Source of the DNA: Archangium primigenium
GTDB taxonomy: Bacteria; Myxococcota; Myxococcia; Myxococcales; Myxococcaceae
Length of the DNA: 64,000 nt
Direction: 5' to 3'
Assembly: GCF_016904885.1 (NCBI RefSeq)
Contig: NZ_JADWYI010000001.1
Span: forward strand, 8,427,224 to 8,491,223
The notes under the pieces were generated by a model that saw only the letters and a list, made by a program, of their open reading frames with translations, made no database searches and was not told the origin of the DNA. Both the position numbers and the translations under genes were made by a program. This document shows positions 1 through 64,000 of this stretch, one piece after another. Every line of letters starts with the position of its first letter. Position 1 is the first letter of the stretch.

Positions 1-1410
1 CAGGTCGTGCAGGGTGAAGCCGTCGTGGGCGGTGATGAAGTTGATGCTCGCCTGGGGCCGGCGCCGCGCGCCCTGGAACATGTCCGAGGAGCCCGTGAGC
101 CGGTGGCCCACCTCGGCCACCAGGTTCTCGTCCCCCTTCCAGTAGCGGCGCATGGCGTCGCGGTACTTGCCGTTCCACTCGCGCCAGGGCGCGGGGAAGT
201 TGCCCACCTGGTAGCCCCCCATGCCCACGTCCCAGGGCTCCGCGATGAGCTTCACCCGGCTGAGCACCGGGTCCTGGTTGAGGATCTGGAAGAGGGCGGC
301 GTTGGGCGAGTACTCGCCCTTGTTCTGCCGGCCCAGCACGCTCGCCAGGTCGAAGCGGAAGCCGTCCACGTGCATCTCCTCCACCCAGTAGCGGAGCGAG
401 TCCACGATGAGCCGCGCGGCGGCGGGGTTGGAGGCGTTCACGCTGTTGCCGCACCCGGTGAAGTCCAGGTCGTAGCGCGCATCCGGCATGTGCCAGTAGT
501 ACGACGCGTTGTCGATGCCCTTGAGCGACAGCGTGGGCCCCAGGTGGTTGCCCTCGCAGGTGTGGTTGTACACGACGTCGAGGATGACCTCGATGCCCGC
601 CGCGTGCAGCGCCTTCACCATGGACTTGAACTCGTTGACCACGGCGCCCGGCGTCTTGCGGCTCGCGTACTTCTGCTCCGGGGCGAAGAAGCACAGCGTG
701 TTGTAGCCCCAGTAGTTGGACAGGCCCTTCTCGCCGAGGAAGGAGTCGTCCGCGTACTCGTGGATGGGCAGCAGCTCGATGGCGGTGATGCCCAGCTTCG
801 TCAGGTGCTCGATGATGGCCGGATGGGCCAGGCCCGCGTAGGTGCCGCGCAGGTTCTCGGGCACCTTGGGGTGGCGCATGGTGAGCCCCTTGACGTGGGC
901 CTCGTAGATGACCGTCTTGCGCCAGGGCACGTTGGGCGAGCGGTCATTGCCCCAGTCGAAGAAGTCGCTGACCACCACGCACTTGGGCATGCCCGCGGCG
1001 CTGTCCTGCTCGTCGCGCATCAGGTCCTGCTGCTCGTGCCCCAGCGGATAGCCGAAGACGGGCGTGGACCAGTCCACCTCGCCCACCAGGGCCTTGGCGT
1101 AGGGGTCCACCAGGAGCTTGTGGGGGTTGCACCGATGGCCATGTTGCGGCTCGTACGGCCCATGCACCCGCAGGCCATAGAGCGTGCCCGGCTCCATGCC
1201 GGGCACATACCCGTGGAACACACAGTCCGTGGTCGCCGCCAGGTCGAAACGCTCGATTTCCTGAGAGGGATTCCGCGGGTCGAACAGACACACCTCGATG
1301 CGGGTGGCCACCTGCGAGTACACCGCGAAGTTGACTCCAGCCCCGTCGAACGTCGCCCCCCTGGGATACGGATTGCCCGGCCACACTTCCCTCGTCATAC
1401 GCTCCGACAT
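1..1410 (-). CDS. glgX: Glycogen debranching enzyme GlgX (partial, C-terminus outside window)
   Basis: Hydrolyses alpha-1,6 branch points of glycogen limit dextrins in the cytoplasm. The first 470 codons are visible. The N-terminus reads MSERMTREVWPGNPYPRGAT, the start of the GH13 isoamylase/GlgX family with its CBM48 domain. The GH13 catalytic motifs follow: GFRFDLA with nucleophile Asp near residue 354, IAEPWD with the acid Glu near 391, and ITAHDGFTLHDL just before the window edge. The family is about 700 residues, so roughly a third is missing because the window ends. ATG at 1410 is taken as start; an in-frame ATG 12 bases inside (1398) is a close alternative. A second glycogen gene, glgA, lies 23 kb away. 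It is divergent from the DUF4142 gene, with 212 bp between them. Confidence 0.93.
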   Translation of the reverse strand, partial: MSERMTREVWPGNPYPRGATFDGAGVNFAVYSQVATRIEVCLFDPRNPSQEIERFDLAATTDCVFHGYVPGMEPGTLYGLRVHGPYEPQHGHRCNPHKLLVDPYAKALVGEVDWSTPVFGYPLGHEQQDLMRDEQDSAAGMPKCVVVSDFFDWGNDRSPNVPWRKTVIYEAHVKGLTMRHPKVPENLRGTYAGLAHPAIIEHLTKLGITAIELLPIHEYADDSFLGEKGLSNYWGYNTLCFFAPEQKYASRKTPGAVVNEFKSMVKALHAAGIEVILDVVYNHTCEGNHLGPTLSLKGIDNASYYWHMPDARYDLDFTGCGNSVNASNPAAARLIVDSLRYWVEEMHVDGFRFDLASVLGRQNKGEYSPNAALFQILNQDPVLSRVKLIAEPWDVGMGGYQVGNFPAPWREWNGKYRDAMRRYWKGDENLVAEVGHRLTGSSDMFQGARRRPQASINFITAHDGFTLHDL

Positions 1411-1622
1411 CCTTTCCAACGTGTTGCCATTGAAGATGTACGAGCGGAATGGAAACCGCATCAACGCTTCGCACGGGGGGACAGCCAACCGTCCGCCATC
1501 CATCAGAGGGGAGGGCGAGCGTGTGCTAACGCACGCTCGTGACCGCGGGACGATGGAACCGCAAGTGATTCTCGGCATTGTGCGCGCGCATTCCTTTTCA
1601 ACGTAAACAGGAGCGACACCAA

Positions 1623-2288
1623 ATGAAGCGGATGATTCAGGGGTTCGTGGTGGCCGGAGCGCTGGCGGTGAGCGGCGGGGCCATGGCGGCGGACAAGGCG
1701 GGGACCGCGGACGTGAAGGGCTTCGTCGTGCCCGCGGATGCCAAGGGGATGCTCGAGCGGCTGCACTACGCCAACCAGGATGAGATCAAGCAGGGCCAGC
1801 TCGCCCAGCAGGTGTCCCAGAACCCGGACGTGAAGATGTTCGCCGAGCAGATGGTGCGTCAGCACACCGACGCGGACCAGAAGGTCCAGGCGCTCGCGCA
1901 GACCAAGAAGCTCAAGCTGGCGGACATGCCCAAGCCGCTCAACGACGCGGAGAAGAAGTGCCTGGCGGCGGACAAGGCCACGATGGAGAAGCTCAAGGCG
2001 CTCAAGGGCGAGGCGTTCGACGGCGCCTACCTGTCGGCGCAGCTGGGCGCCCACGACGACGTGCTCGGCAAGCTGGCCGCGGGCAAGCAGGCAGCCGCGG
2101 GTGACGCGGAGCTGTCCGCGCTGGTGGACGAGCTCTCCCAGAGCGTGGCCCAGCACCGTCAGCACGTCTACGCGCTGCTCGGCAAGCTGAGCCCGCAGGG
2201 CGCGGGCGCCGCCATGGCCCCGACCATGGGCGGCACCACCGGCGCCCCGGCCGCTCCGGCCCCCGCTCCGGCCCAGCCCAAGAAGTAG
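1623..2288 (+). CDS. DUF4142 family periplasmic protein
   Basis: A 221-residue protein with a clear Sec signal peptide: MKRM, a hydrophobic run, then AMA-A with predicted cleavage near residue 21. A DUF4142 four-helix domain follows (about residues 40-190), rich in His and Gln (LHYANQDEIKQGQLAQ, MVRQHTDADQKV). The family is ferritin-like in fold and of unknown function; it is common in myxobacteria and other soil bacteria. The C-terminus is an Ala/Pro-rich tail. The ATG at 1623 is chosen because AGGAG lies about 9 bases upstream and the signal peptide starts there; an in-frame upstream ATG at 1578 would spoil the signal peptide. It is monocistronic as far as can be seen. Confidence 0.85.
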   Translation: MKRMIQGFVVAGALAVSGGAMAADKAGTADVKGFVVPADAKGMLERLHYANQDEIKQGQLAQQVSQNPDVKMFAEQMVRQHTDADQKVQALAQTKKLKLADMPKPLNDAEKKCLAADKATMEKLKALKGEAFDGAYLSAQLGAHDDVLGKLAAGKQAAAGDAELSALVDELSQSVAQHRQHVYALLGKLSPQGAGAAMAPTMGGTTGAPAAPAPAPAQPKK

Positions 2289-2370
2289 CGCCGACGACGC
2301 GTCGCGTGGGCGCGGTGCCATTGTCTGCTGCATTCCCGGCACGAGGGGTGTACAGACAAGGGCACCGCCC

Positions 2371-2802
2371 ATGAAGACGCTCCTTTGCTCCCCTCGCCGC
2401 GAACGCACCGTCGCGCGAGGCAGGGCCCTGGCGGCAGTGGCCTGCGCCCTGCTCCTGGTCCTCCTCGTCGGGGAGCGTGTGTCGACCGAGCCGGGACGGC
2501 GGCCCGTCGTCACCCGGCGGCTCGTGCACCCGACGGTGCGCGCCGGGACCCAGGAGCGGCTGCGCCGGGCGCCGGAAGCCCCGTCGGGCACCGAGGGCGT
2601 GTTCGGCTGCCTCGCCGAGTCCCCCGCGTCCGACTCCCGCCTCGATCCCCGGCACTGGCCCGCGATCGCGCCGGAGCACAAGCCCAGTGCCCGGAGGCTG
2701 GGGCTCGCCCCGCACGCCGCCTCCGCGCCCCCGGAGGACCGGCGGCCAGACCGTCCCGACATCGCCAACTGCCCGCCGCAGGGACCACCCCGCCACGCGT
2801 GA
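2371..2802 (+). CDS. Possible small hypothetical protein with N-terminal membrane segment
   Basis: A 143-codon ORF filling most of the gap between the DUF4142 gene and the antiporter gene. It has a basic N-terminus and one hydrophobic segment at about residues 19-34 (LAAVACALLLVLLVGE), then a low-complexity Arg/Pro-rich tail with no recognisable domain. An AAGGG lies about 9 bases before the ATG. In DNA this GC-rich such ORFs also arise by chance, and the Arg/Pro richness of the tail is what shadow frames usually look like. I give it less than even odds of being real. No other content was seen in the 2289-2872 gap. Confidence 0.35.
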   Translation: MKTLLCSPRRERTVARGRALAAVACALLLVLLVGERVSTEPGRRPVVTRRLVHPTVRAGTQERLRRAPEAPSGTEGVFGCLAESPASDSRLDPRHWPAIAPEHKPSARRLGLAPHAASAPPEDRRPDRPDIANCPPQGPPRHA

Positions 2803-2872
2803 GCCCCGGCTCACGGTCCAGCGACACGGTGTCCTCTCGGTTGGCTTCTTTCGTTCAGCGGGTGATTCGGCG

Positions 2873-4987
2873 ATGCACGATGCTCACAACTTCCTCCAGG
2901 CCCTGGCGACCGTCCTCTGTGTCGCGGCCCTGACATCCATCCTCTTCCAGCGGCTGCGCCAGCCGGTGGTGCTCGGCTACATCATCGCGGGCCTCATCAT
3001 GGGCCCGCACGTGCCCATTCCCCTGGTGGCCGATCCCGGCATCGTCCAGACCCTGTCCGAGTTGGGCGTCATCCTGCTCATGTTCTCGCTCGGGCTGGAG
3101 TTCAGCCTGCGCAAGCTGCTGGCCGTGGGCTCCACCGCGGGCATCACCGCCGCCATCCAGTGCAGCCTGATGATCTGGCTGGGCTTCGTGGTGGGCCGGG
3201 CCTTCGGGTGGACGGCCAAGGAGAGCATCTTCACGGGCGCCATCATCGCCATCTCCAGCACCACCATCATCGCCAAGGCCTTCGACGAGCAGGGCATCAA
3301 GGGCAAGCTGCGCGAGGTCGTGGTGGGCATCCTCATCGTGGAGGATCTCATCGCCATCCTGCTCATGGCGACGCTCACGGCCGTGTCCACGGGCGCGGGC
3401 CTGTCCGCGGGCCAGCTCACGCTGACGGTGGGCCGGCTGGCGCTCTTCCTGGTGGGCCTGGTGGTGGGCGGCCTGTTCATCATCCCGCGCACGGTGCGCG
3501 CGGTGCACCGGCTCAACCGCCCGGAGACGCTGCTGGTCACGAGCATCGGCATCTGCTTCGCCGTCGCGCTGCTGGCGCAGAGCTTCGGCTACTCGGTGGC
3601 GCTCGGCGCGTTCCTGGCCGGCTCGCTCGTGGCCGAGTCCGGCGAGGAGAAGGAGATCGAGCACCTGGTGCAGCCGGTGCGCGACATCTTCGCCGCCATC
3701 TTCTTCGTGTCGGTGGGCATGCTCATCGACCCGGGGCTCATCGCCGAGCACTGGGCGGCGGTGGTGGTGCTCACGCTGGTGGTCATCGTCGGCAAGCTCG
3801 TGGGCGTGTCGCTCGGCGTGTTCCTCACGGGCAACGGCACGCGCATGGCGGTGCAGTCCGGCCTGAGCCTGGCGCAGATCGGCGAGTTCTCCTTCATCAT
3901 CGCGGGCCTGGGCCTCACGCTCAACGCCACGGGGGACTTCCTCTACCCGGTGGCGGTGGCGGTGTCCGCCATCACCACGCTCACCACGCCCTTCCTCATC
4001 CGCGCCTCGGGGCCGGCGGCCAACTTCGTGGACGCCGCGCTGCCCAAGCCGCTGCAGACCTTCGCCTCGCTCTACGGCAGCTGGGTGGAGGAGATGCGCA
4101 AGGCGCCCCCCCGGCAGACGGCGGGGGCGGGCTCGAAGATCCGCGGCAAGGTGCGCCTGTTGGTGCTCGACGCGGCGCTCATCGCCGCCATCATCATCGG
4201 CACGTCCCTGTTCCTCAAGCGCATCACCGCGGAGCTGGAGACGCGCAGCGGCCTGGGCGCCGCGGTGGTGCAGCCCCTGGCCATCGGCCTGGCCGGCGCG
4301 CTCGCCGCGCCCTTCCTCGTGGGCGTGGTGCGGCAGGCGCGCTCGCTGGGCAACCTGCTCGCGGAGGCGGCCTTCCCCGCGGCCTCGGGCCGGTTGGATC
4401 GGGCGGCCGCGCCCCGGCGCGCGCTCGTGGTGACCCTGCAGCTGGCGAGCGTGCTCGCGGTGGGCGCGCCCCTGGTGGCCATCACCCAGCCCTTCGTGCC
4501 GGGCTTCCTCGGCGCCGGCCTGCTGCTCGTGCTGCTCGCCGTGCTGGGGGTGGGCTTCTGGCGCAGCGCCACCAACCTGCAGGGCCACGTGCGCGCGGGC
4601 TCCCAGGTCATCGTCGAGGCGCTGCGGGCCCAGTCCCGCGTCAAGCCCGAGGCGGCGGACGGGCACGTCGACCACAACCACAGCCTGGACACCCTGCGCG
4701 CCATCCTGCCCGGTCTGGGCGAGCCCACCCCGGTGCGGCTCGAGGCGTCGAGCCCCGCCGTGGGCCGCACGCTCGCGGAGCTCAACCTGCGCGGCATGAC
4801 GGGCGCCACGGTGCTCGCCATCCGGCGCGGCGAGGACAAGGTGGTCGTCCCCACCGCGGACGAGCAGCTCCAGGCGGGCGACGTGCTCGCGCTGGCGGGC
4901 ACCCACGAGGCCATCGACTCGGCGCGCGCCGTGCTCTCCGGCCAGCCGCCCTCCGAGCCGCCCTCCGGCGAGCCCGTCCCCGCCTGA
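2873..4987 (+). CDS. CPA2-family (Kef-type) cation:proton antiporter with RCK_C domain
   Basis: A 704-residue inner-membrane protein. The N-terminal two-thirds is a Na+/H+ exchanger fold with about 12 membrane segments (RLRQPVVLGYIIAGLIMGP at the start). The ISSTTII helix and the acidic LIVEDLIAILL helix match the ion-binding region of CPA2 antiporters. Two or three more hydrophobic segments follow, and residues about 615-690 form a TrkA_C/RCK_C ligand domain (SSPAVGRTLAELNLRGMTGA). The NAD-binding RCK_N domain of true KefB/KefC is absent, so ligand control probably differs. ATG at 2873 begins the first membrane helix; longer in-frame starts add an Arg/Pro-rich stretch unlike the family. It likely exchanges K+ or Na+ for protons. 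Confidence 0.85.
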   Translation: MHDAHNFLQALATVLCVAALTSILFQRLRQPVVLGYIIAGLIMGPHVPIPLVADPGIVQTLSELGVILLMFSLGLEFSLRKLLAVGSTAGITAAIQCSLMIWLGFVVGRAFGWTAKESIFTGAIIAISSTTIIAKAFDEQGIKGKLREVVVGILIVEDLIAILLMATLTAVSTGAGLSAGQLTLTVGRLALFLVGLVVGGLFIIPRTVRAVHRLNRPETLLVTSIGICFAVALLAQSFGYSVALGAFLAGSLVAESGEEKEIEHLVQPVRDIFAAIFFVSVGMLIDPGLIAEHWAAVVVLTLVVIVGKLVGVSLGVFLTGNGTRMAVQSGLSLAQIGEFSFIIAGLGLTLNATGDFLYPVAVAVSAITTLTTPFLIRASGPAANFVDAALPKPLQTFASLYGSWVEEMRKAPPRQTAGAGSKIRGKVRLLVLDAALIAAIIIGTSLFLKRITAELETRSGLGAAVVQPLAIGLAGALAAPFLVGVVRQARSLGNLLAEAAFPAASGRLDRAAAPRRALVVTLQLASVLAVGAPLVAITQPFVPGFLGAGLLLVLLAVLGVGFWRSATNLQGHVRAGSQVIVEALRAQSRVKPEAADGHVDHNHSLDTLRAILPGLGEPTPVRLEASSPAVGRTLAELNLRGMTGATVLAIRRGEDKVVVPTADEQLQAGDVLALAGTHEAIDSARAVLSGQPPSEPPSGEPVPA

Positions 4988-5022
4988 CGTTCCGCGAGGG
5001 CGTCCGCCCCCGGCGTCAGGCG
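4981..5022. terminator. Inverted repeat spanning both stop codons of convergent genes
   Basis: CGCCTGACG (4981-4989) is a perfect inverted repeat of CGTCAGGCG (5014-5022). Its arms contain the TGA of the antiporter gene and the TGA of the oppositely oriented YfhO gene. The loop is 24 bases and no T-tract follows, so it would be a two-way, non-canonical terminator or an mRNA 3'-end stem. Confidence 0.45.
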
Positions 5023-7127
5023 CTCGCCGGGGCGTCCGGCGCCCCCGCCGGGGGCAGCGCGGGGGGAGCATCCTGGCGGCGCCGACGGGCCCGCCAGGCG
5101 AGCACGCCCACCCACCCGAGCCACACCGCCAGGGACACGAGGCTCACGGTGAGCCCCACCCCGAAGGTGCGGGGCGCGAAGGAGGTGCGCAGCTCATGCG
5201 TGCCCGCGGGCAGCTCGAGCGCCCGCAGTCCGCCGGCCACATCCAGCAGGGGTTGCCGCGCGCCCCCATCCACCGACACCCGCCAGCCCGGGAAGTAGAT
5301 CTCGTTGAACACCACCCGGCTCGGCTCGGCGAGCACCAGGCGGTAGTCCACGCGGTTGGGCTCGTAGCGCGTGATCTCGAAGTCCACGGGCTTGAGGGCG
5401 GCCTGGAACGCCGCGGCGTTCTCGGGCTGGGCGCCGGGCGGCAGCGCCACCACACGCGCGCCCGTGCGCAGCCAGTCCGTGAAGCCCCGCTTCTCCAGCT
5501 CCACCCAGCGGCCCAGGCGCATCGGGTTGTAGTCCGAGAGCATGAAGCGCTTCTCCACGAAGCCCCACTGCGACTGCTCGGACATGGGGTTGCCGTCGTA
5601 CTCCCGGGGCACGTTGACGCCCTCCAGGGTGAAGCGCCGCTGGTGCCGCGCCGTCATGAGGGCGTAGGCCTCGGGCTTGATGGGGTGCGCGATGGCGAAG
5701 GTGTTGGACAGCACGCCCGTGCCCAGCTCGAGCGAGAGCAGCACCGCCAGGGACAGGCTCGTCGTGAACGCGGCCGGGCGCTCCAGCACGAGCAGGGCGC
5801 AGCCGACGAAGAGCAGCTCCGCCGAGGTGTAGAGGAGCACCGTCTCGTTGTAGGTCTCCGCGGGCATCAGGTCCTTGAGGAACACCAGGCCCACGAGCAG
5901 CAGCCCGAGCAGCACGACACAGGTGCGGCGCGCGAGCCGGAAGGCCTCGGCGTCCCCCGAGCGCAAGAGCTGCGCGCCCCCGCCCGCGAGCGTCACCGCC
6001 CCGAGCACCGCCAGCGCCCGGCTGTCGCTGGCCGGAAAGCGCGAGAGGTTGAAGGCGGGGATGCTCAGGTGCAGGAAGGCGCGGCCGAAGAACACCGCGC
6101 CGCAGGCCATGAGGAAGGCCCCCGAGGTGAGCACCACCAGCGGCCCCACGAAGCGACTGGGGCTGCGACGCACCGCCACCAGCGCCAGCACCAGCGCCAG
6201 CACGCCGAAGTAGAGCCCGCGCATGGAGATGTCCGTCGACGAGCCCGGCAGGGGCGAGACGGTCATGAACTGGAAGAGCACCCCCCAGAGGTCCTTGAAG
6301 GTGATGTTGCCGTGCTGCGCGAGCACCTGCTCGGCCGGCATGGGCTTGCCGCGGGTGAACTCCCCGCTGTGCAGGCCGATGGGCAGCCAGTGCACGGCCG
6401 CCAGGCCCACGCCCAGCGCCCACGCGGCCACCACGCTCCCCCACAGGCGCAGCCGCTCCCGCGCCGGCTCGCCCCACCGCGCGTGCAGCTCGAAGAGCGT
6501 GTACGCCCCCACCCACAGCAGCGTCATGAGGATGATGGTGGGGTAGCCCGAGGTGATGAGGAAGTAGATGAAGAAGGCCAGCAGCGGCAGGGCCCAGCGC
6601 TTGCCCCGGCGCACCGCCAGGACGCTCGTCCAGAACAGCCACGGCATGAGCACGTAGGTGTTCGTCGTCGTCATGTGCTCGAGGTTGCCGTAGACGGCGC
6701 TCGTCAGGGAGAAGGCCAATCCCGACACCACGCCCGCCGCGCGGCCGCGCCACAGCTCCACGGACAGCAGGTAGGCCCCTACCCCGCCCATGAAGAGCAT
6801 CGCCAGGGTGTGCAGTTGCACCGAGCGCTGCGTGTAGCCGAAGAGCAGCGACACGAGCAGCGTGACGGGCGAGTAGAGCTGGCTCTGGGGATTGATGAAG
6901 AAGGGACTGCCAGCGCCCACGTAGGGCACCCACAGCGGGAACTTGCCCGCCTGGAAGGTGTCCCCGATGTACACCTGCCAGGGATAGCACTGGCTCATGA
7001 AGTCCCAGGGGATGAGCCCGAAGGGCGTGCCATCCGGCGCCTGGAAGATGAGCCGCGCGAAGGCGGCCACGAACACGACGGCCATGCCCAGCAGGGCCAC
7101 GGCGTGACGGACAAACGGTTTCGACAT
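5016..7127 (-). CDS. YfhO-family polytopic membrane protein (probable GT-C glycosyltransferase)
   Basis: A 703-residue protein with about a dozen hydrophobic segments and a soluble beta-rich C-terminal part. The first extracytoplasmic loop (IPWDFMSQCYPW, SPFFINPQSQLYSP) and the C-terminal NEIYFPGWRVSVDGG motif are typical of the YfhO family. Family members look like GT-C enzymes that use polyprenyl-phosphate sugars on the outer face of the membrane. The GT2 gene ends only 13 bp upstream on the same strand. That pairing mirrors the CsbB-YfhO pair of Bacillus, where GT2 makes the lipid-linked sugar and YfhO transfers it. Acceptor and sugar here are unknown. A short C-terminal Arg/Pro/Ala tail ends inside a shared inverted repeat. 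Confidence 0.8.
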   Translation of the reverse strand: MSKPFVRHAVALLGMAVVFVAAFARLIFQAPDGTPFGLIPWDFMSQCYPWQVYIGDTFQAGKFPLWVPYVGAGSPFFINPQSQLYSPVTLLVSLLFGYTQRSVQLHTLAMLFMGGVGAYLLSVELWRGRAAGVVSGLAFSLTSAVYGNLEHMTTTNTYVLMPWLFWTSVLAVRRGKRWALPLLAFFIYFLITSGYPTIILMTLLWVGAYTLFELHARWGEPARERLRLWGSVVAAWALGVGLAAVHWLPIGLHSGEFTRGKPMPAEQVLAQHGNITFKDLWGVLFQFMTVSPLPGSSTDISMRGLYFGVLALVLALVAVRRSPSRFVGPLVVLTSGAFLMACGAVFFGRAFLHLSIPAFNLSRFPASDSRALAVLGAVTLAGGGAQLLRSGDAEAFRLARRTCVVLLGLLLVGLVFLKDLMPAETYNETVLLYTSAELLFVGCALLVLERPAAFTTSLSLAVLLSLELGTGVLSNTFAIAHPIKPEAYALMTARHQRRFTLEGVNVPREYDGNPMSEQSQWGFVEKRFMLSDYNPMRLGRWVELEKRGFTDWLRTGARVVALPPGAQPENAAAFQAALKPVDFEITRYEPNRVDYRLVLAEPSRVVFNEIYFPGWRVSVDGGARQPLLDVAGGLRALELPAGTHELRTSFAPRTFGVGLTVSLVSLAVWLGWVGVLAWRARRRRQDAPPALPPAGAPDAPASA

Positions 7128-7140
7128 GGGTTTTCCGGGC

Positions 7141-7896
7141 CTACGGCACGCGCTTGAGGGCCTGCAGCCGCAGGGAAATCTTCATCAGGTCCAGGCCCAT
7201 CTTCGGCACGTCCCAGAACGTCAGCCGGGACTGGGCGATGTCCTGCCAGGTCTGCAGCGGCACCTCCACGAAGTCCTGGGGCGACAGGCCGGGCAGTCCC
7301 GGACGGTCCACCATCAGGCGCCCGATGAGCTCCACGTCGAAGGCCCACCGGCTGGAGAAGGGCGTGGCGAGCACGGCGCGCAGCCGCTCCGAGCGGCGGA
7401 AGGCCTTGGCGCCACACTGGGTGTCGTAGACCCGGAGCGAGAGGATGAGCGAGGCGAAGGTGGCGAACACGCGGCCCATGTAGTGGCGCTTCGCGCTGCG
7501 CTCGATGTGCGTGCCCAACAGGGCCACGCGCGCGCCCATGACGACCGCCACGTCCCGCGCCTCGAGGACCTCCAACAGGCGCGCCATCTCCTCGGGCGGC
7601 GTCGCCAGGTCCGCGTCCAGGTAGGCGATGCGCTCGGCCCCCGCGTCATAGGCCGCCAGCATGCCCGCGCGCACCGCCTCCGCCTTGCCGCCGTTCCTCG
7701 GCTGGACGAGCACGCGCGCCTGACCCGGAAGACGCGCGCACAGGTCCGAGAGGACCGCCTGGGTGTCATCGGTGGAGCCGTCGTCCACGAAAATCAGATG
7801 CACGTTCGGGTACTGACGGAACTGCTCGAAGCCCGTCAACGAGAGCCTGCGCGCCTCGTTGTAACAGGGAACCACCACCACGGATGAAGCCTTCAC
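7141..7896 (-). CDS. Glycosyltransferase family 2 (polyprenyl-phosphate hexosyltransferase type)
   Basis: A 251-residue GT-A enzyme. VVVVPCYNEARRL opens the fold, VDDGSTDDT is the nucleotide-binding strand, YLDADLATPPEE carries the metal-binding DxD-like motif, and VYDTQCGAKAFRRS is the signature of the dolichyl/polyprenyl-phosphate glucosyltransferase group. There is no C-terminal membrane pair, unlike bacterial CsbB or GtrB, so it resembles the soluble catalytic part of eukaryotic ALG5/DPM1. It starts with GTG at 7896, preceded by GGGAGGG. The YfhO gene follows after 13 bp, so the two are probably co-transcribed and functionally paired. Confidence 0.85.
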   Translation of the reverse strand: MKASSVVVVPCYNEARRLSLTGFEQFRQYPNVHLIFVDDGSTDDTQAVLSDLCARLPGQARVLVQPRNGGKAEAVRAGMLAAYDAGAERIAYLDADLATPPEEMARLLEVLEARDVAVVMGARVALLGTHIERSAKRHYMGRVFATFASLILSLRVYDTQCGAKAFRRSERLRAVLATPFSSRWAFDVELIGRLMVDRPGLPGLSPQDFVEVPLQTWQDIAQSRLTFWDVPKMGLDLMKISLRLQALKRVP

Positions 7897-7985
7897 GGCG
7901 CGAGCCCTCCCACTGAGCCATGTCCAGGGAGGCCCCTCCTAGTACGGCATGGCGCGCCGAGACAAGCCGGGCCCCGCGGGCGGAC

Positions 7986-9533
7986 TCAGAACAGCTTCCA
8001 CCACTTCTTCTTGGGCGCCTCGGGAGACGCGGGGGTCGGCTCCGTCGGAGGGGCAGGAGGGGGGGTGGGCTCGGGCGCCGGGGCCGCGGTGGCGGCCGGC
8101 GGAGGCGTCGGCGGCGCGGGAGGCGGACGGCGGCCATAGCGCCGCTCGAGCTCCCGGGCCTTGAGCTCGAGCGCCCGGCCCTTCAGCGGATCCACCATGG
8201 CCACGAAGTGGGCGTAGCCCACCGCGGAGGAGAGCACGTCCGCGCCCGCGCCCCAGCGCTTGCCCTCGGGGCCCGTCTTGTCCAGTTGGTGCAGCAGGGC
8301 GCGGAAGCGCTTGAGGGTCTGGCGATCCACGCCGGGCTTGTCGTTCACGACGACGCCGGTCACCTCCTGCTGGCGACCCCGGCGCAGCACCCGGGTCTTG
8401 TCCGGGTGGGGCGTGAAGTCCTCCTGCTTCACGAGCCAGCGCACCCGCCGCAGCAGCGTGCCGGGATCATGGTGCCCGGGACCGGTGGCGGAGAACGTCA
8501 GGTCATCCGCGTAGCGGGTGTAGACGAAGCCGAGCGCGCGCGCGGTGCCCGTGAGCCGCGCGTCCAACCGGCGGCACAGCAGGTTGGTGATCGCGGGCGA
8601 GCTGGGCGCGCCCTGCGGCAGCCGCCGCGTGCCCTGGGAGACGTAGTAGCGCCGTCCATCCAGCTCCACCTCGTCCACGTCGGGCTCGGTGCACAGCAGC
8701 GCCAGCACCGTGGCGGTGGCCTCGCTGTAGCCCAGGTGCATGAAGGCGAACTTGACGCGCCGGTAGCCCACCGAGGGGAAGAAGTCCTTCAGGTCCAGGT
8801 TCACCACCACGGCGGCGCCCACGTGGGGCCGGGCGTTGGTGACGATGGAGCGTCCGGGGCGGAAGCCATGGGCGGCCTCGTGCACCGGCACCTTCTCCAG
8901 CACCTGCGTCAGCACCCAGGCCTGCGCCGCCTTGAGCCGAGGCAGGGGCGCGGAGATGAGCCGCGTGCCCCCCGTCTTCTTGGGCAGGAGGAAGCGCACG
9001 TAGTGGTGCGTGGTGGACGCGGTGCGCGTGAAGCACAGGGCGCGCAGTTGGCCCACGCGCAACCCCAGGGCCTCGGCGAGCGCCTCGGGGGACGTGAGCA
9101 CCGGCAGGCCCAGCCGGGTGAGCCGCGCCTCGTCCGTCTCACGCGCGCTCAGTCCGCCAGACACGCCCCGGCCGAGGAAGAGCAGCTCCTTGCCCTTGCG
9201 CTCGCGCCACGCCGCCGCCTTGGCCACGCGCTCGCGCTCGCGCCGCTCCCGCGTCTCCTGCTGCTTGCGCTTGCTCTCCACGAGCCGCCGCTTGCGCAGC
9301 TCGCGCTTCATCGCCTCCAGGTTGCCCAGCCGGTGTTGCTCGGTGGTCAGGGCCCGGAGCTGGCCCATCAGGTCATTGCGCCGGTGGATGACCTCCGCGG
9401 GATCTCCCGGCTGCTCGGTGCGGGCCGGCCAGAAGCCCAGACGCACCATGTCCTCGAGGATGACTTCCTCGCGCGAGGTGGCGCGAATGCGGTCATACAG
9501 CTCTTGTCGCGTACGGGGAGGTTGGGAGGACAT
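7986..9533 (-). CDS. Retron reverse transcriptase (Mx162/Sa163 type)
   Basis: Copies part of the msr-msd RNA into branched multicopy single-stranded DNA. From ATG 9533 it has 515 residues. Residues 75-112 are a strongly basic, helical stretch. The RT domain (about 150-450) shows the retron-specific NARPH (NAxxH, 233-237), LPQGAPSSP, the catalytic TRYADDLTFS (YADD 341-344) and the retron VTG motif (391-393). After about residue 468 comes a Pro/Ala-rich tail ending in KKKWWKLF. Length and motifs match my memory of myxobacterial Mx162/Sa163 retron RTs. A GTG at 9539 is an alternative start. The msr-msd RNA lies directly upstream, and the last base of its a2 repeat is 17 bases before the ATG. Confidence 0.95.
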   Translation of the reverse strand: MSSQPPRTRQELYDRIRATSREEVILEDMVRLGFWPARTEQPGDPAEVIHRRNDLMGQLRALTTEQHRLGNLEAMKRELRKRRLVESKRKQQETRERRERERVAKAAAWRERKGKELLFLGRGVSGGLSARETDEARLTRLGLPVLTSPEALAEALGLRVGQLRALCFTRTASTTHHYVRFLLPKKTGGTRLISAPLPRLKAAQAWVLTQVLEKVPVHEAAHGFRPGRSIVTNARPHVGAAVVVNLDLKDFFPSVGYRRVKFAFMHLGYSEATATVLALLCTEPDVDEVELDGRRYYVSQGTRRLPQGAPSSPAITNLLCRRLDARLTGTARALGFVYTRYADDLTFSATGPGHHDPGTLLRRVRWLVKQEDFTPHPDKTRVLRRGRQQEVTGVVVNDKPGVDRQTLKRFRALLHQLDKTGPEGKRWGAGADVLSSAVGYAHFVAMVDPLKGRALELKARELERRYGRRPPPAPPTPPPAATAAPAPEPTPPPAPPTEPTPASPEAPKKKWWKLF

Positions 9534-9550
9534 GGGCACTCACGCGCAAG

Positions 9551-9575
9551 GGAAGGGTTCGTCCACGCGGCGGTC
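9551..9575 (-). repeat. Retron a2 inverted repeat
   Basis: Complement of a1. Both differences lie next to each other in the middle (positions 12-13 of the repeat). It marks the 3' end of the structured RNA, 17 bases before the RT start codon. Confidence 0.92.
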
Positions 9576-9622
9576 CGGGAGCACCTTCGAACCGCTCTCG
9601 GGACTGGACCGTCTCAACTCCA

Positions 9623-9696
9623 GCGGGTCCCCCTCCCTGTGGCGCGCGGAACCGACGCGGTTGACACCGCCGCCGCTACAGGGAGGGAGGACCCGC
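9623..9696 (-). repeat. msd long stem-loop
   Basis: Arms at 9696-9678 and 9640-9623 pair almost perfectly (a polypyrimidine/polypurine stem with one extra base on one side). The 37-base loop contains a small AACCG-CGT-CGGTT hairpin. This would be the double-stranded part of the msDNA. Confidence 0.85.
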
Positions 9697-9781
9697 ACAG
9701 TGAAGAGCGGGCCAGTGATGCATGACAGGCCATGAGGCATGGACGGCGAAACACCGCCCGGATTGCAAGGAACAGCCCCCT

Positions 9782-9806
9782 GACCGCCGCGTGCGCGAAC
9801 CCTTCC
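9782..9806 (-). repeat. Retron a1 inverted repeat
   Basis: Minus strand GGAAGGGTTCG, two variable bases, then ACGCGGCGGTC-type sequence. It pairs with a2 at 9551-9575, 23 of 25 positions matching. It marks the 5' end of the msr-msd transcript. Confidence 0.92.
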
Positions 9807-9811
9807 GTACG

Positions 9812-11458
9812 TCATGAGCGAGCCGCCCGTGCATTCCCGAGCCGCAACGCGAGCAGGTGCTCGCAGGGGCCCCGGAACAGCTTGTTCTGCTGGAAGAAAT
9901 TGCACGTGCACTCGCCGAAAACCATACGCTGATCCGCGTCCAGTCGCAAAGAGGGACGAAGCACGTGCTTGCCTTCGCGCACCGTGCCCTCCAGCGTCAG
10001 CGAGCCGTCCGTGGCCGAGGGCTGGGCGCGCACCGTCACCGACCCCGCGTCCACGAAGCGCGTGGCGCTCGCCTCGCGCTCGTTGGAGAAGCGCAGCGCC
10101 TCCACGGGCAGGGGCTCGCGGCTCAACTCGCGCGCCCGGTACACGCCCTTGTTCAAGTCCCAGATGGCGCGTCCCGCCTGCGTCCACGCCGACAGCGCGC
10201 CGAGCACCGTGCCCCGCTCCAGCCCCAGCCGCGCGGCCAGGGCCTCCGGGGTGGCCAGCCACGTCTCCTTGAGCGCCCCGAAGACCCGGTCGCGCGTGAG
10301 CGCGTCCACCTGGCCCCGCGGCGCCATCAGGTCGAAGTTGCCCGCGGTGGACCAGTCATTGGCCGTCCACCCGGACAGGCCCAGGGTGAAGGACAGGTCG
10401 CCCAGGTCCGCCACGTAGAAGGACGGCAGGCCCGTGCCCAGCAGGTGCACGGTGAAGCGCCGCGCCACGGGGATGAGCCGCTCGAGCACGCCCAGGCGCC
10501 GTCGGCCCCACACGCGGATGTCGTGCGTGCCGGGGCCCTCGTACACCGAGCGGGGACACTCCACCCGGGTGCCCCACGGCTCCAGCACGAGCGTCACCGG
10601 CCGGCCCGGCGTGAGCAGGTAGCGCAGCGCGCGCGGCCCCTTCTTCTCCTTGTGGCGCTTGAGCACGAAGAGCAGGTTGTGCACGTCCATGGGGTGCAGG
10701 CTGAAGCGCACCGCGGGCAGCGCCATGGCCGAGTTGACCTGGAGGAAGCCCCGCACCCACGAGTCCGGCAGGTCGATCTTCACTTCCTTGTAGGCCGCGT
10801 CCCCGCCCGTCTGGGTGGTGAAGCCGCTCGGGTCCACCGTGAAGCGCGTCTGCTTGTAGGAGCGGATCTTCTGGAACTCGTCGTACAGCGGCGAGGAGTA
10901 GTCCACGTTGGTGGTGCCGCAGGAGAACTCGCCCACGTCCTGGAACACCTCGTAGCTGGCGCCCAGCCGCCCGTAGCTGGACTCGTCCTGGCTGAAGCAC
11001 TCGAAGAAGGCCTCGTCCGGGTGCACGGTGATGACCGGATCCAACACGAACCACAGGTCCCGGTTCTTCTCGTACAGGTATTGGAAGTAGCGCTGGCGGG
11101 CCGCGTAGAACGGCTGCATGCGCGAGGCGCTCTCCTTCTCCAGCGCGTGCAGCTCCTCGCGCAGGACCTTGACCCGGCCGGCCACCTCGCGGCGCTGCCC
11201 GGCGATGGCCTCCAGGTCCACCTGCTCCTGCTGGGCGGCCCACGCCTTGTAGGCCGTCTTGTCCTTGGGCTTGAAGCGCAGGTCGGACACCACCACGTCG
11301 TGCAACGCGGAGATGGCCTCGCGGAAGGCCACGTTCTGGCGCAGCTGGCCCGAGAAGTAGGTGGGCGGCCGGGTGACGTCCGGGGAGAAGGACAGCTCCG
11401 TGCGATCCCCCTGGTTGTTCACCGCGGTGCTGCCCCGGTACGCGTAATCAAATTGCAC
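9812..11458 (-). CDS. WHSWIM protein: winged helix plus C-terminal SWIM zinc finger, retron accessory
   Basis: A 548-residue protein of unknown biochemical role, encoded immediately before the msr-msd RNA. The C-terminus carries a SWIM zinc finger: C517-T-C519, then C532-E-H534 (CxC-x12-CxH). Ahead of it, about residues 400-460 (ALKETWLATPEALAARLGL onwards) read like a winged helix, so nucleic-acid binding is likely. The large N-terminal part has a helical segment near 90-130 and beta-rich stretches I do not recognise. I recall a WHSWIM protein with an ARM/HEAT partner as the accessory pair of the retron class containing Mx162/Sa163 (type XIII in published classifications). It overlaps the WGR-HEAT gene by 11 bases, so the two are translationally linked. 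Confidence 0.85.
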   Translation of the reverse strand: MQFDYAYRGSTAVNNQGDRTELSFSPDVTRPPTYFSGQLRQNVAFREAISALHDVVVSDLRFKPKDKTAYKAWAAQQEQVDLEAIAGQRREVAGRVKVLREELHALEKESASRMQPFYAARQRYFQYLYEKNRDLWFVLDPVITVHPDEAFFECFSQDESSYGRLGASYEVFQDVGEFSCGTTNVDYSSPLYDEFQKIRSYKQTRFTVDPSGFTTQTGGDAAYKEVKIDLPDSWVRGFLQVNSAMALPAVRFSLHPMDVHNLLFVLKRHKEKKGPRALRYLLTPGRPVTLVLEPWGTRVECPRSVYEGPGTHDIRVWGRRRLGVLERLIPVARRFTVHLLGTGLPSFYVADLGDLSFTLGLSGWTANDWSTAGNFDLMAPRGQVDALTRDRVFGALKETWLATPEALAARLGLERGTVLGALSAWTQAGRAIWDLNKGVYRARELSREPLPVEALRFSNEREASATRFVDAGSVTVRAQPSATDGSLTLEGTVREGKHVLRPSLRLDADQRMVFGECTCNFFQQNKLFRGPCEHLLALRLGNARAARS

Positions 11459-14400
11459 GGCGGACCTCCACCGGACGGATGGAGAAGGGAACGCTCAGCG
11501 AGGGCTGGGCCTTGACGATGGCGAGCATCGCCTCGAGCGCCGCGGCGCGGTGCTCCACGGCGATGGTGGCGGACAGGCGGTGCAACACCTCCAGCGCCAC
11601 GCGCCCCGAGGCCTCGCTCCCCGCGCCCTCGCGCTTGAGGAAGCCGAGCACGCGCTGGCGCGCCACCCGGCCCTTGTTCACCTGGCCCAGCACCCGGATG
11701 AAGAAGGGCGCGAGCCGGGCCACCCGCTCGGGATGGCCCAGGGCGAAACGATCCAGGTAGTTGGTGGCGAACAGCTGCACCTCGGGCATGGGGTGCTCGG
11801 ACAGGCGCAGGAGCAGCTCGGGCCCCTCGTCCTCGCGGAAGGAGCGCGTGAGCAACTCCCGGCCAAACGCCTGCACGTCCTTGCGCACGCTGTCGGCCAC
11901 CGAGACGAGCACCTCCAGGGTGAAGTCCTCCGGGGCGAAGCGCTCGCGGAAGTAGCGGAAGCCGAACTCCCGCGCATCCGTCCAGCGCGCGTCGAGCAGG
12001 CCCACCGCGGTGGACAGCTCGGCGCGCACCTCGGGGACATGGGCCTCCAGCCAGCGCCAGCCCCACGCACGCACCGCGCGCACCTCGTGGCCGGACAGCC
12101 GCACCACCCGCGCCACGTCCACCGTCAGCTCCGCGCCCCGGCGCTCCAGCAGCACTCCGCCCAGCGCCTGCGCGTCCCCATCCTCGGACTCGAGCAGCCG
12201 CCACGTCGTCTCCGCGGGCAGCCCGGCCAGCGCGGACGCCAGCTCCTCGGACAAGAGCGACACCACATGGCCCGGGACGCCCTCGGGCAGCCGGCGGCGC
12301 AGCAGGGCCGCCAGCAGCGACTCCACGAGCCGCGCGCCCGCCGCGGGACTCACCGCGCCCAACCGCGCGAGCAGGGGCCGCACCGCGGCGCGCACGTCCG
12401 CCACGCGGCTCGTCGCCAGGTGCGAGAGCAGCGACTCCTGGGCGAGCAGCGTGCTCTCCGACTCGGCGAGCCGCGCGAGCAGCCGCATGCCCATGGCCCG
12501 CAGGGGCGCATGCTCCGCCTGCACCAGGCGCAGGAGCAGCTCCTCCGGAAGGGGCTCGCCGCGCGGATCCCGACGCAGCAGGAGCTCGCCGCCCACCTCC
12601 TGCACCTGGGTCAGCGGATGGCCGAGCAGGTCGCGCACCACCTCCAGGCCCACCGGGCGCGGGGAGGCGTCCAACACGGCGAGCACCACGCGGCCCACGT
12701 CCACCGCGAGCGCCGGGTCCTCGCCCGACGGGAGCGCCAGCAGGGCCGCCACCAGCCGACCCACGAGCGTCTGGGCCGTCGCGGCCGGCAACACCGAGGC
12801 GCGCACGAGCTGGAAGGCATAGGCCCGGGTGTCCGCGAACGGCGCGGTGGCCAGACCCGCGAGGAAGCCCGTGTCCTCGAGCAGCGTGTGGCGCACCTCG
12901 TCCATCCACTGGAAGGCCTGCTGCCGGGCGGGCGCGTAGGCGGCGCGCGCCACCGCGAGCAGCAGCGCCCGGGGCTCGCGTCGCGCGTCCAGCCGCTTGG
13001 AGGCCAGCTCGAAGCCGAGGCGCGCCGTCGTCTCGTAGGGACGCCCGAGCAGCATGCTCAGCGCGTCCACGTCCAGCTCGGCGAGGAAGTCCGGGCAGGC
13101 GCGCAGGGCCCGCGTGGCGAACGTGTGCACCGGGGCGCAGCGGCTCTCGTCCAGCAGGTGCAGCAGGCCCTGCGGCGTGCGCTCCCACAGCCGCGGGAAG
13201 GCCTCCTCGCGCACGGACGGCACGGGGGAGCCCGGCGTCCACGAGGCCCGGCAGCGGAACATGAGCGAGTTCTCGACGGGCTCGTAGCGGGGGCTCTCGC
13301 GGTGGAGCACCTGGTTGAAGGCCCAGTAGGGCCACCACGCATCCCAGTGCCGCTGGTGGCGGCCCCACCCGGAGACGGAAGGCGCGTGCGCGTCCGAGTC
13401 CTGGAAGGCGAGCAACACCCCCACCGCCATGCGCACGTAGTCCGGGCTCTGCGCCTCGCCCAGCTCGCGCAGCGTGCGCCACACCCGGCGCCGCAGGTAC
13501 AGGCGCGTCTCCCGACTGAAGGCCCGGACGTGCTGGCTGCCCAGGGAGCGCTCCTTCTCGTAGCGCCAGGCGATGAGGCCGAACACCTCGCCGTCCTTCC
13601 GGTACTCGGCCATCTTGAAGAGGTGGCGCAGCGTGCGCACCGTCCGCACCCGGAAGGGCAGCGTGCGCAGCGCCTTCAAGAAGGCGGGCCGGGCCAGCTC
13701 CGCGTCCACCCGGTAGAGCGCCTCGAGCACCTCGGGGGCATCGTCCGCGCCGGACGACAAGTGCGCCTCGAGCGCCTCGGCGAAGCCCGGGGCATCCTGC
13801 TTCTCGAGCCGCAGGCGCAGCGCCGCGGGCAGCTTCTGCTGCTCGTCCCGGCGGAACTCGGCCCGGGTGGCCTCGTCGGAGAGCTGGAGCAGCGCCTCGG
13901 TGGCCATGCGGCGCACCATGTCCGGCGTGGACGGGTCCGCGTAGAGCCGCCCGAGCGTGGAGACCGAGGCCTCGGAGCCCAGCCGGCCCAGGGCGGCGAC
14001 GATGCAGTAGGCGCGCAGGGGCGTGGCGCGCTCCAACAGCGGCAACAGCAGGGGCTCGGCGGCGCGCACGCGCAGCTCCCCCAGGCTCCAGACGATGCGC
14101 TCGAGCGAGCGCGTCTTGGGCGCGCGCGTGCTGCTCCGGCGGAACCACCGGGACGCGGTGGACGCGGCGGGGGCGCTCGCCGCCCGTTGCAACTGCTCGA
14201 GCAGGACGCGCTCGCGAGGGTCCTCCCCGGGCGCGGGCGGCGGCCGGGGCGGCGGCGCGGCCGCGGGCGGACGGGGCTCGGACGTGCTCCCGGGCGCGCC
14301 CTCCGGCAGGTAGCCCGAGGTGACCTTGGACTGGACGAGCTTGTCGTAGACCTTGCGCGCCTCCGACTCGGAGACAGGCGCGGTGGTCTTCGAGCCCTCC

Positions 14401-14537
14401 TTGAGGCTCGTGCCCCGGCGGCCATAGCGGAAGTTGACCACGCACTGGCCCGGCGAGACCTCGAGCAGGTCCACCTCGTACACCTTGTCGCTCTTGCCTT
14501 CCTGGAAGAGCAGTCGCGCCTGCGCGAGCAGCTTCAC
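11448..14537 (-). CDS. WGR domain plus HEAT/ARM repeat protein, retron accessory
   Basis: A 1029-residue cytoplasmic protein. Residues about 5-75 form a WGR domain (YEVDLLEV, VNFRYGRRGTS), the nucleic-acid-binding fold known from PARP1 and from bacterial molybdate-regulator-like proteins. A Pro/Ala linker (about 80-110) follows, and the rest is helical HEAT/ARM-type repeats (RVRAAEPLLLPLLERATPLR, DVRAAVRPLLARLGAV, EVRAVRAWGWRWLEAHVPEV). Such scaffolds bind protein or nucleic acid; no enzyme motif is visible. It starts one base after the WGR-propeller gene ends and overlaps the WHSWIM gene by 11 bases, so all three must share a transcript. It matches the ARM component recalled for type XIII retrons. 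Confidence 0.85.
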   Translation of the reverse strand: MKLLAQARLLFQEGKSDKVYEVDLLEVSPGQCVVNFRYGRRGTSLKEGSKTTAPVSESEARKVYDKLVQSKVTSGYLPEGAPGSTSEPRPPAAAPPPRPPPAPGEDPRERVLLEQLQRAASAPAASTASRWFRRSSTRAPKTRSLERIVWSLGELRVRAAEPLLLPLLERATPLRAYCIVAALGRLGSEASVSTLGRLYADPSTPDMVRRMATEALLQLSDEATRAEFRRDEQQKLPAALRLRLEKQDAPGFAEALEAHLSSGADDAPEVLEALYRVDAELARPAFLKALRTLPFRVRTVRTLRHLFKMAEYRKDGEVFGLIAWRYEKERSLGSQHVRAFSRETRLYLRRRVWRTLRELGEAQSPDYVRMAVGVLLAFQDSDAHAPSVSGWGRHQRHWDAWWPYWAFNQVLHRESPRYEPVENSLMFRCRASWTPGSPVPSVREEAFPRLWERTPQGLLHLLDESRCAPVHTFATRALRACPDFLAELDVDALSMLLGRPYETTARLGFELASKRLDARREPRALLLAVARAAYAPARQQAFQWMDEVRHTLLEDTGFLAGLATAPFADTRAYAFQLVRASVLPAATAQTLVGRLVAALLALPSGEDPALAVDVGRVVLAVLDASPRPVGLEVVRDLLGHPLTQVQEVGGELLLRRDPRGEPLPEELLLRLVQAEHAPLRAMGMRLLARLAESESTLLAQESLLSHLATSRVADVRAAVRPLLARLGAVSPAAGARLVESLLAALLRRRLPEGVPGHVVSLLSEELASALAGLPAETTWRLLESEDGDAQALGGVLLERRGAELTVDVARVVRLSGHEVRAVRAWGWRWLEAHVPEVRAELSTAVGLLDARWTDAREFGFRYFRERFAPEDFTLEVLVSVADSVRKDVQAFGRELLTRSFREDEGPELLLRLSEHPMPEVQLFATNYLDRFALGHPERVARLAPFFIRVLGQVNKGRVARQRVLGFLKREGAGSEASGRVALEVLHRLSATIAVEHRAAALEAMLAIVKAQPSLSVPFSIRPVEVRRAI

Positions 14538-14538
14538 G

Positions 14539-15963
14539 TCAGCCCACCAGCTTCCGGATGTCGCCCTGCGCCCGGTAGAAGCCGCCGCGGCCCGACTCGC
14601 GCACCGCCGCCACCACGTAGCGCGCGCCCGCCTGGCGGATGTCCTTGGGGAACTGCACGTGCCAGTCCGGACGGAAGCCGGGAGAGAGCACCCGCACGCG
14701 CACCTGGGCCCCGTCCTGGTAGCACTCCACGAGCACGCCCGAGCCCACCTCGCGGATGGTCTCCACCGTGGCCGAGGGCACGGCCGCCACCGGCTTGGGC
14801 GCCTGGACGGTGCGGGCCGTGGGCACCGAGCCGGACTGCGCGGACTGGATGGCCTTCTCGCTCGCGTCGATGCAGGCGAACGAGCCGTCCGTGGTCACCA
14901 GGTAGAGCCGGTCCTGGAAGAACTGCATGGAGTAGGCCGAGCCACACCCGGTGGCCAGCTTCCACAGCCGCTCGCCCTTGTGGTTGAAGCAGTAGACGCT
15001 GGACATGTTGTCGCCCGCGAAGACGTAGCGGCCGTCGTCCACCGCGGCGCAGGAGAACACCGAGGCGTCGCACTTCATGACGGGCCCCGGCTCCCCCTTC
15101 TTGGAGAAGCGGTGCACCACGCCCCGGTTGGTGCAGGCGTAGAGCGAGGACTCCTCCTGCCAGCCGAACTGCACGCCGCCCTGGGTGGCCTGGTGCCAGA
15201 TCTCCCGCCCGTCCTCCCAGTCGTACATGGTCAGGCCGCGCGAGTGGCCGTGGTACATGCCCAGCTCATCGCAGCGCACCATCCACCCGCAGTCGCCGGT
15301 GCTCTGCTTCATCCACTGCGACTCGTCCTCGTGGTTGACGGCGGTGAGCTGGCCGCGACGGTCCGCCACGCCGAGCACCCCGTCCTTGATGTCCAGCCAG
15401 AAGATGTCCACGTCCTCGGAGATGGAGTACGCCACCCGCGCCACCTTGCCGCCCAGGTCGTAGACGTTGCCGTCGTCACACCCGGCGTAGAGCCACTGGT
15501 CATCGGCGACGATGCACTTGACGCCCTCGGGCAGGCGGTGCTGGGACAGGCTGTTGCCCTCGAGGTCCATCGAGTAGATGGAGCCGCCCTGGTTGCCCAC
15601 CCAGCAGCGCTGGTCATCCACGAAGATGCCGAAGGCCTGGTCGCCGGACTTGAACTTCCAGAGCAGCGGGGCCTGGTTCGCGGTGGACTGACCGCTGGAG
15701 ATCTCCCGGCGGGTGACGGTGCGCTTCTTGCGCTCGCCCATGACGGCGGGGGCATAGCCCTTGCGCGTCTTCTCGCGCAGCTTCTTCTGGGCCTCGGCGA
15801 GCGCCTTCTCGGGAGAGGCGAGCTCGGACACCTGGGTCTGGCCCTTGTCCCCGATGCGGCCGTAGCGCACGGTGAGCGTGCTGCCCGCGACCGTCACCTC
15901 GTAGAACTTGTGCGCGCTGCTGCCCTCTTCCGACAGCTCCAGGTACGTCCGTTCCTCGGCCAT
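14539..15963 (-). CDS. WGR domain plus beta-propeller protein at head of the retron operon
   Basis: A 474-residue protein. Residues about 5-80 are a WGR domain (YEVTVAGSTLTVRYGRIG), clearly related to that of the next gene. Residues about 105-400 are repeated blocks of WD40/PQQ-type beta-propeller blades (WVGNQGGSIYSMDLEG, LYAGCDDGNVYDLGGK, YVFAGDNMSSVYCFNHKGE). The C-terminal about 70 residues are a separate small beta domain. ATG at 15963 is chosen because GGGGAGA lies 7 bases upstream and the WGR domain starts at once; a longer in-frame start at 16071 would overlap the divergent aminopeptidase gene. The one-base gap to the WGR-HEAT gene makes it part of the retron operon. Its role is unknown; a sensor or scaffold is a guess. 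Confidence 0.82.
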   Translation of the reverse strand: MAEERTYLELSEEGSSAHKFYEVTVAGSTLTVRYGRIGDKGQTQVSELASPEKALAEAQKKLREKTRKGYAPAVMGERKKRTVTRREISSGQSTANQAPLLWKFKSGDQAFGIFVDDQRCWVGNQGGSIYSMDLEGNSLSQHRLPEGVKCIVADDQWLYAGCDDGNVYDLGGKVARVAYSISEDVDIFWLDIKDGVLGVADRRGQLTAVNHEDESQWMKQSTGDCGWMVRCDELGMYHGHSRGLTMYDWEDGREIWHQATQGGVQFGWQEESSLYACTNRGVVHRFSKKGEPGPVMKCDASVFSCAAVDDGRYVFAGDNMSSVYCFNHKGERLWKLATGCGSAYSMQFFQDRLYLVTTDGSFACIDASEKAIQSAQSGSVPTARTVQAPKPVAAVPSATVETIREVGSGVLVECYQDGAQVRVRVLSPGFRPDWHVQFPKDIRQAGARYVVAAVRESGRGGFYRAQGDIRKLVG

Positions 15964-16063
15964 TCGCAGGTCTCCCCACCGACGCAGGACCCCCAGAGTA
16001 GCCCGAGCGGCTGACAGTCGGGAAGACAACATCGGTGGTCTCCAATGAATTAGACCCCGATGC

Positions 16064-18739
16064 ATGCCCATGACCTTCCGGCGCGTCTCGAGTGTCCTGC
16101 TCGTCCTCCTGAGCGCCTGTGGTGCGCGTCAGGCGCGACCCGAGCCCGAAGCCTCGCTCGCGCCCGTGTCGCCCTCCCTGCGCCTGCCCACCCAGGTCCG
16201 GCCCACCGCCTACACCGCCGCGCTCACCCTGGACCCGGCCCAGCCCACCTTCCAGGGGGTGATCGACATCGACCTGGAGGTGCGCGAGGCCACCTCGACC
16301 CTCTGGCTCCAGGGCCGTGCGCTCACGGTGACGGAGGCGGTGCTGACCGTGGGGGACCAGCCCGTGCGCGTCACGCCCACAAAGGGCACCGGGGACTTCC
16401 TCGGCTTCGTGTCCGAACAGCCGCTCGCCCCCGGGCACGCGCACTTGCGCCTGATCTATCAAGGACAGCTCTCCGAGCGCGAGACCTCGGGGGCCTTCCG
16501 CGCCCAGGACGACGGTGTCTGGTATGCCTATACCCAGTTCCAGCCGCTGGGGGCCCGGCGGGTCTTCCCCTGCTTCGACGAGCCGGGCTTCAAGGTGCCC
16601 TGGCAGCTCACCTTCCATGTGCCCGCGGGCAGCGTGGCCGTCACCAACACCCCGCTCCTCGCCGAGGAGCAGCGCGCCGACGGCGGCACCACCTTCCGCT
16701 TCGCGCGCACCCCGCCCTTGCCCAGCTACCTCCTCGCCTTCGGCGTGGGCCCCTTCGACTTCGTCGAGGCACGGCCCTCGGGCCAGAAGGCCGTGCGCAC
16801 CCGCGTCCTCCTGCCCCGGGGCCGCGCACCCGAGGGCGCCTATGCCGCCCGCATCACCCCGGAGATCCTCGGCCCGTTGGAGGATTACTTCGGCCAGCCC
16901 TACCCGTACGAGAAGCTGGACGTGCTCGCCGTGCCCAACCTGGGCAGTGCCATGGAGCACCCGGGGCTGGTGACGTTCGACGCGGCGTTCATGCTCGCCC
17001 GGCCCGAGGCCTACACGCTCTGGCGGCAGCGCGCCGTCTACAGCACCCAGGTGCACGAGCTCGCGCACCAGTGGTTCGGCGACCTGGTCACCCTGGCGTG
17101 GTGGGACGACCTGTGGCTCAACGAGGCCTTCGCCACCTGGGCCGAGCCGCGCATGCTCGAGAGCGCCCAACCCACGTGGGACGTGCCCCTGCGGCGGGTG
17201 CTCGACCGCTCGTCGGCGCTCGACCGGGACAGCCTGATGACGGCGCGCCGCATCCGCCAGCCCATCCAGAGCGAGAGCGACATCGTCAACGCCTTCGACG
17301 GCATCACCTACAACAAGGGCGCGGCGGTGCTGAGCATGACCGAGCGCTGGCTGGGCCGGGAGGTCTTCCAGCGGGGCGTGCGCCGCTACTTGTCCGCCCA
17401 CGCCCAGGCAAACGCCACCGCGGAGGACTTCCTCGCGGCCCTGTCCGCCGAGGCGGGCCAGGACGTGTCGGGCGTGCTCGGCTCCTTCCTGGACCAGCCG
17501 GGCGCCCCGCTCGTCACCGCGCGGCTGGACTGCTCGGCGCGGGTGCCCACGGTGAGGTTGTCGCAGCGCCGCTTCCTGCCCCTGGGCTCCACGGGCGACA
17601 CGGCGCTGTCGTGGAAGGTGCCGCTGTGCGTGCGCCACGGCGACGGCCAGACGGCGGGCCAGGCCTGCACGGTGCTCGCGGGCACCACGGGCGAGCTGCC
17701 CCTGACCGGGGCGAAGGGCTGTCCCACGTGGATGCTGCCCAACGCGGAGGGCGCGGGCTACTACCGCACCGCGATGGAGGCGCGCGCGCTCGGCGCACTG
17801 CTGACCACGGAGCGCCGCCACCTCACCCGGCCCGAGCGTGTGGCCCTCCTCGGAGATGTCCAGGCCCTGGCGAAGGCGGGCGTCATGCCCGCGGCGGAGG
17901 CGCTCGCCCTGCTGCCGGGCCTGGCGGGAGAAACGGATCGTTACGTGTTCGAGGCGGCCACGGACCTGCTGTCCCTGATGCGGCCCGAGCTGCTCACCGA
18001 GGCCGGCCGCGCCCACCGCGAGCGTTTCCTGCGCGAGACCTATGGGGCCCGGGCCCGGGCGCTGGGCTTTACCCCGCGCGCCGGGGAGGACGAGGACACC
18101 CGACTGCTGCGACCCGCGCTCTTGCGCCTCGCGGGGCGGGAAGGCGGAGAGCCCGCACTAGTGGCCGAGGCCCGCGCGCTCGCCGAGCGCTGGTTGAGCG
18201 ACCGCCAGGCCCTCGTGCCGGATCTCGTGGACTCCACCCTGGCCTTGGCCTCGGCCCATGGCGACGCGGCCCTGCACACGAAGTTGATGACGGCGCTGCG
18301 CGCGGAGAAGGAGCGCGGCAGGCGCCAGCAGCTCATCTGGGCACTCGGCTTCTTCCGCGACCCGAACCTGGTGAAGAAGAACCTGGCGCTGTTGCTGGAG
18401 CCCGATGTGGACCCGCGTGAGCTGACCATCCTGCTCATGATGAGCGGCAACCAATCGCGGCACCCCGAGGTGGCCGAGGCCTTCACCCAGGCGCACTACG
18501 ACGCACTGGCCGCGCGCCTGCCCGAGGAGGACGAGGCGCGCCTGGCGCGGGTGGCCTCCAGCCACTGCGATGCCGCCCACCGCCAGGGCACCGCGGCCTT
18601 CTTCACCGAGCGTATGGCCCGCGCCCAGGGAGGAGCCCGGATGCTCGCCCAGGTGTTGGAGTCCATCGACCTGTGCATCGCCTTCAAGGCCGCCCAGGGC
18701 GCGAGCATCGAGTCCTTCCTCGCCGCGCCCCCTCCCTGA
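16064..18739 (+). CDS. M1-family zinc aminopeptidase, lipoprotein
   Basis: An 891-residue metallopeptidase that removes N-terminal residues from peptides. It has the M1 zinc site H331-E-L-A-H335 with Glu354 after the usual 18-residue spacing, and the substrate-binding GxMEN loop in the variant form GSAMEHPG. A lipoprotein signal is present (VLLVLLSAC, lipidated Cys near 19), so it should sit in the envelope, which suits a predatory or scavenging lifestyle. ERAP1-like C-terminal helices fill residues about 560-890. Two starts are possible, ATG 16064 and 16070, both just before the signal. It is divergent from the retron operon with a 100-bp shared upstream region. Confidence 0.92.
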   Translation: MPMTFRRVSSVLLVLLSACGARQARPEPEASLAPVSPSLRLPTQVRPTAYTAALTLDPAQPTFQGVIDIDLEVREATSTLWLQGRALTVTEAVLTVGDQPVRVTPTKGTGDFLGFVSEQPLAPGHAHLRLIYQGQLSERETSGAFRAQDDGVWYAYTQFQPLGARRVFPCFDEPGFKVPWQLTFHVPAGSVAVTNTPLLAEEQRADGGTTFRFARTPPLPSYLLAFGVGPFDFVEARPSGQKAVRTRVLLPRGRAPEGAYAARITPEILGPLEDYFGQPYPYEKLDVLAVPNLGSAMEHPGLVTFDAAFMLARPEAYTLWRQRAVYSTQVHELAHQWFGDLVTLAWWDDLWLNEAFATWAEPRMLESAQPTWDVPLRRVLDRSSALDRDSLMTARRIRQPIQSESDIVNAFDGITYNKGAAVLSMTERWLGREVFQRGVRRYLSAHAQANATAEDFLAALSAEAGQDVSGVLGSFLDQPGAPLVTARLDCSARVPTVRLSQRRFLPLGSTGDTALSWKVPLCVRHGDGQTAGQACTVLAGTTGELPLTGAKGCPTWMLPNAEGAGYYRTAMEARALGALLTTERRHLTRPERVALLGDVQALAKAGVMPAAEALALLPGLAGETDRYVFEAATDLLSLMRPELLTEAGRAHRERFLRETYGARARALGFTPRAGEDEDTRLLRPALLRLAGREGGEPALVAEARALAERWLSDRQALVPDLVDSTLALASAHGDAALHTKLMTALRAEKERGRRQQLIWALGFFRDPNLVKKNLALLLEPDVDPRELTILLMMSGNQSRHPEVAEAFTQAHYDALAARLPEEDEARLARVASSHCDAAHRQGTAAFFTERMARAQGGARMLAQVLESIDLCIAFKAAQGASIESFLAAPPP

Positions 18740-18966
18740 GAAGTGTTCATGCCTTGGGTTCGCCGCGCGCGAGGCGGATCCTTCAAACAACCGCGCGCCG
18801 CCGTGAATCGTCCCGACGCGTGAACCACTTCACATCTCCGCGTCTGGACTTCACGTACACCAGACATGCCGGCCCGGTGTCTTGGTTCGCGCCGGGCAAC
18901 GGCTGGCGTGGTGGTACCCACCTCACTCAATTCATGGCCAATCACCTGGCCATAGGGGAGTCATCA

Positions 18967-19269
18967 ATGCGCGGTAAGGGATGTTCTTGGGGGTCGTGGC
19001 TCGTGGTGGGTGTGTCTTCTCTCCTCCTCACCGCGGGGTGTGGGGGAGCCGTCCAGGAGCAGGACGACACCGCCTCCGCGCAGGAGACGGTGTCGAAGTC
19101 CTTGGACACGTGCAGTTGTAGCGGTGGGCAATACCTGGGCGGTGCAAGCATCCCGACCGTAACGACTTGCGGCAAGGAGGTGTGTGGACTGTGGAATGAA
19201 ACGTTCGTCTGCACAACCACTGGCTGGCAGTTCGCGAACCCTCGCAAGTACTGCGATAAGCAGCCGTAG
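18967..19269 (+). CDS. Small cysteine-rich lipoprotein, unknown function
   Basis: 100 residues. A lipoprotein signal (SSLLLTAGC) is followed by an acidic spacer and a short domain with six further cysteines (DTCSC, TTC, EVC, FVC, KYC), consistent with disulphides outside the cytoplasm. ATG 18967 is preceded by GGGGAG at 6 bases; upstream in-frame starts would bury the signal peptide. Small secreted Cys-rich lipoproteins of this type are frequent in myxobacteria, but I recognise no named family. The 228-bp upstream gap holds no other gene. Confidence 0.75.
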   Translation: MRGKGCSWGSWLVVGVSSLLLTAGCGGAVQEQDDTASAQETVSKSLDTCSCSGGQYLGGASIPTVTTCGKEVCGLWNETFVCTTTGWQFANPRKYCDKQP

Positions 19270-19330
19270 CCCCCAGAAGCGAAGGGCAAGGTGCGGCCCA
19301 CGGGTCCGCATCCCCATCACGCGCCAGGGC

Positions 19331-20071
19331 TCAGGGCGTGAGGGGCTTCGGCGTGCCCGCGTCCTCGGGCGGTGCGGGCCGCTGGACCTCCACCCGATCC
19401 TCCAAGGGCACGCGGCCCAGGGACTGGCGGAACAGCGCCCACAGCGCCTTGCGGTGACCCTCGGGCGTGGTGCTGCCCTCCAACCGCAGGCCCGCGCCGT
19501 GGTAGCTCGCGCGCAGCCCCTGCGCCTTGAGCGGCGCGGTCAGGGCCGCCAATTGCTCCTGCATCAGGGGCAGCGCGAAGGTCAGGTCCAGCTCGCGCGC
19601 CAGCCAGGCCTCCGTCTCCAGGAGCGGACGCAGGGCGTCGCGGCAGCGCGTGTCCTTCACCTCCACCGTCAAGGAGCGCTCGGCGCCCTCGGTCGCCTTC
19701 AAGCCCGGGCAGGCCTTGCGCGCCACCGCCAGGAGCTCTGGCTTGCGCGCGGGCTCGCTCGCGCCCGTCGGCGCCACCGTCAGCGCCCACACGGCGAACT
19801 TCCCCTCCGCGTAGAGCAGCAGCAGGGTGCGGCCCGGCTTGAGTCCGGTGAGCAACAGCTCGCTACTGCCCGTGAGCACCTCCGCCGTGACCACGGCCGG
19901 GTCCTCCACCTCCACCCAGTCCACCGCGCTCAGCTTGTGGAAGCGCTCCTTGTCCGGCTCCAGCCGCACCGCCACGTCCACCGGCCAGGCCCGGGCCTCC
20001 GAGGACACGAGCCACAGCCCCAGCGCGGCCAGGGGGGCGAAGACGGCGGATCGGCTCACTGTTGGACGCAT
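19331..20071 (-). CDS. Secreted protein with pilus/secretin N-terminal-type domain
   Basis: 246 residues with a signal peptide (LGLWLVSSEARA). Residues about 25-95 (LEPDKERFHKLSAVDWVEVE, DPAVVTAEVLTGSSELLLTG, LKPGRTLLLLYAEG) match the T2SS/T3SS pilus-formation N-terminal domain (CpaC/RcpA-like), where conserved phrases are 'DPxVAxV' and 'GxxPGxTxL'. The rest contains two Cys and two BON-like helix-strand blocks. No secretin barrel domain is fused and no pilus genes lie nearby, so it is an orphan; its function is unclear. ATG 20071 has AGGAGG at 7 bases; the ORF extends upstream to 20113 without good reason. Confidence 0.72.
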   Translation of the reverse strand: MRPTVSRSAVFAPLAALGLWLVSSEARAWPVDVAVRLEPDKERFHKLSAVDWVEVEDPAVVTAEVLTGSSELLLTGLKPGRTLLLLYAEGKFAVWALTVAPTGASEPARKPELLAVARKACPGLKATEGAERSLTVEVKDTRCRDALRPLLETEAWLARELDLTFALPLMQEQLAALTAPLKAQGLRASYHGAGLRLEGSTTPEGHRKALWALFRQSLGRVPLEDRVEVQRPAPPEDAGTPKPLTP

Positions 20072-20133
20072 AAGAAAGCCTCCTTCACGAATGAGTGCGC
20101 TGTCTCTTACCACGGGGTATGAAGGACGCCCCT

Positions 20134-21498
20134 ATGCCTACCTGGGTCCTTTGGACCGCCTGCCTGGCCCTCGTCTTCTTCCGTGGGCTCATCGCCGCCG
20201 CCGAGTCCGCGCTCTACGGGACGTCCGATCTGAAGGCCCAGGAGCTGGCCAAGACCCATCCGGGCTCGGGCGACCGGGTGCTCCGGCACAAGACGGAGCG
20301 CGAGCCCACCGCCACCGCCCTGCGGGTGGGCATGGTCATCAGCGGCTTTCTCGCGGCGGCCATCGGCGCCTTCGTGCCGCCCAAGCTCCTGGACTTCACC
20401 CGCCTGGGCGAGGAGCCCACGCTGGACGTGGCCACGGTGCTCGCGGGCGCGCTGCTGGTGGGCGTGCTCGCCACGCTGGTGGAGGTGACGCTGCGCGGCC
20501 TGGCCAACGCCGGTCCCGAGCGCTGGGCGCTGCGCCTGTCCTGGCTCGTGTCGCTGCTCGTGCTCGTCTTCTATCCGCCCATGCGCCTGTGCATGGCGCC
20601 CATCAACCTGGTGGCCCGGGGTTTTGGCCGCACGCTGCGCTTCGAGCCGCCGCCGCCGCCGCTCGAGGAGCTGGAGAAGCTGCTCGCCGCCCAGGCCGCC
20701 CAGGAAGAGGTGGACCAGAGCGCGCCCCAGCTCATCCGCTCCATCTTCGAGCTGTCCGACAAGCGCTGCCGGGACGTGATGGTGCCGCGCACGGACGTGG
20801 TGTGCGCGGACGTGTCCACCACGCCCACGGAGGTCCTGCGCCTCCTGGCCGAGGAGAACCACTCGCGCATCCCCGTCTACCGCGACGACGTGGACCGCAT
20901 CGTCGGCGTGCTGCACGCGCGCGACCTGATTCCCCTCTTGCAGCACCCCGAGCTCATCGTGCTGCAGGACACCATCCGTCCGGCGCACTTCGTGCCCTGG
21001 CTCAAGCCCATCGGCGACCTGCTGCGCGAGATGCAGCGGCAGAAGATCCACATGGCCATCGTCGTGGACGAGTACGGCGGCTTCATGGGGATCGTCACGC
21101 TGGAGGACATCCTGCGGGAGATCGTCGGCGACATCGGCGACGAGTTCGAGCGGGAGGAGAAGCAGGTGGAGAAGCTGGCCGACGGCGGCTTCCTGGTGGA
21201 CGCGGCGCTGGAGGTGGACCGCTTCACCCAGGCCTTCGGCTTCCCGCTGCCCGAGGGCGACTTCGACACCCTGGGCGGCTTCTTGTCCTCCATGGCCGGC
21301 CACCTGCCGGACGTGGGCGAGCGCTTCACCTACAACGGCTGGGCCTTCACCGTGTTCGCCAAGGAAGGCGCGCGGGTGGATCGGGTGCGGCTGTACAAGC
21401 TCAAGCCGCCCTCGCCCAAGGATGCCTCGCCGAGCCAGAAGGACGCGGCGGTCGGCGCGCCCCCGGACGCCTCCGAGTCGTCCGAGAGCAAGCGCTGA
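20134..21498 (+). CDS. CNNM/CorC-type transporter (DUF21, CBS pair, CorC_HlyC)
   Basis: A 454-residue inner-membrane protein of the CNNM family, often annotated as hemolysin C-like; members are linked to Mg2+ or Co2+ export. Order: DUF21 transmembrane domain (about 1-175, starting with an extracytoplasmic helix FFRGLIAAAESALYG), CBS pair (about 200-320: RDVMVPRTDVVCADVS, HMAIVVDEYGGFMGIVTLED) and CorC_HlyC domain (about 340-420: LPEGDFDTLGGFL). The start is uncertain among ATG 20095, 20119 and 20134; the last has AAGGA at about 8 bases. The tail is charged and Ser/Glu-rich. The start region overlaps the upstream end of the divergent secreted-protein gene. Confidence 0.85.
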   Translation: MPTWVLWTACLALVFFRGLIAAAESALYGTSDLKAQELAKTHPGSGDRVLRHKTEREPTATALRVGMVISGFLAAAIGAFVPPKLLDFTRLGEEPTLDVATVLAGALLVGVLATLVEVTLRGLANAGPERWALRLSWLVSLLVLVFYPPMRLCMAPINLVARGFGRTLRFEPPPPPLEELEKLLAAQAAQEEVDQSAPQLIRSIFELSDKRCRDVMVPRTDVVCADVSTTPTEVLRLLAEENHSRIPVYRDDVDRIVGVLHARDLIPLLQHPELIVLQDTIRPAHFVPWLKPIGDLLREMQRQKIHMAIVVDEYGGFMGIVTLEDILREIVGDIGDEFEREEKQVEKLADGGFLVDAALEVDRFTQAFGFPLPEGDFDTLGGFLSSMAGHLPDVGERFTYNGWAFTVFAKEGARVDRVRLYKLKPPSPKDASPSQKDAAVGAPPDASESSESKR

Positions 21499-21508
21499 AT
21501 GCGCGGCC

Positions 21509-21985
21509 TCACTCCGGCTTGAGCTGGAGGGGCTGGAAGCGGGCGAGCCGCAGGTCGCGCTGGTCCCGGAAGGGCAGTCGACGCACCGTGTGCCCGGCGA
21601 AGGTGAGCGCCACCGCGCCGTCCACCGCCACCCGCCAGGAGCGCGTACGCTCCAGGGAGGAGCCCTGGGGCTCGCAGACGAGCGGAAAGGAGACGGTGAG
21701 CGATTGATGCGCCCGGGCCGCCAGGGCCAGCGCCTCACCCCGTGTGCCCACCGCGTAGCGCCGCCCGTCCAAGCGCAGGGTGTAGTCCACGCCGGAGAGG
21801 GTCGCGTCCCAGGCGGAAGGATTGTCCACGTCCAGCACCAGCGTGAGCGAACCCTCGCCCTTGGGCGTGAAGACGAGCGTCACGTCCCGCACCCGCACCG
21901 CGTCGTCCAGGGCATCCGAGCGCAGGGACACCCCGGCACAGCCCACGAGGCCCGGCACGAGCGACAGGAAGAGGCGCCGGTGCAT
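21509..21985 (-). CDS. LEA type 2-like (WHy domain) lipoprotein
   Basis: A 158-residue protein. MHRRLFLSLVPGLVGC is a lipoprotein signal. The remainder is an immunoglobulin-like water-stress/LEA-14 domain (VRDVTLVFTPKGEGSLTLVLDVDNP, YTLRLDGRRYAVG), a fold tied to desiccation tolerance. Its ATG overlaps the TGA of the upstream kinase gene (TGATG), which implies translational coupling. An upstream in-frame start within the kinase gene is rejected because it hides the signal. Confidence 0.78.
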   Translation of the reverse strand: MHRRLFLSLVPGLVGCAGVSLRSDALDDAVRVRDVTLVFTPKGEGSLTLVLDVDNPSAWDATLSGVDYTLRLDGRRYAVGTRGEALALAARAHQSLTVSFPLVCEPQGSSLERTRSWRVAVDGAVALTFAGHTVRRLPFRDQRDLRLARFQPLQLKPE

Positions 21986-22902
21986 CAGCCCCCCAGCAGC
22001 GGCTTGAGGGCCTCCACGGTGAGCGGCCAACCCGTGCGGCGCGAGAGGGACTCCAGCGCGCGGACGAACTCCGCGGCGGACTGGAAGCGCCGCGTCTTGT
22101 CCGCGAAGAGGGCCTTGCGCACCACCTGCACCGCGTAGTCGGGCAGTTCCAGGGGCAGCGAGGACAGCAGCGGCACGCGCGCATCGCGCACCCGGTGCAT
22201 CAGCTCCGCCTCGCCCTCGGCCACGTGCAGCCGGCGACCCGCCAGCATCTCCCAGAGCATGACGCCCACGGAGAACAAGTCACTGCGCGCGTCCACGGGC
22301 TGGCCCAGCACCTGCTCGGGGCTCATGTACGGCAGCGTGCCGCGCAGCGCACCCGAGTCCCCGCGCATCATCCCCTCCACGTCCGCCACCCCGAAGTCGG
22401 TGAGCTTCACGTCGCCCGCCACGCTCAGCAGCACGTTGGCCGGGTTGACGTCGCGGTGGATGATGGTGGCCCCACCCTCGCCGGCCTTGGCGCGGTGGAT
22501 GTAGTCCAGCGCCTTGAGCACACACCAGGCGATGTAGCACGCCGCTTCCGGCGGCATCGCCGCGCCCGCCTTGAACAGGAGCTCCTGCATGAAGCCCAGC
22601 GTGCGGCCGGACACCAGCTCCTGGACCATCAGGTAGTCCGGGCCCGCCTTGAACAGGCGGAAGGTGCGCACGATGTTCGGATGACGCAGGCGCACGGTGA
22701 GCTTCGCCTCGTCGACGAAGGCCTTCACGTACGCGCCCTCGTTGCGGTAGGCGGGCAAGAGGCGCTTGAGGACGATCTCGTCCGGCTCTCCCGGCGAGCG
22801 CTGCGTCGAGGACTTGGCCCTCGCTTGGTACACTTCCGCCATCCCGCCAACCGCGAGACGGCCGACGACCTCGTAACCACCCAGGTCTGGTTGAGACGCC
22901 AC
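21985..22902 (-). CDS. Hanks-type serine/threonine protein kinase, soluble
   Basis: A 305-residue kinase domain with almost nothing attached. It shows a Gly-rich loop VGRLAVGGMAEVY, a catalytic Lys in EIVLKRLLP, the catalytic loop HRDVNPANVLL, DFGVAD, the activation-segment end GTLPYMSPEQ, and DLFSVGVMLWEM. All catalytic residues are present, so it should be active. No membrane segment or sensor domain follows. It lies between glgA (35-bp gap) and the LEA lipoprotein gene (TGATG overlap) on one strand, which suggests a link to glycogen storage or stress during development; this is inference from context. Confidence 0.9.
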   Translation of the reverse strand: MASQPDLGGYEVVGRLAVGGMAEVYQARAKSSTQRSPGEPDEIVLKRLLPAYRNEGAYVKAFVDEAKLTVRLRHPNIVRTFRLFKAGPDYLMVQELVSGRTLGFMQELLFKAGAAMPPEAACYIAWCVLKALDYIHRAKAGEGGATIIHRDVNPANVLLSVAGDVKLTDFGVADVEGMMRGDSGALRGTLPYMSPEQVLGQPVDARSDLFSVGVMLWEMLAGRRLHVAEGEAELMHRVRDARVPLLSSLPLELPDYAVQVVRKALFADKTRRFQSAAEFVRALESLSRRTGWPLTVEALKPLLGG

Positions 22903-22937
22903 GGCCTCACCCTACCCCAGCTTTGTCGGAAGCCCCA

Positions 22938-24365
22938 CTATTCCGACAGCAGGGAGGTGAAGAGCCGCTCGTAGCGTCGCGCGGACGCGTCCCAGGAGAA
23001 GTCCTGGGCCATGCCCCGCCGCTGGAAGGCCCTCAAGCGGCCCGCGTCGGCGTACAGCGCCCGGGCCCGGTCGATGGCCGCCCGCAGCGCGTCCGGCTGG
23101 AAGTCGTGGAAGACGACGCCATTGCCCTCGGCGCCTTCACTCACCGTGTCCGCCAGTCCGCCCGTTGCCCGGACGAGGGGAATCGTGCCGTAGCGCAGGG
23201 AGTACATCTGGTTGAGGCCGCACGGCTCGTAGCGGCTGGGCATGACGAAGAAGTCCGAGCCCGCCTCCACCAGGTGCGACAGGCCCGCGTCGAAGCCGAT
23301 GAAGATGCCCACCTGGCCGGGGTAGCGCGCCTGGAGCGCCTGGAGCCCGTCCACGTAGCGGCCCTCGCCGCTGCCCACCGCCACGAAGCGGATGCCCTGC
23401 TCGAGCGCCCCGGGGAGCACCTCCAGGAGCAGGTCCACGCCCTTCTGCCACGCCAGCCGCGACACGATGCCGAACACCGGCGCGTCCGTGGGCGCCAGCC
23501 CGAAGCGCCGCAGCAGCTCGGCGCGGCACGCCGCCTTGCCCGAGAGGTCCTCCGGGCCATAGCGCGCGGGCAGGAAGCCATCCGTCTCGGGGTTCCACTC
23601 CTCCACGTCGATGCCGTTGAGGATGCCGCTGAGCGCGTCCTGGCGCCGGCGCAGGAGCCCATCCAGGTTGGCCCCCGCCTCGGGCGACTGGATCTCCCGC
23701 GCGTAGGTGGGCGATACCGTGGTGAGCGCATCGCTGAACTGGATGGCGCCCTTGAGGAAGTTCACCCCGTCGTAGAACTCCAACCCCTGATCCGCGTTGA
23801 AGAGATCCCACGGCAGCCCCAGCTCCGGCATGATCTGTTTGCCGAAGTGCCCCTGGTAGGCGAGGTTGTGGATGGTGAGCACGCTCTTGGCGCGCCCGAG
23901 CGCCGTGCCCAGGAAGCCCCGCTTGTGGGCCACCGGCAAGAGCCCCGTCTGCCAGTCGTTCACGTGGAGGATGTCCGGCGTGAAGTCCAGACGCTGGCAG
24001 GCCTGGAGCGCCCCCAGGGACAGGTAGGCGTAGCGGCGGTGGTTGTCGCCGAACTCCCCGGACCGATCCCCGTAGAGGCCTTCCCGGTCGTAGTAGCCCG
24101 CGTGCTCCAGGAAGAGCAGCTCGAGCGTGGGCGAGACGCGCAGCGACTGGAGGGCGCCCCGCTCGGTGCCGAAGGGAAAGCGCAGCTCCAGCGACTGGCC
24201 GGTGGGCACGATGCGCTCGTCGCGGATGGAGCCATAGAGCGGGGAGACGACCTTGACGTCGTGGCCGAGCGCCGCGAGCGCGGCGGGCAGCGCTCCCGCG
24301 ACATCTCCAAGCCCTCCCGTCTTGGAGAAGGGCGTGACTTCTGAGGCCACGTAGAGAATCTTCAT
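22938..24365 (-). CDS. glgA: Glycogen synthase GlgA (ADP-glucose type, GT5)
   Basis: A 475-residue enzyme that extends alpha-1,4-glucan from ADP-glucose. MKILYVASEVTPFSKTGGLG is the canonical N-terminus with the ADP-glucose-binding KTGGLGD. LTIHNLAYQGHF, VSRLAWQKGVDL and the retaining-GT signature SRYEPCGLNQMYSLRYGTIP follow. Length equals the family norm. The longer in-frame ORF up to 24443 is not used, because the KTGGL motif sits at residue 15 only with ATG 24365. First gene of a leftward operon with the kinase and LEA-like lipoprotein; divergent from pdxH with 76 bp between. Confidence 0.97.
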   Translation of the reverse strand: MKILYVASEVTPFSKTGGLGDVAGALPAALAALGHDVKVVSPLYGSIRDERIVPTGQSLELRFPFGTERGALQSLRVSPTLELLFLEHAGYYDREGLYGDRSGEFGDNHRRYAYLSLGALQACQRLDFTPDILHVNDWQTGLLPVAHKRGFLGTALGRAKSVLTIHNLAYQGHFGKQIMPELGLPWDLFNADQGLEFYDGVNFLKGAIQFSDALTTVSPTYAREIQSPEAGANLDGLLRRRQDALSGILNGIDVEEWNPETDGFLPARYGPEDLSGKAACRAELLRRFGLAPTDAPVFGIVSRLAWQKGVDLLLEVLPGALEQGIRFVAVGSGEGRYVDGLQALQARYPGQVGIFIGFDAGLSHLVEAGSDFFVMPSRYEPCGLNQMYSLRYGTIPLVRATGGLADTVSEGAEGNGVVFHDFQPDALRAAIDRARALYADAGRLRAFQRRGMAQDFSWDASARRYERLFTSLLSE

Positions 24366-24441
24366 GGACCCAGACGATGACGTGTGGGACGCACGAGTCA
24401 ACACCCACGCGCGTGGACTCATACGCGGAGAGTGACCCCCC

Positions 24442-26426
<1,985 letters not shown>

Positions 26427-26429
26427 GCC

Positions 26430-27479
26430 ATGAACGAAGGCTCCCTCGTGCGCGCCACGCTCAAGGCGCTCTTCCTGCCCCGGCGGCTCCTGCCCATCGT
26501 GCTCGTGTGCGCGCCGATGGTGGCCGCCCAGGTGCGCTTCAGCGACGGCGAGCCCATGGCCGGGCCCCTGGGCCTGCTGCTGTGCGTGCTGTGCATCACC
26601 GTGGCCCCCGTGTCCTACCGCGTCCTCTTCCCCGAGGGCCTGGACCTGAGCCACGGCGGCATCCGCCTGGTGCTCTACGCCACCGTGGGCGCGGGCGTGG
26701 TGCTGACCGGCGGCGCCGCGCTGCCCCGGGTGCTCGATCTCGGGCCCACCTTCCTCACGGACCGCTACAGCCTGGCCGTCTGCGCGGGGCTCTTCCTCGT
26801 GGGCGGCTGGGGCCTGGGCCGGGACATCGGCTTCGAGGAGACGCTCGCCCGCGAGCGTGCCCGGGCCGCCCGGCTCGAGGTGGAGGCGGAGCAGGCGCAG
26901 CTGCTCGCCCTGCGCAGCCACCTGGATCCCCACTTCCTCTTCAACACCCTCAACGCCATCGCCGAGTGGTGCCAGACGGACGGCGCCGTGGCCGAGGCCG
27001 CCGTGCTGCGGCTGTCCTCCATGCTGCGCGGCGTGCTCGCCGGGGTGCGCGCCGCCACCTGGCCCCTGGAGCGCGAGCTGGAGCTGGTGCGCACCCTCTT
27101 CGAGCTGCACCTGCTGCGCGACCCGGACCTCTTCCAGCTGCACGTCGAGGTGGAGCCGGGCCTGGAGGCCTTTCCCGTGCCGCCGCTCGTGCTGCTGCCG
27201 CTCGCGGAGAACGCGGTGAAGCATGGGCCCGCCGCGGGACACCGGGGGCCCCTGCGGCTGTCCGTGCGCGCCCACGAGGACACGCTCGTCTTCAGCCTGG
27301 AGAATCCCGGGGCGTCCCAGGGCCCGCGCGCGGGCAGCAGCGGCCTGCCCACCGTGGAGCGCCGGCTCGCGCTCACCTACCCGGGCCAGGCCCGGCTGGT
27401 GCTGAGCAGTGACGCCGGGCGCACCCGCGTCACCGTCACCCTGCCCCGCGCGCGGCCCGCCGCGGGCCTCGTCACGTGA
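26430..27479 (+). CDS. LytS/YehU-type membrane sensor histidine kinase
   Basis: 349 residues. About four membrane segments (residues 15-120) are followed by a short coiled coil, the His_kinase domain (SHLDPHFLFNTLNAIAEW, phosphoacceptor His in DPHFLFN) and an ATPase domain (LLPLAENAVKHG as N-box, GSSGLPTVERRL as G-box). This is the family whose partners are LytTR response regulators. No response regulator is adjacent, so it is an orphan; its partner must lie elsewhere. It begins 3 bases after hemG stops, so it is co-transcribed with haem and PLP genes. Confidence 0.88.
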   Translation: MNEGSLVRATLKALFLPRRLLPIVLVCAPMVAAQVRFSDGEPMAGPLGLLLCVLCITVAPVSYRVLFPEGLDLSHGGIRLVLYATVGAGVVLTGGAALPRVLDLGPTFLTDRYSLAVCAGLFLVGGWGLGRDIGFEETLARERARAARLEVEAEQAQLLALRSHLDPHFLFNTLNAIAEWCQTDGAVAEAAVLRLSSMLRGVLAGVRAATWPLERELELVRTLFELHLLRDPDLFQLHVEVEPGLEAFPVPPLVLLPLAENAVKHGPAAGHRGPLRLSVRAHEDTLVFSLENPGASQGPRAGSSGLPTVERRLALTYPGQARLVLSSDAGRTRVTVTLPRARPAAGLVT

Positions 27480-27484
27480 GCGGG

Positions 27485-27508
27485 GGCGCCGGGCTCACAG
27501 CCGGCGCC
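27485..27508. terminator. GC-rich hairpin between convergent genes
   Basis: GGCGCCGG (27485-27492), an 8-base loop, then CCGGCGCC (27501-27508): a perfect 8-bp stem just after the kinase gene and inside the last codons of the opposing GT-C gene. A second inverted repeat, GTGAGC (27476-27481) with GCTCAC (27493-27498), contains both stop codons. No T-tract. Confidence 0.5.
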
Positions 27509-28697
27509 ACGCATGGACGAGCTCGGGCAGCACGGCCAGCACGAGCACGTTGAGCCCGATGGACCAGGCCACCAGGCCCTTCCACCACCGCGCCTCCACG
27601 TGCCGGGTGCCCAGCGCCACGAGCACCCAGAGCACCGGCAGGAAGTCCAGGCTGAAGCGCTGCGCGTTCAGCTGCACCCAGCCGTTGTTGTAGTAGTGCA
27701 GCATGTGCAGGAGCGACAGGCCCACCATGCCCCACGCCGCCTGGCGCAGGAACCGCTCCGGCCGCGCCGCCAGCGCCACGAAGACGAAGGGGCTGGCCAG
27801 GGTGAGCGAGGTCCCCATGCCGTCAATGCCCAGCGGCGCCAGCTTCCGGGCCCCGCCGAACTCGAAGTGCGGCCCCTCCAGGAACATGTGGAAGAAGTTG
27901 AAGGGCACGTACGCGGGATGGAACAGCCCGTAGCGCGCCACGCGCTCGGCGAGGAACTCACTCAGGGGCATGCCCGCGTAGCCCGTGTCGAGCGGGTGGC
28001 CGAAGCGCACGGCGTTGAGCATCAGGTAGAGGCCCCCGCAGACGCCCACGAGCGCGAGCGCGAGCACCGCCTCGCGCGCCTGCCGCCGCCGGCCCGCCCC
28101 CGCGTGGCGCCACCACACCATCAGCGCGATGAAGGGCACCAGGTACACACAGAGCTGGCGGCACAGGAAGGCCAGCCCCGCCCACAGCCCCGCCCGCCAG
28201 CCTCGCGCCGGGCCCAGCGCCTCCTCCAAGGCCAGCAACGAGCACGTCACCGCCACCACGTGCGCGAAGAACCACACGGCCTCGCTCTGGACCACGCAGA
28301 ACCAGAAGGCCGTGCCCGCCAGGAGCGCCGCCACCAGCCAGGGACGATCCGCCTCGGGGATGTCCAACCGCCGCAGCACGCGCCACGCGGCCCACGCCGT
28401 CAGGCCCGAGATGACCACGGCCAGGGCGCGGTAGGGCACGCGCTCGTGCCCCACGAGCGCCACCACCGGCAGCAGCACCACCGAGGGGAACGGCGGGAAG
28501 GCCACGTAGTAGCGCTCCCCGTACTGGCTCACGTCCTCCACCGGCCCGGGCACGTCCCAGCGCCCCTCCAGCCAGGACTGGGCCTGGAGGCCATAGAGGT
28601 TGGGCCCGGCGTAGTGCTTCAACTTCAGACTCAACCCGAGCGCGACCAGGGCCAGGGCGAGGAGCAACAGCGTGCGCGAGGAGGACGGAAGGGTCAT
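27495..28697 (-). CDS. Polytopic membrane protein, GT39/GT-C glycosyltransferase-like
   Basis: 400 residues with about ten hydrophobic segments. The first periplasmic loop has an acidic pattern (LEGRWDVPGPVEDVSQYGERYY) and an FPPFPSVVLLP segment, reminiscent of ArnT/PMT-type GT-C enzymes that use polyprenyl-phosphate sugars. I cannot name the exact family. RFSLDFLPVLWVLVALG near the end is typical of such proteins. It is downstream of the secreted protease gene on the same strand (61-bp gap) and convergent with the sensor kinase gene. Confidence 0.65.
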   Translation of the reverse strand: MTLPSSSRTLLLLALALVALGLSLKLKHYAGPNLYGLQAQSWLEGRWDVPGPVEDVSQYGERYYVAFPPFPSVVLLPVVALVGHERVPYRALAVVISGLTAWAAWRVLRRLDIPEADRPWLVAALLAGTAFWFCVVQSEAVWFFAHVVAVTCSLLALEEALGPARGWRAGLWAGLAFLCRQLCVYLVPFIALMVWWRHAGAGRRRQAREAVLALALVGVCGGLYLMLNAVRFGHPLDTGYAGMPLSEFLAERVARYGLFHPAYVPFNFFHMFLEGPHFEFGGARKLAPLGIDGMGTSLTLASPFVFVALAARPERFLRQAAWGMVGLSLLHMLHYYNNGWVQLNAQRFSLDFLPVLWVLVALGTRHVEARWWKGLVAWSIGLNVLVLAVLPELVHAWRRL

Positions 28698-28758
28698 GGG
28701 GCGGGCGGCGCGCTACTTACCACAGCCCTCGCCGCCCTCCGTGTCCCCATCCGCGCGG

Positions 28759-30078
28759 CTAGTAGTAGTACAGCGTGCCCAGATCCGCGGCGATGTCCGA
28801 GGAGTGGCTGAACACGAAGTAATCGTGCGTCGCCGGATCCCCGCCCCACAGCATGCCGCCGATGGGGTTGTGGGTGCCGTTCCAGGTGAAGACCGGCGAG
28901 CCGCTGTCGCCCGCGTCCACGCCGGCGTAGACGGTGTACTGGCACACGAAGTAGCGGCCCGAGCTGGCATCGCGCACCGTCGTGCAGGAATTGTCGAGCT
29001 GGCCATAGGTCCAGCCCGTGGTCTGTCCCACCTTCTCGAAGTACTGGCCCACCATCGGTGCGCTGGCGAAGGTGCGGGGGTAGATGAGCGAGGAGGTGTT
29101 CACCGTCGTGGTGCAGTGGGTCTGCGGCAGCGAGCAGTACCCCACCGGCTGGGCGACCGCCCCCAGCTCGAAGTTGGAGGAGTTCGCGTCCCCCGCGAAG
29201 GCCGAGTCACTGCGCCGGCAGAGCTGCCCGGACGGACAGCCCGGCACGCTCGAGGACGTCTGGAAGATGGGATCCAGGTACTCCGTGGCGAAGGCGAAGG
29301 GGCCCCCCTGGTAGAAGAGCGTGCCCTCCACGCCGCCGGAGGTGTTGGTGCAGTGCGAGTTCGTGATGAAGCCGAACCGGCCGACCGAGGCGCTGTACGC
29401 GGTGTAGCCCGCGGTGCAGGTGGTGTAGCTGAAGTTGCCATTGCGGATGGAGTAGCCGCCGGGCATGGGCCGCGTCTGGGTGCTCAGGGTCGCCATGGCC
29501 TCGAGCCGCCGCTGCCGGGTGACGTCCAGGGACTCGGCCGGCAGACCCAGCCGCGCCCAGTACTCCCGCACGTGCGCCTCGGCCTTCTCGGACAGCACGC
29601 CCACCGACACCCGGTTGGCGCGCTCGTTGGCGTCCAGGCTCTGCACGTCCTCGAGGTTCAGCACGTCCGTGGCGTAGTCGCGAATGCGCGCCAGCTCCGA
29701 GAAGCGGAAGCGCGCCGACTCCACCTGCGCGGGCGCCAGGCGCTGCTGCCGCTGGCCCGTGACGGAGTGGGAGCGCAGCTGGGCGACGGCCTCTCCGATG
29801 GACTGGGCCGTGAGCCGCTCGCCCCGGGGGGCATCCTCCGTCAACAGCACGTGCGCCGCGCCATCCTCGCCCAGGTAGAGCCCGCCCAGGTGCGGCATCA
29901 GCGTCTCCAACTGGAGCAGCGCCTCGTCCGTGTTGGGCGCGGTGGACAGCACGTGCAGCGCGCTGGCCACGGAGCGCTCGAGCGCCGCGCGATCCGGCAC
30001 GGCGTCCGCGTTCGCGGCGGCGAGGGCGGGACTGGACATCAGAACGGCACACGACAGCCAGGACTGAGCGATTTTCAT
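28759..30078 (-). CDS. Secreted trypsin-like serine protease with pro-region
   Basis: 439 residues: signal peptide (about 1-22), a pro-region of about 180 residues, and a chymotrypsin-fold domain (about 205-439) of the streptogrisin/alpha-lytic type. The catalytic triad is His242 (FITNSHCT), Asp291 (CRRSDSAFA) and Ser392 (GDSGSP). Several paired cysteines suggest disulphides. This architecture is an exported, self-processed protease, fitting a predatory myxobacterium. It starts a leftward pair with the GT-C gene; the divergent gene is the isochorismatase-family hydrolase, with 189 bp between. Confidence 0.9.
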   Translation of the reverse strand: MKIAQSWLSCAVLMSSPALAAANADAVPDRAALERSVASALHVLSTAPNTDEALLQLETLMPHLGGLYLGEDGAAHVLLTEDAPRGERLTAQSIGEAVAQLRSHSVTGQRQQRLAPAQVESARFRFSELARIRDYATDVLNLEDVQSLDANERANRVSVGVLSEKAEAHVREYWARLGLPAESLDVTRQRRLEAMATLSTQTRPMPGGYSIRNGNFSYTTCTAGYTAYSASVGRFGFITNSHCTNTSGGVEGTLFYQGGPFAFATEYLDPIFQTSSSVPGCPSGQLCRRSDSAFAGDANSSNFELGAVAQPVGYCSLPQTHCTTTVNTSSLIYPRTFASAPMVGQYFEKVGQTTGWTYGQLDNSCTTVRDASSGRYFVCQYTVYAGVDAGDSGSPVFTWNGTHNPIGGMLWGGDPATHDYFVFSHSSDIAADLGTLYYY

Positions 30079-30267
30079 GGGGTTGCGGACAGCCTCTCGG
30101 GAGAAAAACCCGCCCCCTCTACCGCATGGACTTCACGCGGAGATATGAACTGGTTCACACCCGCGCGGGGGGCTGGGCGGCTCGTTTGACCTCCAGGGGA
30201 CACTCCCGCGCGGCGGGATGGAGCAGGGCGCACGTGCTCGTTACGTTCGGCCCTTTGGCCCACGCCC

Positions 30268-30876
30268 ATGCCCGACCAGCGCTCCGACATCGCCCTGTTG
30301 ATCATCGACGTCCTCAATGATCTGGAGTTCCCCGGAGGTGAACGCGTGTTGCCCTGGGCCCTGCGCATGACCGAGCGGCTGGGGCCGTTCGCCGAGCAGA
30401 TGCGCAAGGCCAACGTGCCGGTCATCTACGTCAACGACAACTTCGACCAGTGGCACAGCGACTTCGCCGAGCTCTACCGGTATTGCACGCGCAAGGACGC
30501 CCGGGGACGCGCCGTGGCGCGCGCCCTCAAGCCCGCGCCCGACGACTACTTCATCCTCAAGCCCAAGCACTCGGCCTTCTTCGCCACGTCGCTCGTGCCG
30601 TTGCTGGAGCACCTCGGAACGAAGCGGCTGCTCATGGCGGGCCTGGCGACGAACCTGTGCGTGTTCTTCAGCGCCCATGACGCGCACATGCACGAGTACA
30701 AGATCACCGTGCTCAGCGACTGCTGCGCCGCGGAGAGCGACACCGACCACGACATGGCCCTGCAGCAACTCCAGCGCTTCCTGCACGTGCGCGTGCAGCG
30801 CAGCGACGAGGTGAAGGTGGGCGCGTCGTCCCGGCGCAAGCGGACCGCCCGCAAGACGCCCGAATCCCAGAAGTGA
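30268..30876 (+). CDS. Isochorismatase-family cysteine hydrolase
   Basis: A 202-residue enzyme. The Cys-hydrolase triad is visible: Asp14 (LIIDVLND), Lys98 (ILKPKHSAF) and Cys131 (LATNLCVFFSAHDA). The family includes nicotinamidases and isochorismatases; the substrate cannot be read from sequence. The C-terminus is a basic Arg/Lys tail. Its TGA overlaps a GTG codon of the following MBL-fold frame (GTGA), so the two may be coupled. Confidence 0.88.
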   Translation: MPDQRSDIALLIIDVLNDLEFPGGERVLPWALRMTERLGPFAEQMRKANVPVIYVNDNFDQWHSDFAELYRYCTRKDARGRAVARALKPAPDDYFILKPKHSAFFATSLVPLLEHLGTKRLLMAGLATNLCVFFSAHDAHMHEYKITVLSDCCAAESDTDHDMALQQLQRFLHVRVQRSDEVKVGASSRRKRTARKTPESQK

Positions 30877-30896
30877 AGCCCTGTCCCTGGACTCCC

Positions 30897-31673
30897 ATGC
30901 ACCTGCGCCGCGCCCTCGCCACCACCACGACCCTGCTGCTGTTGTCCTCCTGCACCGCCGAGCCGGTGACCCCGCCCGGGACGAACATCCCCGACGTGGA
31001 CATGTCGGGAGACCGCGTCCCGACGGCCCAGGGCGACATCGTCATCCACCCCATCAACCACGCCACGCTCGCGCTCGGGTGGATGGGCAAGACGCACTAC
31101 GTCGATCCGGTGGGAGACGCCGCGCGCTTCGAGGGCCTGCCCGCCGCGGACGTCATCCTCTTGACCGACCTCCACGCGGACCACCTGAGCGTGGAGCGGT
31201 TGAGCGCGCTGGTGACGCCGGACACGGTCATCGTCGCGCCCCAGGCCGTGTACACGCAGCTGCCGGCCGCGCTCCAGGCCGTCACGCGGGTGCTCGCCAA
31301 CGGGGAGACCACGAGCGTGGCGGGCCTGCGCGTCGAGGCGGTGCCCATGTACAACCTCACGCCCGAGCGCCTGGGCTACCACGAGAAGGGCCGGGGCAAC
31401 GGCTACGTGCTCTCGGACACGCAGCGGCGCGTCTACATCGCCGGCGACACCGAGGACACGCCCGAGATGCGCGCGCTGCGCGACATCGACGTGGCCTTCG
31501 TGCCGATGAACCTGCCCTACACCATGACGGTGCAGCAGGCGGCGGACGCGGTGCGCGCGTTCACGCCCGGCATCGTCTACCCGTACCACTCGCGCGGCAG
31601 CGACCTGAACGAGTTCAAGCGCCTGGTGGGCCCGGACGGGGCCATCGAGGTGCGCCTGCGCGCGTGGTACTGA
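30897..31673 (+). CDS. MBL-fold metal-dependent hydrolase, lipoprotein
   Basis: 258 residues from ATG 30897. MHLRRALATTTTLLLLSSC is a lipoprotein signal. The body is a UlaG/YfkL-like metallo-beta-lactamase fold: HPINHATLAL, LLTDLHADHLS (HxHxDH variant DLHADH), AGDTEDTPE, and YPYHSRGSDLNEF at the end. It likely acts as an envelope-bound phosphodiesterase or lactonase of unknown substrate. A GTG at 30873 overlapping the previous stop is an alternative start that adds 8 residues before the signal. Convergent with the GATase-transglutaminase gene, 9 bp apart. Confidence 0.85.
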   Translation: MHLRRALATTTTLLLLSSCTAEPVTPPGTNIPDVDMSGDRVPTAQGDIVIHPINHATLALGWMGKTHYVDPVGDAARFEGLPAADVILLTDLHADHLSVERLSALVTPDTVIVAPQAVYTQLPAALQAVTRVLANGETTSVAGLRVEAVPMYNLTPERLGYHEKGRGNGYVLSDTQRRVYIAGDTEDTPEMRALRDIDVAFVPMNLPYTMTVQQAADAVRAFTPGIVYPYHSRGSDLNEFKRLVGPDGAIEVRLRAWY

Positions 31674-31682
31674 GCGCGCCCG

Positions 31683-33440
31683 TCAGCCCTCCACCGGCTC
31701 GCAGCGCACGGACACCTCCAGGCGCTCGCGGCCACCGCCCAGGTAGATGGTGCCCGCGGTGGGCGTGGTGTCCGTGTACTGACGGCCCACCGCCACCCGC
31801 ACGTGGTCCGTCTGGGTGAGGATGCCGTTGGTGGGATCGAAGCCCTTCCAGCCCACCTCGGGCAGATACACCTGGACCCAGGCGTGCGAGGCCTCGGCCT
31901 GCGCCTGGTTGGCGTGCTTGGGGCCCGTGTAGATGTAGCCGCAGGTGTAGCGCGCGGGCACGCCCAAGAGGCGCGCCAGGCAGATGAAGACGTTGGCGAA
32001 GTCCTGACACACGCCCTGGCGCTCCGAATACACGTCGAAGGGCGTGGTGCTCAGCGTGGTGGAGCCCTGGACGTAGCGGTACTCCTTGTAGATGCTGAAG
32101 TTCATGTCCAGCAGCGTGTCGAGCAGGTCGAAGTCGTTGCGGCGCGCGAAGCTCATCGCGTACTCGACCAGCTCGTCCAACTGGGTGTCCGGCAGCTCCG
32201 GCGGCAGCAGGTAGGGCTGGAGCATGTTGCGCTGCCAGGGCATCCACACGAGCGGCAGCGTGGAGCGCTCGCGCAGCGGGCGGTAGCCGAGCGGATCCGT
32301 GTCCCGCAGCTCCACGCGCGAGCGGCCCTCGATGACGAGCTCCGTGTAGGGCGACTCCACGAGCACCTTGCGCACGCGGTTGCCGAAGACGTCCTCGTAG
32401 TCGGCCCGCGTGACGCCCGAGGACATGCTCACCTCGTGGGACAGCAGGGACTGGAGCCGGTCGTGGAACGGGGTGAGCCGCAGCTTGTGCGCGCTGCGCT
32501 CCACGGGCTGGTCGTAGCGGTAGACGGTGCGGTGGACCACGTCCATGACGCGCACCGGGGCCACCGGCGGACGGCGCAGGCGCTTGCGGGCCTCGAACTC
32601 GGTGACGGCGGAGGACGGGGGCGCGCCCGCCTCCTGGCTCCAGGAGGGCAGCACCTCGGCGCGCAAGGCGCCCTGGCGGATGAGCAGCAGCGCGCCCGGG
32701 GAGATCTGCTTCCAGTGGGCGGGCACCTCGGTGCGCGAGGTCAGGGGATCCGTGCTGACGATGAAGCCCTTGCGGCTCTTGGCGCCGCGCTTGGTGAGGT
32801 CCAGCTCCAGGTCCTCGTCGCCGAGGATGAGCCGCTCATAGGGCGGCGCGAGCTGCCACAGCCAGCACCTGGTGGCGCCGGTGCGGTCCGCGTAGACGCA
32901 CAGGTCCTGCCCGTCCGAGATGACGAGCGTGATGGGCCCCAGGCCATTCATCTCCTCGAGCCAGCCGCGCAGCTGCGCCGGATCCGCGTCCCCGAGGCTG
33001 TGCCAGCCCTGCTCGCGCATCCAGTCGAGCAGCCGGCAGAACAGGGCCTCCGAGTCGGTGGAGCCCACGGGCTCGAAGGTGGCGCCCGGCGGAATGGGCA
33101 GACGCTGCTCGAGGCTGCCGCTGTGCGCGAGCAGCCAGTCGCGACCCCACGCGCTGCGACAGAAGGGCTGGGTGTTGGCCTCGGTGATGGGCCCCCAGGT
33201 GGCGGTCCGCAGGTGCAGCAGGAAGATGGAGGACTCCAGCGGATCCCACGTCCTCACCAGCTCGCTGCGGGTGCTGCCCGGGTGGGGGCCGGCCTCCTTG
33301 AGCAGCGCGGCGGCGAACTCGCCCCCCGGGTAGTAGCCCACGCCCCAGCCATCGGGCGGCTTGCGGCCCGGGGACAGGCAGCGCAGGTCGAGGCTGGGGG
33401 CGAGCTCTCCTTCGAAGGACAGCGCGAGCAGGTTGAGCAT
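31683..33440 (-). CDS. Class II glutamine amidotransferase-like domain fused to transglutaminase-like protease
   Basis: 585 residues. Residues 1-265 are a class II (Ntn) amidotransferase fold (PDGWGVGYYPGGE, HLRTATWGPITEANTQPF, LLAHSGSLEQ, STDSEALFC), but residue 2 is Leu where family members have the catalytic Cys. Residues about 300-585 are a bacterial transglutaminase N domain plus transglutaminase-like domain with an intact triad: Cys478 (RQGVCQDF), His519 (SHAWVQVY) and Asp535 (GFDPTNG). It is the last gene of a three-gene operon with ATP-grasp and alpha-E proteins. In published comparative genomics this set is proposed to make and cleave peptide or amide bonds. Confidence 0.88.
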   Translation of the reverse strand: MLNLLALSFEGELAPSLDLRCLSPGRKPPDGWGVGYYPGGEFAAALLKEAGPHPGSTRSELVRTWDPLESSIFLLHLRTATWGPITEANTQPFCRSAWGRDWLLAHSGSLEQRLPIPPGATFEPVGSTDSEALFCRLLDWMREQGWHSLGDADPAQLRGWLEEMNGLGPITLVISDGQDLCVYADRTGATRCWLWQLAPPYERLILGDEDLELDLTKRGAKSRKGFIVSTDPLTSRTEVPAHWKQISPGALLLIRQGALRAEVLPSWSQEAGAPPSSAVTEFEARKRLRRPPVAPVRVMDVVHRTVYRYDQPVERSAHKLRLTPFHDRLQSLLSHEVSMSSGVTRADYEDVFGNRVRKVLVESPYTELVIEGRSRVELRDTDPLGYRPLRERSTLPLVWMPWQRNMLQPYLLPPELPDTQLDELVEYAMSFARRNDFDLLDTLLDMNFSIYKEYRYVQGSTTLSTTPFDVYSERQGVCQDFANVFICLARLLGVPARYTCGYIYTGPKHANQAQAEASHAWVQVYLPEVGWKGFDPTNGILTQTDHVRVAVGRQYTDTTPTAGTIYLGGGRERLEVSVRCEPVEG

Positions 33441-33453
33441 GTGGCCCGCGAAT

Positions 33454-34455
33454 CTACCCAGCCATCACCTGCGTTCCCAGTGCGACGGGGGCCTCGGGGG
33501 GCTTGCGGCCGAAATACTCCTCGGAGATGAGGGCGCACAGGTCCGCCGTCCCCTCCACCATCCGGGTGAGCAGGGCATGCACCGTGGCATCCGGGCTCGC
33601 GAGCGCCTGCGGGCGCAGCTCGGCGAGCAGGGGCAGGGACAGGGCCAGCGTCCGCCTGCCTGGCAGCTGGGGCTCGGCGTCCGGCGGGCACAGGCGCACC
33701 AGGTAGCGGTACGCCGAGTCGAGGCAGTAGTGGACCGAGCGGGGAAAGCGCGACTCGAACAGGAGGAAGGACGCCACGGCGTCCCCCGTCACCCGGCCCG
33801 AGTGGGTCTTCATGAAGGGCTCGAAGCCGGAGCAGGCACGCAGGAGGGACAGCCACAGCGCCGTCTCCACCACCGGGTGGCCCGGACGCATGCCGGAGAA
33901 GACGTGGTGGTGCACGTCCAAGAGGCGCGCCGTCTGGCCCACGCGCTCGAGCATCACCCCGAGCCAGATGAAGTCCAGGGGCGTGTCGTGGAGCATGGTG
34001 CTGCGAAACAGGCCCAGGCACAGCTGCACCATGCGGCGGATGTGCTGGAAGAAGCCGTAGCGCGAGTGCTCGAACTCCTCGCGGCCCGCGTCGCCCAGGA
34101 GCCACAGGTACAGCTCGTTGGTGACTTCCCAGCACTCCTTGCTCACCACCTCGCGGATGGTGCGCGCGGCCTCGCGGGCCGCCGAGAGGGTGTTGAACAG
34201 GCTGGAGGTGTTCGACTCCTCCCACGTCATGAAGCGCTGCACGTCCTCGGCGTCCGCCTCGCGCTCCGCGCCATACCGCGCGGTGAAGGCGGGGTGCTCG
34301 CCGAAGACGACCACCACGGGCGTCCACAACTGCTCGGCGCCCAGCTCCGCGTCCAGCGCGAGCTGCCCCGTCATCTGCAACACCCGGGCGGTGCTCTCCG
34401 CGCGCTCCAGGTAGCGGCCCAACCAGAAACAGTTCTCCGCGATGCGCGCGATCAT
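33454..34455 (-). CDS. Alpha-E domain protein
   Basis: A 333-residue, all-helical protein. MIARIAENCFWLGRYLERAE is the diagnostic start of the alpha-E family, with repeated R/E pairs and LERVGQTARLLDVHHHVF in the middle. Its biochemical role is unknown; it always travels with circularly permuted ATP-grasp and transglutaminase-like genes and is thought to be a helper or enzyme of the same amide chemistry. ATG 34455 overlaps the upstream stop (ATGA) with AAGGAGG before it. The longer ORF to 34989 is only read-through inside the ATP-grasp gene. The fusion gene starts 13 bp downstream. Confidence 0.93.
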   Translation of the reverse strand: MIARIAENCFWLGRYLERAESTARVLQMTGQLALDAELGAEQLWTPVVVVFGEHPAFTARYGAEREADAEDVQRFMTWEESNTSSLFNTLSAAREAARTIREVVSKECWEVTNELYLWLLGDAGREEFEHSRYGFFQHIRRMVQLCLGLFRSTMLHDTPLDFIWLGVMLERVGQTARLLDVHHHVFSGMRPGHPVVETALWLSLLRACSGFEPFMKTHSGRVTGDAVASFLLFESRFPRSVHYCLDSAYRYLVRLCPPDAEPQLPGRRTLALSLPLLAELRPQALASPDATVHALLTRMVEGTADLCALISEEYFGRKPPEAPVALGTQVMAG

Positions 34456-35933
34456 ACGGCCTCCTTCTGCACCCAGGTGTCCTTGGAGCCGCCGCCCTGG
34501 CTGGAGTTGACGACGTAGGAGCCCGCGCGCAGGGCCACGCGGCTCAGGCCTCCGGGCAGGACCCAGGGCCCCTGGGGCCCGGTGAGGATGTACGGCCGCA
34601 GGTCCACGCGACGCGGCACCACCTTGCGCGTGGCCGCGTCCCACGTGGGACAGGTGGACAGCTCCACGCGCGGCTGGGCGATGTAGCGCCGCGGGTGGGC
34701 GAGGATGCGCTGGCGGAAGTCCTCGCGCTCCTCGGCGGTGGACTGGGGACCCATCAACATGCCGTAGCCCCCCGCCTCGTCCACCGTCTTCACCACCAGC
34801 TCGTTCAGGTGCTCGAGCACGTAGCGCCTGTCCTCCTCGCGGGCGCACACGTAGGTGGGCACCTGCTCGAGGATGGGCTGCTCGCCCAGGTAGAAGCGGA
34901 TGAAGTCCGGCACGAAGGCGTACGTGGCCTTGTCGTCCGCCACGCCGTTGCCCGGCGCGTTGGCCAGGGTGACGTTGCCCGCGGCCCACGCGCGCAAGAG
35001 CCCCCGCACGCCCAGCATGCTGTCCGGACGGAAGGCCTCCGGGTCCAGGAAGGCATCGTCGATGCGCCGGTAGATGACGTGCACGCGGCGCGGCCCGCGC
35101 GTGGTGCGCAGGAAGACGCGGTCGTCGTCCACGAACAGGTCCTCGCCATGCACGAGCGGCACGCCCATGGTGCGCGCGAGGAAGCTGTGCTCGAAGTAGG
35201 CGGAGTTGTACGGCCCGGGCGTGAGGATGACGACGGTGGAGTGCTCCGGATCCTCGGGCGACACGGCGCGCAGCGTCTCGGCGAGCCGCGCCGGGTAGTG
35301 GTCCACGCGGCGCACGCGCGCCATCTCCAGCACGTCGGGCACCACGCGCTTGGAGAGGATGCGGCCCTCCATCACGTAGGACACCCCCGAGGGCGTGCGC
35401 AGGTTGTCCTCCAGCACCTGGTAGGTGCCGCGCCCGTCGCGGATGAGGTCGATGCCCGCGATGTGGATGCGCACCCGGCCCGCGGGCCGCACGCCCCTCA
35501 GCCGCGGCAGATAGAGCGGCGTGTTGAGGATGAGCTCGCGCAACTCCGGCCGCTCGGCGAACAGCCGCTGCGGGCCGTACACGTCATCCAGGAAGAGGCC
35601 CAGCGCGCGGATGCGCTGCTCCAGGCCCCGCTCCATGTGCGCCCAGTCCGACGCCGACACGAGCCGCGGTATGAGGCAGAAGGGGAAGATGCGCTCGGTG
35701 CCCCGCTGGTCCGAGTACACGGAGAACGTCACGCCCTGGTTGAGCAGGGCCCGCTCCGCCAGGGCCTGCATGCGCGCGAAGTCCTCCGGCGGGCGCGCGC
35801 CCAACACGGCCAACAGCTTCTGGAAGTCCTGTCGGGCGACGCCATCGGGGCCCATCAGCTCGTCGATGCTGCCCGGCATGAGGCCGTAACCGGCGAACAG
35901 ACCCGGGTCGTGCGGAAGCGGTGGTTGTCTCAT
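34452..35933 (-). CDS. Circularly permuted ATP-grasp protein
   Basis: A 493-residue predicted carboxylate-amine ligase. Family motifs: GLMPGSIDELMGPDG, VYSDQRGTERIFPF, IAGIDLIRDGRGTYQVLEDN, LRTPSGVSYVMEGR, PGPYNSAYFEHSFLAR, NAPGNGVADDKATYAFVPD and SSQGGGSKDTWV at the end. It is expected to form an amide or peptide bond at ATP expense; the substrate is unknown. First gene of the operon with alpha-E (4-base overlap) and GATase-transglutaminase. Upstream 35934-36120 is shared with the divergent lipoprotein gene. Confidence 0.92.
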   Translation of the reverse strand: MRQPPLPHDPGLFAGYGLMPGSIDELMGPDGVARQDFQKLLAVLGARPPEDFARMQALAERALLNQGVTFSVYSDQRGTERIFPFCLIPRLVSASDWAHMERGLEQRIRALGLFLDDVYGPQRLFAERPELRELILNTPLYLPRLRGVRPAGRVRIHIAGIDLIRDGRGTYQVLEDNLRTPSGVSYVMEGRILSKRVVPDVLEMARVRRVDHYPARLAETLRAVSPEDPEHSTVVILTPGPYNSAYFEHSFLARTMGVPLVHGEDLFVDDDRVFLRTTRGPRRVHVIYRRIDDAFLDPEAFRPDSMLGVRGLLRAWAAGNVTLANAPGNGVADDKATYAFVPDFIRFYLGEQPILEQVPTYVCAREEDRRYVLEHLNELVVKTVDEAGGYGMLMGPQSTAEEREDFRQRILAHPRRYIAQPRVELSTCPTWDAATRKVVPRRVDLRPYILTGPQGPWVLPGGLSRVALRAGSYVVNSSQGGGSKDTWVQKEAV

Positions 35934-36120
35934 TCTGTGGTGTGGGCTCTCCGCTGCCCGGGATGGCGGGCCCGGGAACGCACGACGCCGCGCGTCAACC
36001 CGAGTCTAGCGGTGCCCCTCGTCCACGTATAGACGGTGTTTCGCGATCCGCGAGAAAAGGAGGTTCGTTGGGCAACACATGGACGGCTTGAGCGAACGAG
36101 TCGCGAAGGAGGTCAGGACG

Positions 36121-37143
36121 ATGCGAGGTGATGTGAGGAACGCCATGAAATGGATCGCGCCGGTGGTGCTGCTGGGCGCGTGTGGAGGGCCGCTCGAGCC
36201 GGTGTCGGAGTCGGAGGCACCGGAGGCCGCCATGCCGGGAACACCCGCGCCGGTGACGCCCACGGAGGAGGCCCAGGCACAGATCGCCCCGCCTCCGGCG
36301 ACGGACAGCGCGTGGGTCGCGCGCGGCGGCACCGTGGCCATGGGCGGCGCCGTGCAGGCGAGTTGTGGCTCGCGGCCCGGCTATGACGGCTACACGCTCC
36401 AGGCCACCGCGGGCACCCAGGTGCGGCTGGAGGTGACACACGCGGGCAGCTCCATGTACCTGGACACGGGCCTGTTCCTCTACGGACCGAAGGACGCGAA
36501 CGGCGGCTACGCCGGCCCGGTGCTCTTCCAGGATGACGACTCGGGCTATGGCGAGCTGAGCCGCATCGACGTGGCGACCCTGCCGACCTCGGGTGAGTAC
36601 CTGGTGGTGGTGGGCTGGGGCAACGCCGCGGGCAAGAAGTACCGCCTCCAGGTGGACTGCGTCGGCGGCACGTGCGTGACCCAGCCCCCGCCCGCCCCGT
36701 CCGGCCACACGCTCACCCTGCTGGAGCAGCCCCTCGCGCCCGGACTCCAGACGGCGCTGGACGCGGCCAACACCTGGCGCGAGGACCAGTACGCCTACCT
36801 GCGCCGGTTCGACTTCGCCTGGCCGTACACGGGCGCGGCGGCACTGGAGCAGGCCGCGAGCGCCGTGCTGGCGATGCCGCTCTACGCGGGCTACCGCGCG
36901 GACCCCGCGCCGGAGACCTTCGCCTATGCCCAGCTCCCCTCGCGCATGTACTCGCAGTACCAGTCCCTGCACCCGGCGCTGCTGAGCACCTACGGCCGTC
37001 CGCCCGAGACCGTCCAGGTCCGCTCCTCCTTCCGGCGCTTCTCCACCGGACCCAACGGGGACCACTGGCGCACGCTCAACGTCATCCTCCTGCCGAGCGC
37101 CTACAAGGTGCTCGTGTACGAGCAGACGGGCCACGAAATCTGA
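36121..37143 (+). CDS. Lipoprotein with PPC-like beta-sandwich domain
   Basis: 340 residues. The lipobox VVLLGAC follows a basic start, then a Glu/Pro/Ala-rich linker. Residues about 70-185 resemble a pre-peptidase C-terminal (PPC)-like beta-sandwich (YDGYTLQATAGTQVRLEVTH, GLFLYGPKDANGG, GEYLVVVGWGN). The remaining 150 residues, rich in Tyr and Arg (WREDQYAYLRRFDFAWPY), are not recognised. ATG 36121 has AAGGAGG at 8 bases and is preferred over 36079. No enzyme motif is visible. Confidence 0.72.
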   Translation: MRGDVRNAMKWIAPVVLLGACGGPLEPVSESEAPEAAMPGTPAPVTPTEEAQAQIAPPPATDSAWVARGGTVAMGGAVQASCGSRPGYDGYTLQATAGTQVRLEVTHAGSSMYLDTGLFLYGPKDANGGYAGPVLFQDDDSGYGELSRIDVATLPTSGEYLVVVGWGNAAGKKYRLQVDCVGGTCVTQPPPAPSGHTLTLLEQPLAPGLQTALDAANTWREDQYAYLRRFDFAWPYTGAAALEQAASAVLAMPLYAGYRADPAPETFAYAQLPSRMYSQYQSLHPALLSTYGRPPETVQVRSSFRRFSTGPNGDHWRTLNVILLPSAYKVLVYEQTGHEI

Positions 37144-37199
37144 GCCGCGAGCCCCCCGGCTCGACGCCCGCGCCGGAATGACGGTACAAGCCCGCCCCC

Positions 37200-37598
37200 A
37201 TGGAGCCCACCACCGTCAAGAAGCCCGCCCTCGTCACGGAGATCGCGCGGGAGTTCACCTTCGAGGCCGCGCACTTCCTGCCCCACGTGCCCCCGGGGCA
37301 CAAGTGCGCGCGGGTGCACGGACACAGCTACCGCGTGGAGGTCACCCTGCGCGGTCCCGTGCACCCCGTGCAAGGCTGGGTGGTGGACTTCGCGGAGCTC
37401 ACCGCCCTCTGGCAGCCGCTCCACGCCCAGCTCGATCACCGCCTGCTCAACGAGGTGCCCGGCCTGGAGAACCCCACGAGCGAGCTGCTCGCGGCCTGGG
37501 TGTTCGAGCGCGTGAACATCCCCGGCACCCAGGTGGCCAAGGTCCGCGTCTCCGAGACGTGCACCTCGTCGTGCACCGTCTACGCCGCGGGCACCTGA
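37200..37598 (+). CDS. queD: 6-carboxytetrahydropterin synthase QueD family
   Basis: 132 residues, the normal length for QueD/6-pyruvoyl-tetrahydropterin synthase. The zinc-binding histidines are in AAHFLPHVPPGHKCARVHGH, where the catalytic Cys also lies (KCARVHGH). VVDFAELTALWQPLHAQLDH and the C-terminal VRVSETCTSSCTVY complete the family pattern. It makes the queuosine (7-deazaguanine) precursor 6-carboxy-tetrahydropterin from dihydroneopterin triphosphate. No other queuosine gene is next to it. Its stop lies in an inverted repeat shared with the convergent SDR gene. Confidence 0.92.
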   Translation: MEPTTVKKPALVTEIAREFTFEAAHFLPHVPPGHKCARVHGHSYRVEVTLRGPVHPVQGWVVDFAELTALWQPLHAQLDHRLLNEVPGLENPTSELLAAWVFERVNIPGTQVAKVRVSETCTSSCTVYAAGT

Positions 37599-37610
37599 GG
37601 CCGCTCAGGT
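37593..37610. terminator. Inverted repeat joining the stops of convergent queD and SDR
   Basis: ACCTGA (37593-37598) and TCAGGT (37605-37610) pair across a 6-base loop. Each arm contains one of the two TGA stop codons. Short, without T-tract. Confidence 0.35.
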
Positions 37611-38315
37611 CTCGATCTGCCCCAGGTTGGCGTGCAGCACCGCGCCGTTGAGCACCGGCGAGCGGGCGCAGTACACGAGCACGTCGGCGATCTCCTCGGG
37701 AGCGATGAGCCGGCCCTGGGTGTGCCGCGCCGCCGTGGCCGCGAGCGCCGCCTCGCTGCTGCCCACGCTCTCGCGCAGCATCTCCGTGTCCGTGAAGCCG
37801 GGGCAGACGCACACGGTGTGGATCCGCGTGCCCGTCAGGTCCTGGCAGGTGGCGCGCATGAGCCCCACGAGCGCGTGCTTGGACGTCACGTAGGTGGCGG
37901 CGCCCCGCACGGCCTTCTCCGACAGCGTGGAGCCCACGTAGAGGATGGAGGAGCCATCGGTGAGGTAGGGGCGCGCCAGGGCGTTGAGCACCGCGGGGGC
38001 CACGACGTTGACCTCCAGCACGCGCCGCAGGTGCGCGCCCGTGAGGGACAGCGCGTCGTCATGCCCATACAAGGCCGCGTTGTGCACGAGGCACACCCGG
38101 CCGCCCGGTGCCTGTCCGAGCGACTCGCCCAGGGCGCGCTCCACGGTGGCCTCCCAGCCCGGGACGGACAGGTCCACGGACAGGTTGAGCACGCCGGGCT
38201 CGGGGCACGCCTGGCGCGAGACATTCATCACGCGCCAGCCCTCCGCGACGAAGCGCGCCGCCGCCGCGCGTCCAATGCCCCGGCTCGCGCCGGTGATGAT
38301 CGCCCAATCCGCCAT
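37605..38315 (-). CDS. Short-chain dehydrogenase/reductase
   Basis: 236 residues, a classical SDR. IITGASRGIGRAA is the NAD(P) loop, HNAALYG matches the NNAG position, VGSTLSEK supplies Ser and YVTSKHAL the YxxxK catalytic pair. SPVLNGAVLHANLG closes the fold. Basic residues after the second strand (NVSRQ) hint at NADP(H) preference. The substrate is unknown; closest in feel to sepiapterin/benzil-type reductases, which fits the neighbouring pterin gene, but that is a guess. GGAGG lies 5 bases before ATG 38315. Confidence 0.9.
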   Translation of the reverse strand: MADWAIITGASRGIGRAAAARFVAEGWRVMNVSRQACPEPGVLNLSVDLSVPGWEATVERALGESLGQAPGGRVCLVHNAALYGHDDALSLTGAHLRRVLEVNVVAPAVLNALARPYLTDGSSILYVGSTLSEKAVRGAATYVTSKHALVGLMRATCQDLTGTRIHTVCVCPGFTDTEMLRESVGSSEAALAATAARHTQGRLIAPEEIADVLVYCARSPVLNGAVLHANLGQIET

Positions 38316-38412
38316 GGTTGCCTCCACTGTCGGTGTTTCCCGATGGGGCGCGAGCCCTAACACGAAGGAGGGACCGTCGACCACCCACCCGCCATCCGCT
38401 AGGGTCCAGGGC

Positions 38413-39381
38413 ATGGCGGTCAATGTCGCGGCATCGGCGCACGTCCCGCGCCACCCGGAGTCCCCGTGGTTCCGCGCCTGGTACGCGGCCTGCGCCTCGG
38501 AGGACTTGCGGCCCGGACAGGTGCGCGCGTGGAGTCTGGCGGGACGGGAGCTGGTGCTCTTCCGGACGGAGTCGGGACAGGTGCAGGCGCTCGCGGCGCA
38601 CTGTCCCCACATGGGCGCGCACCTGGCGCGGGGCACGGTGGTGGGCGAGTGCCTGCGCTGTCCCCTGCACCACCTGGCGTTCGACGGCCGCGGCGTCTGT
38701 CATCCCCCGCGGCGGCTGTCCCAGCGGGCCTTTCCCGTGGTGGAGCGCCACGGCAACGTGCTCGTGTTCAACGGGCCGGTGGTGCTCTTTCCCCCGCCCC
38801 AGGTGGGCCCGCCCGCGCTGCGCTGGCGCGCCGCCCCGCCCGTGACGGTGAAGTGCGGGTGGCTGCCCCTGGTGACCAACGCCTTCGACATCGAGCACCT
38901 GCGCACCGTGCATCTGCGCGAACTGCGCGAGCCCCCGCGCCTCGAGCGGCCCGATGCCTTCACCCTGCGCCTGCGCTTCACCTCGCGCGTGACCGGCAAC
39001 GGGCTGTCGGACCGGATGATGAAGGCATTGTCCGGAGATCACATCCGCGTCACCCTGACGCTGTATGGCGGCAGCCTGCTCGCGGTGGAGAGCGACCTCG
39101 GCCGCGTGCGTGGCGCCCTGCTCGCAGCCTTCCTCCCCCACCCCGAGGGCACCCAGGTGACGCTGTCCGTCGCCTCGCCCCCGAGCCTCCTGCCGGGCCT
39201 CGCCCCGGCCCGGCTCGCCCTGTCGCGCTGGCTCTACACGGCGTTCCTCCACCGGGACCTGTCCGTGCTGGAGGGCATGCGCTTCCAGTCCGCCGCCGCC
39301 CGGGAGGACCCGGTGCTGCGCCCCCTGCTCGACTTCATCGCCCAGCTGCCCGAGGACCCGGATGACGCGCCCCCCGGATGA
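38413..39381 (+). CDS. Rieske-type non-haem iron oxygenase
   Basis: A 322-residue protein. The Rieske 2Fe-2S cluster ligands are Cys64/His66 (CPHMGAHL) and Cys83/His86 (CPLHHLAFDG). The mononuclear iron motif DIEHLRTVH (Asp159, His162, His167) shows it to be an oxygenase, not just an electron carrier. The C-terminal half has the steroid/aromatic-oxygenase-type beta sheet (VTLTLYGGSLLAVES). It likely hydroxylates a hydrophobic substrate. It overlaps the desaturase gene by 20 bases and heads a three-gene operon with the desaturase and the PAP2-terpene-synthase fusion. Needs a reductase encoded elsewhere. Confidence 0.88.
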   Translation: MAVNVAASAHVPRHPESPWFRAWYAACASEDLRPGQVRAWSLAGRELVLFRTESGQVQALAAHCPHMGAHLARGTVVGECLRCPLHHLAFDGRGVCHPPRRLSQRAFPVVERHGNVLVFNGPVVLFPPPQVGPPALRWRAAPPVTVKCGWLPLVTNAFDIEHLRTVHLRELREPPRLERPDAFTLRLRFTSRVTGNGLSDRMMKALSGDHIRVTLTLYGGSLLAVESDLGRVRGALLAAFLPHPEGTQVTLSVASPPSLLPGLAPARLALSRWLYTAFLHRDLSVLEGMRFQSAAAREDPVLRPLLDFIAQLPEDPDDAPPG

Positions 39382-40282
39382 CACGCCCATTCCCGCCACC
39401 CTCAACGGCGTGCTCCTGGCGGGCGCGCTGGCGGGCGCCATGGCGTGCCTGTGGCTCGCCTCGCACCTGGAGCCGCTGTGGGCCCGGCTGCTCGCCGCCC
39501 TCGCCTTCTCCTACGTCAACAACACCGTCTTCTCGCTGCTGCACGAGGCGACCCACGGCGTGCTCCACCCCTCGCGGCGCGTCAACGACGCCCTGGGGCG
39601 CCTGGCCGCCGCCTTCTTCCCCACGCTCTACACCCTGCAGCGCGCCTTCCACCTCACCCACCACCGCGACAACCGCACCCCGCGCGAGCGCTTCGACTAC
39701 CTGCAACCCGGCGACAACCGCTTCCTCAAGCACGCGCAGTGGTACTCCATCCTCACCGGGCTCTACTGGGCCTTCGTGCCGGTGGGCGCCGCCACCTTCG
39801 CGCTCTTCCCCGGGCTCGCGCGGCGGCTCCAGGGCAAGGGCACGCGCTACGGGGCGCAGACGGGCGCGGAGAGCTACTTCGCCCGGGTGGAGCACCTGCC
39901 CCCCGCCACGCTCCGCGCCGAGGCCCTGCTCGCGCTCGGCGTGCAGCTCGGCCTGGTGTGGGGCCTCGGGCTCACCGCGTCCGGATGGGCCCTGTGCTAC
40001 GGGGCCTTCGCCGTCAACTGGAGCTCGCTCCAGTACGCGGACCATGCCTGGTCGCCCCTGGACGTGCACGAGGGCGCGTGGGATTTGCGCGTGAGCGCGC
40101 CCGTGCGCTGGCTCTTCCTCAACTACCACTACCACCGCGCCCACCACCGCCACCCGCGCGTGCCGTGGATCCACCTGGGCCGCTACGTGGACCCCGAGGC
40201 GCCCCGCCCCGCGTTCTCCCAGGTGTGGCTGTCCATGTGGCGGGGCCCCCGCCCGCTGCCCGTCCCTGGGGAGCGGCCATGA
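39362..40282 (+). CDS. Membrane fatty acid desaturase-family protein
   Basis: 306 residues with four to six membrane segments and all three histidine boxes of membrane di-iron enzymes: HEATH (61-65), HLTHH (97-101) and HRAHH (258-262). These bind two irons and oxidise, desaturate or hydroxylate alkyl or isoprenoid chains. ATG 39362 has GAGGA at 5 bases and lies inside the end of the Rieske gene; the next gene's ATG overlaps its TGA (ATGA). The pair of oxidative enzymes next to a squalene-synthase-like domain points to a modified isoprenoid or lipid. Confidence 0.88.
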   Translation: MTRPPDDTPIPATLNGVLLAGALAGAMACLWLASHLEPLWARLLAALAFSYVNNTVFSLLHEATHGVLHPSRRVNDALGRLAAAFFPTLYTLQRAFHLTHHRDNRTPRERFDYLQPGDNRFLKHAQWYSILTGLYWAFVPVGAATFALFPGLARRLQGKGTRYGAQTGAESYFARVEHLPPATLRAEALLALGVQLGLVWGLGLTASGWALCYGAFAVNWSSLQYADHAWSPLDVHEGAWDLRVSAPVRWLFLNYHYHRAHHRHPRVPWIHLGRYVDPEAPRPAFSQVWLSMWRGPRPLPVPGERP

Positions 40283-41781
40283 GCCGCCCGCCGCTGTTCG
40301 CCCTGCCCCGGCGCGAGGACGTGGCGCTCACGGCCGCGATGGCCGCGGGCTTCACGCTCTTCTTCCTGCTCGTGTACGGCGGCGCGAGCTGGGTGACGGG
40401 CTTCTACCCGGGCGGCGTGCGCGTGGACCTGCCCTTCGAGCGTCACATCCCCTTCGTGCCCGCGTGGTCGGCCGTCTACGTGAGCATGGACGTGCTGCTG
40501 CTCTTGTGTCTGTTCGTCCTGCGCACGTGGAAGGACCTGCTGCCCCTGGTGCTCGCGCTCGCGGTGGAGACCGTGGTGGGCGCGGTGTGCTTCCTGGTGC
40601 TGCCCGTGGAGGTGGCCTGGCCCGCGCGGCAGGTGCACGACGGCTCCGCCTTCATGTTCCTCGTGGCCGACACGATGAACCTGGAGCGCAACTACCTGCC
40701 GTCGCTCCATGTCGCGTTCGCGTGCACCGGGGCCCTGGCCTATGGCGAGCGCGGCGGGTGGCTCGCGCGGGTGGGCTTCTCCCTGTGGGCCCTGGCCATC
40801 GCGGCCTCCACGCTGCTCATCCACGAGCACCACCTGGTGGACGTGCTCGCGGGGGCGCTGCTCGCCTGGGGCACCTGGCGCCTCGTGGCCCCGTTCGCCC
40901 GGCGCGCGGACGTCCAGGAGGCCCTGCGCGTGGAGGCGCTCTGCGCCCGGGAGATGTACCGCTTCTCGCGCCGGCACCTGCGCTACCTCCCGCCCGCGCT
41001 GGTGCTCTACCGCTACGCGCTGACGGGCTGGCGCACCACCCGCGTGGCCCGCACGGGCTTCTGCTTCCTGCAGCTCGTGGACGACGTGCTGGACGGCGAC
41101 CGGGCGGTGGAGGGCGAGCCGCTCGAGTGGGTGGACGGGCTGCTCGCGCGGCTGGAGTCGGGACGCAGCGACCCCGGAGACGTGGCGCTCACCCTGGGCC
41201 GGTGGTTCCTCGCGGAGCTGCGCAACGACGAGGCGCGGGCCGAGGTGCTCCAGCTCGTGCGCACCATGCGGCGCGACCGCGAGCGCGTGCGGGGCCGCCA
41301 GGAGCTCTCCGAGGCCGCGCTGCGCGCCCACCACCGGGAGACCTTCACCCTGTCCGTGAGCCTGATGCTGCACGCGGCGCGGGCCGAGGCACGCGCCCTG
41401 GAGGCCCCGGCGCTCTTGGATGCGTTCGGCTGGTGCTCGGCGATGCGCGACCTGCGAGAGGACCTGCGCAAGGGCCTCTTCAACGTCCCCGCCGAGGTGG
41501 CCCGGGCGGTGCGGGCCGAGGGCGGAGACCCCTGGCACTACCCGTCGCTCGTGGACTCGGTGGCGGGCCAGGCATGGCTGCGCGCCGAGCACCGTCGGGC
41601 GCGGGCGCTGCTCGACACGGCGCGCGAGGAACTGAAGGCGCTCGAGGGCCGCTCCGGCGTGGCCCTGCTGGGGCTGTTCCAACGTTCCATCGAGGGTTTC
41701 TGGGCGAAGCGCCTGCCCCGGCGCCTGCCGTTCCTGCGCGTCCCGGAGGGCGTCAGCCCGTCGCCTTCCGGCGCCCCATGA
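40279..41781 (+). CDS. Fusion: PAP2 membrane phosphatase plus squalene/phytoene synthase-like domain
   Basis: 500 residues. Residues 1-205 form a PAP2-type lipid phosphatase with about six membrane helices and motifs PSLH (141-144) and H185-L-V-D188 (HxxxD); the first, Lys/Arg motif is weak. Residues about 215-500 form a soluble head-to-head prenyl synthase fold, with a first Asp-rich motif QLVDDVLDGD (268-274) and a second SAMRDLREDLRKGLFNVP, both in the right order and spacing. Such synthases join two prenyl diphosphates; the PAP2 part may dephosphorylate a prenyl product. Both domains look catalytically complete. Its end overlaps the convergent NTF2-like gene by 29 bases. Confidence 0.85.
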   Translation: MSRPPLFALPRREDVALTAAMAAGFTLFFLLVYGGASWVTGFYPGGVRVDLPFERHIPFVPAWSAVYVSMDVLLLLCLFVLRTWKDLLPLVLALAVETVVGAVCFLVLPVEVAWPARQVHDGSAFMFLVADTMNLERNYLPSLHVAFACTGALAYGERGGWLARVGFSLWALAIAASTLLIHEHHLVDVLAGALLAWGTWRLVAPFARRADVQEALRVEALCAREMYRFSRRHLRYLPPALVLYRYALTGWRTTRVARTGFCFLQLVDDVLDGDRAVEGEPLEWVDGLLARLESGRSDPGDVALTLGRWFLAELRNDEARAEVLQLVRTMRRDRERVRGRQELSEAALRAHHRETFTLSVSLMLHAARAEARALEAPALLDAFGWCSAMRDLREDLRKGLFNVPAEVARAVRAEGGDPWHYPSLVDSVAGQAWLRAEHRRARALLDTAREELKALEGRSGVALLGLFQRSIEGFWAKRLPRRLPFLRVPEGVSPSPSGAP

Positions 41782-42367
41782 AGCGGCCCACGGCGATGCC
41801 GCCGAGCAGCAACACCACGCCGCCCACGCCGCCGAACGTGGCCGCCCGCTTCTTCACCAGGTCCAGCACGGGGTTGTCGAACACGTTGGTGGAGTAGTGG
41901 AAGGAGGCGATGAGCCACCGGTCCCCCTGCTTCACCAGGGCGCAGCTCCAACGGCCGTGGACGACGAGGTCCGAGCCATCCGTGAGCACGTAGTGGTCCG
42001 TGGACGAGCCCTGGGCGAGGCCCGTGTCGCCGTACAGGCGCGTCAGGTCATCCACCTCGAACTTCGCGGTGAGCTTCTCCACCACGCGGTGGGGGCCATT
42101 GCGCATCTGCTCGTAGTAGGCGCGGATGGCGTCCTTGCCCACGCGCACGTCGTTGTTCATGGTGGTGAAGACCACGTCCGGGTGCAGGTGCGAGAGCAAC
42201 CGGTCCAGGTCCTGCGCGTTGAGCGCCTGCTCCATGTCGTTCTTGAGCGCGCGCAGCGCCTCGTGGGTGGCCGCGTCCCCTTCCGGAGCGCGCGCCTCCT
42301 GCGCCTGAAGCATCGAGGGCGCGAGCAGCACCCAGCACACCATCACACCACCCAGAACCCGATTCAT
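41753..42367 (-). CDS. Exported NTF2/SnoaL-like (DUF4440) protein with C-terminal membrane anchor
   Basis: 204 residues: signal peptide (MVCWVLLAPSMLQAQ), a SnoaL/DUF4440 cone-shaped domain at about 35-160 (MEQALNAQDLDRLLSHLHPD, IRAYYEQM, WLIASFHYSTN), then one membrane helix (VGGVVLLLGGIAVGRF) and a basic end. It should face the periplasm while anchored in the inner membrane. Function unknown. ATG 42367 is chosen for the signal peptide. It lies 115 bp downstream of the lipase gene on the same strand. Confidence 0.8.
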   Translation of the reverse strand: MNRVLGGVMVCWVLLAPSMLQAQEARAPEGDAATHEALRALKNDMEQALNAQDLDRLLSHLHPDVVFTTMNNDVRVGKDAIRAYYEQMRNGPHRVVEKLTAKFEVDDLTRLYGDTGLAQGSSTDHYVLTDGSDLVVHGRWSCALVKQGDRWLIASFHYSTNVFDNPVLDLVKKRAATFGGVGGVVLLLGGIAVGRFMGRRKATG

Positions 42368-42482
42368 GGAGCCTCCCGAGGACGTCGCTGTTGCGGAGCG
42401 TCTAGCGCACTCAACGAACGCGGAGGAGACAACAAACGAATCGAAGTCCGGTCTTGACCTTTCCGCCCCGACCCGCGCCCGT

Positions 42483-44288
42483 CTAGAGGGTGATGATGCC
42501 GTGCTTCTCGAAGGAGCGCCGCGCCTGGCGGATGCGCGCCTCGGTCCTGTCGCGCCCTCCTGAGACAAACGCATCGACCATGATGTGGGTCTCGACCCCG
42601 TTCACGAGCGCCTCGATGAGCTGGGTCAATGAGGTGCTCAGGGTCTCCTCTGATTTGCACAACGTATGCATCCGCTGCGAGGTAATCCACAGCGTGGTGT
42701 AAGGGTCTGACTGGAAATGGCTCCCGAAAAGTGGCGACTCCGCCATCAGTTCCGCGACGAGGTGGACGAACTCGCCGTAGACGGGTCCCCGCTTCTCGGT
42801 CTTCCCTTTGCCGAACTGCTTGTCGATACCGTAGTCCTCGAGGGTCCGCATGATGAACTCGATGGTCGTCGGCGAGAAGGCATGTCTCACGACATGAGGG
42901 CGGAAGACATCCGCGAAATCGTTTCCGAAAGGGCCCAGGTCGATTTCATCCAACGCGGAGATTTCGGCGGAAATCTCGGTACCGCGTCGCTCGGCCAGCC
43001 GCGGTCGGTTGCCCTTCGTGAGGATGTCCAGGATGCCAATGAGGGCACCATGCTGAGAGAAGACCCGATCCATCCCGCTGTCGATGAGCCCTGGCAGGAC
43101 GGGGGCGTCGAGCCAGCTGAACCGCAACTCCATCCCCGGCCAGACGCGGGTGCCGCCCCGGGTCACGGGATCCTGCGCGCTCCATGGATAGAAGAAGCGG
43201 TGGATGTTCTGCAACCAGAGCGCGCACGGCGCACGATTCCGTCTGGGCGCCGCCGCGAAGTAACCCAGGGGCGCCAGCCTCGTGCGCAGGAGGACCTCTT
43301 CGGTGTAGTCCTGGGCGAGCGCCGCCCCCAGACTGTGCCCGATCACCAGGTCGATTTTATCGGCATACTTCGCGATCGGATGGTCCTTGCAGCTCAACCA
43401 GTACTTGACGCAGCCCCCGCCAATCTCATCGGGAGAGCAGTTGGCCAGGGCACCGGTGCTGTCCATGTACCCGAGGAGCGCATCGCGCCCCTTGCCCACG
43501 GAGTTGGTGCCTCGAAACGTCGCGATGTTGCGTGTCCTGCTCCCGCACCGGGCTTGGAAGATGAACACGGCCGTCCCCGGCTGGACCGACCAGGGCAGAT
43601 CCGCGAGTGCCTCGGGAGAGAGCGACTGCGTATAGCTCTCCACGAGCGTGAACTCGACCGAGGCCCCCGTCTTGGCGCCACCGAAGAACTCCGCGACCTC
43701 CCCGTCGAGAAAAGCATCGAACCGCAGGCCTTTCTTCAAGGACAGATAGGAGAGCATGACGAAGCCGTCATTGAACGCGAACGGTGTGAGCTTTCCGCTC
43801 TCGGTGAGTTGGGTGAAGAACTCCGACAGGTGCGTGGCCACGAAGTGGTTCTTCACCTCCTGGGATCGACTCGCCTTCGCCTCCCAATACTTGTTCATCA
43901 GCGTCGTGAACGCGTCGATGTTGTCGGTCTCGGGCAGCGGCGGGCGAGCGGACGTGCCGAACGAGCGCCGCATCTGCCCCCCCATTCCCACGCTCGAGAC
44001 CGACGTCGTGGACCGCGTGAGCGTATTCCTTCGCAGCGGGGAAGACGCGCTCACGGGGCGACCGCGGGCAGGGACCATGGATGCCAAGGCCACGCTCGCG
44101 GGCAACGGCGGTTCCTGAGTCTGAGACCTCAGAGGCAGGGTCTGGACAACGTTCGTGGCGGACACGGATGGCGAACCGAGGGCCCAACGCTCGCGCATGA
44201 AATGGGAAAAGCCATGCTTGAAGACCGCGAGGGCACTGGGGCGGAGCCGCAAGGGAGCTTGGACAGCCATCTGCACAACGGGTTTCAT
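42483..44288 (-). CDS. Lipase (class 3-like alpha/beta hydrolase), candidate T6SS effector
   Basis: 601 residues. An unstructured Ser/Thr/Pro-rich N-terminus (about 1-120) precedes an alpha/beta hydrolase domain with the nucleophile elbow GHSLG (Ser319) in DLVIGHSLGAALAQDY, preceded by NIATFRGTNS, the oxyanion-region motif of class 3 lipases. There is no signal peptide. It is 33 bp downstream of the last T6SS-operon gene on the same strand, has CGGAGG 5 bases before ATG, and its base composition is visibly less GC-rich than its neighbours. These points suggest a horizontally gained phospholipase/lipase effector; delivery by T6SS is inference. No cognate immunity gene is obvious. Confidence 0.8.
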   Translation of the reverse strand: MKPVVQMAVQAPLRLRPSALAVFKHGFSHFMRERWALGSPSVSATNVVQTLPLRSQTQEPPLPASVALASMVPARGRPVSASSPLRRNTLTRSTTSVSSVGMGGQMRRSFGTSARPPLPETDNIDAFTTLMNKYWEAKASRSQEVKNHFVATHLSEFFTQLTESGKLTPFAFNDGFVMLSYLSLKKGLRFDAFLDGEVAEFFGGAKTGASVEFTLVESYTQSLSPEALADLPWSVQPGTAVFIFQARCGSRTRNIATFRGTNSVGKGRDALLGYMDSTGALANCSPDEIGGGCVKYWLSCKDHPIAKYADKIDLVIGHSLGAALAQDYTEEVLLRTRLAPLGYFAAAPRRNRAPCALWLQNIHRFFYPWSAQDPVTRGGTRVWPGMELRFSWLDAPVLPGLIDSGMDRVFSQHGALIGILDILTKGNRPRLAERRGTEISAEISALDEIDLGPFGNDFADVFRPHVVRHAFSPTTIEFIMRTLEDYGIDKQFGKGKTEKRGPVYGEFVHLVAELMAESPLFGSHFQSDPYTTLWITSQRMHTLCKSEETLSTSLTQLIEALVNGVETHIMVDAFVSGGRDRTEARIRQARRSFEKHGIITL

Positions 44289-44321
44289 TTCGGCCTCCGC
44301 ACACCAATTTTCCGCTTCAAA

Positions 44322-46007
44322 TCAATACCCAGGAGAAAGGACGTGGCCGCGCAGGGCGGTGAGGGACTGGAACAGGGGGTCCGAGGCCTTGTGTTTCAAG
44401 GAGCCCGTCAGGTACTGGGCATGGCACCACGCCTCGTTCAACTGGCCCTCCGTCCGGCGGGCGTGTAGGGGAAAGCACTCGACGCGGTCGGGAAAGAACT
44501 CGGCCCCCAGCTGCAATTCGAGACGTCGGCGGATCTCCGCGGCGGAGGACTCCGGGCTTGGCATCCGGCCCTCGGTGAAGACGAGCAACACCTGCCGGTA
44601 CTGTCCCGCCAGGCCCGTGGGTACGGGCAGCACGGAGGTGACCAGGGCCGGGCCCGGCGCCTCCCGCAGCGCCTCTGTCACCTCGCCCGCCGGGTAGACC
44701 CGCCCCTCGCGCCGGGCCTCGCGACCGCCGGCGTATTGGTAGTGCTCGTTCACCCGCGTGAGGATGATGTGGCTGGGGGCGCGGCCCTCGGGGGGCAGCA
44801 GGGTGAAGAGGCCGGTGTCGCCCGCTGTCTCCTGCCCGGTCTGGGTGAAGTCCCACAGGGCCCAGCGGCGGCCTGGCGCCGGGGCGGCGTCGAGGTGCAC
44901 ATCCCCCACGCGCCGCTGGGAGCAGAGCACCGTCCCACCCGCCGCCGCGTCCACGAGCACATTGGCACAGGGCACCGCGGCGAGGCCGCACTGCTTCACC
45001 CAGGCGCGCCACGCCTGCCAGTCCAGGGGGCCCTCGGGATTGCGAAACCAATGGCCCACGGTCTTGAGCGAGGTCCGAGCGCGCAGCGAGGCGTCCCGCA
45101 GGGCTGGCGTCACGCCGAGCGCGCGAATGGGATGTTCGGTCAGCAGGGCCGGTGAGGCCTCCACGTCCGCCGGCTCGAGATGCAGGTAGGTGGCGCCACG
45201 CAGCAGCGTGGCGAAGAGCAGGGCCGGCAGGTGTTGCAGCGGGTGGAAGCCGGGCGCGGCCAGATGCTCGCCGGGGGACAAACCGAAGGTGAGCAGGCCA
45301 TCCACCAGCGCGCCCAACCAGGCGTCTCCGGCGAGCAGGGGCACTGGGACGCCGGCCGGTGTCGCCAAGGGAGAGAAGAGCAGGCCCACCACCTCCCCCG
45401 GCTTGTAAGTGTAGGAGGCGATCGTCGGGGTCGGCGGCCCCTGCGTGGCCAGCAGACATTTGGCGAACGGACCCAGCAGCGGCGCCTGATGGGCCTCGGC
45501 GGCCACGTGCTCGGGGGCGAGCGCGGCGAGGCGGCGGGCCACGAAGCGCCGGCCCACGGGTGGCAGGAGGCTGATGCAGGCCCCCAGGCCCAGGGCGGCC
45601 CCCAGGCTCACCAGCAGCTCCGGCCCGGGGTTGAACACCAGGCACACCTTCGCGCCCGGTTTGACGCCCTGCTGCGCCCACGCCGCGGCCCGCCGCACCG
45701 CCTGGTCGTGCAACTGCCGGTAGCTGAGCGTCTGCCACCCGCGCGCGCGGTCATAGGTGCGCAGGGCGATGCGCTCCGTGGCGGCGTGGCGGCCCATCAG
45801 GTCGTGGAAGAAGTCGTGGTGCTGGCCCGCGCGGCTCTTGAAGGGCGCCCCCCGGCCCACGTGCGCCGGAGCGAGCGTCGCGGCGAAACCCTCCGGATCG
45901 TTCCAACTGCGGCGGAGCCAGTCGGGCACGCCCGCCTCGGGCGGCGTGGCCGTCTCGTACGCGGCGAGGATGGCCCGGAGCTCGTGGGCCGGGGGAGTGG
46001 GCGTCAT
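44322..46007 (-). CDS. Degenerate AMP-binding (ANL superfamily) protein in T6SS operon
   Basis: 561 residues with the overall plan of an acyl-CoA synthetase or fatty-acyl-AMP ligase: TLSYRQLHDQAVRRAAAW, GAKVCLVFNPGPELLVSLGA, LLRGATYLHLEP, ILTRVNEHYQYAGGREAR, and a small C-terminal domain. Key active-site motifs are eroded. The ATP loop (normally TSGSTGxPKG) reads FSPLATPAGVPVP, and the C-terminal catalytic Lys (PRTxxGK) is Gln in ARRTEGQLNEAW. It may bind acyl-AMP or act only as a scaffold. ATGA overlap with the OmpA-like gene and AGGAGA before ATG tie it to the T6SS operon. Confidence 0.78.
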   Translation of the reverse strand: MTPTPPAHELRAILAAYETATPPEAGVPDWLRRSWNDPEGFAATLAPAHVGRGAPFKSRAGQHHDFFHDLMGRHAATERIALRTYDRARGWQTLSYRQLHDQAVRRAAAWAQQGVKPGAKVCLVFNPGPELLVSLGAALGLGACISLLPPVGRRFVARRLAALAPEHVAAEAHQAPLLGPFAKCLLATQGPPTPTIASYTYKPGEVVGLLFSPLATPAGVPVPLLAGDAWLGALVDGLLTFGLSPGEHLAAPGFHPLQHLPALLFATLLRGATYLHLEPADVEASPALLTEHPIRALGVTPALRDASLRARTSLKTVGHWFRNPEGPLDWQAWRAWVKQCGLAAVPCANVLVDAAAGGTVLCSQRRVGDVHLDAAPAPGRRWALWDFTQTGQETAGDTGLFTLLPPEGRAPSHIILTRVNEHYQYAGGREARREGRVYPAGEVTEALREAPGPALVTSVLPVPTGLAGQYRQVLLVFTEGRMPSPESSAAEIRRRLELQLGAEFFPDRVECFPLHARRTEGQLNEAWCHAQYLTGSLKHKASDPLFQSLTALRGHVLSPGY

Positions 46008-47368
46008 GGGGTCTCCTGGGAGAGCACCGGGGCCGCTCCCGTGACCAGCACCTCCACGTGGTTCGTGCCGGAGACACGCGCCTGCATGCGCTCCATGGGC
46101 ACCCCTTGCGCGGCCAGGTGGTGGCGCAGGGCCTGCGCGCGCCGCAGCGGCAGCAGCCGATCGGACGCGTCGCGGGCCTCCAGCTCCGGCTGGCCCTCGA
46201 TGAGCACGGTGGTCTCCGCGGGCAGGGCGCGCAGCAGCGGCAGCAGTTGCCTCAGCTCCGGCTGATCTCCGGCCAGCGCGGTGCCCCCCGGCTCGAAGCG
46301 CACCGTGCCGCGCAGGGCCGGCGGCGCGCCCGTGTCGGCCCGGAGCGGCTCCGCCGCGACGTGCGGCGGGAGCAGCTCCCGCGTGGGCACGGGCAGCACC
46401 GAGGCGGTGACGACCCGCGACGAGGGGACGTTCGCCTCCTCCAGGCGGAACTGGGGGACGGCCTCCGCGAGGCGCTCCAGCGCGGGCGGAGGCTCGGAGC
46501 GGAAGTTCAGTCCCACGAGCACACGCGCGATGGGGGTCCCGGGCGCGGAGCCCAGGCCCGGACCGCCCAGGACAGACAAATCGAACGCCGGGGAGAGCGG
46601 CAGGCGCACGCCGCCCAGGAGCTCGAGGGAGGACTGACCGGTGTCGGCGGCGAAGGCGCCTCGCACGGCCAGCTCGCCCCGAAGGCCCTCGCCCGTGGTG
46701 GTCGCCAGCGCGCCTCCGCGCACCTCCAGGCTCTGGGAGGAGCCCGCGGCGGCCAGGGGACTGCGCGGGCGCACCAGCACGCCCGCCTCCAGCGCCGGGT
46801 GGAGCCACCCCACCCGCCTGCCCACCGTCGCGCGCGCGCGGAAGCGCAGGCCCGAGTCGGACGCCAGCGCCTGACCACTGCCCAGGGGCAACCCCACGGC
46901 CAGGTCCACGGAGAGGTCCACGGGCTGCTCGTGGCGCTGCGCCAGCACGCCCAGGCGCGCTTGGAGCACCGGCGTGTCGAGCGCGGCGGGCGTGAGGGGC
47001 GTCAGCCCCAGGTTGCCCGGGTTCTCCCCGTGCTGCCAGAGCACCACGGGCAGTTGCAGGCCCAGCTCCAGCCACGAGAACAAGCCATAGCTGCCCGCGA
47101 GCACCGTGGAGGCCCGGCCCCGCACCAGCTCCAGGCGCTGGGTGCCATTGCGCAGCACGAAGGGCAGGTGTTGGTACTGCCCCATCATGCCCACGCGGAA
47201 GCCGCCCTCGGGCAGCAGCTCGCCATTGCCAGACACCAGGGAGCCCCGCCCGGAGTTGAGCTCCAGGCGCTCCAAGGCGAAGCCCGGCAGGGAGGCCTGG
47301 GCCCAGGCCGAGGCGCCGCTCAGGACGGTCGCCAGGAAGACCACTCGGGTGGACGTCAGCAAAGACAT
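46004..47368 (-). CDS. OmpA-family protein with N-terminal beta-barrel-like region
   Basis: 454 residues. Signal peptide (LSGASAWA), then about 270 residues of alternating, Leu/Gly-rich strands that look like an outer-membrane barrel (YGLFSWLELGLQLPVVLWQH). A C-terminal OmpA-like peptidoglycan-binding domain follows (VRFEPGGTALAGDQPELRQL, LPLRRAQALRHHLAAQGVP). It probably links the secretion machine to the cell wall, a role played in other T6SSs by TagL or an OmpA domain on TssL; the TssL here lacks such a domain. Gene ends are 1 base from tssF and overlap the AMP-binding gene. Confidence 0.82.
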   Translation of the reverse strand: MSLLTSTRVVFLATVLSGASAWAQASLPGFALERLELNSGRGSLVSGNGELLPEGGFRVGMMGQYQHLPFVLRNGTQRLELVRGRASTVLAGSYGLFSWLELGLQLPVVLWQHGENPGNLGLTPLTPAALDTPVLQARLGVLAQRHEQPVDLSVDLAVGLPLGSGQALASDSGLRFRARATVGRRVGWLHPALEAGVLVRPRSPLAAAGSSQSLEVRGGALATTTGEGLRGELAVRGAFAADTGQSSLELLGGVRLPLSPAFDLSVLGGPGLGSAPGTPIARVLVGLNFRSEPPPALERLAEAVPQFRLEEANVPSSRVVTASVLPVPTRELLPPHVAAEPLRADTGAPPALRGTVRFEPGGTALAGDQPELRQLLPLLRALPAETTVLIEGQPELEARDASDRLLPLRRAQALRHHLAAQGVPMERMQARVSGTNHVEVLVTGAAPVLSQETP

Positions 47369-47369
47369 G

Positions 47370-49043
47370 TCAGGCGCTCCACGGGCGGGCGTAATGCAGG
47401 GGTTTCTCCAGATGCGGGAGCTTCACCTCGAGCTCCACCACGTCCTCGGTGCTCCAGGCGCCGAGCAGGTCCAGCAGCCGCTCCGAGAACAGGTCCACGG
47501 TGGGCAGCAGGGTGGGCGCCAGGTCGGAGAAGGTGAGCTGGTAGATGTATTTGAAGCCCGCGGCGCTCCGGGTGAATGGCTTGGACTGCACCTTCACGGA
47601 GGACAGGCGCGGCAGCAGGTCGCGGAAGTAGCGCTGCTGGCGCACGCCCAGGGTCTCCAGCAGGAAGACCAGGTCCTCCAGCCCGAGGAAGCGCTGGGAG
47701 CGCAGCGAGAGCAATTGCAGCAGCGCCTGCTGGTGGTGCTCCACCGGGTTGTCCACCCCGGGCACGACCGCGCCCAGCATCGCCCACTGCATGCCCTCGA
47801 TGGACCGGTCCGCCAGGACAGCGCGGTAGCCGCTGGCGTCGAACTGGGCGGGCAAGGGCTGGTGCCAGCTCGCCTCCACGGCCACGCGCGCCGCGCGGGA
47901 GAAGGCCCCCGGCAGCTCCACGGACAGCCACGTCTTGCGCGCCCGGGCCTGGCCTTCGTGCTCGAGCTCGTAGCTGCCCGGCCCGCCGGAGATGACCCCG
48001 GGGCGCAGGGGCAGCATGCCCTTGGCCTCCATCTGGTAGACGCCGAGCACGGAGTGCAGCCGAAAGCCCCGCTCGAACTCCGGATGCTGGAGCGCATGGC
48101 GCTCCTTGGTCCCATCGTGCTCGATGGGGTTGGACATGGCCTGCTGGAGGTTGGTCACGGCCACGGCGTTCAACAGGAAGGTGTCCGGCGTGAGCATCAG
48201 CTCCGCGGGCCAGCGCCCCCCCAGGTCGAGGCACACGGTGAAGCCCGTCCAGTTGCGCGGCGGCGTCGGGATCCGCACCTCCAGGAAAAGCTCCTGCTCG
48301 GGGAAGTGGATGAAGGAGCGCACGCGCTGCAGGGGATGGTCGAAGGGCGCGGCCTCGCCCGGCGGAAGGCGGGGCGCGCCGAAGCGCACCGGCTTGTCCC
48401 GCTCATCCGTGGGCGCCACCACCACCTCGGCCCCCTTCTCGTCGAAGAGCACACTCGTCGCGCGCAGGGCGTACTTGAGGTGGTGGAAGACCGCGAGCGA
48501 GGCCCGGAAGTCATTGAGGTGGTTGATGTAGAGCCGCAGGACGCCGGGCGCGTCGTTACGGGGAAAGCCACTCTCGAAGGTCAACCGCAGCCGGCTCGCG
48601 TCCGCCCCCCGCCGCTCCACCCGCGTCTGGGTGAGGCGGATGGGCAGCAGCCGCAGCGTGGACTCGGTGCGAAAGGAGAGCGGCCCGGTGGGAGCGCCCG
48701 CCGCGCCGGGGTTGAGCAGCAGGGACGTGCCGCGCGCCAGCTCCGTGGCATCCACGAAGCGCGCGTCCGGGGTGGCGCGCAGCATGGCCATGGCCGGCAC
48801 GGGGTTGAGCAAGTAGGAGAAGTGCTGCTGGAACAGGCGCATCGTGCCGCGCGCGAGCACCCGCTGTCCGGCCAGCCGGGTCCGGGTGCTGAACAGCGCG
48901 AGCGCCTCGGTGAGGCGCCGCACGTCCGGGTCTTCGTGCTCCAGGGGCGCCGCCGGGTACAGCGCGGAGTAGCCCATCCGGAACTTCTCCAGCGCCTGGA
49001 GCTCTTCCAGGAACGACTGGTACAGCGTCTCGTCCATCCGCAT
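47370..49043 (-). CDS. tssF: Type VI secretion baseplate subunit TssF
   Basis: 557 residues. MDETLYQSFLEELQALEKF resembles the TssF/ImpG/VasA N-terminus. SFIHFPEQELFLEVRI and the internal LNAVAVTNLQQAMSNPIEHDG fit the family phrases 'FxFPxKFxFF' and 'NcxPVxNLF...pi.hd'. TssF forms the wedge of the baseplate with TssG and TssE, whose genes lie just upstream. It is slightly shorter than typical proteobacterial TssF (about 600). GGGAG lies 8 bases before ATG 49043. Confidence 0.85.
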   Translation of the reverse strand: MRMDETLYQSFLEELQALEKFRMGYSALYPAAPLEHEDPDVRRLTEALALFSTRTRLAGQRVLARGTMRLFQQHFSYLLNPVPAMAMLRATPDARFVDATELARGTSLLLNPGAAGAPTGPLSFRTESTLRLLPIRLTQTRVERRGADASRLRLTFESGFPRNDAPGVLRLYINHLNDFRASLAVFHHLKYALRATSVLFDEKGAEVVVAPTDERDKPVRFGAPRLPPGEAAPFDHPLQRVRSFIHFPEQELFLEVRIPTPPRNWTGFTVCLDLGGRWPAELMLTPDTFLLNAVAVTNLQQAMSNPIEHDGTKERHALQHPEFERGFRLHSVLGVYQMEAKGMLPLRPGVISGGPGSYELEHEGQARARKTWLSVELPGAFSRAARVAVEASWHQPLPAQFDASGYRAVLADRSIEGMQWAMLGAVVPGVDNPVEHHQQALLQLLSLRSQRFLGLEDLVFLLETLGVRQQRYFRDLLPRLSSVKVQSKPFTRSAAGFKYIYQLTFSDLAPTLLPTVDLFSERLLDLLGAWSTEDVVELEVKLPHLEKPLHYARPWSA

Positions 49044-49076
49044 CCGTGTGGCTCCCGGGTCTCTCCGGCGGCACCG

Positions 49077-50696
49077 CTACTTCTTCTGGGTCACCAACAT
49101 CTTGAGTCGTCCCTCGGCCACCTCGATGAGCTGGGTGTCCTTGTCCGAGGTGCGCTGGATGCGCATCAGGGGCTTGGCGTCCTGGTAGACGTGCTGGATG
49201 GACGTCTCGCTCTCCGGCTTCTTGCCCAGCAGCAGGTGATTGCCCTGCGACTCCTTGGGCAGCTTCGCGCCCGGGCGCCAGGCGAGGAATCGCTCCAGGC
49301 GGACCGCGCGGAAGTCGAACGCCAGGAGCACGCGCGTGCCCTTGTCCGCGGGGAAGTAGAAGTGCCCGGGCTGCTGGTGGGGCTCGTAGGGCATGAGCAC
49401 CTCCTTCTCCTCCCAGAGGGGCAGCTTCACCCGGTAGTACTCCAGGGACGTCTTGTCGTCCTGCTTGGCCTGGTAGGTGCGCTCCGCGTCCTCGCCCACC
49501 TCGCTCACCACCAGCCCCTCGGCGAGGAAGGGCCACCGCGGCGCACGGAAGGCGGGCCGCCGGAACGTGGCGTCCGAGGCGAGCTCCAGGGACGCCTTCA
49601 CGTCCAGCTCGTAGACATTGTCCGCGTCTCCGAGGTCGGTGGCGGCATCCGCCGACTTCGCCCGCGCCTCGATGAACAGGCCATACAGCCGGTATTGCTT
49701 GCCCTGGGTGTAGAGCTTCGTGCTCCAGCCCGCAGCGAACTCATAGAGCCCGTTGAGGGCGAGGGTCATGCTGGGGTAGCGCTTGAAGCGCACGCGCAGC
49801 TCGGGCTCGGCGGGATGGTGCCGCTTGCCCTCCACCGTGGCCCGCTGGGTGAGGTCGCCTTCCAAGGGAGAGGTGAGCAGGTACTCGTGCTTCACGCCCT
49901 CCACCTTCACGGCGTTCTCCAATTCCTTCTTGCGGGTGCCCGCCTCCACGTAGCTGTTGAGCACCGATACCTGGGCGCGTCCCGGCTCGGGCAGCACCAC
50001 CTCCACCGTCGCCACGTCCCGGCGCGGCAGCGGCACGGGCTTGCCTCCCTCGGGCTTCTTGTCCCGCAGCGCGTACTCTCCAGTGGCGGGCGAGAAGAAG
50101 AGGCCCGCGTTCTCCCGCGCCTGCAGCCAGTGCACGAAGTCCAGGAAGCTGGCCGTGTTGCCCTCGGCCCCCAAGCCCAGGGCATGCAGGGGCTGCTTGG
50201 CCTCGGTCCCCTCCCACTGGAAGGCGAGCTTCACGCCCGGAGGCGCCTGGGCCTTGAAGACCTCCTGGAGGCTCTGCTCCACCCAGATGCCCGAGGGAAA
50301 GTGCTGTCCCCAGAGCACCGTGACCGCGTCGGCGAACCGCACCTGGTAGCGGCGGTGCAGCACGGGCCCGTCCTTGACGTCCTTGAAGGCGCGCTCGCGC
50401 ACCCGGCGCCCCGTCACCCGACCCGGCAACACCAGGGGCTCGGCGGTGATCCCCTCGGCGGCGTGGGCCCGGGCCAGCGTCAACGACACCTCCGCCGGCT
50501 CCTGCTTGATGAAGTGCGCGAAGAGCTTGTCCTCGCTGGCGTCCTGCTGGGACACCATCCACCACTCCACCGTCGCGGAGAAGCCATGGCCGTGGGCCGC
50601 CACGGACACGCGCTTGATGTTCCCGGCGGGAATGGTCACTTCCTCCGAGCCCAGCTTCAACACCAGCCCGATCTTCACCCGGTCGACGAAGCTCAT
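49077..50696 (-). CDS. VgrG-like spike/hub protein (gp27/gp5-type), atypical
   Basis: 539 residues. Beta-rich throughout, with FKDVKDGPVLHRRYQVRFAD, a gp27-like barrel region and a late LPYEPHQQPGHFYFPADKGTRVLLAFDF, the gp5 OB-fold-like stretch of VgrG. A terminal beta-repeat spike is missing; the C-terminus ends soon after the OB region. It resembles phage hub proteins more than canonical VgrG, so I leave the symbol empty. A separate beta-repeat protein encoded at 58410-59009 may supply the needle. ATGA overlap with tssE. Confidence 0.7.
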   Translation of the reverse strand: MSFVDRVKIGLVLKLGSEEVTIPAGNIKRVSVAAHGHGFSATVEWWMVSQQDASEDKLFAHFIKQEPAEVSLTLARAHAAEGITAEPLVLPGRVTGRRVRERAFKDVKDGPVLHRRYQVRFADAVTVLWGQHFPSGIWVEQSLQEVFKAQAPPGVKLAFQWEGTEAKQPLHALGLGAEGNTASFLDFVHWLQARENAGLFFSPATGEYALRDKKPEGGKPVPLPRRDVATVEVVLPEPGRAQVSVLNSYVEAGTRKKELENAVKVEGVKHEYLLTSPLEGDLTQRATVEGKRHHPAEPELRVRFKRYPSMTLALNGLYEFAAGWSTKLYTQGKQYRLYGLFIEARAKSADAATDLGDADNVYELDVKASLELASDATFRRPAFRAPRWPFLAEGLVVSEVGEDAERTYQAKQDDKTSLEYYRVKLPLWEEKEVLMPYEPHQQPGHFYFPADKGTRVLLAFDFRAVRLERFLAWRPGAKLPKESQGNHLLLGKKPESETSIQHVYQDAKPLMRIQRTSDKDTQLIEVAEGRLKMLVTQKK

Positions 50697-51073
50697 GGCA
50701 TGTCCTCCGATGGAGCCGACGGCCGCACGGACAGCTCGCGGGCATGGGGGTCGAGCACGAGACACAGGGGCTCGGCGGAGCCGCGCAGCCGGCAGTGCAC
50801 CACCAGGCGCGGGTGGCCCCCCGGCCCGTCATAGTCCTCCTCGATCTCCGTCAGCTCGACGCGCGGCTCGTAGCGCAGGATGTTCTCGCGGATCTCCGTG
50901 CCCAGCTGACGCAGCATCTCCTCCGCCGTGCGGAAGCCCGTCTCGCTCAAGCCGAAGTCGGGCAGGAACGAGGCCGCGCCCCGCTTGGCCCGCAGGAGAT
51001 GGCCCAGGTTGCGCAGCACGTCCTCCAGGAGCGAGTCCTGGCGGCGGAGGAACTTGCGGTACAGGAAGCTCAT
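50693..51073 (-). CDS. tssE: Type VI secretion baseplate subunit TssE (gp25-like)
   Basis: 126 residues, the usual length. FLRRQDSLLEDVLRNLGHLL starts the gp25/lysozyme-like fold; LPDFGLSE and EIRENILRYEPRVELTEIEE are the hallmark TssE motifs ('i...i...EPRL'). It joins TssF and TssG in the baseplate wedge. It overlaps tssG by 4 bases and the VgrG-like gene by 4. The longer in-frame ORF to 51571 lies inside tssG and is ignored. Confidence 0.92.
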   Translation of the reverse strand: MSFLYRKFLRRQDSLLEDVLRNLGHLLRAKRGAASFLPDFGLSETGFRTAEEMLRQLGTEIRENILRYEPRVELTEIEEDYDGPGGHPRLVVHCRLRGSAEPLCLVLDPHARELSVRPSAPSEDMP

Positions 51074-52026
51074 GCCGAGCGCCTCTTCGCGCCGCCGGGC
51101 GCCCCGCCCATCGTCATGCCCCGGCCCTCGGCGGACGCCCGCGCCCGCGCCGGGAGGCTGTCCCCCGTGTCCCCGTGGAAGATGACCAGCCGGTGTCCCG
51201 GCCGCGTCTCGCCCTGGAGGCGCTCGTACCCGAGGAAGGTGCGCTGGGTGAGCCGCGCCCACTGCGCGTGGGCCGCCACCGACAGGCCCACCTCCAGGCG
51301 CAGCCGCAGGGGCGAGAGCAGCGGCCAGAGGTGCGCCGCCAGACGGCGCTCCACCACCCAGGGCCAGTCCTCCCCGCGCGCGTCCGATTCGCTGTCGGCG
51401 TGCAGCTCCACCCGGAAGCCCGCCGCCTCCGTGGTGTACGTGTTGCCCAACGCCGCCGAGCCGTCCAGGGGCGCGAGCCCGGTGCGCAGGCCATGCCCGC
51501 TGGTGGTGTGCCGGAAGGCCTGCGGGGTGACCCAGGCGCGCAGCTCCGGGAAGTAGAGCTGGAAGAGCCACTGGAGCGTGGCCACCGAGCCCACGCCCGT
51601 CATGCGGAAGTAGAACCCCTTGGTGCGCTCCCAGTCGCCGAACCGCGCGCTGTCCCGCTCGGGGTGCAGCGCCCGCACGAACTCCTCGAGCAGTCGGTGG
51701 TCGAAGAAGCGGATGAAGTCGAAGAAGGCATCCGGGTTGTGGCTCTGCTCGGCCACTTCCAGGAAGTAGCTGGGCACGAGCGCGTTGGCGCCCAGGAGGC
51801 CCAGGTTGAGCGTCACCACCACGCGCCGGTGGGGCACGGCATGGAAGGTCACCGCCTCCACCAGCGACGCGGCGGAGACCGACTCGGGGTTGCTCTCGAA
51901 GAGGATGCTCTCGGACGGGTAGCCCTCCGCATCCAGCAGCCGCAGCAGCGGCCCCAGGTCGAACTCCCTCGCCCGGGCGACGATCCGCGCCTCGGTGGGC
52001 GTGAGCTCCAACGGCATCGCGGTCAT
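51070..52026 (-). CDS. tssG: Type VI secretion baseplate subunit TssG
   Basis: 318 residues. Motifs of TssG/ImpH/VasB: FDLGPLLRLLDAEG, RRVVVTLNLGLLGANALVP, AFFDFIRFFDHRLLEEFVRA, and QRTFLGYERLQG near the end. Forms the TssF2-TssG wedge core. ATG at 52026 with GAGGG upstream is used; a second ATG three codons in is possible. Encoded 13 bp after the TssA-position gene. Confidence 0.9.
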   Translation of the reverse strand: MTAMPLELTPTEARIVARAREFDLGPLLRLLDAEGYPSESILFESNPESVSAASLVEAVTFHAVPHRRVVVTLNLGLLGANALVPSYFLEVAEQSHNPDAFFDFIRFFDHRLLEEFVRALHPERDSARFGDWERTKGFYFRMTGVGSVATLQWLFQLYFPELRAWVTPQAFRHTTSGHGLRTGLAPLDGSAALGNTYTTEAAGFRVELHADSESDARGEDWPWVVERRLAAHLWPLLSPLRLRLEVGLSVAAHAQWARLTQRTFLGYERLQGETRPGHRLVIFHGDTGDSLPARARASAEGRGMTMGGAPGGAKRRSA

Positions 52027-52039
52027 GGTGCTCGCGCCC

Positions 52040-52990
52040 TCACTCCGAGCGGACGAACCGCTCCAGGTCCACCTGGTAGAACTGCGCCAGCGTCTTCCAC
52101 TGCGTCGAGTCCTTGGTCTCCCAGTGCTCCTGGATGTGCCGCACGTGCTTGTTGAGCAGCGCGCCGAAGGAGGAGAACAGGTCGGGGAAGAAGCGCCGCG
52201 GATCGAAGCCCTCCAGCGTGGAGAGGATGTCGTCGCTCACCAGCGCGGCCCGCTGGTACTCCCCCCGCTCGATGAGCAGCTCGAAGGCCTTGAGCTTGTT
52301 GCACAGCTCCACCAGATGGGCCGAGCCCACCAGTTGCACGGGCTGCCCCAGCTTCAGGAAGGGCGAGGTCTCCTGCGGGGGCGGCGGGGGCGCGGCCTCG
52401 GCCTTCTTCTCCGCGGGCGCCGGCGGCGGATCCTGCGGCAGGTTCGCGAGGATCTGCGCCCGCAGCTCCCCGAGCCACGGCAACAGCTTCGCGAGCGCCT
52501 CGGAGCCCGAGCGGTAGGCGCCCGCGGACAGCAGCTCCATCAGCGTGCGCACCGCCTGCGCGGCCCGGGAGGCGCCCGCCTCGGTCGACACCTTCCACCA
52601 CGCCTGCCACCGCGCGTCCTTCTGGGTCTGGTGGTAGCTCAGGGTGTCGTGCAGGGTCTGGAAGAACCACGTCACGCCCTTGTTGAGCAGCGCCATCCGC
52701 TTGTCGCCCGGCGCCAGCTCCGCCCAGTTGCGCCGGATGAGCTCGACCAGCGTCTCCAGGACGTCGGGCAGCCGCGCCAGGCCCTCCTCATGAAACACAG
52801 CGAAGAGGTGGTAGCTCAGCAGGCGCACCTCGAAGAGGTTCTCGGCGAGGAGCTCCTCCACGCCATCCGCCACCTCTGTGTATTGGCCTGCCTGCGCCAG
52901 CTCGACGATTCGCTGGAAGCGAGGATCATGCGCCTCGAGGCGCTCGCAATCGCTCTCGAACGCGCGGACGCACCGGCTCAGGTCTCTCAT
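52040..52990 (-). CDS. T6SS-associated helical protein (TssA/IglI-position), unassigned
   Basis: 316 residues, mostly helical, with a charged/Pro-rich linker near 195-215 (AEKKAEAAPPPPPQETSP). The N-terminal half (RIVELAQAGQYTEVADGVEEL, LLSYHLFAVFHEEGLARLPDVL) recalls the ImpA-type N-domain of TssA; the C-terminal half is not recognised. Position at the head of the baseplate gene run fits a TssA- or Francisella IglI-like role in baseplate assembly. I cannot decide between these. ATG 52990 is preceded by a weak AGGGA. Divergent from the tube-like gene with palindromes between. Confidence 0.6.
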   Translation of the reverse strand: MRDLSRCVRAFESDCERLEAHDPRFQRIVELAQAGQYTEVADGVEELLAENLFEVRLLSYHLFAVFHEEGLARLPDVLETLVELIRRNWAELAPGDKRMALLNKGVTWFFQTLHDTLSYHQTQKDARWQAWWKVSTEAGASRAAQAVRTLMELLSAGAYRSGSEALAKLLPWLGELRAQILANLPQDPPPAPAEKKAEAAPPPPPQETSPFLKLGQPVQLVGSAHLVELCNKLKAFELLIERGEYQRAALVSDDILSTLEGFDPRRFFPDLFSSFGALLNKHVRHIQEHWETKDSTQWKTLAQFYQVDLERFVRSE

Positions 52991-53012
52991 GGGGTTCGTT
53001 GTTCCCTGGCGG

Positions 53013-53028
53013 CATCCGCTGGCGGATG
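53013..53028. promoter_or_regulatory. Perfect palindrome in divergent T6SS promoter region
   Basis: CATCCGC-TG-GCGGATG, 7-bp arms, in the 158 bp between the leftward baseplate genes and the rightward tube-like gene. A possible operator or mRNA stem. Confidence 0.35.
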
Positions 53029-53051
53029 GCATCGCTTTCGAGGAATGTTCG

Positions 53052-53066
53052 TGCTAACGATTAGCA
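53052..53066. promoter_or_regulatory. Second palindrome in the same region
   Basis: TGCTAA-CGA-TTAGCA, perfect 6-bp arms, AT-richer than its surroundings. Looks like a transcription-factor site; no factor is known. Confidence 0.35.
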
Positions 53067-53148
53067 TCAACACCAGCCAACTTCAAGCATCGCACACCTC
53101 ATGAATACGACTCGGGAGGCCGCCCGGCGGGCGGACGAGGACCAGGAC

Positions 53149-53751
53149 ATGGACATGGACAGCAATCACCTGAACTTTCGTTGCAGCTGGCAGTCCGGCA
53201 TCGACGTCCGCCCGGGATTCAAGAACACGCTGGGCTACCTGCTCGACTGGAGCGGGTGTGGGGGCCTCGCGCTCAAGCAAGACATCGAGGTGCCCAATCC
53301 CCTCGGGGGCTCGGGTTCCGAGGGCTCGATCAAATGCGTGGGCCTCATCTCCACGTTCCGCTACACGGGAGGCCCCACGGATCCCATCCGCATCAAGGCC
53401 TATGTGAGCGCGGGAACGGCGGCGGAGCTGCGCACCAAGCTCGCCGATGCCCTGCCCAATCCCAAGCTGAAGCTGGCCTGGTACATCATCGGCTTCGACG
53501 AGAACGACCAGAAGTGGTTCAAGTCGGCCTATCTCAAGAGCGCCAAGACGGCCGAGGCCAGCATCGACAGCGAGGGTGGGAAGATGCAGATCTTCATCGC
53601 CAGCCACGCCGTGCGCGTCTCGAAGGAGATCGACATCAATCTGTATGGCTTCGAGTTCCAGGTGGTGCCCGCCAGCAAGAAGACCTGCATGCTGGAGTTC
53701 GCCAACGGCACCACGCTCCGTCTGGTCAAGCAGTGGGGCTCGAGCACCTAG
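53149..53751 (+). CDS. Hcp/IglC-position paralogue, rightward copy
   Basis: About 200 residues from ATG 53149. It is clearly homologous to the leftward protein at 53826-54464: shared CVGLIST, GGPTDPIRIKAYVS, KLAWYIIGFDENDQKWF and INLYGFEFQVVPA. Beta-rich, no signal peptide. The paralogue occupies the hcp place after tssC, so both are candidate tube proteins, or one is a tube and the other a tip or effector carrier. The ORF opens at 53101, but the paralogue starts close to the FRCSW motif, so 53149 or 53155 (AGGA upstream) is preferred. Monocistronic and facing the other copy. Confidence 0.6.
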   Translation: MDMDSNHLNFRCSWQSGIDVRPGFKNTLGYLLDWSGCGGLALKQDIEVPNPLGGSGSEGSIKCVGLISTFRYTGGPTDPIRIKAYVSAGTAAELRTKLADALPNPKLKLAWYIIGFDENDQKWFKSAYLKSAKTAEASIDSEGGKMQIFIASHAVRVSKEIDINLYGFEFQVVPASKKTCMLEFANGTTLRLVKQWGSST

Positions 53752-53765
53752 ACAGACGGCCCGAC

Positions 53766-53792
53766 CGGCTGTCCCGTGAGCGGGGACAGCCG
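53766..53792. terminator. Strong hairpin terminator between the two tube-like genes
   Basis: CGGCTGTCCC (53766-53775), a 7-base loop, GGGACAGCCG (53783-53792): a perfect 10-bp stem placed 14 bases after the rightward gene and before the end of the leftward one. Probably two-way. No T-tract. Confidence 0.65.
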
Positions 53793-53825
53793 ACCAGGCC
53801 AGGACAGCGCGACAGCACGAGACGA

Positions 53826-54464
53826 CTAGGCGGCGCTGCCGATCTTCAGGCCCCAGCGGATCACGGACTTCTCGTTCATCGAGGTCGCCCGGTGGAAGTT
53901 GAAGGTGGCGTCGGCCGCCGGGATCACCTGGAAGCTGAAGGGATGGACCGCGATGTCGATGCCCCCGCCGATCTTCACGGCATCCTGCACGTTGATGTGG
54001 TACTCGCCGCCCCCACGGGCATTGAGCTGTCCACTCACCGTCGCCGGATCCAGGGGGTGGGAGATCTCGTACCAGCCCTTGTTGTTCTCGTCGAAGCCGC
54101 AGACCCACCACGCGAGCTTGGTCACGGTGGTGGTGGTCAGGGACTTCTCCAGCTTGCCGCGGATCTGGTTGGCGTTGGCCGCGGAGATGTAGGCGTCGAT
54201 CTCGATGGGGTCACCCACGCCCGTGGGCAGCGTGATGTTGGAGATGATGCCCACGCAGGAGATGAGCTGCTTCTCCGTGTCCAGCTTGGCCTCGGCGTAC
54301 GACGGCGCCGACCCGGTGTTGAAGGGCGAGAACAGGCTGAGGTCGGGCTTCAGGAACTCGCCCATGTTCAGACCCTCGAAGGCCAGCAGATAGCCCACGG
54401 GCTGCTTGCGGGTCGGGTCCATCACGAACCCGTCAATCCACGAACAATTAATCGATACAGACAT
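53826..54464 (-). CDS. Hcp/IglC-position tube-like protein after tssC
   Basis: 212 residues, beta-rich, beginning MSVSINCSWIDGF. It follows tssC by 55 bp on the same strand, the standard place for hcp. It lacks obvious canonical Hcp sequence and is longer than Hcp (about 160-170). Size and ending (LKIGSAA) are closer to Francisella IglC (about 209 residues), which plays the Hcp role there; that likeness is my impression, not an alignment. ATG 54464 is used because GGAGG lies 6 bases before it; ATG 54470 is too close to that site. Confidence 0.6.
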   Translation of the reverse strand: MSVSINCSWIDGFVMDPTRKQPVGYLLAFEGLNMGEFLKPDLSLFSPFNTGSAPSYAEAKLDTEKQLISCVGIISNITLPTGVGDPIEIDAYISAANANQIRGKLEKSLTTTTVTKLAWWVCGFDENNKGWYEISHPLDPATVSGQLNARGGGEYHINVQDAVKIGGGIDIAVHPFSFQVIPAADATFNFHRATSMNEKSVIRWGLKIGSAA

Positions 54465-54519
54465 GGTCATCCTCCACTGCGGTTGAGCCCCGGAATGGGG
54501 CGGGGGTCACTCAATCGAC

Positions 54520-56040
<1,521 letters not shown>

Positions 56041-56079
56041 GGAGGAGTACCTTTCAAAGCGAGGAGGAGCCCCGGGGGC

Positions 56080-56646
56080 TCACTCCGCCGCCGGCTGGGA
56101 GGGCGACGCCGGGGGAGCATCACCCGCGGGGAGCTGGGGCTTGGGGAGGGCGAGGCCGTTGAAGTCCTGGAGATCGTTGCGCAGCGCGGCGACGGCCTCC
56201 GGGTTCTGCGCCAGCTCGCGCACCATGCGCCGGAACTCCTTGCGGTTGTCCAGGTTGCCCTGCATCTCGAGCAGGAGCTTGCGCAGCAGCAGCAGCGCGC
56301 GCACCTTGGGCATGTTCTTGGCGAGCTCCGCGGGCGTGAAGGACTTCATCGACGCGATGGGCAGGGTCACGTCCAGCTGCTCGGCGGTGCCCGGGTCGAT
56401 CCGGTTCCGCACCTTGAACTGGAGCGTCATGTCCATGTCGCGCATCACCTGGTCCAGGTTCTTGCCGTCCAGGTTGCGGATCTGCCGCTGGTCCAGGTCC
56501 TTGCGCTGATCCGTGGAGGTGCCGCTGGAGAAGTCCCCCATCATCAACAGCCGAAGGGGCAGCGCCTTCTCCGTCCGCTCTCCGTTGACGGTGGTGCGAT
56601 AGGTAAGGGTGATGCGTGACTTGGGAATGTCGTCGTTGATGGCCAT
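56080..56646 (-). CDS. tssB: Type VI secretion contractile sheath small subunit TssB
   Basis: 188 residues. SRITLTYRTTVNG, LPLRLLMMGDFSSG, RQIRNLDGKNLDQVMRDMDM and LDVTLPIASMKSFTPAEL are TssB/VipA motifs; the C-terminus is Ala/Pro-rich. ATG 56646 is chosen because MAINDDIPKSR is the usual family start; the ORF itself opens at 56691. First gene of the leftward sheath operon, facing a long AT-rich regulatory region. Confidence 0.94.
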   Translation of the reverse strand: MAINDDIPKSRITLTYRTTVNGERTEKALPLRLLMMGDFSSGTSTDQRKDLDQRQIRNLDGKNLDQVMRDMDMTLQFKVRNRIDPGTAEQLDVTLPIASMKSFTPAELAKNMPKVRALLLLRKLLLEMQGNLDNRKEFRRMVRELAQNPEAVAALRNDLQDFNGLALPKPQLPAGDAPPASPSQPAAE

Positions 56647-56823
56647 GGGCGCCCCAATGAATGGCATTACGCGGATGCGGCGGGCCGCCACATCTCGGTC
56701 TTCACTGATAACCTAAAATTTTCGTCGGATGCAAGACACCCCCTGTCTAATTCTTGTCTTCGCCTTCCGGCGTCCGCGCGCCCACCAGACAGCGTCTCAA
56801 TGGTCTGTCCGGACCCAGTCTCT

Positions 56824-56872
56824 ACTTTCAGAGTCAGTCATACACAGACGGGCAACCCACTCGATAAATCAG
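56824..56872. repeat. Direct repeat copy 1 in the tssB-tssK intergenic region
   Basis: About 49 bases with core AGTCAGTCATAC and AACCCAC. Matches copy 2 at roughly 39 of 49 positions at a 79-bp offset. The 56647-57118 gap is markedly AT-richer than the rest of the window and holds no gene. Confidence 0.7.
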
Positions 56873-56902
56873 CCCAGGCCGCCCCTCGGACGACCCGCGA
56901 CT

Positions 56903-56951
56903 ACCTTCAAAGTCAGTCATACAAAAACAAACAACCCACCAGACAAATCAA
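56903..56951. repeat. Direct repeat copy 2 in the tssB-tssK intergenic region
   Basis: Second copy of the AGTCAGTCATAC element, 79 bp downstream of copy 1. Could be tandem regulator-binding sites between the two T6SS operons, or a decayed duplication. Confidence 0.7.
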
Positions 56952-56967
56952 GCAACTTTTCCGCCCC

Positions 56968-56996
56968 TTGACGCCACCAGGGACGGTCTGTACCTT
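56968..56996 (+). promoter_or_regulatory. Possible housekeeping-type promoter for tssK operon
   Basis: TTGACG, a 17-base spacer, TACCTT: 5 of 6 matches in the -35 box and the three most conserved -10 bases. It would give a 5' leader of about 115 bases before tssK. On the other strand at 56951-56966 a GG-N10-GC element (GGGCGGAAAAGTTGCT) resembles a sigma-54 site pointing to tssB, but its -24 part is weak. Confidence 0.3.
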
Positions 56997-57118
56997 TCTT
57001 GACGATTCATTCTTCTTGGATTGGCGGAATCCCTCGCGGTTTCACGCACCAGGACGGAGCGGCGGGCGCACTGGCGGCCCCCGGCCCGGGGTGCATCCTG
57101 AAAGGCATTGAGAGAGCC

Positions 57119-58372
57119 ATGGAGCCACACAAGCTCGCCCGCGTCCGTTGGCAGGTGGGGCAGACACTGCTGCCCGATCACTTCCGCGCGCAGGAGAGCG
57201 CCCTTCAGGGCGAGGCCCAGCGCTATGCCCGCCTCTCGGGACTGCCCCTGCTCGGCATCAGCGCGCTGGAGTTCAACCCGGTGCTGCTCGCCGAGGGGAC
57301 GCTGGCGCTCTCGTCGTTGAGCGCGGTGCTGCCCGGAGGCCATCTGGTGGACGTGCCCGGCAACGCCACCGTGGCGCCCTTCTCCCTGGAGGAGACGGGC
57401 CGCTCGCAGCTCACCGTGTACCTGCACCTGTTGCGCGAGACGCGCGGCGCCGAGGGGCTGCCCTTGTACGCGGAGGATCCGCCCGACCTGGAGCGGGCCC
57501 TGAACGTGCTGGAGCTCTCGGCGGAGCCCACGGTGGACGGCATGGTGAGCTCGCTCATGCTCGCGGGGCTCGCGCGGGACGAGCACGGGCGGTGGAAGCT
57601 CGCGCGGGAGCTGCTGCCGCCCCTGTTGCAGGTGGGCCCGCACCCCTTCCTCGCCCCGCTGTTCGTCCAGCTCGACGGGCTCTTGGAGCAGGCCCACGGC
57701 CAGATGCGCACCTCCATCCGGGACGGCTACGTGCGCGGGGACCGGCTGTCCAACGCGCGGCGGGCCCTGTGCGCGGTGCGCCAGCTCCAGGCGCTGCGCG
57801 TGGACATGCGCCATGGCATCTACCCGTCCACCTACCGCCTCTTCGAGGCGCTGCGCGGGCTGTACTTCGAGACGTGCTGCTACCTGGAGGCGGAGCCCGA
57901 GGAGGAGCTGCCGCCGTATCTCCACGAGGAGCCGGGCCCCGGGCTGCTGCGGTGGATGGAGCTGCTCGAGCGCAGCTTCCGTCCCCAGACGAGCCAGCGC
58001 TCCTACCGGCCCTTCGAGTTCCGGGACGGGCGCTTCGTGCTCACGCCGCTGCCTCAGGACAAGCCCGCGCCCAACGACTTCTACCTCCTGGTGCGCCGCC
58101 ACGAGCGGGACAAGCCCCGGGGCATGGAGGGCATCCGCCTGGCCAGCCCGCTGCGCCTGTCGGTGGTGCGGCGCCAGGCGCTCAAGGGCATCTCCTACCG
58201 GCACGTCGCCTACCCGTCCTTTCCCCACTCCTTCGACGCGGACATCGACTGGTACCAGCTCACGTGCGAGGGCGAGGAGTGGCACGCCGCGCTGCGCGAG
58301 GACGGCCTCTCCTTCTCCGACACGCCCGCGTTCGCCGGGGCGCAGGTCTTCCTATTCTGGCGGCGCGTCTGA
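57119..58372 (+). CDS. tssK: Type VI secretion baseplate-membrane connector TssK
   Basis: 417 residues. VRWQVGQTLLPDHFRAQE is the TssK/ImpJ/VasE start (normally 'v.W.eGmfL.PqHFQ'), with AVLPGGHLVDVPG and a receptor-binding C-terminal domain ending ALREDGLSFSDTPAFAGAQVF. TssK links the baseplate to TssL/TssM, which are encoded next on the same strand. ATG 57119 is used; upstream in-frame codons lie in non-coding-looking sequence. First gene of the rightward operon. Confidence 0.92.
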   Translation: MEPHKLARVRWQVGQTLLPDHFRAQESALQGEAQRYARLSGLPLLGISALEFNPVLLAEGTLALSSLSAVLPGGHLVDVPGNATVAPFSLEETGRSQLTVYLHLLRETRGAEGLPLYAEDPPDLERALNVLELSAEPTVDGMVSSLMLAGLARDEHGRWKLARELLPPLLQVGPHPFLAPLFVQLDGLLEQAHGQMRTSIRDGYVRGDRLSNARRALCAVRQLQALRVDMRHGIYPSTYRLFEALRGLYFETCCYLEAEPEEELPPYLHEEPGPGLLRWMELLERSFRPQTSQRSYRPFEFRDGRFVLTPLPQDKPAPNDFYLLVRRHERDKPRGMEGIRLASPLRLSVVRRQALKGISYRHVAYPSFPHSFDADIDWYQLTCEGEEWHAALREDGLSFSDTPAFAGAQVFLFWRRV

Positions 58373-58409
58373 CACCGCGCGGGCCCCTTGAGGCGAGGAG
58401 TCAGACGTC

Positions 58410-59009
58410 ATGGGCAAGCTCACCTGCACCCTCGAGATGGACCACGAGAAGGGCCTGACGCTGAAGGTCGAGGATCCCGACGGGAAGCTCTCCCAGACGA
58501 TCACCTTCGACGGTCAGGCCATCACCCTCGAGGTGAAGAGCGACTCGGACACCAGCACCATCGTGCAGAAGGCGGACAGCATCACCATGAGCTGCAAGGC
58601 GTTCAGCGTGAAGGCCGACACCATCACCCTCGAGTCCAAGAAGGACTCGGCGTGGAAGAGCGAGCAGGTGCTCCAGCTGGAGAGCAAGAAGGACATGACG
58701 CTCACCAGCGGCGAGAAGCTCACGCAGCAGGCCAAGAAGGGCGCCTCGTTCTCCTCCGACGACACGATGGAGGTGAAGGCCGCCAAGGACTTCACGCTCG
58801 AGGGCATGAACGTCCAGCTCTCCGCCCCCTCGGGCGCGCTGGAGCTCAAGGCCAAGAGCCTCGCCATGAAGGGCACGGCCGAGGCGGCGCTGGAGGCGGC
58901 CACCGTCAAGGTGAGCGCCAAGGCCGAGCTGGCGCTCGAGTCCACGGGCCAGGCGAAGCTCAAGGGCACCATGACCACCGTGAGCGGCACCCCGGTCAGC
59001 CTGGGTTAG
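58410..59009 (+). CDS. Beta-strand-repeat, spike-like protein of the T6SS operon
   Basis: 199 residues built of short repeats with alternating charged/Thr and hydrophobic residues (KADTITLESKKD, LQLESKKDMTLTSGEKLTQ, MEVKAAKDFTLEGMNVQLSA, ATVKVSAKAELALEST). This is the pattern of a triple-stranded beta-prism/helix such as the gp5/VgrG needle. It lacks gp27 and OB domains. Francisella VgrG is likewise a short needle-only protein. GAGGAG lies 9 bases before ATG. It lies between tssK and tssL, so a structural role in the tip is likely. Confidence 0.72.
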   Translation: MGKLTCTLEMDHEKGLTLKVEDPDGKLSQTITFDGQAITLEVKSDSDTSTIVQKADSITMSCKAFSVKADTITLESKKDSAWKSEQVLQLESKKDMTLTSGEKLTQQAKKGASFSSDDTMEVKAAKDFTLEGMNVQLSAPSGALELKAKSLAMKGTAEAALEAATVKVSAKAELALESTGQAKLKGTMTTVSGTPVSLG

Positions 59010-59016
59010 GGAGCGC

Positions 59017-59658
59017 ATGAAACTCGAACACTGGCAGATCGTCTTCAAGGTGTACCGGCAGGCGCGGGGCCTGCTGGACCAGTGGCTTCCCGCCGAGCCG
59101 ACCGGGAGCGCGGAGGCCCCCCAGCTCCTCGTGGGCTCCGCGGCGCTCCACCAGCTGCAGGCCCAGCTGCTCGGGGTCGTGGAGAACCTGCGCGCCGAGC
59201 TGGGCGCGCACTACCGCTCCGAGGAGGTGGAGGACGCGCTCATGCCCTTCATCTACCTGGTGGACGAGCTGGTGCTGCGGCGGCTCGCCGAGAGCGAGCA
59301 GACCGAGTGGCCGCTGTTGCAGTACCGGATGCTGGGCCAGGAGGGAGGCGGTGACCTCTTCTTCGAGCTGGCGGACCAGCGGCTGCACCAGCCGGGCACC
59401 CCGCCGCTGCTCTTCGAGCTGTTGCACTTCTGCCTCACCGCGGGCTTCACCGGCCGCTACCCCGGCAACACCGCCAAGCTGCGCGAGTACAAGCAGCGGC
59501 TGGCGGCCCGCATCGCCACCCCGGAGCCCGTGGCCGCCTCGGCCCCGGAGGCCCCCCGCGAGCGGCCGCTGCTCTACGCCTTCCCCGCCCGCTACTACGC
59601 CGTCACCGGCCTCGGCCTGTTGGGCCTGCAGGTGCTGCTGTGGTGGACGTCCAACTGA
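59017..59658 (+). CDS. tssL: Type VI secretion protein TssL (DotU family)
   Basis: 213 residues. QIVFKVYRQARGLLDQW, EDALMPFIYLVDELVLRR, WPLLQYRMLGQEGGGDLFFE and FCLTAGFTGRYPG are DotU/IcmH motifs. One C-terminal membrane helix (VTGLGLLGLQVLLWW) anchors it, leaving the cytoplasmic hook free to bind TssK. No OmpA-like extension, unlike many TssL. Starts 7 bp after the spike-like gene. Confidence 0.92.
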   Translation: MKLEHWQIVFKVYRQARGLLDQWLPAEPTGSAEAPQLLVGSAALHQLQAQLLGVVENLRAELGAHYRSEEVEDALMPFIYLVDELVLRRLAESEQTEWPLLQYRMLGQEGGGDLFFELADQRLHQPGTPPLLFELLHFCLTAGFTGRYPGNTAKLREYKQRLAARIATPEPVAASAPEAPRERPLLYAFPARYYAVTGLGLLGLQVLLWWTSN

Positions 59659-59687
59659 GCCGTACTTCCATGAAGGAAGCCCCCGTG

Positions 59688-60050
59688 ATGACCCGGAGCG
59701 AGCGCGCCCCGATCCCCCCGAATCAGGCGCCCCTCACCACAGGGCCCGTGCCTCCACCGGCCCCGGGCCTCTCGGAGCCGACCGCGAGCCTGCTGTCCGC
59801 CCTGGAGCGGCACATCGACCGCGAGCTGGGCCCGCTGCGCGAGGGCGTGGAGCCGGCCCTGGCCGAGCTGCGCGAGTGCCTCGGCGCGCTCTACCCCGCC
59901 GCCGGCGGTCGGCATCCGCCGCCCGCACAGCAGGAGGAATACCGCGCCCGGGTCGCGGGGCTCATGGACTTCCTGGAGGACAACCTCGAGGCGCTGCAGC
60001 GCGCCGCCCGCGCGCGCCGCCTCCCTGACGCCTCCGGGAGGGGCGTGTAA
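59688..60050 (+). CDS. Small hypothetical protein between tssL and tssM
   Basis: 120 residues. A Pro-rich N-terminus (about 1-30) is followed by helical heptads (LLSALERHIDRELGPL, YRARVAGLMDFLEDNLEALQ). No known domain and no signal. ATG 59688 has AAGGAAG at 8 bases; ATG 59670 is an alternative. Its TAA overlaps the tssM ATG (TAATG), so it is certainly part of the operon. Possibly an adaptor for the membrane complex. Confidence 0.7.
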   Translation: MTRSERAPIPPNQAPLTTGPVPPPAPGLSEPTASLLSALERHIDRELGPLREGVEPALAELRECLGALYPAAGGRHPPPAQQEEYRARVAGLMDFLEDNLEALQRAARARRLPDASGRGV

Positions 60051-63000
60051 TGGAGACTCTCCGCAAGCTCGCGGCGCTCATTCCGGGGCCGTACAAGAAG
60101 TGGGTCGTCCTGGGGCTGGCGCTGCTCGCCATCCTGGTGCCGCTGGTGCTGTGGCTGCGCGCGCGGCGGCAGGCGGGCGCCACCGCCTCGGGCGCGCCCC
60201 CGCCCATGCCGGGCAACCGGCTGCGGCGCATCCGCCAGCGCTTCCTCGCGGCCCTGCCGCTGCGCCACCGCGTGGCCGTGAAGGACATGCCTGGCGCGGT
60301 GGTGCTCGGGCCCGCCGGCGGCGGCAAGTCCAAGCTCGTCGGCCTGGACGCGGACTGGCAGCGCCAGGCCCACCACTTCCTGCCCAGCCACACGAGCGAC
60401 TCGCTCCTGCAGATCTACCTGGGGCCGGACACGGTGGTGCAGGAGGTGTCGGCGCCCCTGCTCGAGGACGACACCCCGCAGGCGCGCCGGGCCCTGCGGC
60501 GGCTGTGGAAGGACGCCTTCGGCCAGGGGCAGTCCGCGCTGGCCGTCGTCGTGCTGGACATGCGGTGGCTGTCGGACACCCCGCCCGACGAGGTCCGGCG
60601 CACCGCGCAGCTCTTGCGCGGCAAGCTCAACCTCCTGGCCGAGGTGCGCCGCGCGCCGGTGGAGACGCGCCTGTGCCTGACCCACCTGGACACGGTGGAG
60701 GGCTTCGAGGACTTCGCGCGGCTGCTGCAGGATCACCGGGTGCCGCTGTCCTTCGAGCTGCCCCCACGCGGGGAGGAGGGACGGCTGGCGTCGCTGCTGC
60801 AGGCGCAGGAGAAGTACCTCGCCCTGGGGCTGACGTCGCTGCCGGTGGAGGCCTTCGAGCGCCTGGAGCGCTTCTACTCCCAGGGCCACGCGCCCTTCGA
60901 GGCCCTGGCGCGCTTCGTCACCGCGCTGCTGGAGGGGGGCTCGCTCGCCTTCGCCCCCCGGCTGTCGCGGGTGTACCTGTCCTCGCTCACGTCGCGCGCG
61001 GCCGGGGTGCTCTCGGTCGCCAGCGAGGCGCACGATGCCCAGCGGCTGCGCCAGCGCTACCTGCGCACGCACCTGCAGCGCTGCGCGCTCCTGACCGCGG
61101 TGTGCGCCCTGCCCATGCTCGGCACCTACGCCCACTTCTCCTGGCGGCTCACCCAGGCCCAGGAGAAGGTGGGACGCTTCGAGGACACCGTGCAGCGCAT
61201 GCGCGCCCAGGGCCAGGAGGTGTCCGGCAGCGTGGTGCAGGATCAGGTGCTCGCCGCCGGCCAGGCCATGGAGGAGATGGCGCGGGCCCGGAGCTACTGG
61301 CCCGTGCTGCCCTACAGCTTCACCGAGGCGCGCGACAAGCTGCGCCACCGGCTCACGCGCGGCATCCGGGAGGCCCACCTGCGCCCCGCCCTGGAGCGCT
61401 GCCACCAGCAGCCCCACGCGTGCCGCCCCGAGCAGGTCGTCTTCATGCTGGCCGCCCTGCACGCCTCGCGCGAGGAGCCGCTCGGCCAGTTCGTCCTCTC
61501 CAGCCTGCGCAACCGGCGCTCGTGGAGCTTCGTGGGCCAGGGGCAGCCCGCCGGGGCCGCGGCCGAGGCCGAGCCGCTCGAGTCCAAGCGCTCGTGGCTC
61601 ACCGCCGTCTCCCTGGCGGAGTCCCTCGTCGGGGACTACGCGGTCATCAGCGACAAGCCCTGGCAGGCGACGGCGGAGGCCACCTGGGCCCACTGGCCCT
61701 TCCCGGAGCCCTTCACCTTCGACGGGCAGCTGGCGCCGTGGCAGGCCCACCTCAAGCACCTGCAGCAGTTCCTCACGGACCAGTCCGGCGAGCCGTGGCC
61801 GGCGGACCGGCTCAACGCGGAGCTGGAGACGATGCAGGAGGAGCGGCTGCGGCTGCAGGCCTGGCTGGACGACAGCGCCATCTTCGCCAGCCTGCCGCGC
61901 GCGCTCGACCTGCTCAAGGCCTCCGAGGCCCGCGTGGACATGAGCCGCTTCAAGGGCGTGTCCACCACGCTCCAGGCGGTGGAGTGGATGAACAAGAACC
62001 GCGAGGTGCTCACCGCGCTGCTGCACATGGAGGAGGAGATGTACGCGGGCCTCAAGGCCGCGCAGAAGATGAGCGTGGCGGAGCTGCTCGTGCGCGACGG
62101 GGTGTGGCAGCCGGGCGCCGCCACCAAGGGCCCCTTCCAGGTGACGGTGACGCTCGGCGCGCTCGAGTTCTCCCCGCGCAACAGCGCGCGCGACATGCAC
62201 CAGGCCATCCTGCGCCACTACGCGCGCACGGGCCGCCTGCCCTTCGGCACCGCCCGGAGCGAGGAGCCGGGCTTCGGCGCATCCACCCTCGCCGAGGAGC
62301 GGCTCTCCTTCGACACCCGCATCCGGCCCCTGGTGGACGAGTTCACCCAGCGGCTCAAGAACGCCGAGCTGCCCGTGGAGGAGGCCTCCCAGCGCCAGGA
62401 GCAGGTGCGCCGGCAGGTGGATCAGTTCTCGCTGCGCTACCGCCAGCGCCTCTTCCAGCGCGCGAACACCTACCGCTTCAACGCGCTCACTCCCAGCCGG
62501 CTCTCCGAGGAGCTGTCCCGCCTCACCCAGCCCTCCTCGGAGCTGGTGGACATGTTGCGCGACGTGGCCAAGGGCGCCCACCTGGATCCGCTCGAGGGGC
62601 CCTACTACGAGTCGCTGCGCAACACCGTGGCGCCCTTCAAGCCCATCGTTCAGGTGATGAAGCCGGACGAGAGCGGCAACTACGCCCTGCTCAACCCCTA
62701 CCGGGCCCTGGTGGCGCAGATGTCCGACGAGCTCGTGGCCCGCGGCGGTTCCCGCGCTCCGCCCGCCGCCGCCGAGCCCGCTCCGCCCGGCAAGCCCGGG
62801 GGCGGGGCCGCGCGGCTCACGGAGATGCTCACCCCGCTGGGCCGGATCGCCTTCTCGATGATGCTCGAGGAGGAGGGCTCCTACCTGCGCAAGGTGGATG
62901 CCTGGCTGGACGCGCAGGGCATCATCGGCGAGCTGCGCCAGCCCTTCCGTCAGCCCTTCCTCACCGTGCGGGATCTGGGTCAGCAGGAGGTCGAGCAGAC

Positions 63001-63706
63001 CCTGCGCCAGCAGTGGGACACCACCTGGACCCGCATGCTGCGGCCCCTGCTGGACAACTACCCCTTCAACGCCCAGTCCACCCAGGAAGTGGAGCCGGGG
63101 GATCTGGAAATCCTCCGCCGGCAGGACGGCGTGCTCTGGTCCTTCGTGGACCGGGTGCTCAGCCCCGTGTGCGAGGAGCGAGGCACGGAGTGGGTGGTGC
63201 GCGGAGCGCTGCGTGACCAGCTCGTGCTGCCCGACAACCTGCTGCCCACGCTCTCGCGGCTCTCGCGGCTGTCGCGCGTGCTCTGGGACGCCGAGGGCCG
63301 CCCGCGCCCGCTCATGCTCCAGGTCATGCCCCTGCCCCTGCCGCCCGCGCCCACGCCCGGCAGCTTCGTCACCCTGGGCTCGCTCAAGTGCGGCAAGACC
63401 TCGGCCTTCGCCTACAACCAGAGCCCCGCCTGGCAGGGCTTCCCGCTGGAGTGGTGGGACCAGCAGACCGCCGCGCTGGTGCTGGAGGTGCGCTCGCCCG
63501 AGCAGCATGCCGTGCAGTACGGCTCGCTGGAGAAGACGCGCTCGGCCTGGAGCTGCTTCCGCCTGCTCGAGGCCTCCGTGGCCACCAAGGATCAGCAGCG
63601 CCTGTGGAGCCTGCTCGGGCGCAGCGGCAACACCCAACACACCCTGGAGGTCCGCTTCGGCCTCAAGGGCGAGCCCTGGACGCCGTTCCGGGAGGTCCCA
63701 CAGTGA
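60050..63706 (+). CDS. tssM: Type VI secretion membrane subunit TssM (IcmF)
   Basis: 1218 residues. N-terminal membrane helix (about 18-37), a cytoplasmic GTPase-like domain with Walker A GPAGGGKS (87-94), another membrane helix near 345-363, and a large periplasmic helical part with the IcmF-related region and C-terminal beta domain. Only one membrane helix is clear at the very N-terminus, where many TssM have two. It forms the trans-envelope channel with TssL and TssJ. It overlaps the small gene upstream (TAATG) and the tssJ-like gene downstream (GTGA). Confidence 0.93.
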   Translation: METLRKLAALIPGPYKKWVVLGLALLAILVPLVLWLRARRQAGATASGAPPPMPGNRLRRIRQRFLAALPLRHRVAVKDMPGAVVLGPAGGGKSKLVGLDADWQRQAHHFLPSHTSDSLLQIYLGPDTVVQEVSAPLLEDDTPQARRALRRLWKDAFGQGQSALAVVVLDMRWLSDTPPDEVRRTAQLLRGKLNLLAEVRRAPVETRLCLTHLDTVEGFEDFARLLQDHRVPLSFELPPRGEEGRLASLLQAQEKYLALGLTSLPVEAFERLERFYSQGHAPFEALARFVTALLEGGSLAFAPRLSRVYLSSLTSRAAGVLSVASEAHDAQRLRQRYLRTHLQRCALLTAVCALPMLGTYAHFSWRLTQAQEKVGRFEDTVQRMRAQGQEVSGSVVQDQVLAAGQAMEEMARARSYWPVLPYSFTEARDKLRHRLTRGIREAHLRPALERCHQQPHACRPEQVVFMLAALHASREEPLGQFVLSSLRNRRSWSFVGQGQPAGAAAEAEPLESKRSWLTAVSLAESLVGDYAVISDKPWQATAEATWAHWPFPEPFTFDGQLAPWQAHLKHLQQFLTDQSGEPWPADRLNAELETMQEERLRLQAWLDDSAIFASLPRALDLLKASEARVDMSRFKGVSTTLQAVEWMNKNREVLTALLHMEEEMYAGLKAAQKMSVAELLVRDGVWQPGAATKGPFQVTVTLGALEFSPRNSARDMHQAILRHYARTGRLPFGTARSEEPGFGASTLAEERLSFDTRIRPLVDEFTQRLKNAELPVEEASQRQEQVRRQVDQFSLRYRQRLFQRANTYRFNALTPSRLSEELSRLTQPSSELVDMLRDVAKGAHLDPLEGPYYESLRNTVAPFKPIVQVMKPDESGNYALLNPYRALVAQMSDELVARGGSRAPPAAAEPAPPGKPGGGAARLTEMLTPLGRIAFSMMLEEEGSYLRKVDAWLDAQGIIGELRQPFRQPFLTVRDLGQQEVEQTLRQQWDTTWTRMLRPLLDNYPFNAQSTQEVEPGDLEILRRQDGVLWSFVDRVLSPVCEERGTEWVVRGALRDQLVLPDNLLPTLSRLSRLSRVLWDAEGRPRPLMLQVMPLPLPPAPTPGSFVTLGSLKCGKTSAFAYNQSPAWQGFPLEWWDQQTAALVLEVRSPEQHAVQYGSLEKTRSAWSCFRLLEASVATKDQQRLWSLLGRSGNTQHTLEVRFGLKGEPWTPFREVPQ

Positions 63707-64000
63707 AGCCCTCGCGCCTGCTATTGAGCGCCCTCGCGCTGGTGCTGGCCGCCGCCTGCCAGCCGTCCACGATCCAGTTGCGCATCAAGGCCCCCCCTGG
63801 CACCAACCAGGGGCGCCCCCTGTACATGCTCGTGCGCAAGGTGGACGCGAAGCAGTACGCCGCCGAGTCCTACGCCGAGGTCTCGGTCCGCCTCGTCCAG
63901 GCCGACCCCAACCTCCTCCACTCGGAGATCATCTACCCGGGCACGGTGCGCCGGCTCGAGGTGAAGGTCCCCGGGGACTCGGACCTCGCCGTGTCGTTCC
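63703..64000 (+). CDS. tssJ: TssJ-like outer-membrane lipoprotein (partial, runs off the window)
   Basis: The first 99 codons are visible. GTG start at 63703 overlaps the tssM TGA and has GGAGG 7 bases upstream. SALALVLAAAC is the lipobox. QLRIKAPPGTNQGRPLYMLV and the RRLEVKVPGDSDLAV strand fit the TssJ/Lip transthyretin-like fold, which holds TssM to the outer membrane. The end lies beyond the window. Confidence 0.85.
   Translation, partial: MKPSRLLLSALALVLAAACQPSTIQLRIKAPPGTNQGRPLYMLVRKVDAKQYAAESYAEVSVRLVQADPNLLHSEIIYPGTVRRLEVKVPGDSDLAVSF

Follow-up and report, generated by a model that had tools for sequence, protein, structure and literature searches.

A type XIII retron of the WGR-HEAT branch with a fourth, propeller-encoding gene in Archangium primigenium

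Organization of the retron locus

The stretch of A. primigenium DNA analyzed here (the window, 64,000 nucleotides) carries four genes and one RNA, all on the minus strand:

14539-15963, minus strand: WGR-propeller protein, 474 aa, with WGR at 5-74, a PQQ-type beta-propeller at ~100-380, and a C-terminal domain of ~80 aa (Pfam WGR 5.5e-20, PQQ_2, and Beta-prop; no PADLOC match)
11448-14537, minus strand: WGR-HEAT protein, 1029 aa, with WGR at 13-79 followed by an unbroken HEAT/ARM solenoid (PADLOC WGR_XIII, Pfam WGR and HEAT_2, AF2, Foldseek)
9812-11458, minus strand: WHSWIM protein, 548 aa, with a predicted PCNA-like two-domain fold at ~34-361, a winged helix at ~386-442, and a SWIM zinc finger C517xC519...C532xH534 (PADLOC SWIM_XIII, Pfam SWIM, AF2, Foldseek)
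9567-9810, minus strand: msr-msd RNA, with an a1/a2 stem, SL1, and a long msd hairpin (folding, covariance model)
7986-9539, minus strand: retron reverse transcriptase (RT), 517 aa from GTG 9539 or 515 aa from ATG 9533 (PADLOC RT_XIII, Pfam RVT_1)

Transcription proceeds in the order WGR-propeller, WGR-HEAT, WHSWIM, RNA, and RT. A single base (14538) separates the propeller and WGR-HEAT genes, the WGR-HEAT and WHSWIM genes share 11 bases (11448-11458), and the 272 bases between WHSWIM and RT are occupied by the RNA. The initial annotation had described four genes and an RNA at these positions on one strand, and its 1-base gap and 11-base overlap agreed with our re-reading of the coordinates. 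The RT probably starts at ATG 9533 and not at GTG 9539, as its relatives begin with MSSQPPR.

The operon is bordered by a divergent M1 aminopeptidase gene at 16064 and a glycosyltransferase gene at 7141-7896. In the relative L138, whose whole locus was read, the four genes were kept but the flanking genes were not those of the window; thus, the unit consists of the four genes and the RNA. Its distribution is patchy, with both RT and propeller missing from three other genomes of the genus. When these three genomes were searched for an empty site, the downstream flanking gene found no match.

Type XIII assignment and two branches of accessory proteins

PADLOC 2.0.0 matched three of the proteins to type XIII models over nearly their whole length (RT_XIII, E 7.4e-181; SWIM_XIII, E 1.4e-232; WGR_XIII, E = 0, 1102 bits), and the top matches of the RT were all retron RT models. 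The RT comprises an N-terminal extension, the motifs NARPH (NAxxH), YADD, and VTG, a proline-rich linker, and PKKKWWKLF at the C-terminus. Among the 101 aligned RTs, NAxxH and YxDD were present in all and VTG in 100. The window thus contains a retron RT, a WHSWIM protein, and a HEAT/ARM accessory, the set that defines type XIII, and the type XIII assignment of the initial annotation was overwhelmingly confirmed.

The flanks fetched around 80 RT relatives, drawn from genomes of many phyla, contained WHSWIM in 75 and WGR-HEAT in 74 cases, with contig ends accounting for at least one miss; most relatives kept the order of RT, WHSWIM, and WGR-HEAT found in the window. Among the findings that, according to the initial annotation, would speak against its reading were an RT outside the retrons and related RTs that never carry these neighbors; the RT proved to be of the retron class, and its partners are conserved beside related RTs.

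Type XIII retrons were found in 78 of 195 Myxococcota genomes. In the RT tree, the window belongs to a clade of 12 myxobacterial RTs linked to propellers, which has full support and lies within a large WGR-HEAT branch. A second branch holds 17 other Myxococcota RTs, and the gene upstream of WHSWIM there encodes a protein of ~2,000-2,200 residues in which HEAT repeats come after an N-terminal WD40 propeller, corresponding to HEAT-ARM_XIII (PDLC02919) of PADLOC. From its RNA (CAGC context) and taxonomy, we infer that this second branch is Mx162-like. The earlier description of the window as Mx162/Sa163-like therefore holds in a broad sense, but membership in that subgroup was rejected because the RT falls in a separate well-supported (starred) branch, the HEAT accessory is a WGR-HEAT protein, and the window-type RNA model does not match the loci of that side. 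A propeller and a HEAT protein occur in both branches: one has them as a WD40-HEAT fusion, and part of the other has WGR-HEAT together with a WGR-propeller encoded by its own gene. At three further loci (L145:5704-8749, L147:10611-13671, and L161:6183-9243), a third class was seen, in which WHSWIM and RT are present and neither WGR-HEAT nor WD40-HEAT was recognized upstream.

The AF2 model of WGR-HEAT (pLDDT 90) consists of the WGR domain and one unbroken all-alpha solenoid, its Foldseek matches were HEAT solenoids, and no catalytic domain was recognized in it. The presence of WGR on an ARM/HEAT protein had been regarded as undescribed; this was incorrect, as the WGR_XIII model of PADLOC already represents that protein. 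Two WGR-DUF4132 (MolR-like) genes, paralogous in the WGR domain, lie ~0.8 Mb from the retron in the same genome (L134:9350-18822; C1 ~9.22-9.23 Mb). Two Pseudanabaena loci carry a 297-aa gene (MKTDTLFYQLFQSF...) between WHSWIM and WGR-HEAT near the retron (L013:4617-5510 and L015:5363-6256).

A separate class of msr-msd RNA

The RNA adjoining the RT has a folding energy of -159 kcal/mol, with z = -7.8 relative to dinucleotide shuffles. Arm a1 lies within ~9779-9806 and arm a2 within ~9551-9575; besides the stem-loop SL1, the landmarks are an invariant TTGCAA (9768-9763), CCAGTC at 9607, and TTCGAAGG at 9591. An alignment of 18 loci folded into an a1/a2 stem, a short stem-loop, and a single long msd hairpin, with compensatory changes in 41 of 59 pairs. 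The covariance model built from it matched the window, itself one of the 18 sequences, at 9567-9810 (222 bits), and 67 of the 71 related RT loci searched in addition to the window, the 18 model sequences being included in these. The spacing between TTGCAA and CCAGTC was 159-163 nt in all 38 loci with both motifs, while the sequence of the intervening hairpin varied freely. The inverted repeats and long hairpin of a retron RNA are thus conserved together with the RT.

msDNA is a 2'-5' branched molecule primed from a conserved G, usually in a TAGC or CAGC context. For Mx162/Sa163 retrons, the published priming context is CAGC (PMC6868368). The loci of the other branch show CATCAGCC, whereas window-type RNAs show CTTGCAA and lack the usual AGC context; the priming G of the window is therefore given as a prediction, G9766. 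The covariance model matched none of the seven Mx162-side loci searched (L135, L137, L139-L141, L146, and L147), and the Rfam scan of the window RNA matched no family. The RNA is not of the Mx162 type and forms a covarying class of its own in the WGR-HEAT branch. Tandem copies of window-type msr-msd were observed upstream of single RTs, four in a Saprospiraceae locus (L045:5131-6369) and two each in L007:9431-9937, L006:1433-2006, and L046:9209-9968.

WHSWIM and a predicted sliding-clamp fold

WHSWIM is the best conserved accessory protein, with a mean column identity of 57% compared to 31% for WGR-HEAT. When its AF2 model (pLDDT 77, pTM 0.72) was compared with the PDB using Foldseek, PCNA and other sliding clamps appeared throughout the top 50 matches (best E 1.8e-9), mostly with TM scores by target of ~0.6-0.7 across whole PCNA chains; clamps likewise dominated the matches in the viral library. 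The secondary structure fits four beta-alpha-beta-beta-beta units, corresponding to two clamp domains, together with a helical insertion, the winged helix, and the SWIM finger. WHSWIM is thus predicted, from one AF2 model, to contain a two-domain sliding-clamp fold of the PCNA type. This fold is seen in the predicted structure only: sequence searches in Pfam, PDB sequences, and hhalign (run against two PCNA sequences) returned no clamp match.

Relatives of WHSWIM were also found without an RT, directly followed by large DUF6493/DUF7824 genes. Such plasmid-borne pairs of a SWIM protein and a very large partner were located in three bacterial groups (L191:7815-11760, L192:7752-14085, and L193:7782-12070), and they are possibly a separate conflict system. 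They suggest that the accessory pair can act without a retron, and further that the retron may be a later addition to an older module of two genes, one for a SWIM protein and one for a large partner. DUF6493 was considered as a relative of WGR-HEAT and set aside, as no homology was detected.

C-terminal tails of the RTs

The C-termini of 77 complete RTs fell into 44 with a TM-like segment (Proteobacteria), 24 with a Trp-rich or amphipathic basic end (e.g., KKKWWKLF), and nine with neither, eight of which were cyanobacterial. In L011, one of these 24, the tail scored as "WW" by script is not a true WW tail; the protein has an amphipathic VWKLLGKLGGKKK terminus instead. No membrane-like tail was found in the cyanobacterial RTs. 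Membrane association is the simplest reading of the TM-like and Trp-tail groups.

The Trp-rich tail might instead bind the WHSWIM clamp, as polymerase C-termini do on sliding clamps. A flexible linker carries this short, conserved peptide, and a clamp fold is predicted for its would-be partner. However, orthologous RTs carry TM-like segments at the same end in 44 of 77 cases, for which reason this reading was demoted to a rival, and cyanobacterial RTs with WHSWIM partners carry neither tail type. We consider clamp binding by the tail unlikely and keep membrane association as the preferred reading.

Distribution and probable recruitment of the WGR-propeller

The propeller protein, whose start is conserved as MAxxxTYLELSE, matched none of the 5,027 models of PADLOC. 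The earlier statement that this gene is undescribed holds against these models and the searchable open papers. A propeller gene was found beside 10 of the 80 retron loci, in Myxococcota, three Bacteroidota, one Pseudanabaena, and one unclassified bacterium; those outside Myxococcota share 49-59% protein identity with the window. Depending on the locus, the gene stands upstream of WGR-HEAT, between that gene and WHSWIM, or following either WHSWIM or the RT.

Of the 195 Myxococcota genomes, 13 contained the propeller, in full length in 12 and partially in one. In all 12 genomes with a full-length copy, it shares the strand of the best-scoring RT and lies ~5-6 kb upstream of it, and one of these genomes has a second, unlinked copy. 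The sole high-scoring Myxococcota RT without a propeller (G017) is on a contig that ends within WGR-HEAT. The gene was absent from 394 other sampled Bacteroidota and present in 13 of 386 Cyanobacteria (~3%), two of which (L013 and G916, the latter being locus L182) have it close to a type XIII RT. In two genomes selected by their RT, the propeller was unlinked or ~25 kb away. Most type XIII retrons have no propeller, and free-standing members of the family occur in Streptomyces, Nonomuraea, Deinococcus, and most propeller-bearing Cyanobacteria. Retron-linked propellers do not form a single clade in the propeller tree, where the label needs ~5 changes (at least two forced by starred branches), and propeller-linked RTs occupy separate places in the RT tree.

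Two simple accounts were discarded on these grounds. Free-standing relatives on plasmids and in Cyanobacteria rule out a retron-specific propeller, and the two trees do not support a single recruitment. Free-standing occurrence combined with retron linkage in changing positions points to repeated recruitment, so that the propeller looks like an existing family recruited several times to type XIII retrons.

A more skeptical account would be that the retron is an ordinary type XIII system with a housekeeping WGR-propeller upstream by chance, which has no role in it. The free-standing genes in many genomes, the absence from most type XIII loci, and the lack of one linked clade would all be expected on that account. 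A chance neighbor is nevertheless difficult to reconcile with the rarity of the gene in all three groups surveyed, its adjacency to this RT clade in every Myxococcota genome with a full-length copy (the junction in the window being a single base), and its differing arrangements next to type XIII retrons of several further lineages. We therefore judge this account improbable and favor repeated recruitment.

The C-terminal ~80 residues of the propeller protein also occur on vWA proteins, for example in L168:7396-9255 and in L182:6397-8280, where the gene comes immediately after a type XIII RT and encodes the domain twice. At L188:9599-13141, a free-standing WGR-propeller gene is followed almost directly by a gene for a propeller-DNA_alkylation (AlkD, HEAT-like) fusion.

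Proposed function

The retrons that first revealed msDNA belong to type XIII, for which we know of no worked-out mechanism. As a whole, the locus is best explained, in our moderately confident judgment, as a type XIII retron of the WGR-HEAT branch with a recruited fourth protein, the WGR-propeller, acting as a guard. The firm parts of this explanation are gene content, operon structure, the retron-type RT, an msr-msd RNA with covariation, and the propeller's repeated presence next to such retrons across several phyla; the function as an anti-phage guard is taken by analogy from other retrons. The guard model is favored because WGR-HEAT has no recognized catalytic domain and the four proteins contain no known toxin domain.

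In this model, the RT would copy the RNA into branched msDNA and keep hold of it, and in most lineages the RT-msDNA would be located at the inner membrane. WHSWIM, with its predicted clamp fold, and WGR-HEAT, as a scaffold, would bind this nucleoprotein and be held inactive by it. The WGR-propeller may be an added recognition or adaptor subunit, standing in for the WD40 propeller that is fused to HEAT in Mx162-side retrons. A phage that alters the msDNA or the complex would release the WHSWIM/HEAT module, and growth would stop. As no nuclease, NADase, protease, or toxin domain was recognizable in any of the four proteins, the released module would probably act on DNA or replication.

WGR and clamp folds are DNA-break and replication modules, and with the WGR of PARP3 among the sequence matches, the retron could also be a regulator or DNA-damage checkpoint of the cell, with the clamp-fold WHSWIM and WGR domains as sensors of DNA ends and msDNA serving as decoy or co-factor. 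Yet all retrons of solved function that we know of are phage defenses, and the patchy operon of the window, missing from its three congeners, speaks against such a role. The wide occurrence of type XIII in myxobacteria (the 78 genomes above) and the vertical inheritance proposed for Mx162/Sa163 retrons (PMC6868368) would be compatible with a checkpoint, to which we assign a low probability; defense by a guarded complex remains our preferred reading.

A bolder version of the guard model can be put forward tentatively, as possible but less likely than not to be correct in full: WHSWIM would be the dedicated clamp-like core of type XIII and would encircle or grip either msDNA or phage DNA under replication, the RT tail would hold it at the membrane, and the propellers, fused or recruited, would be exchangeable sensors.

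PADLOC already covers the type XIII retron, including its WGR-HEAT form. In PADLOC, Pfam, Rfam, and the searchable open papers, no description was found of the variant with a propeller, the distinct class of RNA, the clamp fold predicted for WHSWIM, or the classes of RT tail. The predicted clamp fold, the fused or recruited propeller, and the membrane-like RT tails give concrete, testable parts for a type XIII mechanism. The RNA model of the WGR-HEAT branch would let annotators find and type these retrons, which Rfam misses at present. If the bolder version of the guard model is true, a clamp, a HEAT scaffold, and an end-binding WGR would make up a checkpoint-like defense architecture undescribed for any retron.

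Comparison with known systems

The WGR_XIII/SWIM_XIII/RT_XIII form of type XIII is the closest known system, with the same three proteins in the same order; the window adds a WGR-propeller gene for which PADLOC has no model. Mx162/Sa163-side retrons (L135, L137, L139-L141, and L146) share the RT_XIII RT, the SWIM_XIII protein, an upstream HEAT protein, and a propeller, there fused to HEAT. They differ in having a WD40-HEAT protein of ~2,000 aa in place of WGR-HEAT and WGR-propeller, a CAGC-context RNA, and an RT in a separate branch.

Free-standing WGR-propellers of Streptomyces, Nonomuraea, Deinococcus, and Cyanobacteria are 44-59% identical to that of the window over the whole length (matches in the plasmid collection), but no RT, WHSWIM, or WGR-HEAT was annotated or detected nearby in the regions checked. 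The propeller family also resembles the beta-propeller MoxR-vWA conflict systems (PMC7159879) in the association of propeller and vWA, the only shared feature compared.

The RT-less pairs on Diaphorobacter, Asticcacaulis, and Streptomyces plasmids are alike in their SWIM protein, with 25-27% identity across the clamp, winged-helix, and SWIM parts; they are unlike the window in having no RT or msr-msd and a big partner that is not a detectable WGR-HEAT homologue. Compared with PCNA, 9-1-1, and beta clamps, the WHSWIM model matches whole two-domain PCNA chains, whereas the protein differs from them in its lack of sequence similarity and in its long helical insertion, winged helix, and SWIM finger.

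Follow-up and report, generated by a model that had tools for sequence, protein, structure and literature searches.

The locus studied here raises the question of whether the RNA encoded between the accessory genes and a reverse transcriptase (RT) gene of Archangium primigenium is the template (msr-msd) of a retron and, if so, how it is expressed from a position immediately behind another gene and in what the encoded proteins may be involved. The analyzed DNA, called the window below, is a stretch of 64,000 nt (forward strand of contig NZ_JADWYI010000001.1, positions 8,427,224–8,491,223, assembly GCF_016904885.1); coordinates are window positions unless a relative is named. A Type XIII retron comprising this RNA, the RT, a clamp-like SWIM protein and WGR partners is very probably the best explanation of the locus.

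Gene order, class and boundaries of the locus

The elements of the locus lie on the minus strand in the order WGR-propeller gene, WGR-HEAT gene, SWIM gene, RNA and RT gene (Table 1), and the SWIM and WGR-HEAT genes overlap or abut in an operon-like manner. Three products match PADLOC profiles: RT_XIII (E 7.4e-181), SWIM_XIII (E 1.4e-232) and WGR_XIII, matched by the WGR-HEAT protein with E 0. RT_XIII is the best RT profile, followed by RT_other (7.4e-95), and the RT frame also matches RVT_1. The motifs NAxxH, VTG and YADD, which are diagnostic of retron-type RTs, are present in the window RT and in 80/80 relatives of at least 400 aa (the short fragment L014 was left out). The ATG at 9533, kept in most relatives, is a likelier start of this gene than the GTG at 9539 given by the ORF finder. 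Only one match to this RT was found in the 9.5 Mb genome.

Table 1. Positions of the retron components and of their predicted elements in the window.
Feature	Position	Strand	Details and basis
WGR-beta-propeller protein, recurrent fourth gene	14539..16029 (start uncertain; open frame to 16071)	-	domain profile, homology block, recurrence
WGR_XIII (WGR-HEAT), WGR domain + HEAT repeats, 1029 aa	11448..14537	-	profile matches
SWIM_XIII partner protein, 548 aa, C-end SWIM zinc finger	9812..11458	-	PADLOC and domain profiles
SWIM residues 34–370, predicted PCNA-like sliding-clamp fold	10349..11359	-	AlphaFold2 model and fold searches
Candidate -35 element TTGCGA	9944..9949	-	within SWIM codons; TTG505 rare and invariant in 17/17 orthologues
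Candidate -10 element TATGGT	9921..9926	-	within SWIM codons; CGT512 rare and invariant in 17/17; 17-base spacer
Retron RNA msr-msd	9806–9551	-	25-base a1/a2 arms; 17 bases 5' of RT ATG
a1 arm	9782..9806	-	25 bases; pairing resumes at 9780–9775 and 9770–9767
Inferred priming (branch) G	9766	-	in CCUUGC (9770–9765), adjoining CCUU/AAGG helix
msr hairpin GGGCGG..CCGUCC	9741..9759	-	two-sided changes in 5/8 pairs (31 sequences)
msd hairpin	9623..9696 (stem 9696–9678 with 9640–9623)	-	two-sided changes in 16/17 main-stem pairs
a2 arm	9551..9575	-	25 bases; inner extensions 9577–9582 and 9584–9587
Type XIII retron RT, 515 aa when started at the ATG	7986..9533	-	RT_XIII profile, RVT_1, motifs
RT C-terminal tail PKKKWWKLF after proline-rich linker	7989..8015	-	sequence comparison

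By these profiles the locus is assigned to the Type XIII retrons, and an anti-phage role would come with the class. The PADLOC model of this type combines RT_XIII and SWIM_XIII with WGR_XIII or HEAT-ARM_XIII. All three profiles match extremely well here, in the order WGR-HEAT, SWIM, RNA and RT, while the locus differs from the model in its additional WGR-propeller gene, in the RNA that abuts the SWIM gene and in a candidate promoter within the latter. Retrons were reportedly classified by Mestre et al. in 2020. The literature searched yielded no experiment on Type XIII retrons; in one paper the type only appears in a listing for a Variovorax strain.

A scan of GTDB genomes revealed 257 RT loci, of which the best 80 were taken for comparison. 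The WGR-propeller gene, for which no PADLOC model match was found, recurs in nine of these 80 (e.g., L010, L013, L034 and L049) and is located upstream of the WGR-HEAT gene, in the WGR-HEAT/SWIM gap, in the SWIM/RT gap, or behind the RT gene. Because it lies inside the homology block described below and recurs at varied positions, a functional link can be inferred, and the gene likely encodes a fourth component. In the fold search with the WGR-HEAT protein, the matches listed were all HEAT-repeat proteins of a generic kind and had low TM-scores, and we derive no function from them.

To the loci L003–L007 and L117 the window is similar at the DNA level (76–83%) from position 7985 to ~16,020, and the similarity stops on both sides (24 kb of the window were compared). 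This block, interrupted by a gap in the RT linker, comprises the four genes and the RNA only; in L004 an additional stretch separates the two WGR genes. An M1 peptidase gene (16064–18739) adjoins the retron, and its orthologues (67–68%) were found in three genomes of the same genus, where RT_XIII matches are weak (best E 1.8e-9) or missing. In genome G034 (region L116) the similarity to the window begins only at 16163, i.e., the retron block is absent beside its M1 peptidase. Since the peptidase gene is kept in same-genus genomes and the block is missing beside it in G034, the retron represents a patchy insertion. RT_XIII matches of at least 600 bits occur in 12 of 96 genomes of the bacterial family, including that of A. 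primigenium, and in one of four genomes of the genus. It should be mentioned that a 2.8 Mb plasmid of Methylobacterium bullatum (NZ_LR743510.1) also contains a complete locus of the Type XIII-like kind, RNA included (L002, 7995–8101), and that the plasmid record has no annotation in this place.

Structure and conservation of the retron RNA

The first-pass annotation of this DNA had placed an msr-msd between accessory genes and RT, with 25-base a1/a2 repeats matching at 23 of 25 positions, a long msd hairpin and a start 5 bases after a coding gene. Each of these points held. The arms form 11 + 12 pairs flanking a 2x2 internal loop, exact to the base; the long msd hairpin is present; the SWIM stop codon ends 5 bases before the RNA; and the msr-msd identity agrees with the retron motifs of the RT, the PADLOC profiles, the conservation of the RNA next to RT genes in several phyla and strong covariation. 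The a1/a2 stem is prolonged inwards by GGGGGC/GCUCCC and then by CCUU/AAGG. An independent helix search returned exactly the interval 9551–9806 with a score of 66.3, whereas the best of 100 dinucleotide shuffles reached 33.9. Folding of the segment 9540–9812, which the annotation had proposed as a check, gave a minimum free energy of -166.4 kcal/mol (z = -8.2), and 0/200 shuffles were as low. The polypyrimidine/polypurine character ascribed to the msd stem was retained in part: the tip half is biased in this way, but the same positions change freely by compensation in 31 relatives, so that the structure is kept and the base bias is not. We therefore reject the idea of a conserved polypurine duplex in the msd.

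To describe the RNA in relatives, we used 71 sequences that contain a SWIM gene at most 700 bases upstream of the RT gene, namely the window, 67 sequences drawn from the best 80 loci together with plasmid locus L002, and a further three loci from myxobacteria. A long-range helix exceeded the shuffled versions of the same sequence in 65 of them (10 shuffles each, 100 for the window); in the remaining six (L033, L036, L043, L070, L077 and L078) the search did not rise above shuffles. In L025 the helix found initially was not a1/a2, and a constrained search later gave the a1/a2 pairing. Alignments were prepared of 31 full RNAs (A2) and of 29 cores (A1), selected for an evident helix together with a motif resembling CCUUGC, near-duplicates being dropped, and owing to this selection weaker cases are absent from both. 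Two-sided changes were revealed in 35 of the 43 pairs of A2 (282 cells vs. 86 on average after shuffling), with a covariation score of 0.549 vs. at most 0.139 for slid structures; these figures are tilted in favour of the tested structure because it was derived from the same alignment. Among 12 close relatives, 96.3% of cells pair.

The covariance-model search proposed in the first-pass annotation gave a divided answer. Rfam produced no match in the window at the gathering threshold, and relaxing the cut-off to E 10 added nothing but implausible matches, of microRNA type among others, while our own model R1, built from A1 with the window included, scores the window RNA at 102 bits. As Rfam has no model of this RNA, its negative result cannot refute the retron reading. 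R1 was run on 65 sources and matched 43 of them upstream of the RT gene at E 2.4e-9 or better; besides the window it finds 42 other sources, which were not used in building it. All positives belong to the 47 Type XIII-like sources (43/47), the RT relatives L011, L012, L014 and L054 being missed, and none to the 18 more distant myxobacterial RT loci (L095–L112), where only short matches of at most 18.5 bits and no full-length hit were found. There was no match in L113–L115 or L118, and L117 was positive. In the 9.5 Mb genome of A. primigenium R1 matches once.

Could the hairpin be a mere by-product of GC-rich sequence, or a terminator or attenuator? GC-rich DNA folds easily and Rfam returned nothing, as this explanation would have it; against it stand the 200 shuffles, none of which folds as well, the covariation of the pairs, the occurrence of the RNA beside the RT in many loci and at a single place in its own genome, and the fact that no terminator-like site was called there. 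We give it practically no credence. The RNA is real, and the bacterial retron for which it is the template belongs to a class already known.

CAGC shortly after a1 is reported for Mx162-type retrons in PMC6868368. One locus of the same bacterial family, L113, has a1/a2 arms with CAGC in this place, and on account of this motif and its layout we call it Mx162-like (Mx162/Sa163 type). Its RT is ~48% identical in the core, and its partners match SWIM_XIII and HEAT-ARM_XIII. In contrast to the window locus, it contains CAGC instead of CCUUGC, its RNA is missed by R1 and its RT has no tryptophan tail. Because L113 matches RT_XIII, SWIM_XIII and HEAT-ARM_XIII, the same set of genes may be present in the classical myxobacterial retrons; homology of the Mx162-like msr-msd to the window RNA was not detected with R1, given its results for L095–L112, L113–L115 and L118.

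According to PMC6868368, the priming G of known retrons is either part of the inner end of the stem or follows directly after it, and AGC is the usual priming context. The G of CCUUGC is invariant in 29/29 cores and fits the stem-end rule as given there, which makes G9766 the candidate priming G. The base before it is U in most cores and A in L018, and thus the context differs from the usual AGC. In this reading the RNA folds through its a1/a2 arms. With G9766 as primer, the RT encoded directly behind the RNA would reverse-transcribe the msd in the direction of the hairpin, starting at 9588 and reaching the msd foot near 9705–9718. The product would be a branched RNA-DNA molecule with ~115–130 nt of DNA.

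In four loci (L008, L009, L047 and L048) at least two tandem retron RNAs precede a single RT gene. They are located at 1465 and 1797 in L008, at 7465 and 7728 in L009 and at 7243 and 7759 in L048; in L047 copies were found at 5379, 6166 and, weakly, 5834, and the first copies have no clear helix. As most of the tandem copies carry their own a1/a2 arms, one RT may copy two templates.

A candidate promoter inside the SWIM gene

Considering its start directly behind a gene, the first-pass annotation had reasoned that the RNA must be cut from, or embedded in, a long mRNA unless an internal promoter lies in the SWIM gene. The sequence comparison favours the internal promoter, and excision from a long messenger as the sole route is weakened. 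The candidate -35 and -10 elements predict a transcript start near 9914, ~108 bases upstream of a1. Among 17 SWIM orthologues with 405 shared codon columns, TTG505 and CGT512 are the only codons that are both rare (below 12% use) and invariant, and together they create TTGCGR-N17-TATKGT in 17/17 sequences, which represent fewer than 17 independent lineages because near-identical pairs are among them. Both codons are also invariant in 10 representatives. The control with the RT gene revealed an invariant rare codon in 0/495 columns. In a version with six sequences the SWIM gene gains one further invariant rare codon (TTT3) and the WGR-HEAT gene has one (CGT1027); in the SWIM genes of five Variovorax sequences the same test singled out one codon (AGG562), to which we attach no meaning. 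Synonymous conservation averaged over windows of 20 codons has no dip at the candidate promoter, and a consensus promoter scan at 9/12 found nothing.

In this myxobacterial clade the first base of a1 occupies one of the positions +1 to +8 behind the SWIM stop; in other lineages it mostly lies 12–150 bases behind it. Among 62 loci outside the clade, an element TTGN3-N16-18-TAN3T starting 25–50 bases before a1 was found in 20. When the last 60 bases were shuffled 200 times, 0.8 loci on average and never more than 4 had such an element; the independent events are fewer than 20, since 14 of these loci come from Methylobacterium-like or Massilia-like relatives.

The alternative is that this clade lacks a separate promoter for the RNA, which is instead cut from a long WGR-HEAT-SWIM-RT messenger, the TTG and CGT codons being kept, for example, for translation or RNA structure. 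The close spacing of a1 to the SWIM stop, the operon-like arrangement of the SWIM and WGR-HEAT genes and the lack of a strong sigma-70 consensus would all suit such a messenger. We nevertheless regard this route as unlikely, given the two rare codons invariant at an exact 17-base spacing, the lack of such codons in the RT control and the promoter-like elements directly before a1 in other lineages. Thus, the favoured reading is that the RNA has its own candidate promoter, lying inside the SWIM gene in this clade, and it would account for an RNA abutting a gene. The RNA and the RT gene are probably transcribed from this promoter in the late SWIM codons and, in addition, by read-through from the accessory genes.

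The predicted SWIM fold, the RT tail and the proposed complex

The AlphaFold2 model of the SWIM protein, made from 45 sequences, has a mean pLDDT of 77.7 and a pTM of 0.75. In Foldseek, the 50 PDB matches listed are only PCNA clamps or PCNA complexes (best E 3e-7). Their superpositions are loose (rmsd mostly 7–11), which would not be surprising in a fold of two domains that carries an insertion. VIA-align, applied to the SWIM model only, gave a Z of 15.9 over 220 residues (rmsd 3.0), spanning the whole PCNA chain, where a best Z of 7–8 is typical of this comparison for models without a clear match. Viral clamps and phage DnaN-like proteins also match the model. Sequence support for a clamp was found neither among the Pfam matches listed for 45 members nor among PDB sequences. 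In comparison with PCNA and beta sliding clamps, residues 34–370 are thus alike in predicted fold over the whole PCNA chain, while the protein differs in its identity of ~10%, a helical insertion and the added SWIM part. The SWIM protein is predicted to have a PCNA-like clamp fold, and a shared fold does not establish function. This prediction is the unexpected part of the locus; none of the publications found that name both a retron and a sliding clamp deals with a retron clamp, as far as their titles and abstract openings go.

The C-terminal ends of the RTs fall into different types. A transmembrane-like segment was revealed by a hydropathy cut-off within the last 130 residues in 45 of 81 RT frames, eight of which, from Bradyrhizobium, also end in RWWK. 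Among the other 36, a W(W)-[KDEM]-hydrophobic peptide terminates 24 (23 by pattern, and L082), with acidic examples among these tryptophan tails (WWDVL, WWEVI). The end of L081 is basic, four frames could not be judged (fragment L014, and L050, L064 and L071 cut by contig ends), and seven RTs, all cyanobacterial (L011, L012, L015, L017, L026, L027 and L029), have neither tail type. In L011 and L012 neither SWIM nor RNA was found, and in L015 and L017 the SWIM gene is ~5 kb away. Membrane anchoring and clamp docking are rival readings of the tail.

The proteins may accordingly be viewed in different ways. It can be hypothesized, tentatively and at rather less than even odds, that Type XIII retrons are clamp-coupled reverse-transcription defences, in which the SWIM protein would form a PCNA-like ring, the RT or its msDNA would be held on this ring or mimic a primed DNA end, the WGR proteins would read DNA ends, and the complex would sense phage replication through the replication clamp or by imitating it. 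Alternatively, the likeness of the SWIM protein to a clamp goes no further than its fold, and its role is that of a simple DNA-binding effector or nuclease-like toxin, with the RT tail as a membrane anchor and the complex at the membrane, a reading to which we give nearly an even chance: the missing clamp match by sequence and the transmembrane-like segments of more than half of the RT frames speak for it, while the superposition over the whole PCNA chain, the exclusive presence of PCNA among the 50 Foldseek matches listed and the acidic tryptophan tails, poorly suited to a membrane anchor, speak against it. For the Type XIII retron as a whole, the RT and its msDNA most likely join the clamp-like SWIM protein, WGR-HEAT and WGR-propeller in what may be a DNA-sensing anti-phage complex.

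The retron type itself is already known; new are the covariation-supported RNA family, the in-codon promoter candidate, the fourth gene and the predicted clamp-like partner. As an example of a Type XIII retron the locus is clean and testable, and it supplies an RNA family missing from Rfam. It also offers a structural lead, a predicted PCNA-like clamp within a bacterial defence locus, by which the question of what Type XIII retrons sense becomes directly testable.

Follow-up and report, generated by a model that had tools for sequence, protein, structure and literature searches.

Class II amidotransferase domains that no longer catalyze are known, and so are operons that combine ATP-grasp, alpha-E and transglutaminase genes. 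Beta-lactam synthetase and carbapenam synthetase keep a dead amidotransferase domain, partnered with a synthetase domain. Two other described proteins have the class II fold and are close to the protein analyzed here: the YafJ-type class II amidotransferase (GATase_4; structure 1te5) and EgtC, the gamma-glutamyl amidohydrolase of ergothioneine biosynthesis.

When an ATP-grasp gene, an alpha-E gene and a transglutaminase gene occur with a gene for Anbu, the four-gene set is called the Anbu operon, and its function is given as unconfirmed in two papers (PMC6376114, PMC5666114). In a wider set of papers the substrates and function of alpha-E/ATP-grasp/transglutaminase operons are likewise unproven (PMC12239564, PMC6376114, PMC12096838, PMC5666114, PMC10318531).

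We found that the transglutaminase gene of such an operon in Archangium primigenium is fused to a class II amidotransferase domain. The window, the whole stretch of 64,000 nucleotides that was analyzed, contains the ATP-grasp, alpha-E and transglutaminase members of the Anbu-operon set, all on one strand, with the fusion gene third (Table 1). The fusion protein shares its fold and the pocket Arg, Gly and Asp with the YafJ-type enzyme; in contrast to that enzyme, it lacks Cys2 and the oxyanion Asn and is joined to a transglutaminase-like domain. It shares the fold of EgtC, but it lacks Cys2 and has other gene neighbors. The NCBIfam EgtC model matches it weakly, and membership in EgtC was rejected (TIGR03442 equivalog, 29.8 bits against a cut-off of 218.65). 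Beta-lactam and carbapenam synthetases likewise keep the fold without catalysis, but here the partner is a transglutaminase. Compared with Anbu operons, and with the loci of Paracoccus and Deinococcus, the gene order is the same, but the locus in the window has no Anbu and its transglutaminase bears an extra Ntn-fold pseudo-enzyme domain. Literature searches that combined class II glutamine amidotransferase with transglutaminase, or glutamine amidotransferase with transglutaminase and myxobacteria, matched nothing. No fusion of the two domains was found described in titles and abstract openings; an earlier description may exist.

Table 1. Features of the fusion gene and its operon in the window
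Feature	Position	Strand	Basis
Fusion gene, 585 aa, pseudo class II amidotransferase and transglutaminase-like domain	31683..33440	(-)	ORF, Pfam, homologues
GATase_4 domain, residues 1-263; Leu2 and Ser107 replace catalytic Cys and oxyanion Asn; Arg78, Gly108, Asp129 retained	32652..33440	(-)	Pfam, alignment columns, 1te5 match
Bact_transglu_N and Transglut_core, about residues 300-585; triad Cys478-His519-Asp535	31686..32543	(-)	Pfam, alignment columns, 3isr match
Alpha-E protein, 333 aa; ATG overlaps ATP-grasp stop (ATGA); 13 nt before fusion gene	33454..34455	(-)	PF04168, 3e-76
Circularly permuted ATP-grasp ligase, 493 aa, first gene of likely operon	34452..35933	(-)	PF14403, 1.2e-157

The fusion protein begins with MLNLLALSFEGEL, and the first codons of its gene are ATG CTC AAC (Met-Leu-Asn). 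The reading frame opens just 8 codons before this ATG (WLGRFAGH, after a stop), and none of these 8 in-frame codons is ATG, GTG or TTG, which bears out the original prediction that the start has no upstream in-frame alternative. The sole near-start upstream is a CTG, and a start there would not place a Cys at position 2 either. A sequencing error or a missed start was rejected: the frame has no upstream start, and no close relative with Met-Cys was found. Pfam matched GATase_4 to residues 1-263 (E = 1.4e-66; 224.7 bits against a cut-off of 23), Bact_transglu_N to residues 300-377 and Transglut_core to residues 450-536.

We compared position 2 across the fusion family. The 147 genomes of the class were searched, with matches in 33, and a scan of genome contigs yielded 72 loci. 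Together these gave 81 loci with full-length fusions, 67 of them distinct. The transglutaminase triad (C478/H519/D535) was predicted to be kept, and it is intact in all 67, the window's included. Position 2 in these proteins is Pro (46), Leu (14), Thr (5), Ser (1) or Ala (1), and never Cys. We widened the sampling to the phylum (195 genomes), an acidobacterial group (396 genomes) and a planctomycete group (392 genomes). Rows were defined as distinct cores with an amidotransferase score of at least 150 and a transglutaminase match in the same open frame; the cores of L156, L162, L167 and L169 were added by name, and the unfused transglutaminases L161 and L168 were left out of the fusion counts. 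This set held 82 distinct amidotransferase domains, with position 2 readable in 81 (the contig of L082 ends within the domain). Pro leads with 51 rows, followed by Leu (14), Thr (9), Ser (6) and Ala (1); Cys is absent (0). Cys2 and Asn107 are both present, on the other hand, in each of the 9 stand-alone canonical GATase_4 relatives used for comparison.

The fusion with the conserved loss of Cys spans Myxococcota, Acidobacteriota and Planctomycetota. Because Cys2 occurs in 0 of 81 fusions and in 9 of 9 stand-alone relatives, the loss is, as far as the aligned sequences tell, old and family-wide, and not a local loss or an error. The missing catalytic cysteine of the original prediction thus holds for the whole family. 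That prediction had named homologues with Cys2 as the sign of a sequencing error or a local loss; no such fusion was found among the 81, and a conserved non-catalytic domain is therefore supported. What is conserved is the lack of Cys and not Leu2 itself, since Pro2 is commoner. Leu2 is the state of a sub-clade, inside a clade with mostly Pro2, that holds the window's genome, its close relatives and Corallococcus; the Met-Leu-Asn start is kept in 14 distinct rows. On plasmids, none of 322 matching records covered 80% of the fusion query.

We built a tree from 65 amidotransferase domains (57 fusions and 8 canonical) with a quick method, using SH-aLRT as the only support. The fusions stand apart from the canonical rows (99) and form clade A (45 rows; 99), with the window's protein inside, and clade B (12 rows; 98), found in Planctomycetota and some Myxococcota. 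The finer branching is unsure, given several open inner branches and the length of L083 and L074. For the column counts, the identity of residue 2 decided whether a row went to clade A or B, and the 57 fusion rows in the tree fall into these same two groups. Residues F9, P15, W102, D179 and R255 are near-invariant and specific to the fusions.

All 65 clade A rows have Pro or Leu at position 2 (Pro2 in 51). None has Asn at position 107, which is Ser (45), Ala (18) or Gly (2), and Asn171 is mostly lost. In the window's protein the oxyanion-hole Asn-Gly is replaced by Ser107-Gly108, a loss absent from the original prediction. Arg78, Gly108, Asp129 and Glu131 are each present in 65 of 65 rows. In the alignment to 1te5, Arg78, Ser107 and Asp129 pair with its Arg, Asn and Asp. 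From work on GlmS and PurF, we take Arg78 and Asp129 to bind the carboxylate and amine of glutamine and position 107 to belong to the oxyanion hole. The 16 rows of clade B have Thr (9), Ser (6) or Ala (1) at position 2, and Asn107 in 13. They largely keep Arg78 (14/16), Gly108 (16/16), Asp129 (15/16) and Glu131 (16/16). Because Asp30, Gly83 and Asn89 are lost in clade B (each 0/16), the pocket, judged by its residues, is not uniform across the fusion family.

Outside the fusion family, the window's genome encodes a second GATase_4 protein without Cys2 (L147:1360-2193; contig C1, near 3984739). Its N-terminus reads MPVALAVLT, and His-Ala-Gly replaces His-Asn-Gly, apparently a separate case of the double loss of Cys and oxyanion residue. 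A third GATase_4 copy in this genome (L146) is canonical, with MCRLFGF and HNG.

To assess selection, we calculated dN/dS (NG86) for 11 pairs of close relatives; values were 0.07-0.30 for the amidotransferase domain and 0.09-0.20 for the transglutaminase domain. By this measure the amidotransferase domain is under purifying selection; the low dN/dS says only that the domain matters. An AlphaFold2 model of the fusion (41 sequences) had a mean pLDDT of 79.1 and a pTM of 0.79. VIA-align matched this model to 1te5 (Z 29.3, rmsd 2.2, 243 aligned, residues 2-262, 28% identity). Other matches were to the transglutaminase-like structure 3isr (Z 20.4, rmsd 3.0, 254 aligned), to EgtC (4zfj, 4zfk and 4zfl; Z 19.7, rmsd about 3, 204-207 aligned) and to a C1A mutant of GlmS (Z 19.4, rmsd 3.1, 214 aligned). 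Beta-lactam synthetase and carbapenam synthetase matched at Z 10-12 (rmsd 3.4-4.0, 167-183 aligned). By their titles, entry 4zfl is EgtC_C2A with its natural substrate and 3ooj is C1A GlmS with glutamate. Because these Cys-to-Ala entries are titled with a bound ligand, they suggest that the class II fold can hold a ligand without its Cys.

On sequence grounds, loss of catalysis by the Cys mechanism is established for the window's clade: clade A has no N-terminal Cys, Ser or Thr and the oxyanion Asn is replaced, and the Arg and Asp, the fold and the fusion are retained. Because the loss of Cys is common to relatives in several phyla, the dead domain is probably kept to hold or recognize something rather than to cut it. 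From these features we infer its ligand and its partner. The reading we favor, at roughly even odds, is a pseudo-glutaminase retained as a module that recognizes glutamine or gamma-glutamyl groups for the fused transglutaminase-like amidase. In an ancestor, a YafJ/EgtC-like class II amidotransferase domain would have become fused to the transglutaminase-like enzyme that an ATP-grasp/alpha-E operon encodes. Clade A would then have lost the catalytic Cys together with the Asn of the oxyanion hole and retained the pocket in which glutamine, or a gamma-glutamyl group, is held by its amino and carboxylate groups. The domain might bind a free or terminal glutamine or gamma-glutamyl unit and present it to the fused cysteine amidase, or use it to gate that enzyme. 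The ATP-grasp/alpha-E pair, in turn, might make a peptide or gamma-glutamyl tag, which the amidase would edit or remove.

The original prediction had proposed a recognition module for the ligase encoded by the neighboring ATP-grasp gene. Recognition gains indirect support on two counts: the binding Arg and Asp survive where the nucleophile and oxyanion residues do not, and Cys-to-Ala entries are titled with ligand. The tie to the ligase is one of gene context only; the covalent link of the domain is to the transglutaminase. If the domain is a recognition module, its retained pocket suggests that the operon handles glutamine or gamma-glutamyl groups. Alpha-E/ATP-grasp/transglutaminase operons are widespread, and the pocket makes the group that they handle testable. 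The amidotransferase domain has also been retained long after catalysis was lost, in a family whose sister clade may have changed its nucleophile. We rejected a supply of ammonia by the amidotransferase domain to the ATP-grasp ligase in clade A, where nucleophile and oxyanion residues are both lost.

The main rival to a recognition module is a domain that is only a structural or docking part, such as a dimer interface or one for a partner like alpha-E or ATP-grasp, and that binds no ligand. The Arg, Asp and Gly would then hold the fold, and the kept pocket residues could indeed serve folding. The joint loss of nucleophile and oxyanion residues fits this idea, the fusion-specific residues (F9 to R255) could mark a new interface, and the two synthetases keep a dead domain of the same fold. 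However, the changes fall at catalytic positions (Cys2, Asn107 and, mostly, Asn171), and Arg78, Asp129 and Glu131 are invariant in clade A; we consider a purely structural role rather unlikely. A sequencing error, a wrong start or a recent local loss in the window's genome has a negligible probability, and the 14 distinct Met-Leu-Asn rows together with the absence of Cys2 from every fusion in effect refute it.

The domain might instead still be an enzyme with another nucleophile, either the N-terminal amine of Pro, which most of clade A has, or the Ser or Thr found in 15 of the 16 clade B rows. Asn107 accompanies Ser or Thr in 13 of these 15, and a start codon stands directly before the Ser or Thr in 10. 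However, the other five (L074, L076, L078, L079 and L135) have their nearest start further upstream and none at position 1, so that Ser or Thr would be N-terminal only after processing. The window's own group has Leu2, which offers no nucleophile, plus Ser107, and Leu at position 2 blocks removal of Met. We regard this reading as very unlikely. We also find it quite unlikely, if a shade less so, that two routes followed the loss of Cys. Clade B would have exchanged its nucleophile for an N-terminal Ser or Thr and kept the oxyanion Asn, giving a hydrolase of amidotransferase fold, and clade A would have become a non-catalytic gamma-glutamyl reader; in both clades the domain may serve as the Ntn-fold partner of a tagging operon that has ATP-grasp and alpha-E but no Anbu. 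L076, L078, L079, L084 and L135 share a conserved coding stretch, 'EHQ', that leads up to the Ser/Thr position; four of them (L076, L078, L079 and L135) have no start there and would require an N-terminal extension or propeptide.

We searched for Anbu itself. None was found in the window's genome, where the sole proteasome-family match directly precedes an HslU-like open reading frame and was taken as HslV. A Paracoccus Anbu query found no Anbu in the 147 genomes of the class; as a positive control, it matched Mesorhizobium at 48% identity. That the fused domain replaces Anbu is a guess, and the absence of Anbu is weak evidence for it because genomes without the fusion lack Anbu too. In Paracoccus the ATP-grasp, alpha-E and transglutaminase genes are followed by a proteasome-family 'peptidase'; Deinococcus shows this order of the three genes too, and its transglutaminase (about 288 aa) is unfused.

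The fusion usually lies with both partners. ATP-grasp and alpha-E genes are both present at 43 of 53 fusion loci on genome contigs, and the end of alpha-E lies within 300 nt of the fusion in 25 of the 53. The other 10 lack one or both partners in the flanking DNA covered, which is at least 4.7 kb on each side for 5 of them. At four planctomycete loci (L166, L170, L171 and L172) a glutaminase-like gene lies just downstream of the fusion; the L170 copy (L170:3772-5643), the one tested with Pfam, matched PF04960 at 7.7e-222. Several fusion loci carry a gene for a long transglutaminase-family protein, which at L136 is a transglutaminase-DUF2126 amidoligase. These neighbors fit glutamine or glutamate chemistry. 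No DUF2126 amidoligase was found in the window's genome, though relatives carry one near the fusion.

Some loci depart from the usual arrangement. At L136 (L136:3290-8524), L137 and L138, in genomes G083, G076 and G082, a second copy of the fusion lies beside the long transglutaminase-family protein, with no ATP-grasp or alpha-E match within the stretch covered. At L098:5797-6110, in Corallococcus interemptor, the first 90 or so residues of ATP-grasp run into the last part of the transglutaminase, which looks like loss of the operon by one internal deletion. In a planctomycete a transglutaminase of this family is unfused (L168:5193-6266; 357 aa, 51% identity): it lacks the amidotransferase domain, and its gene adjoins one for glycogen debranching.
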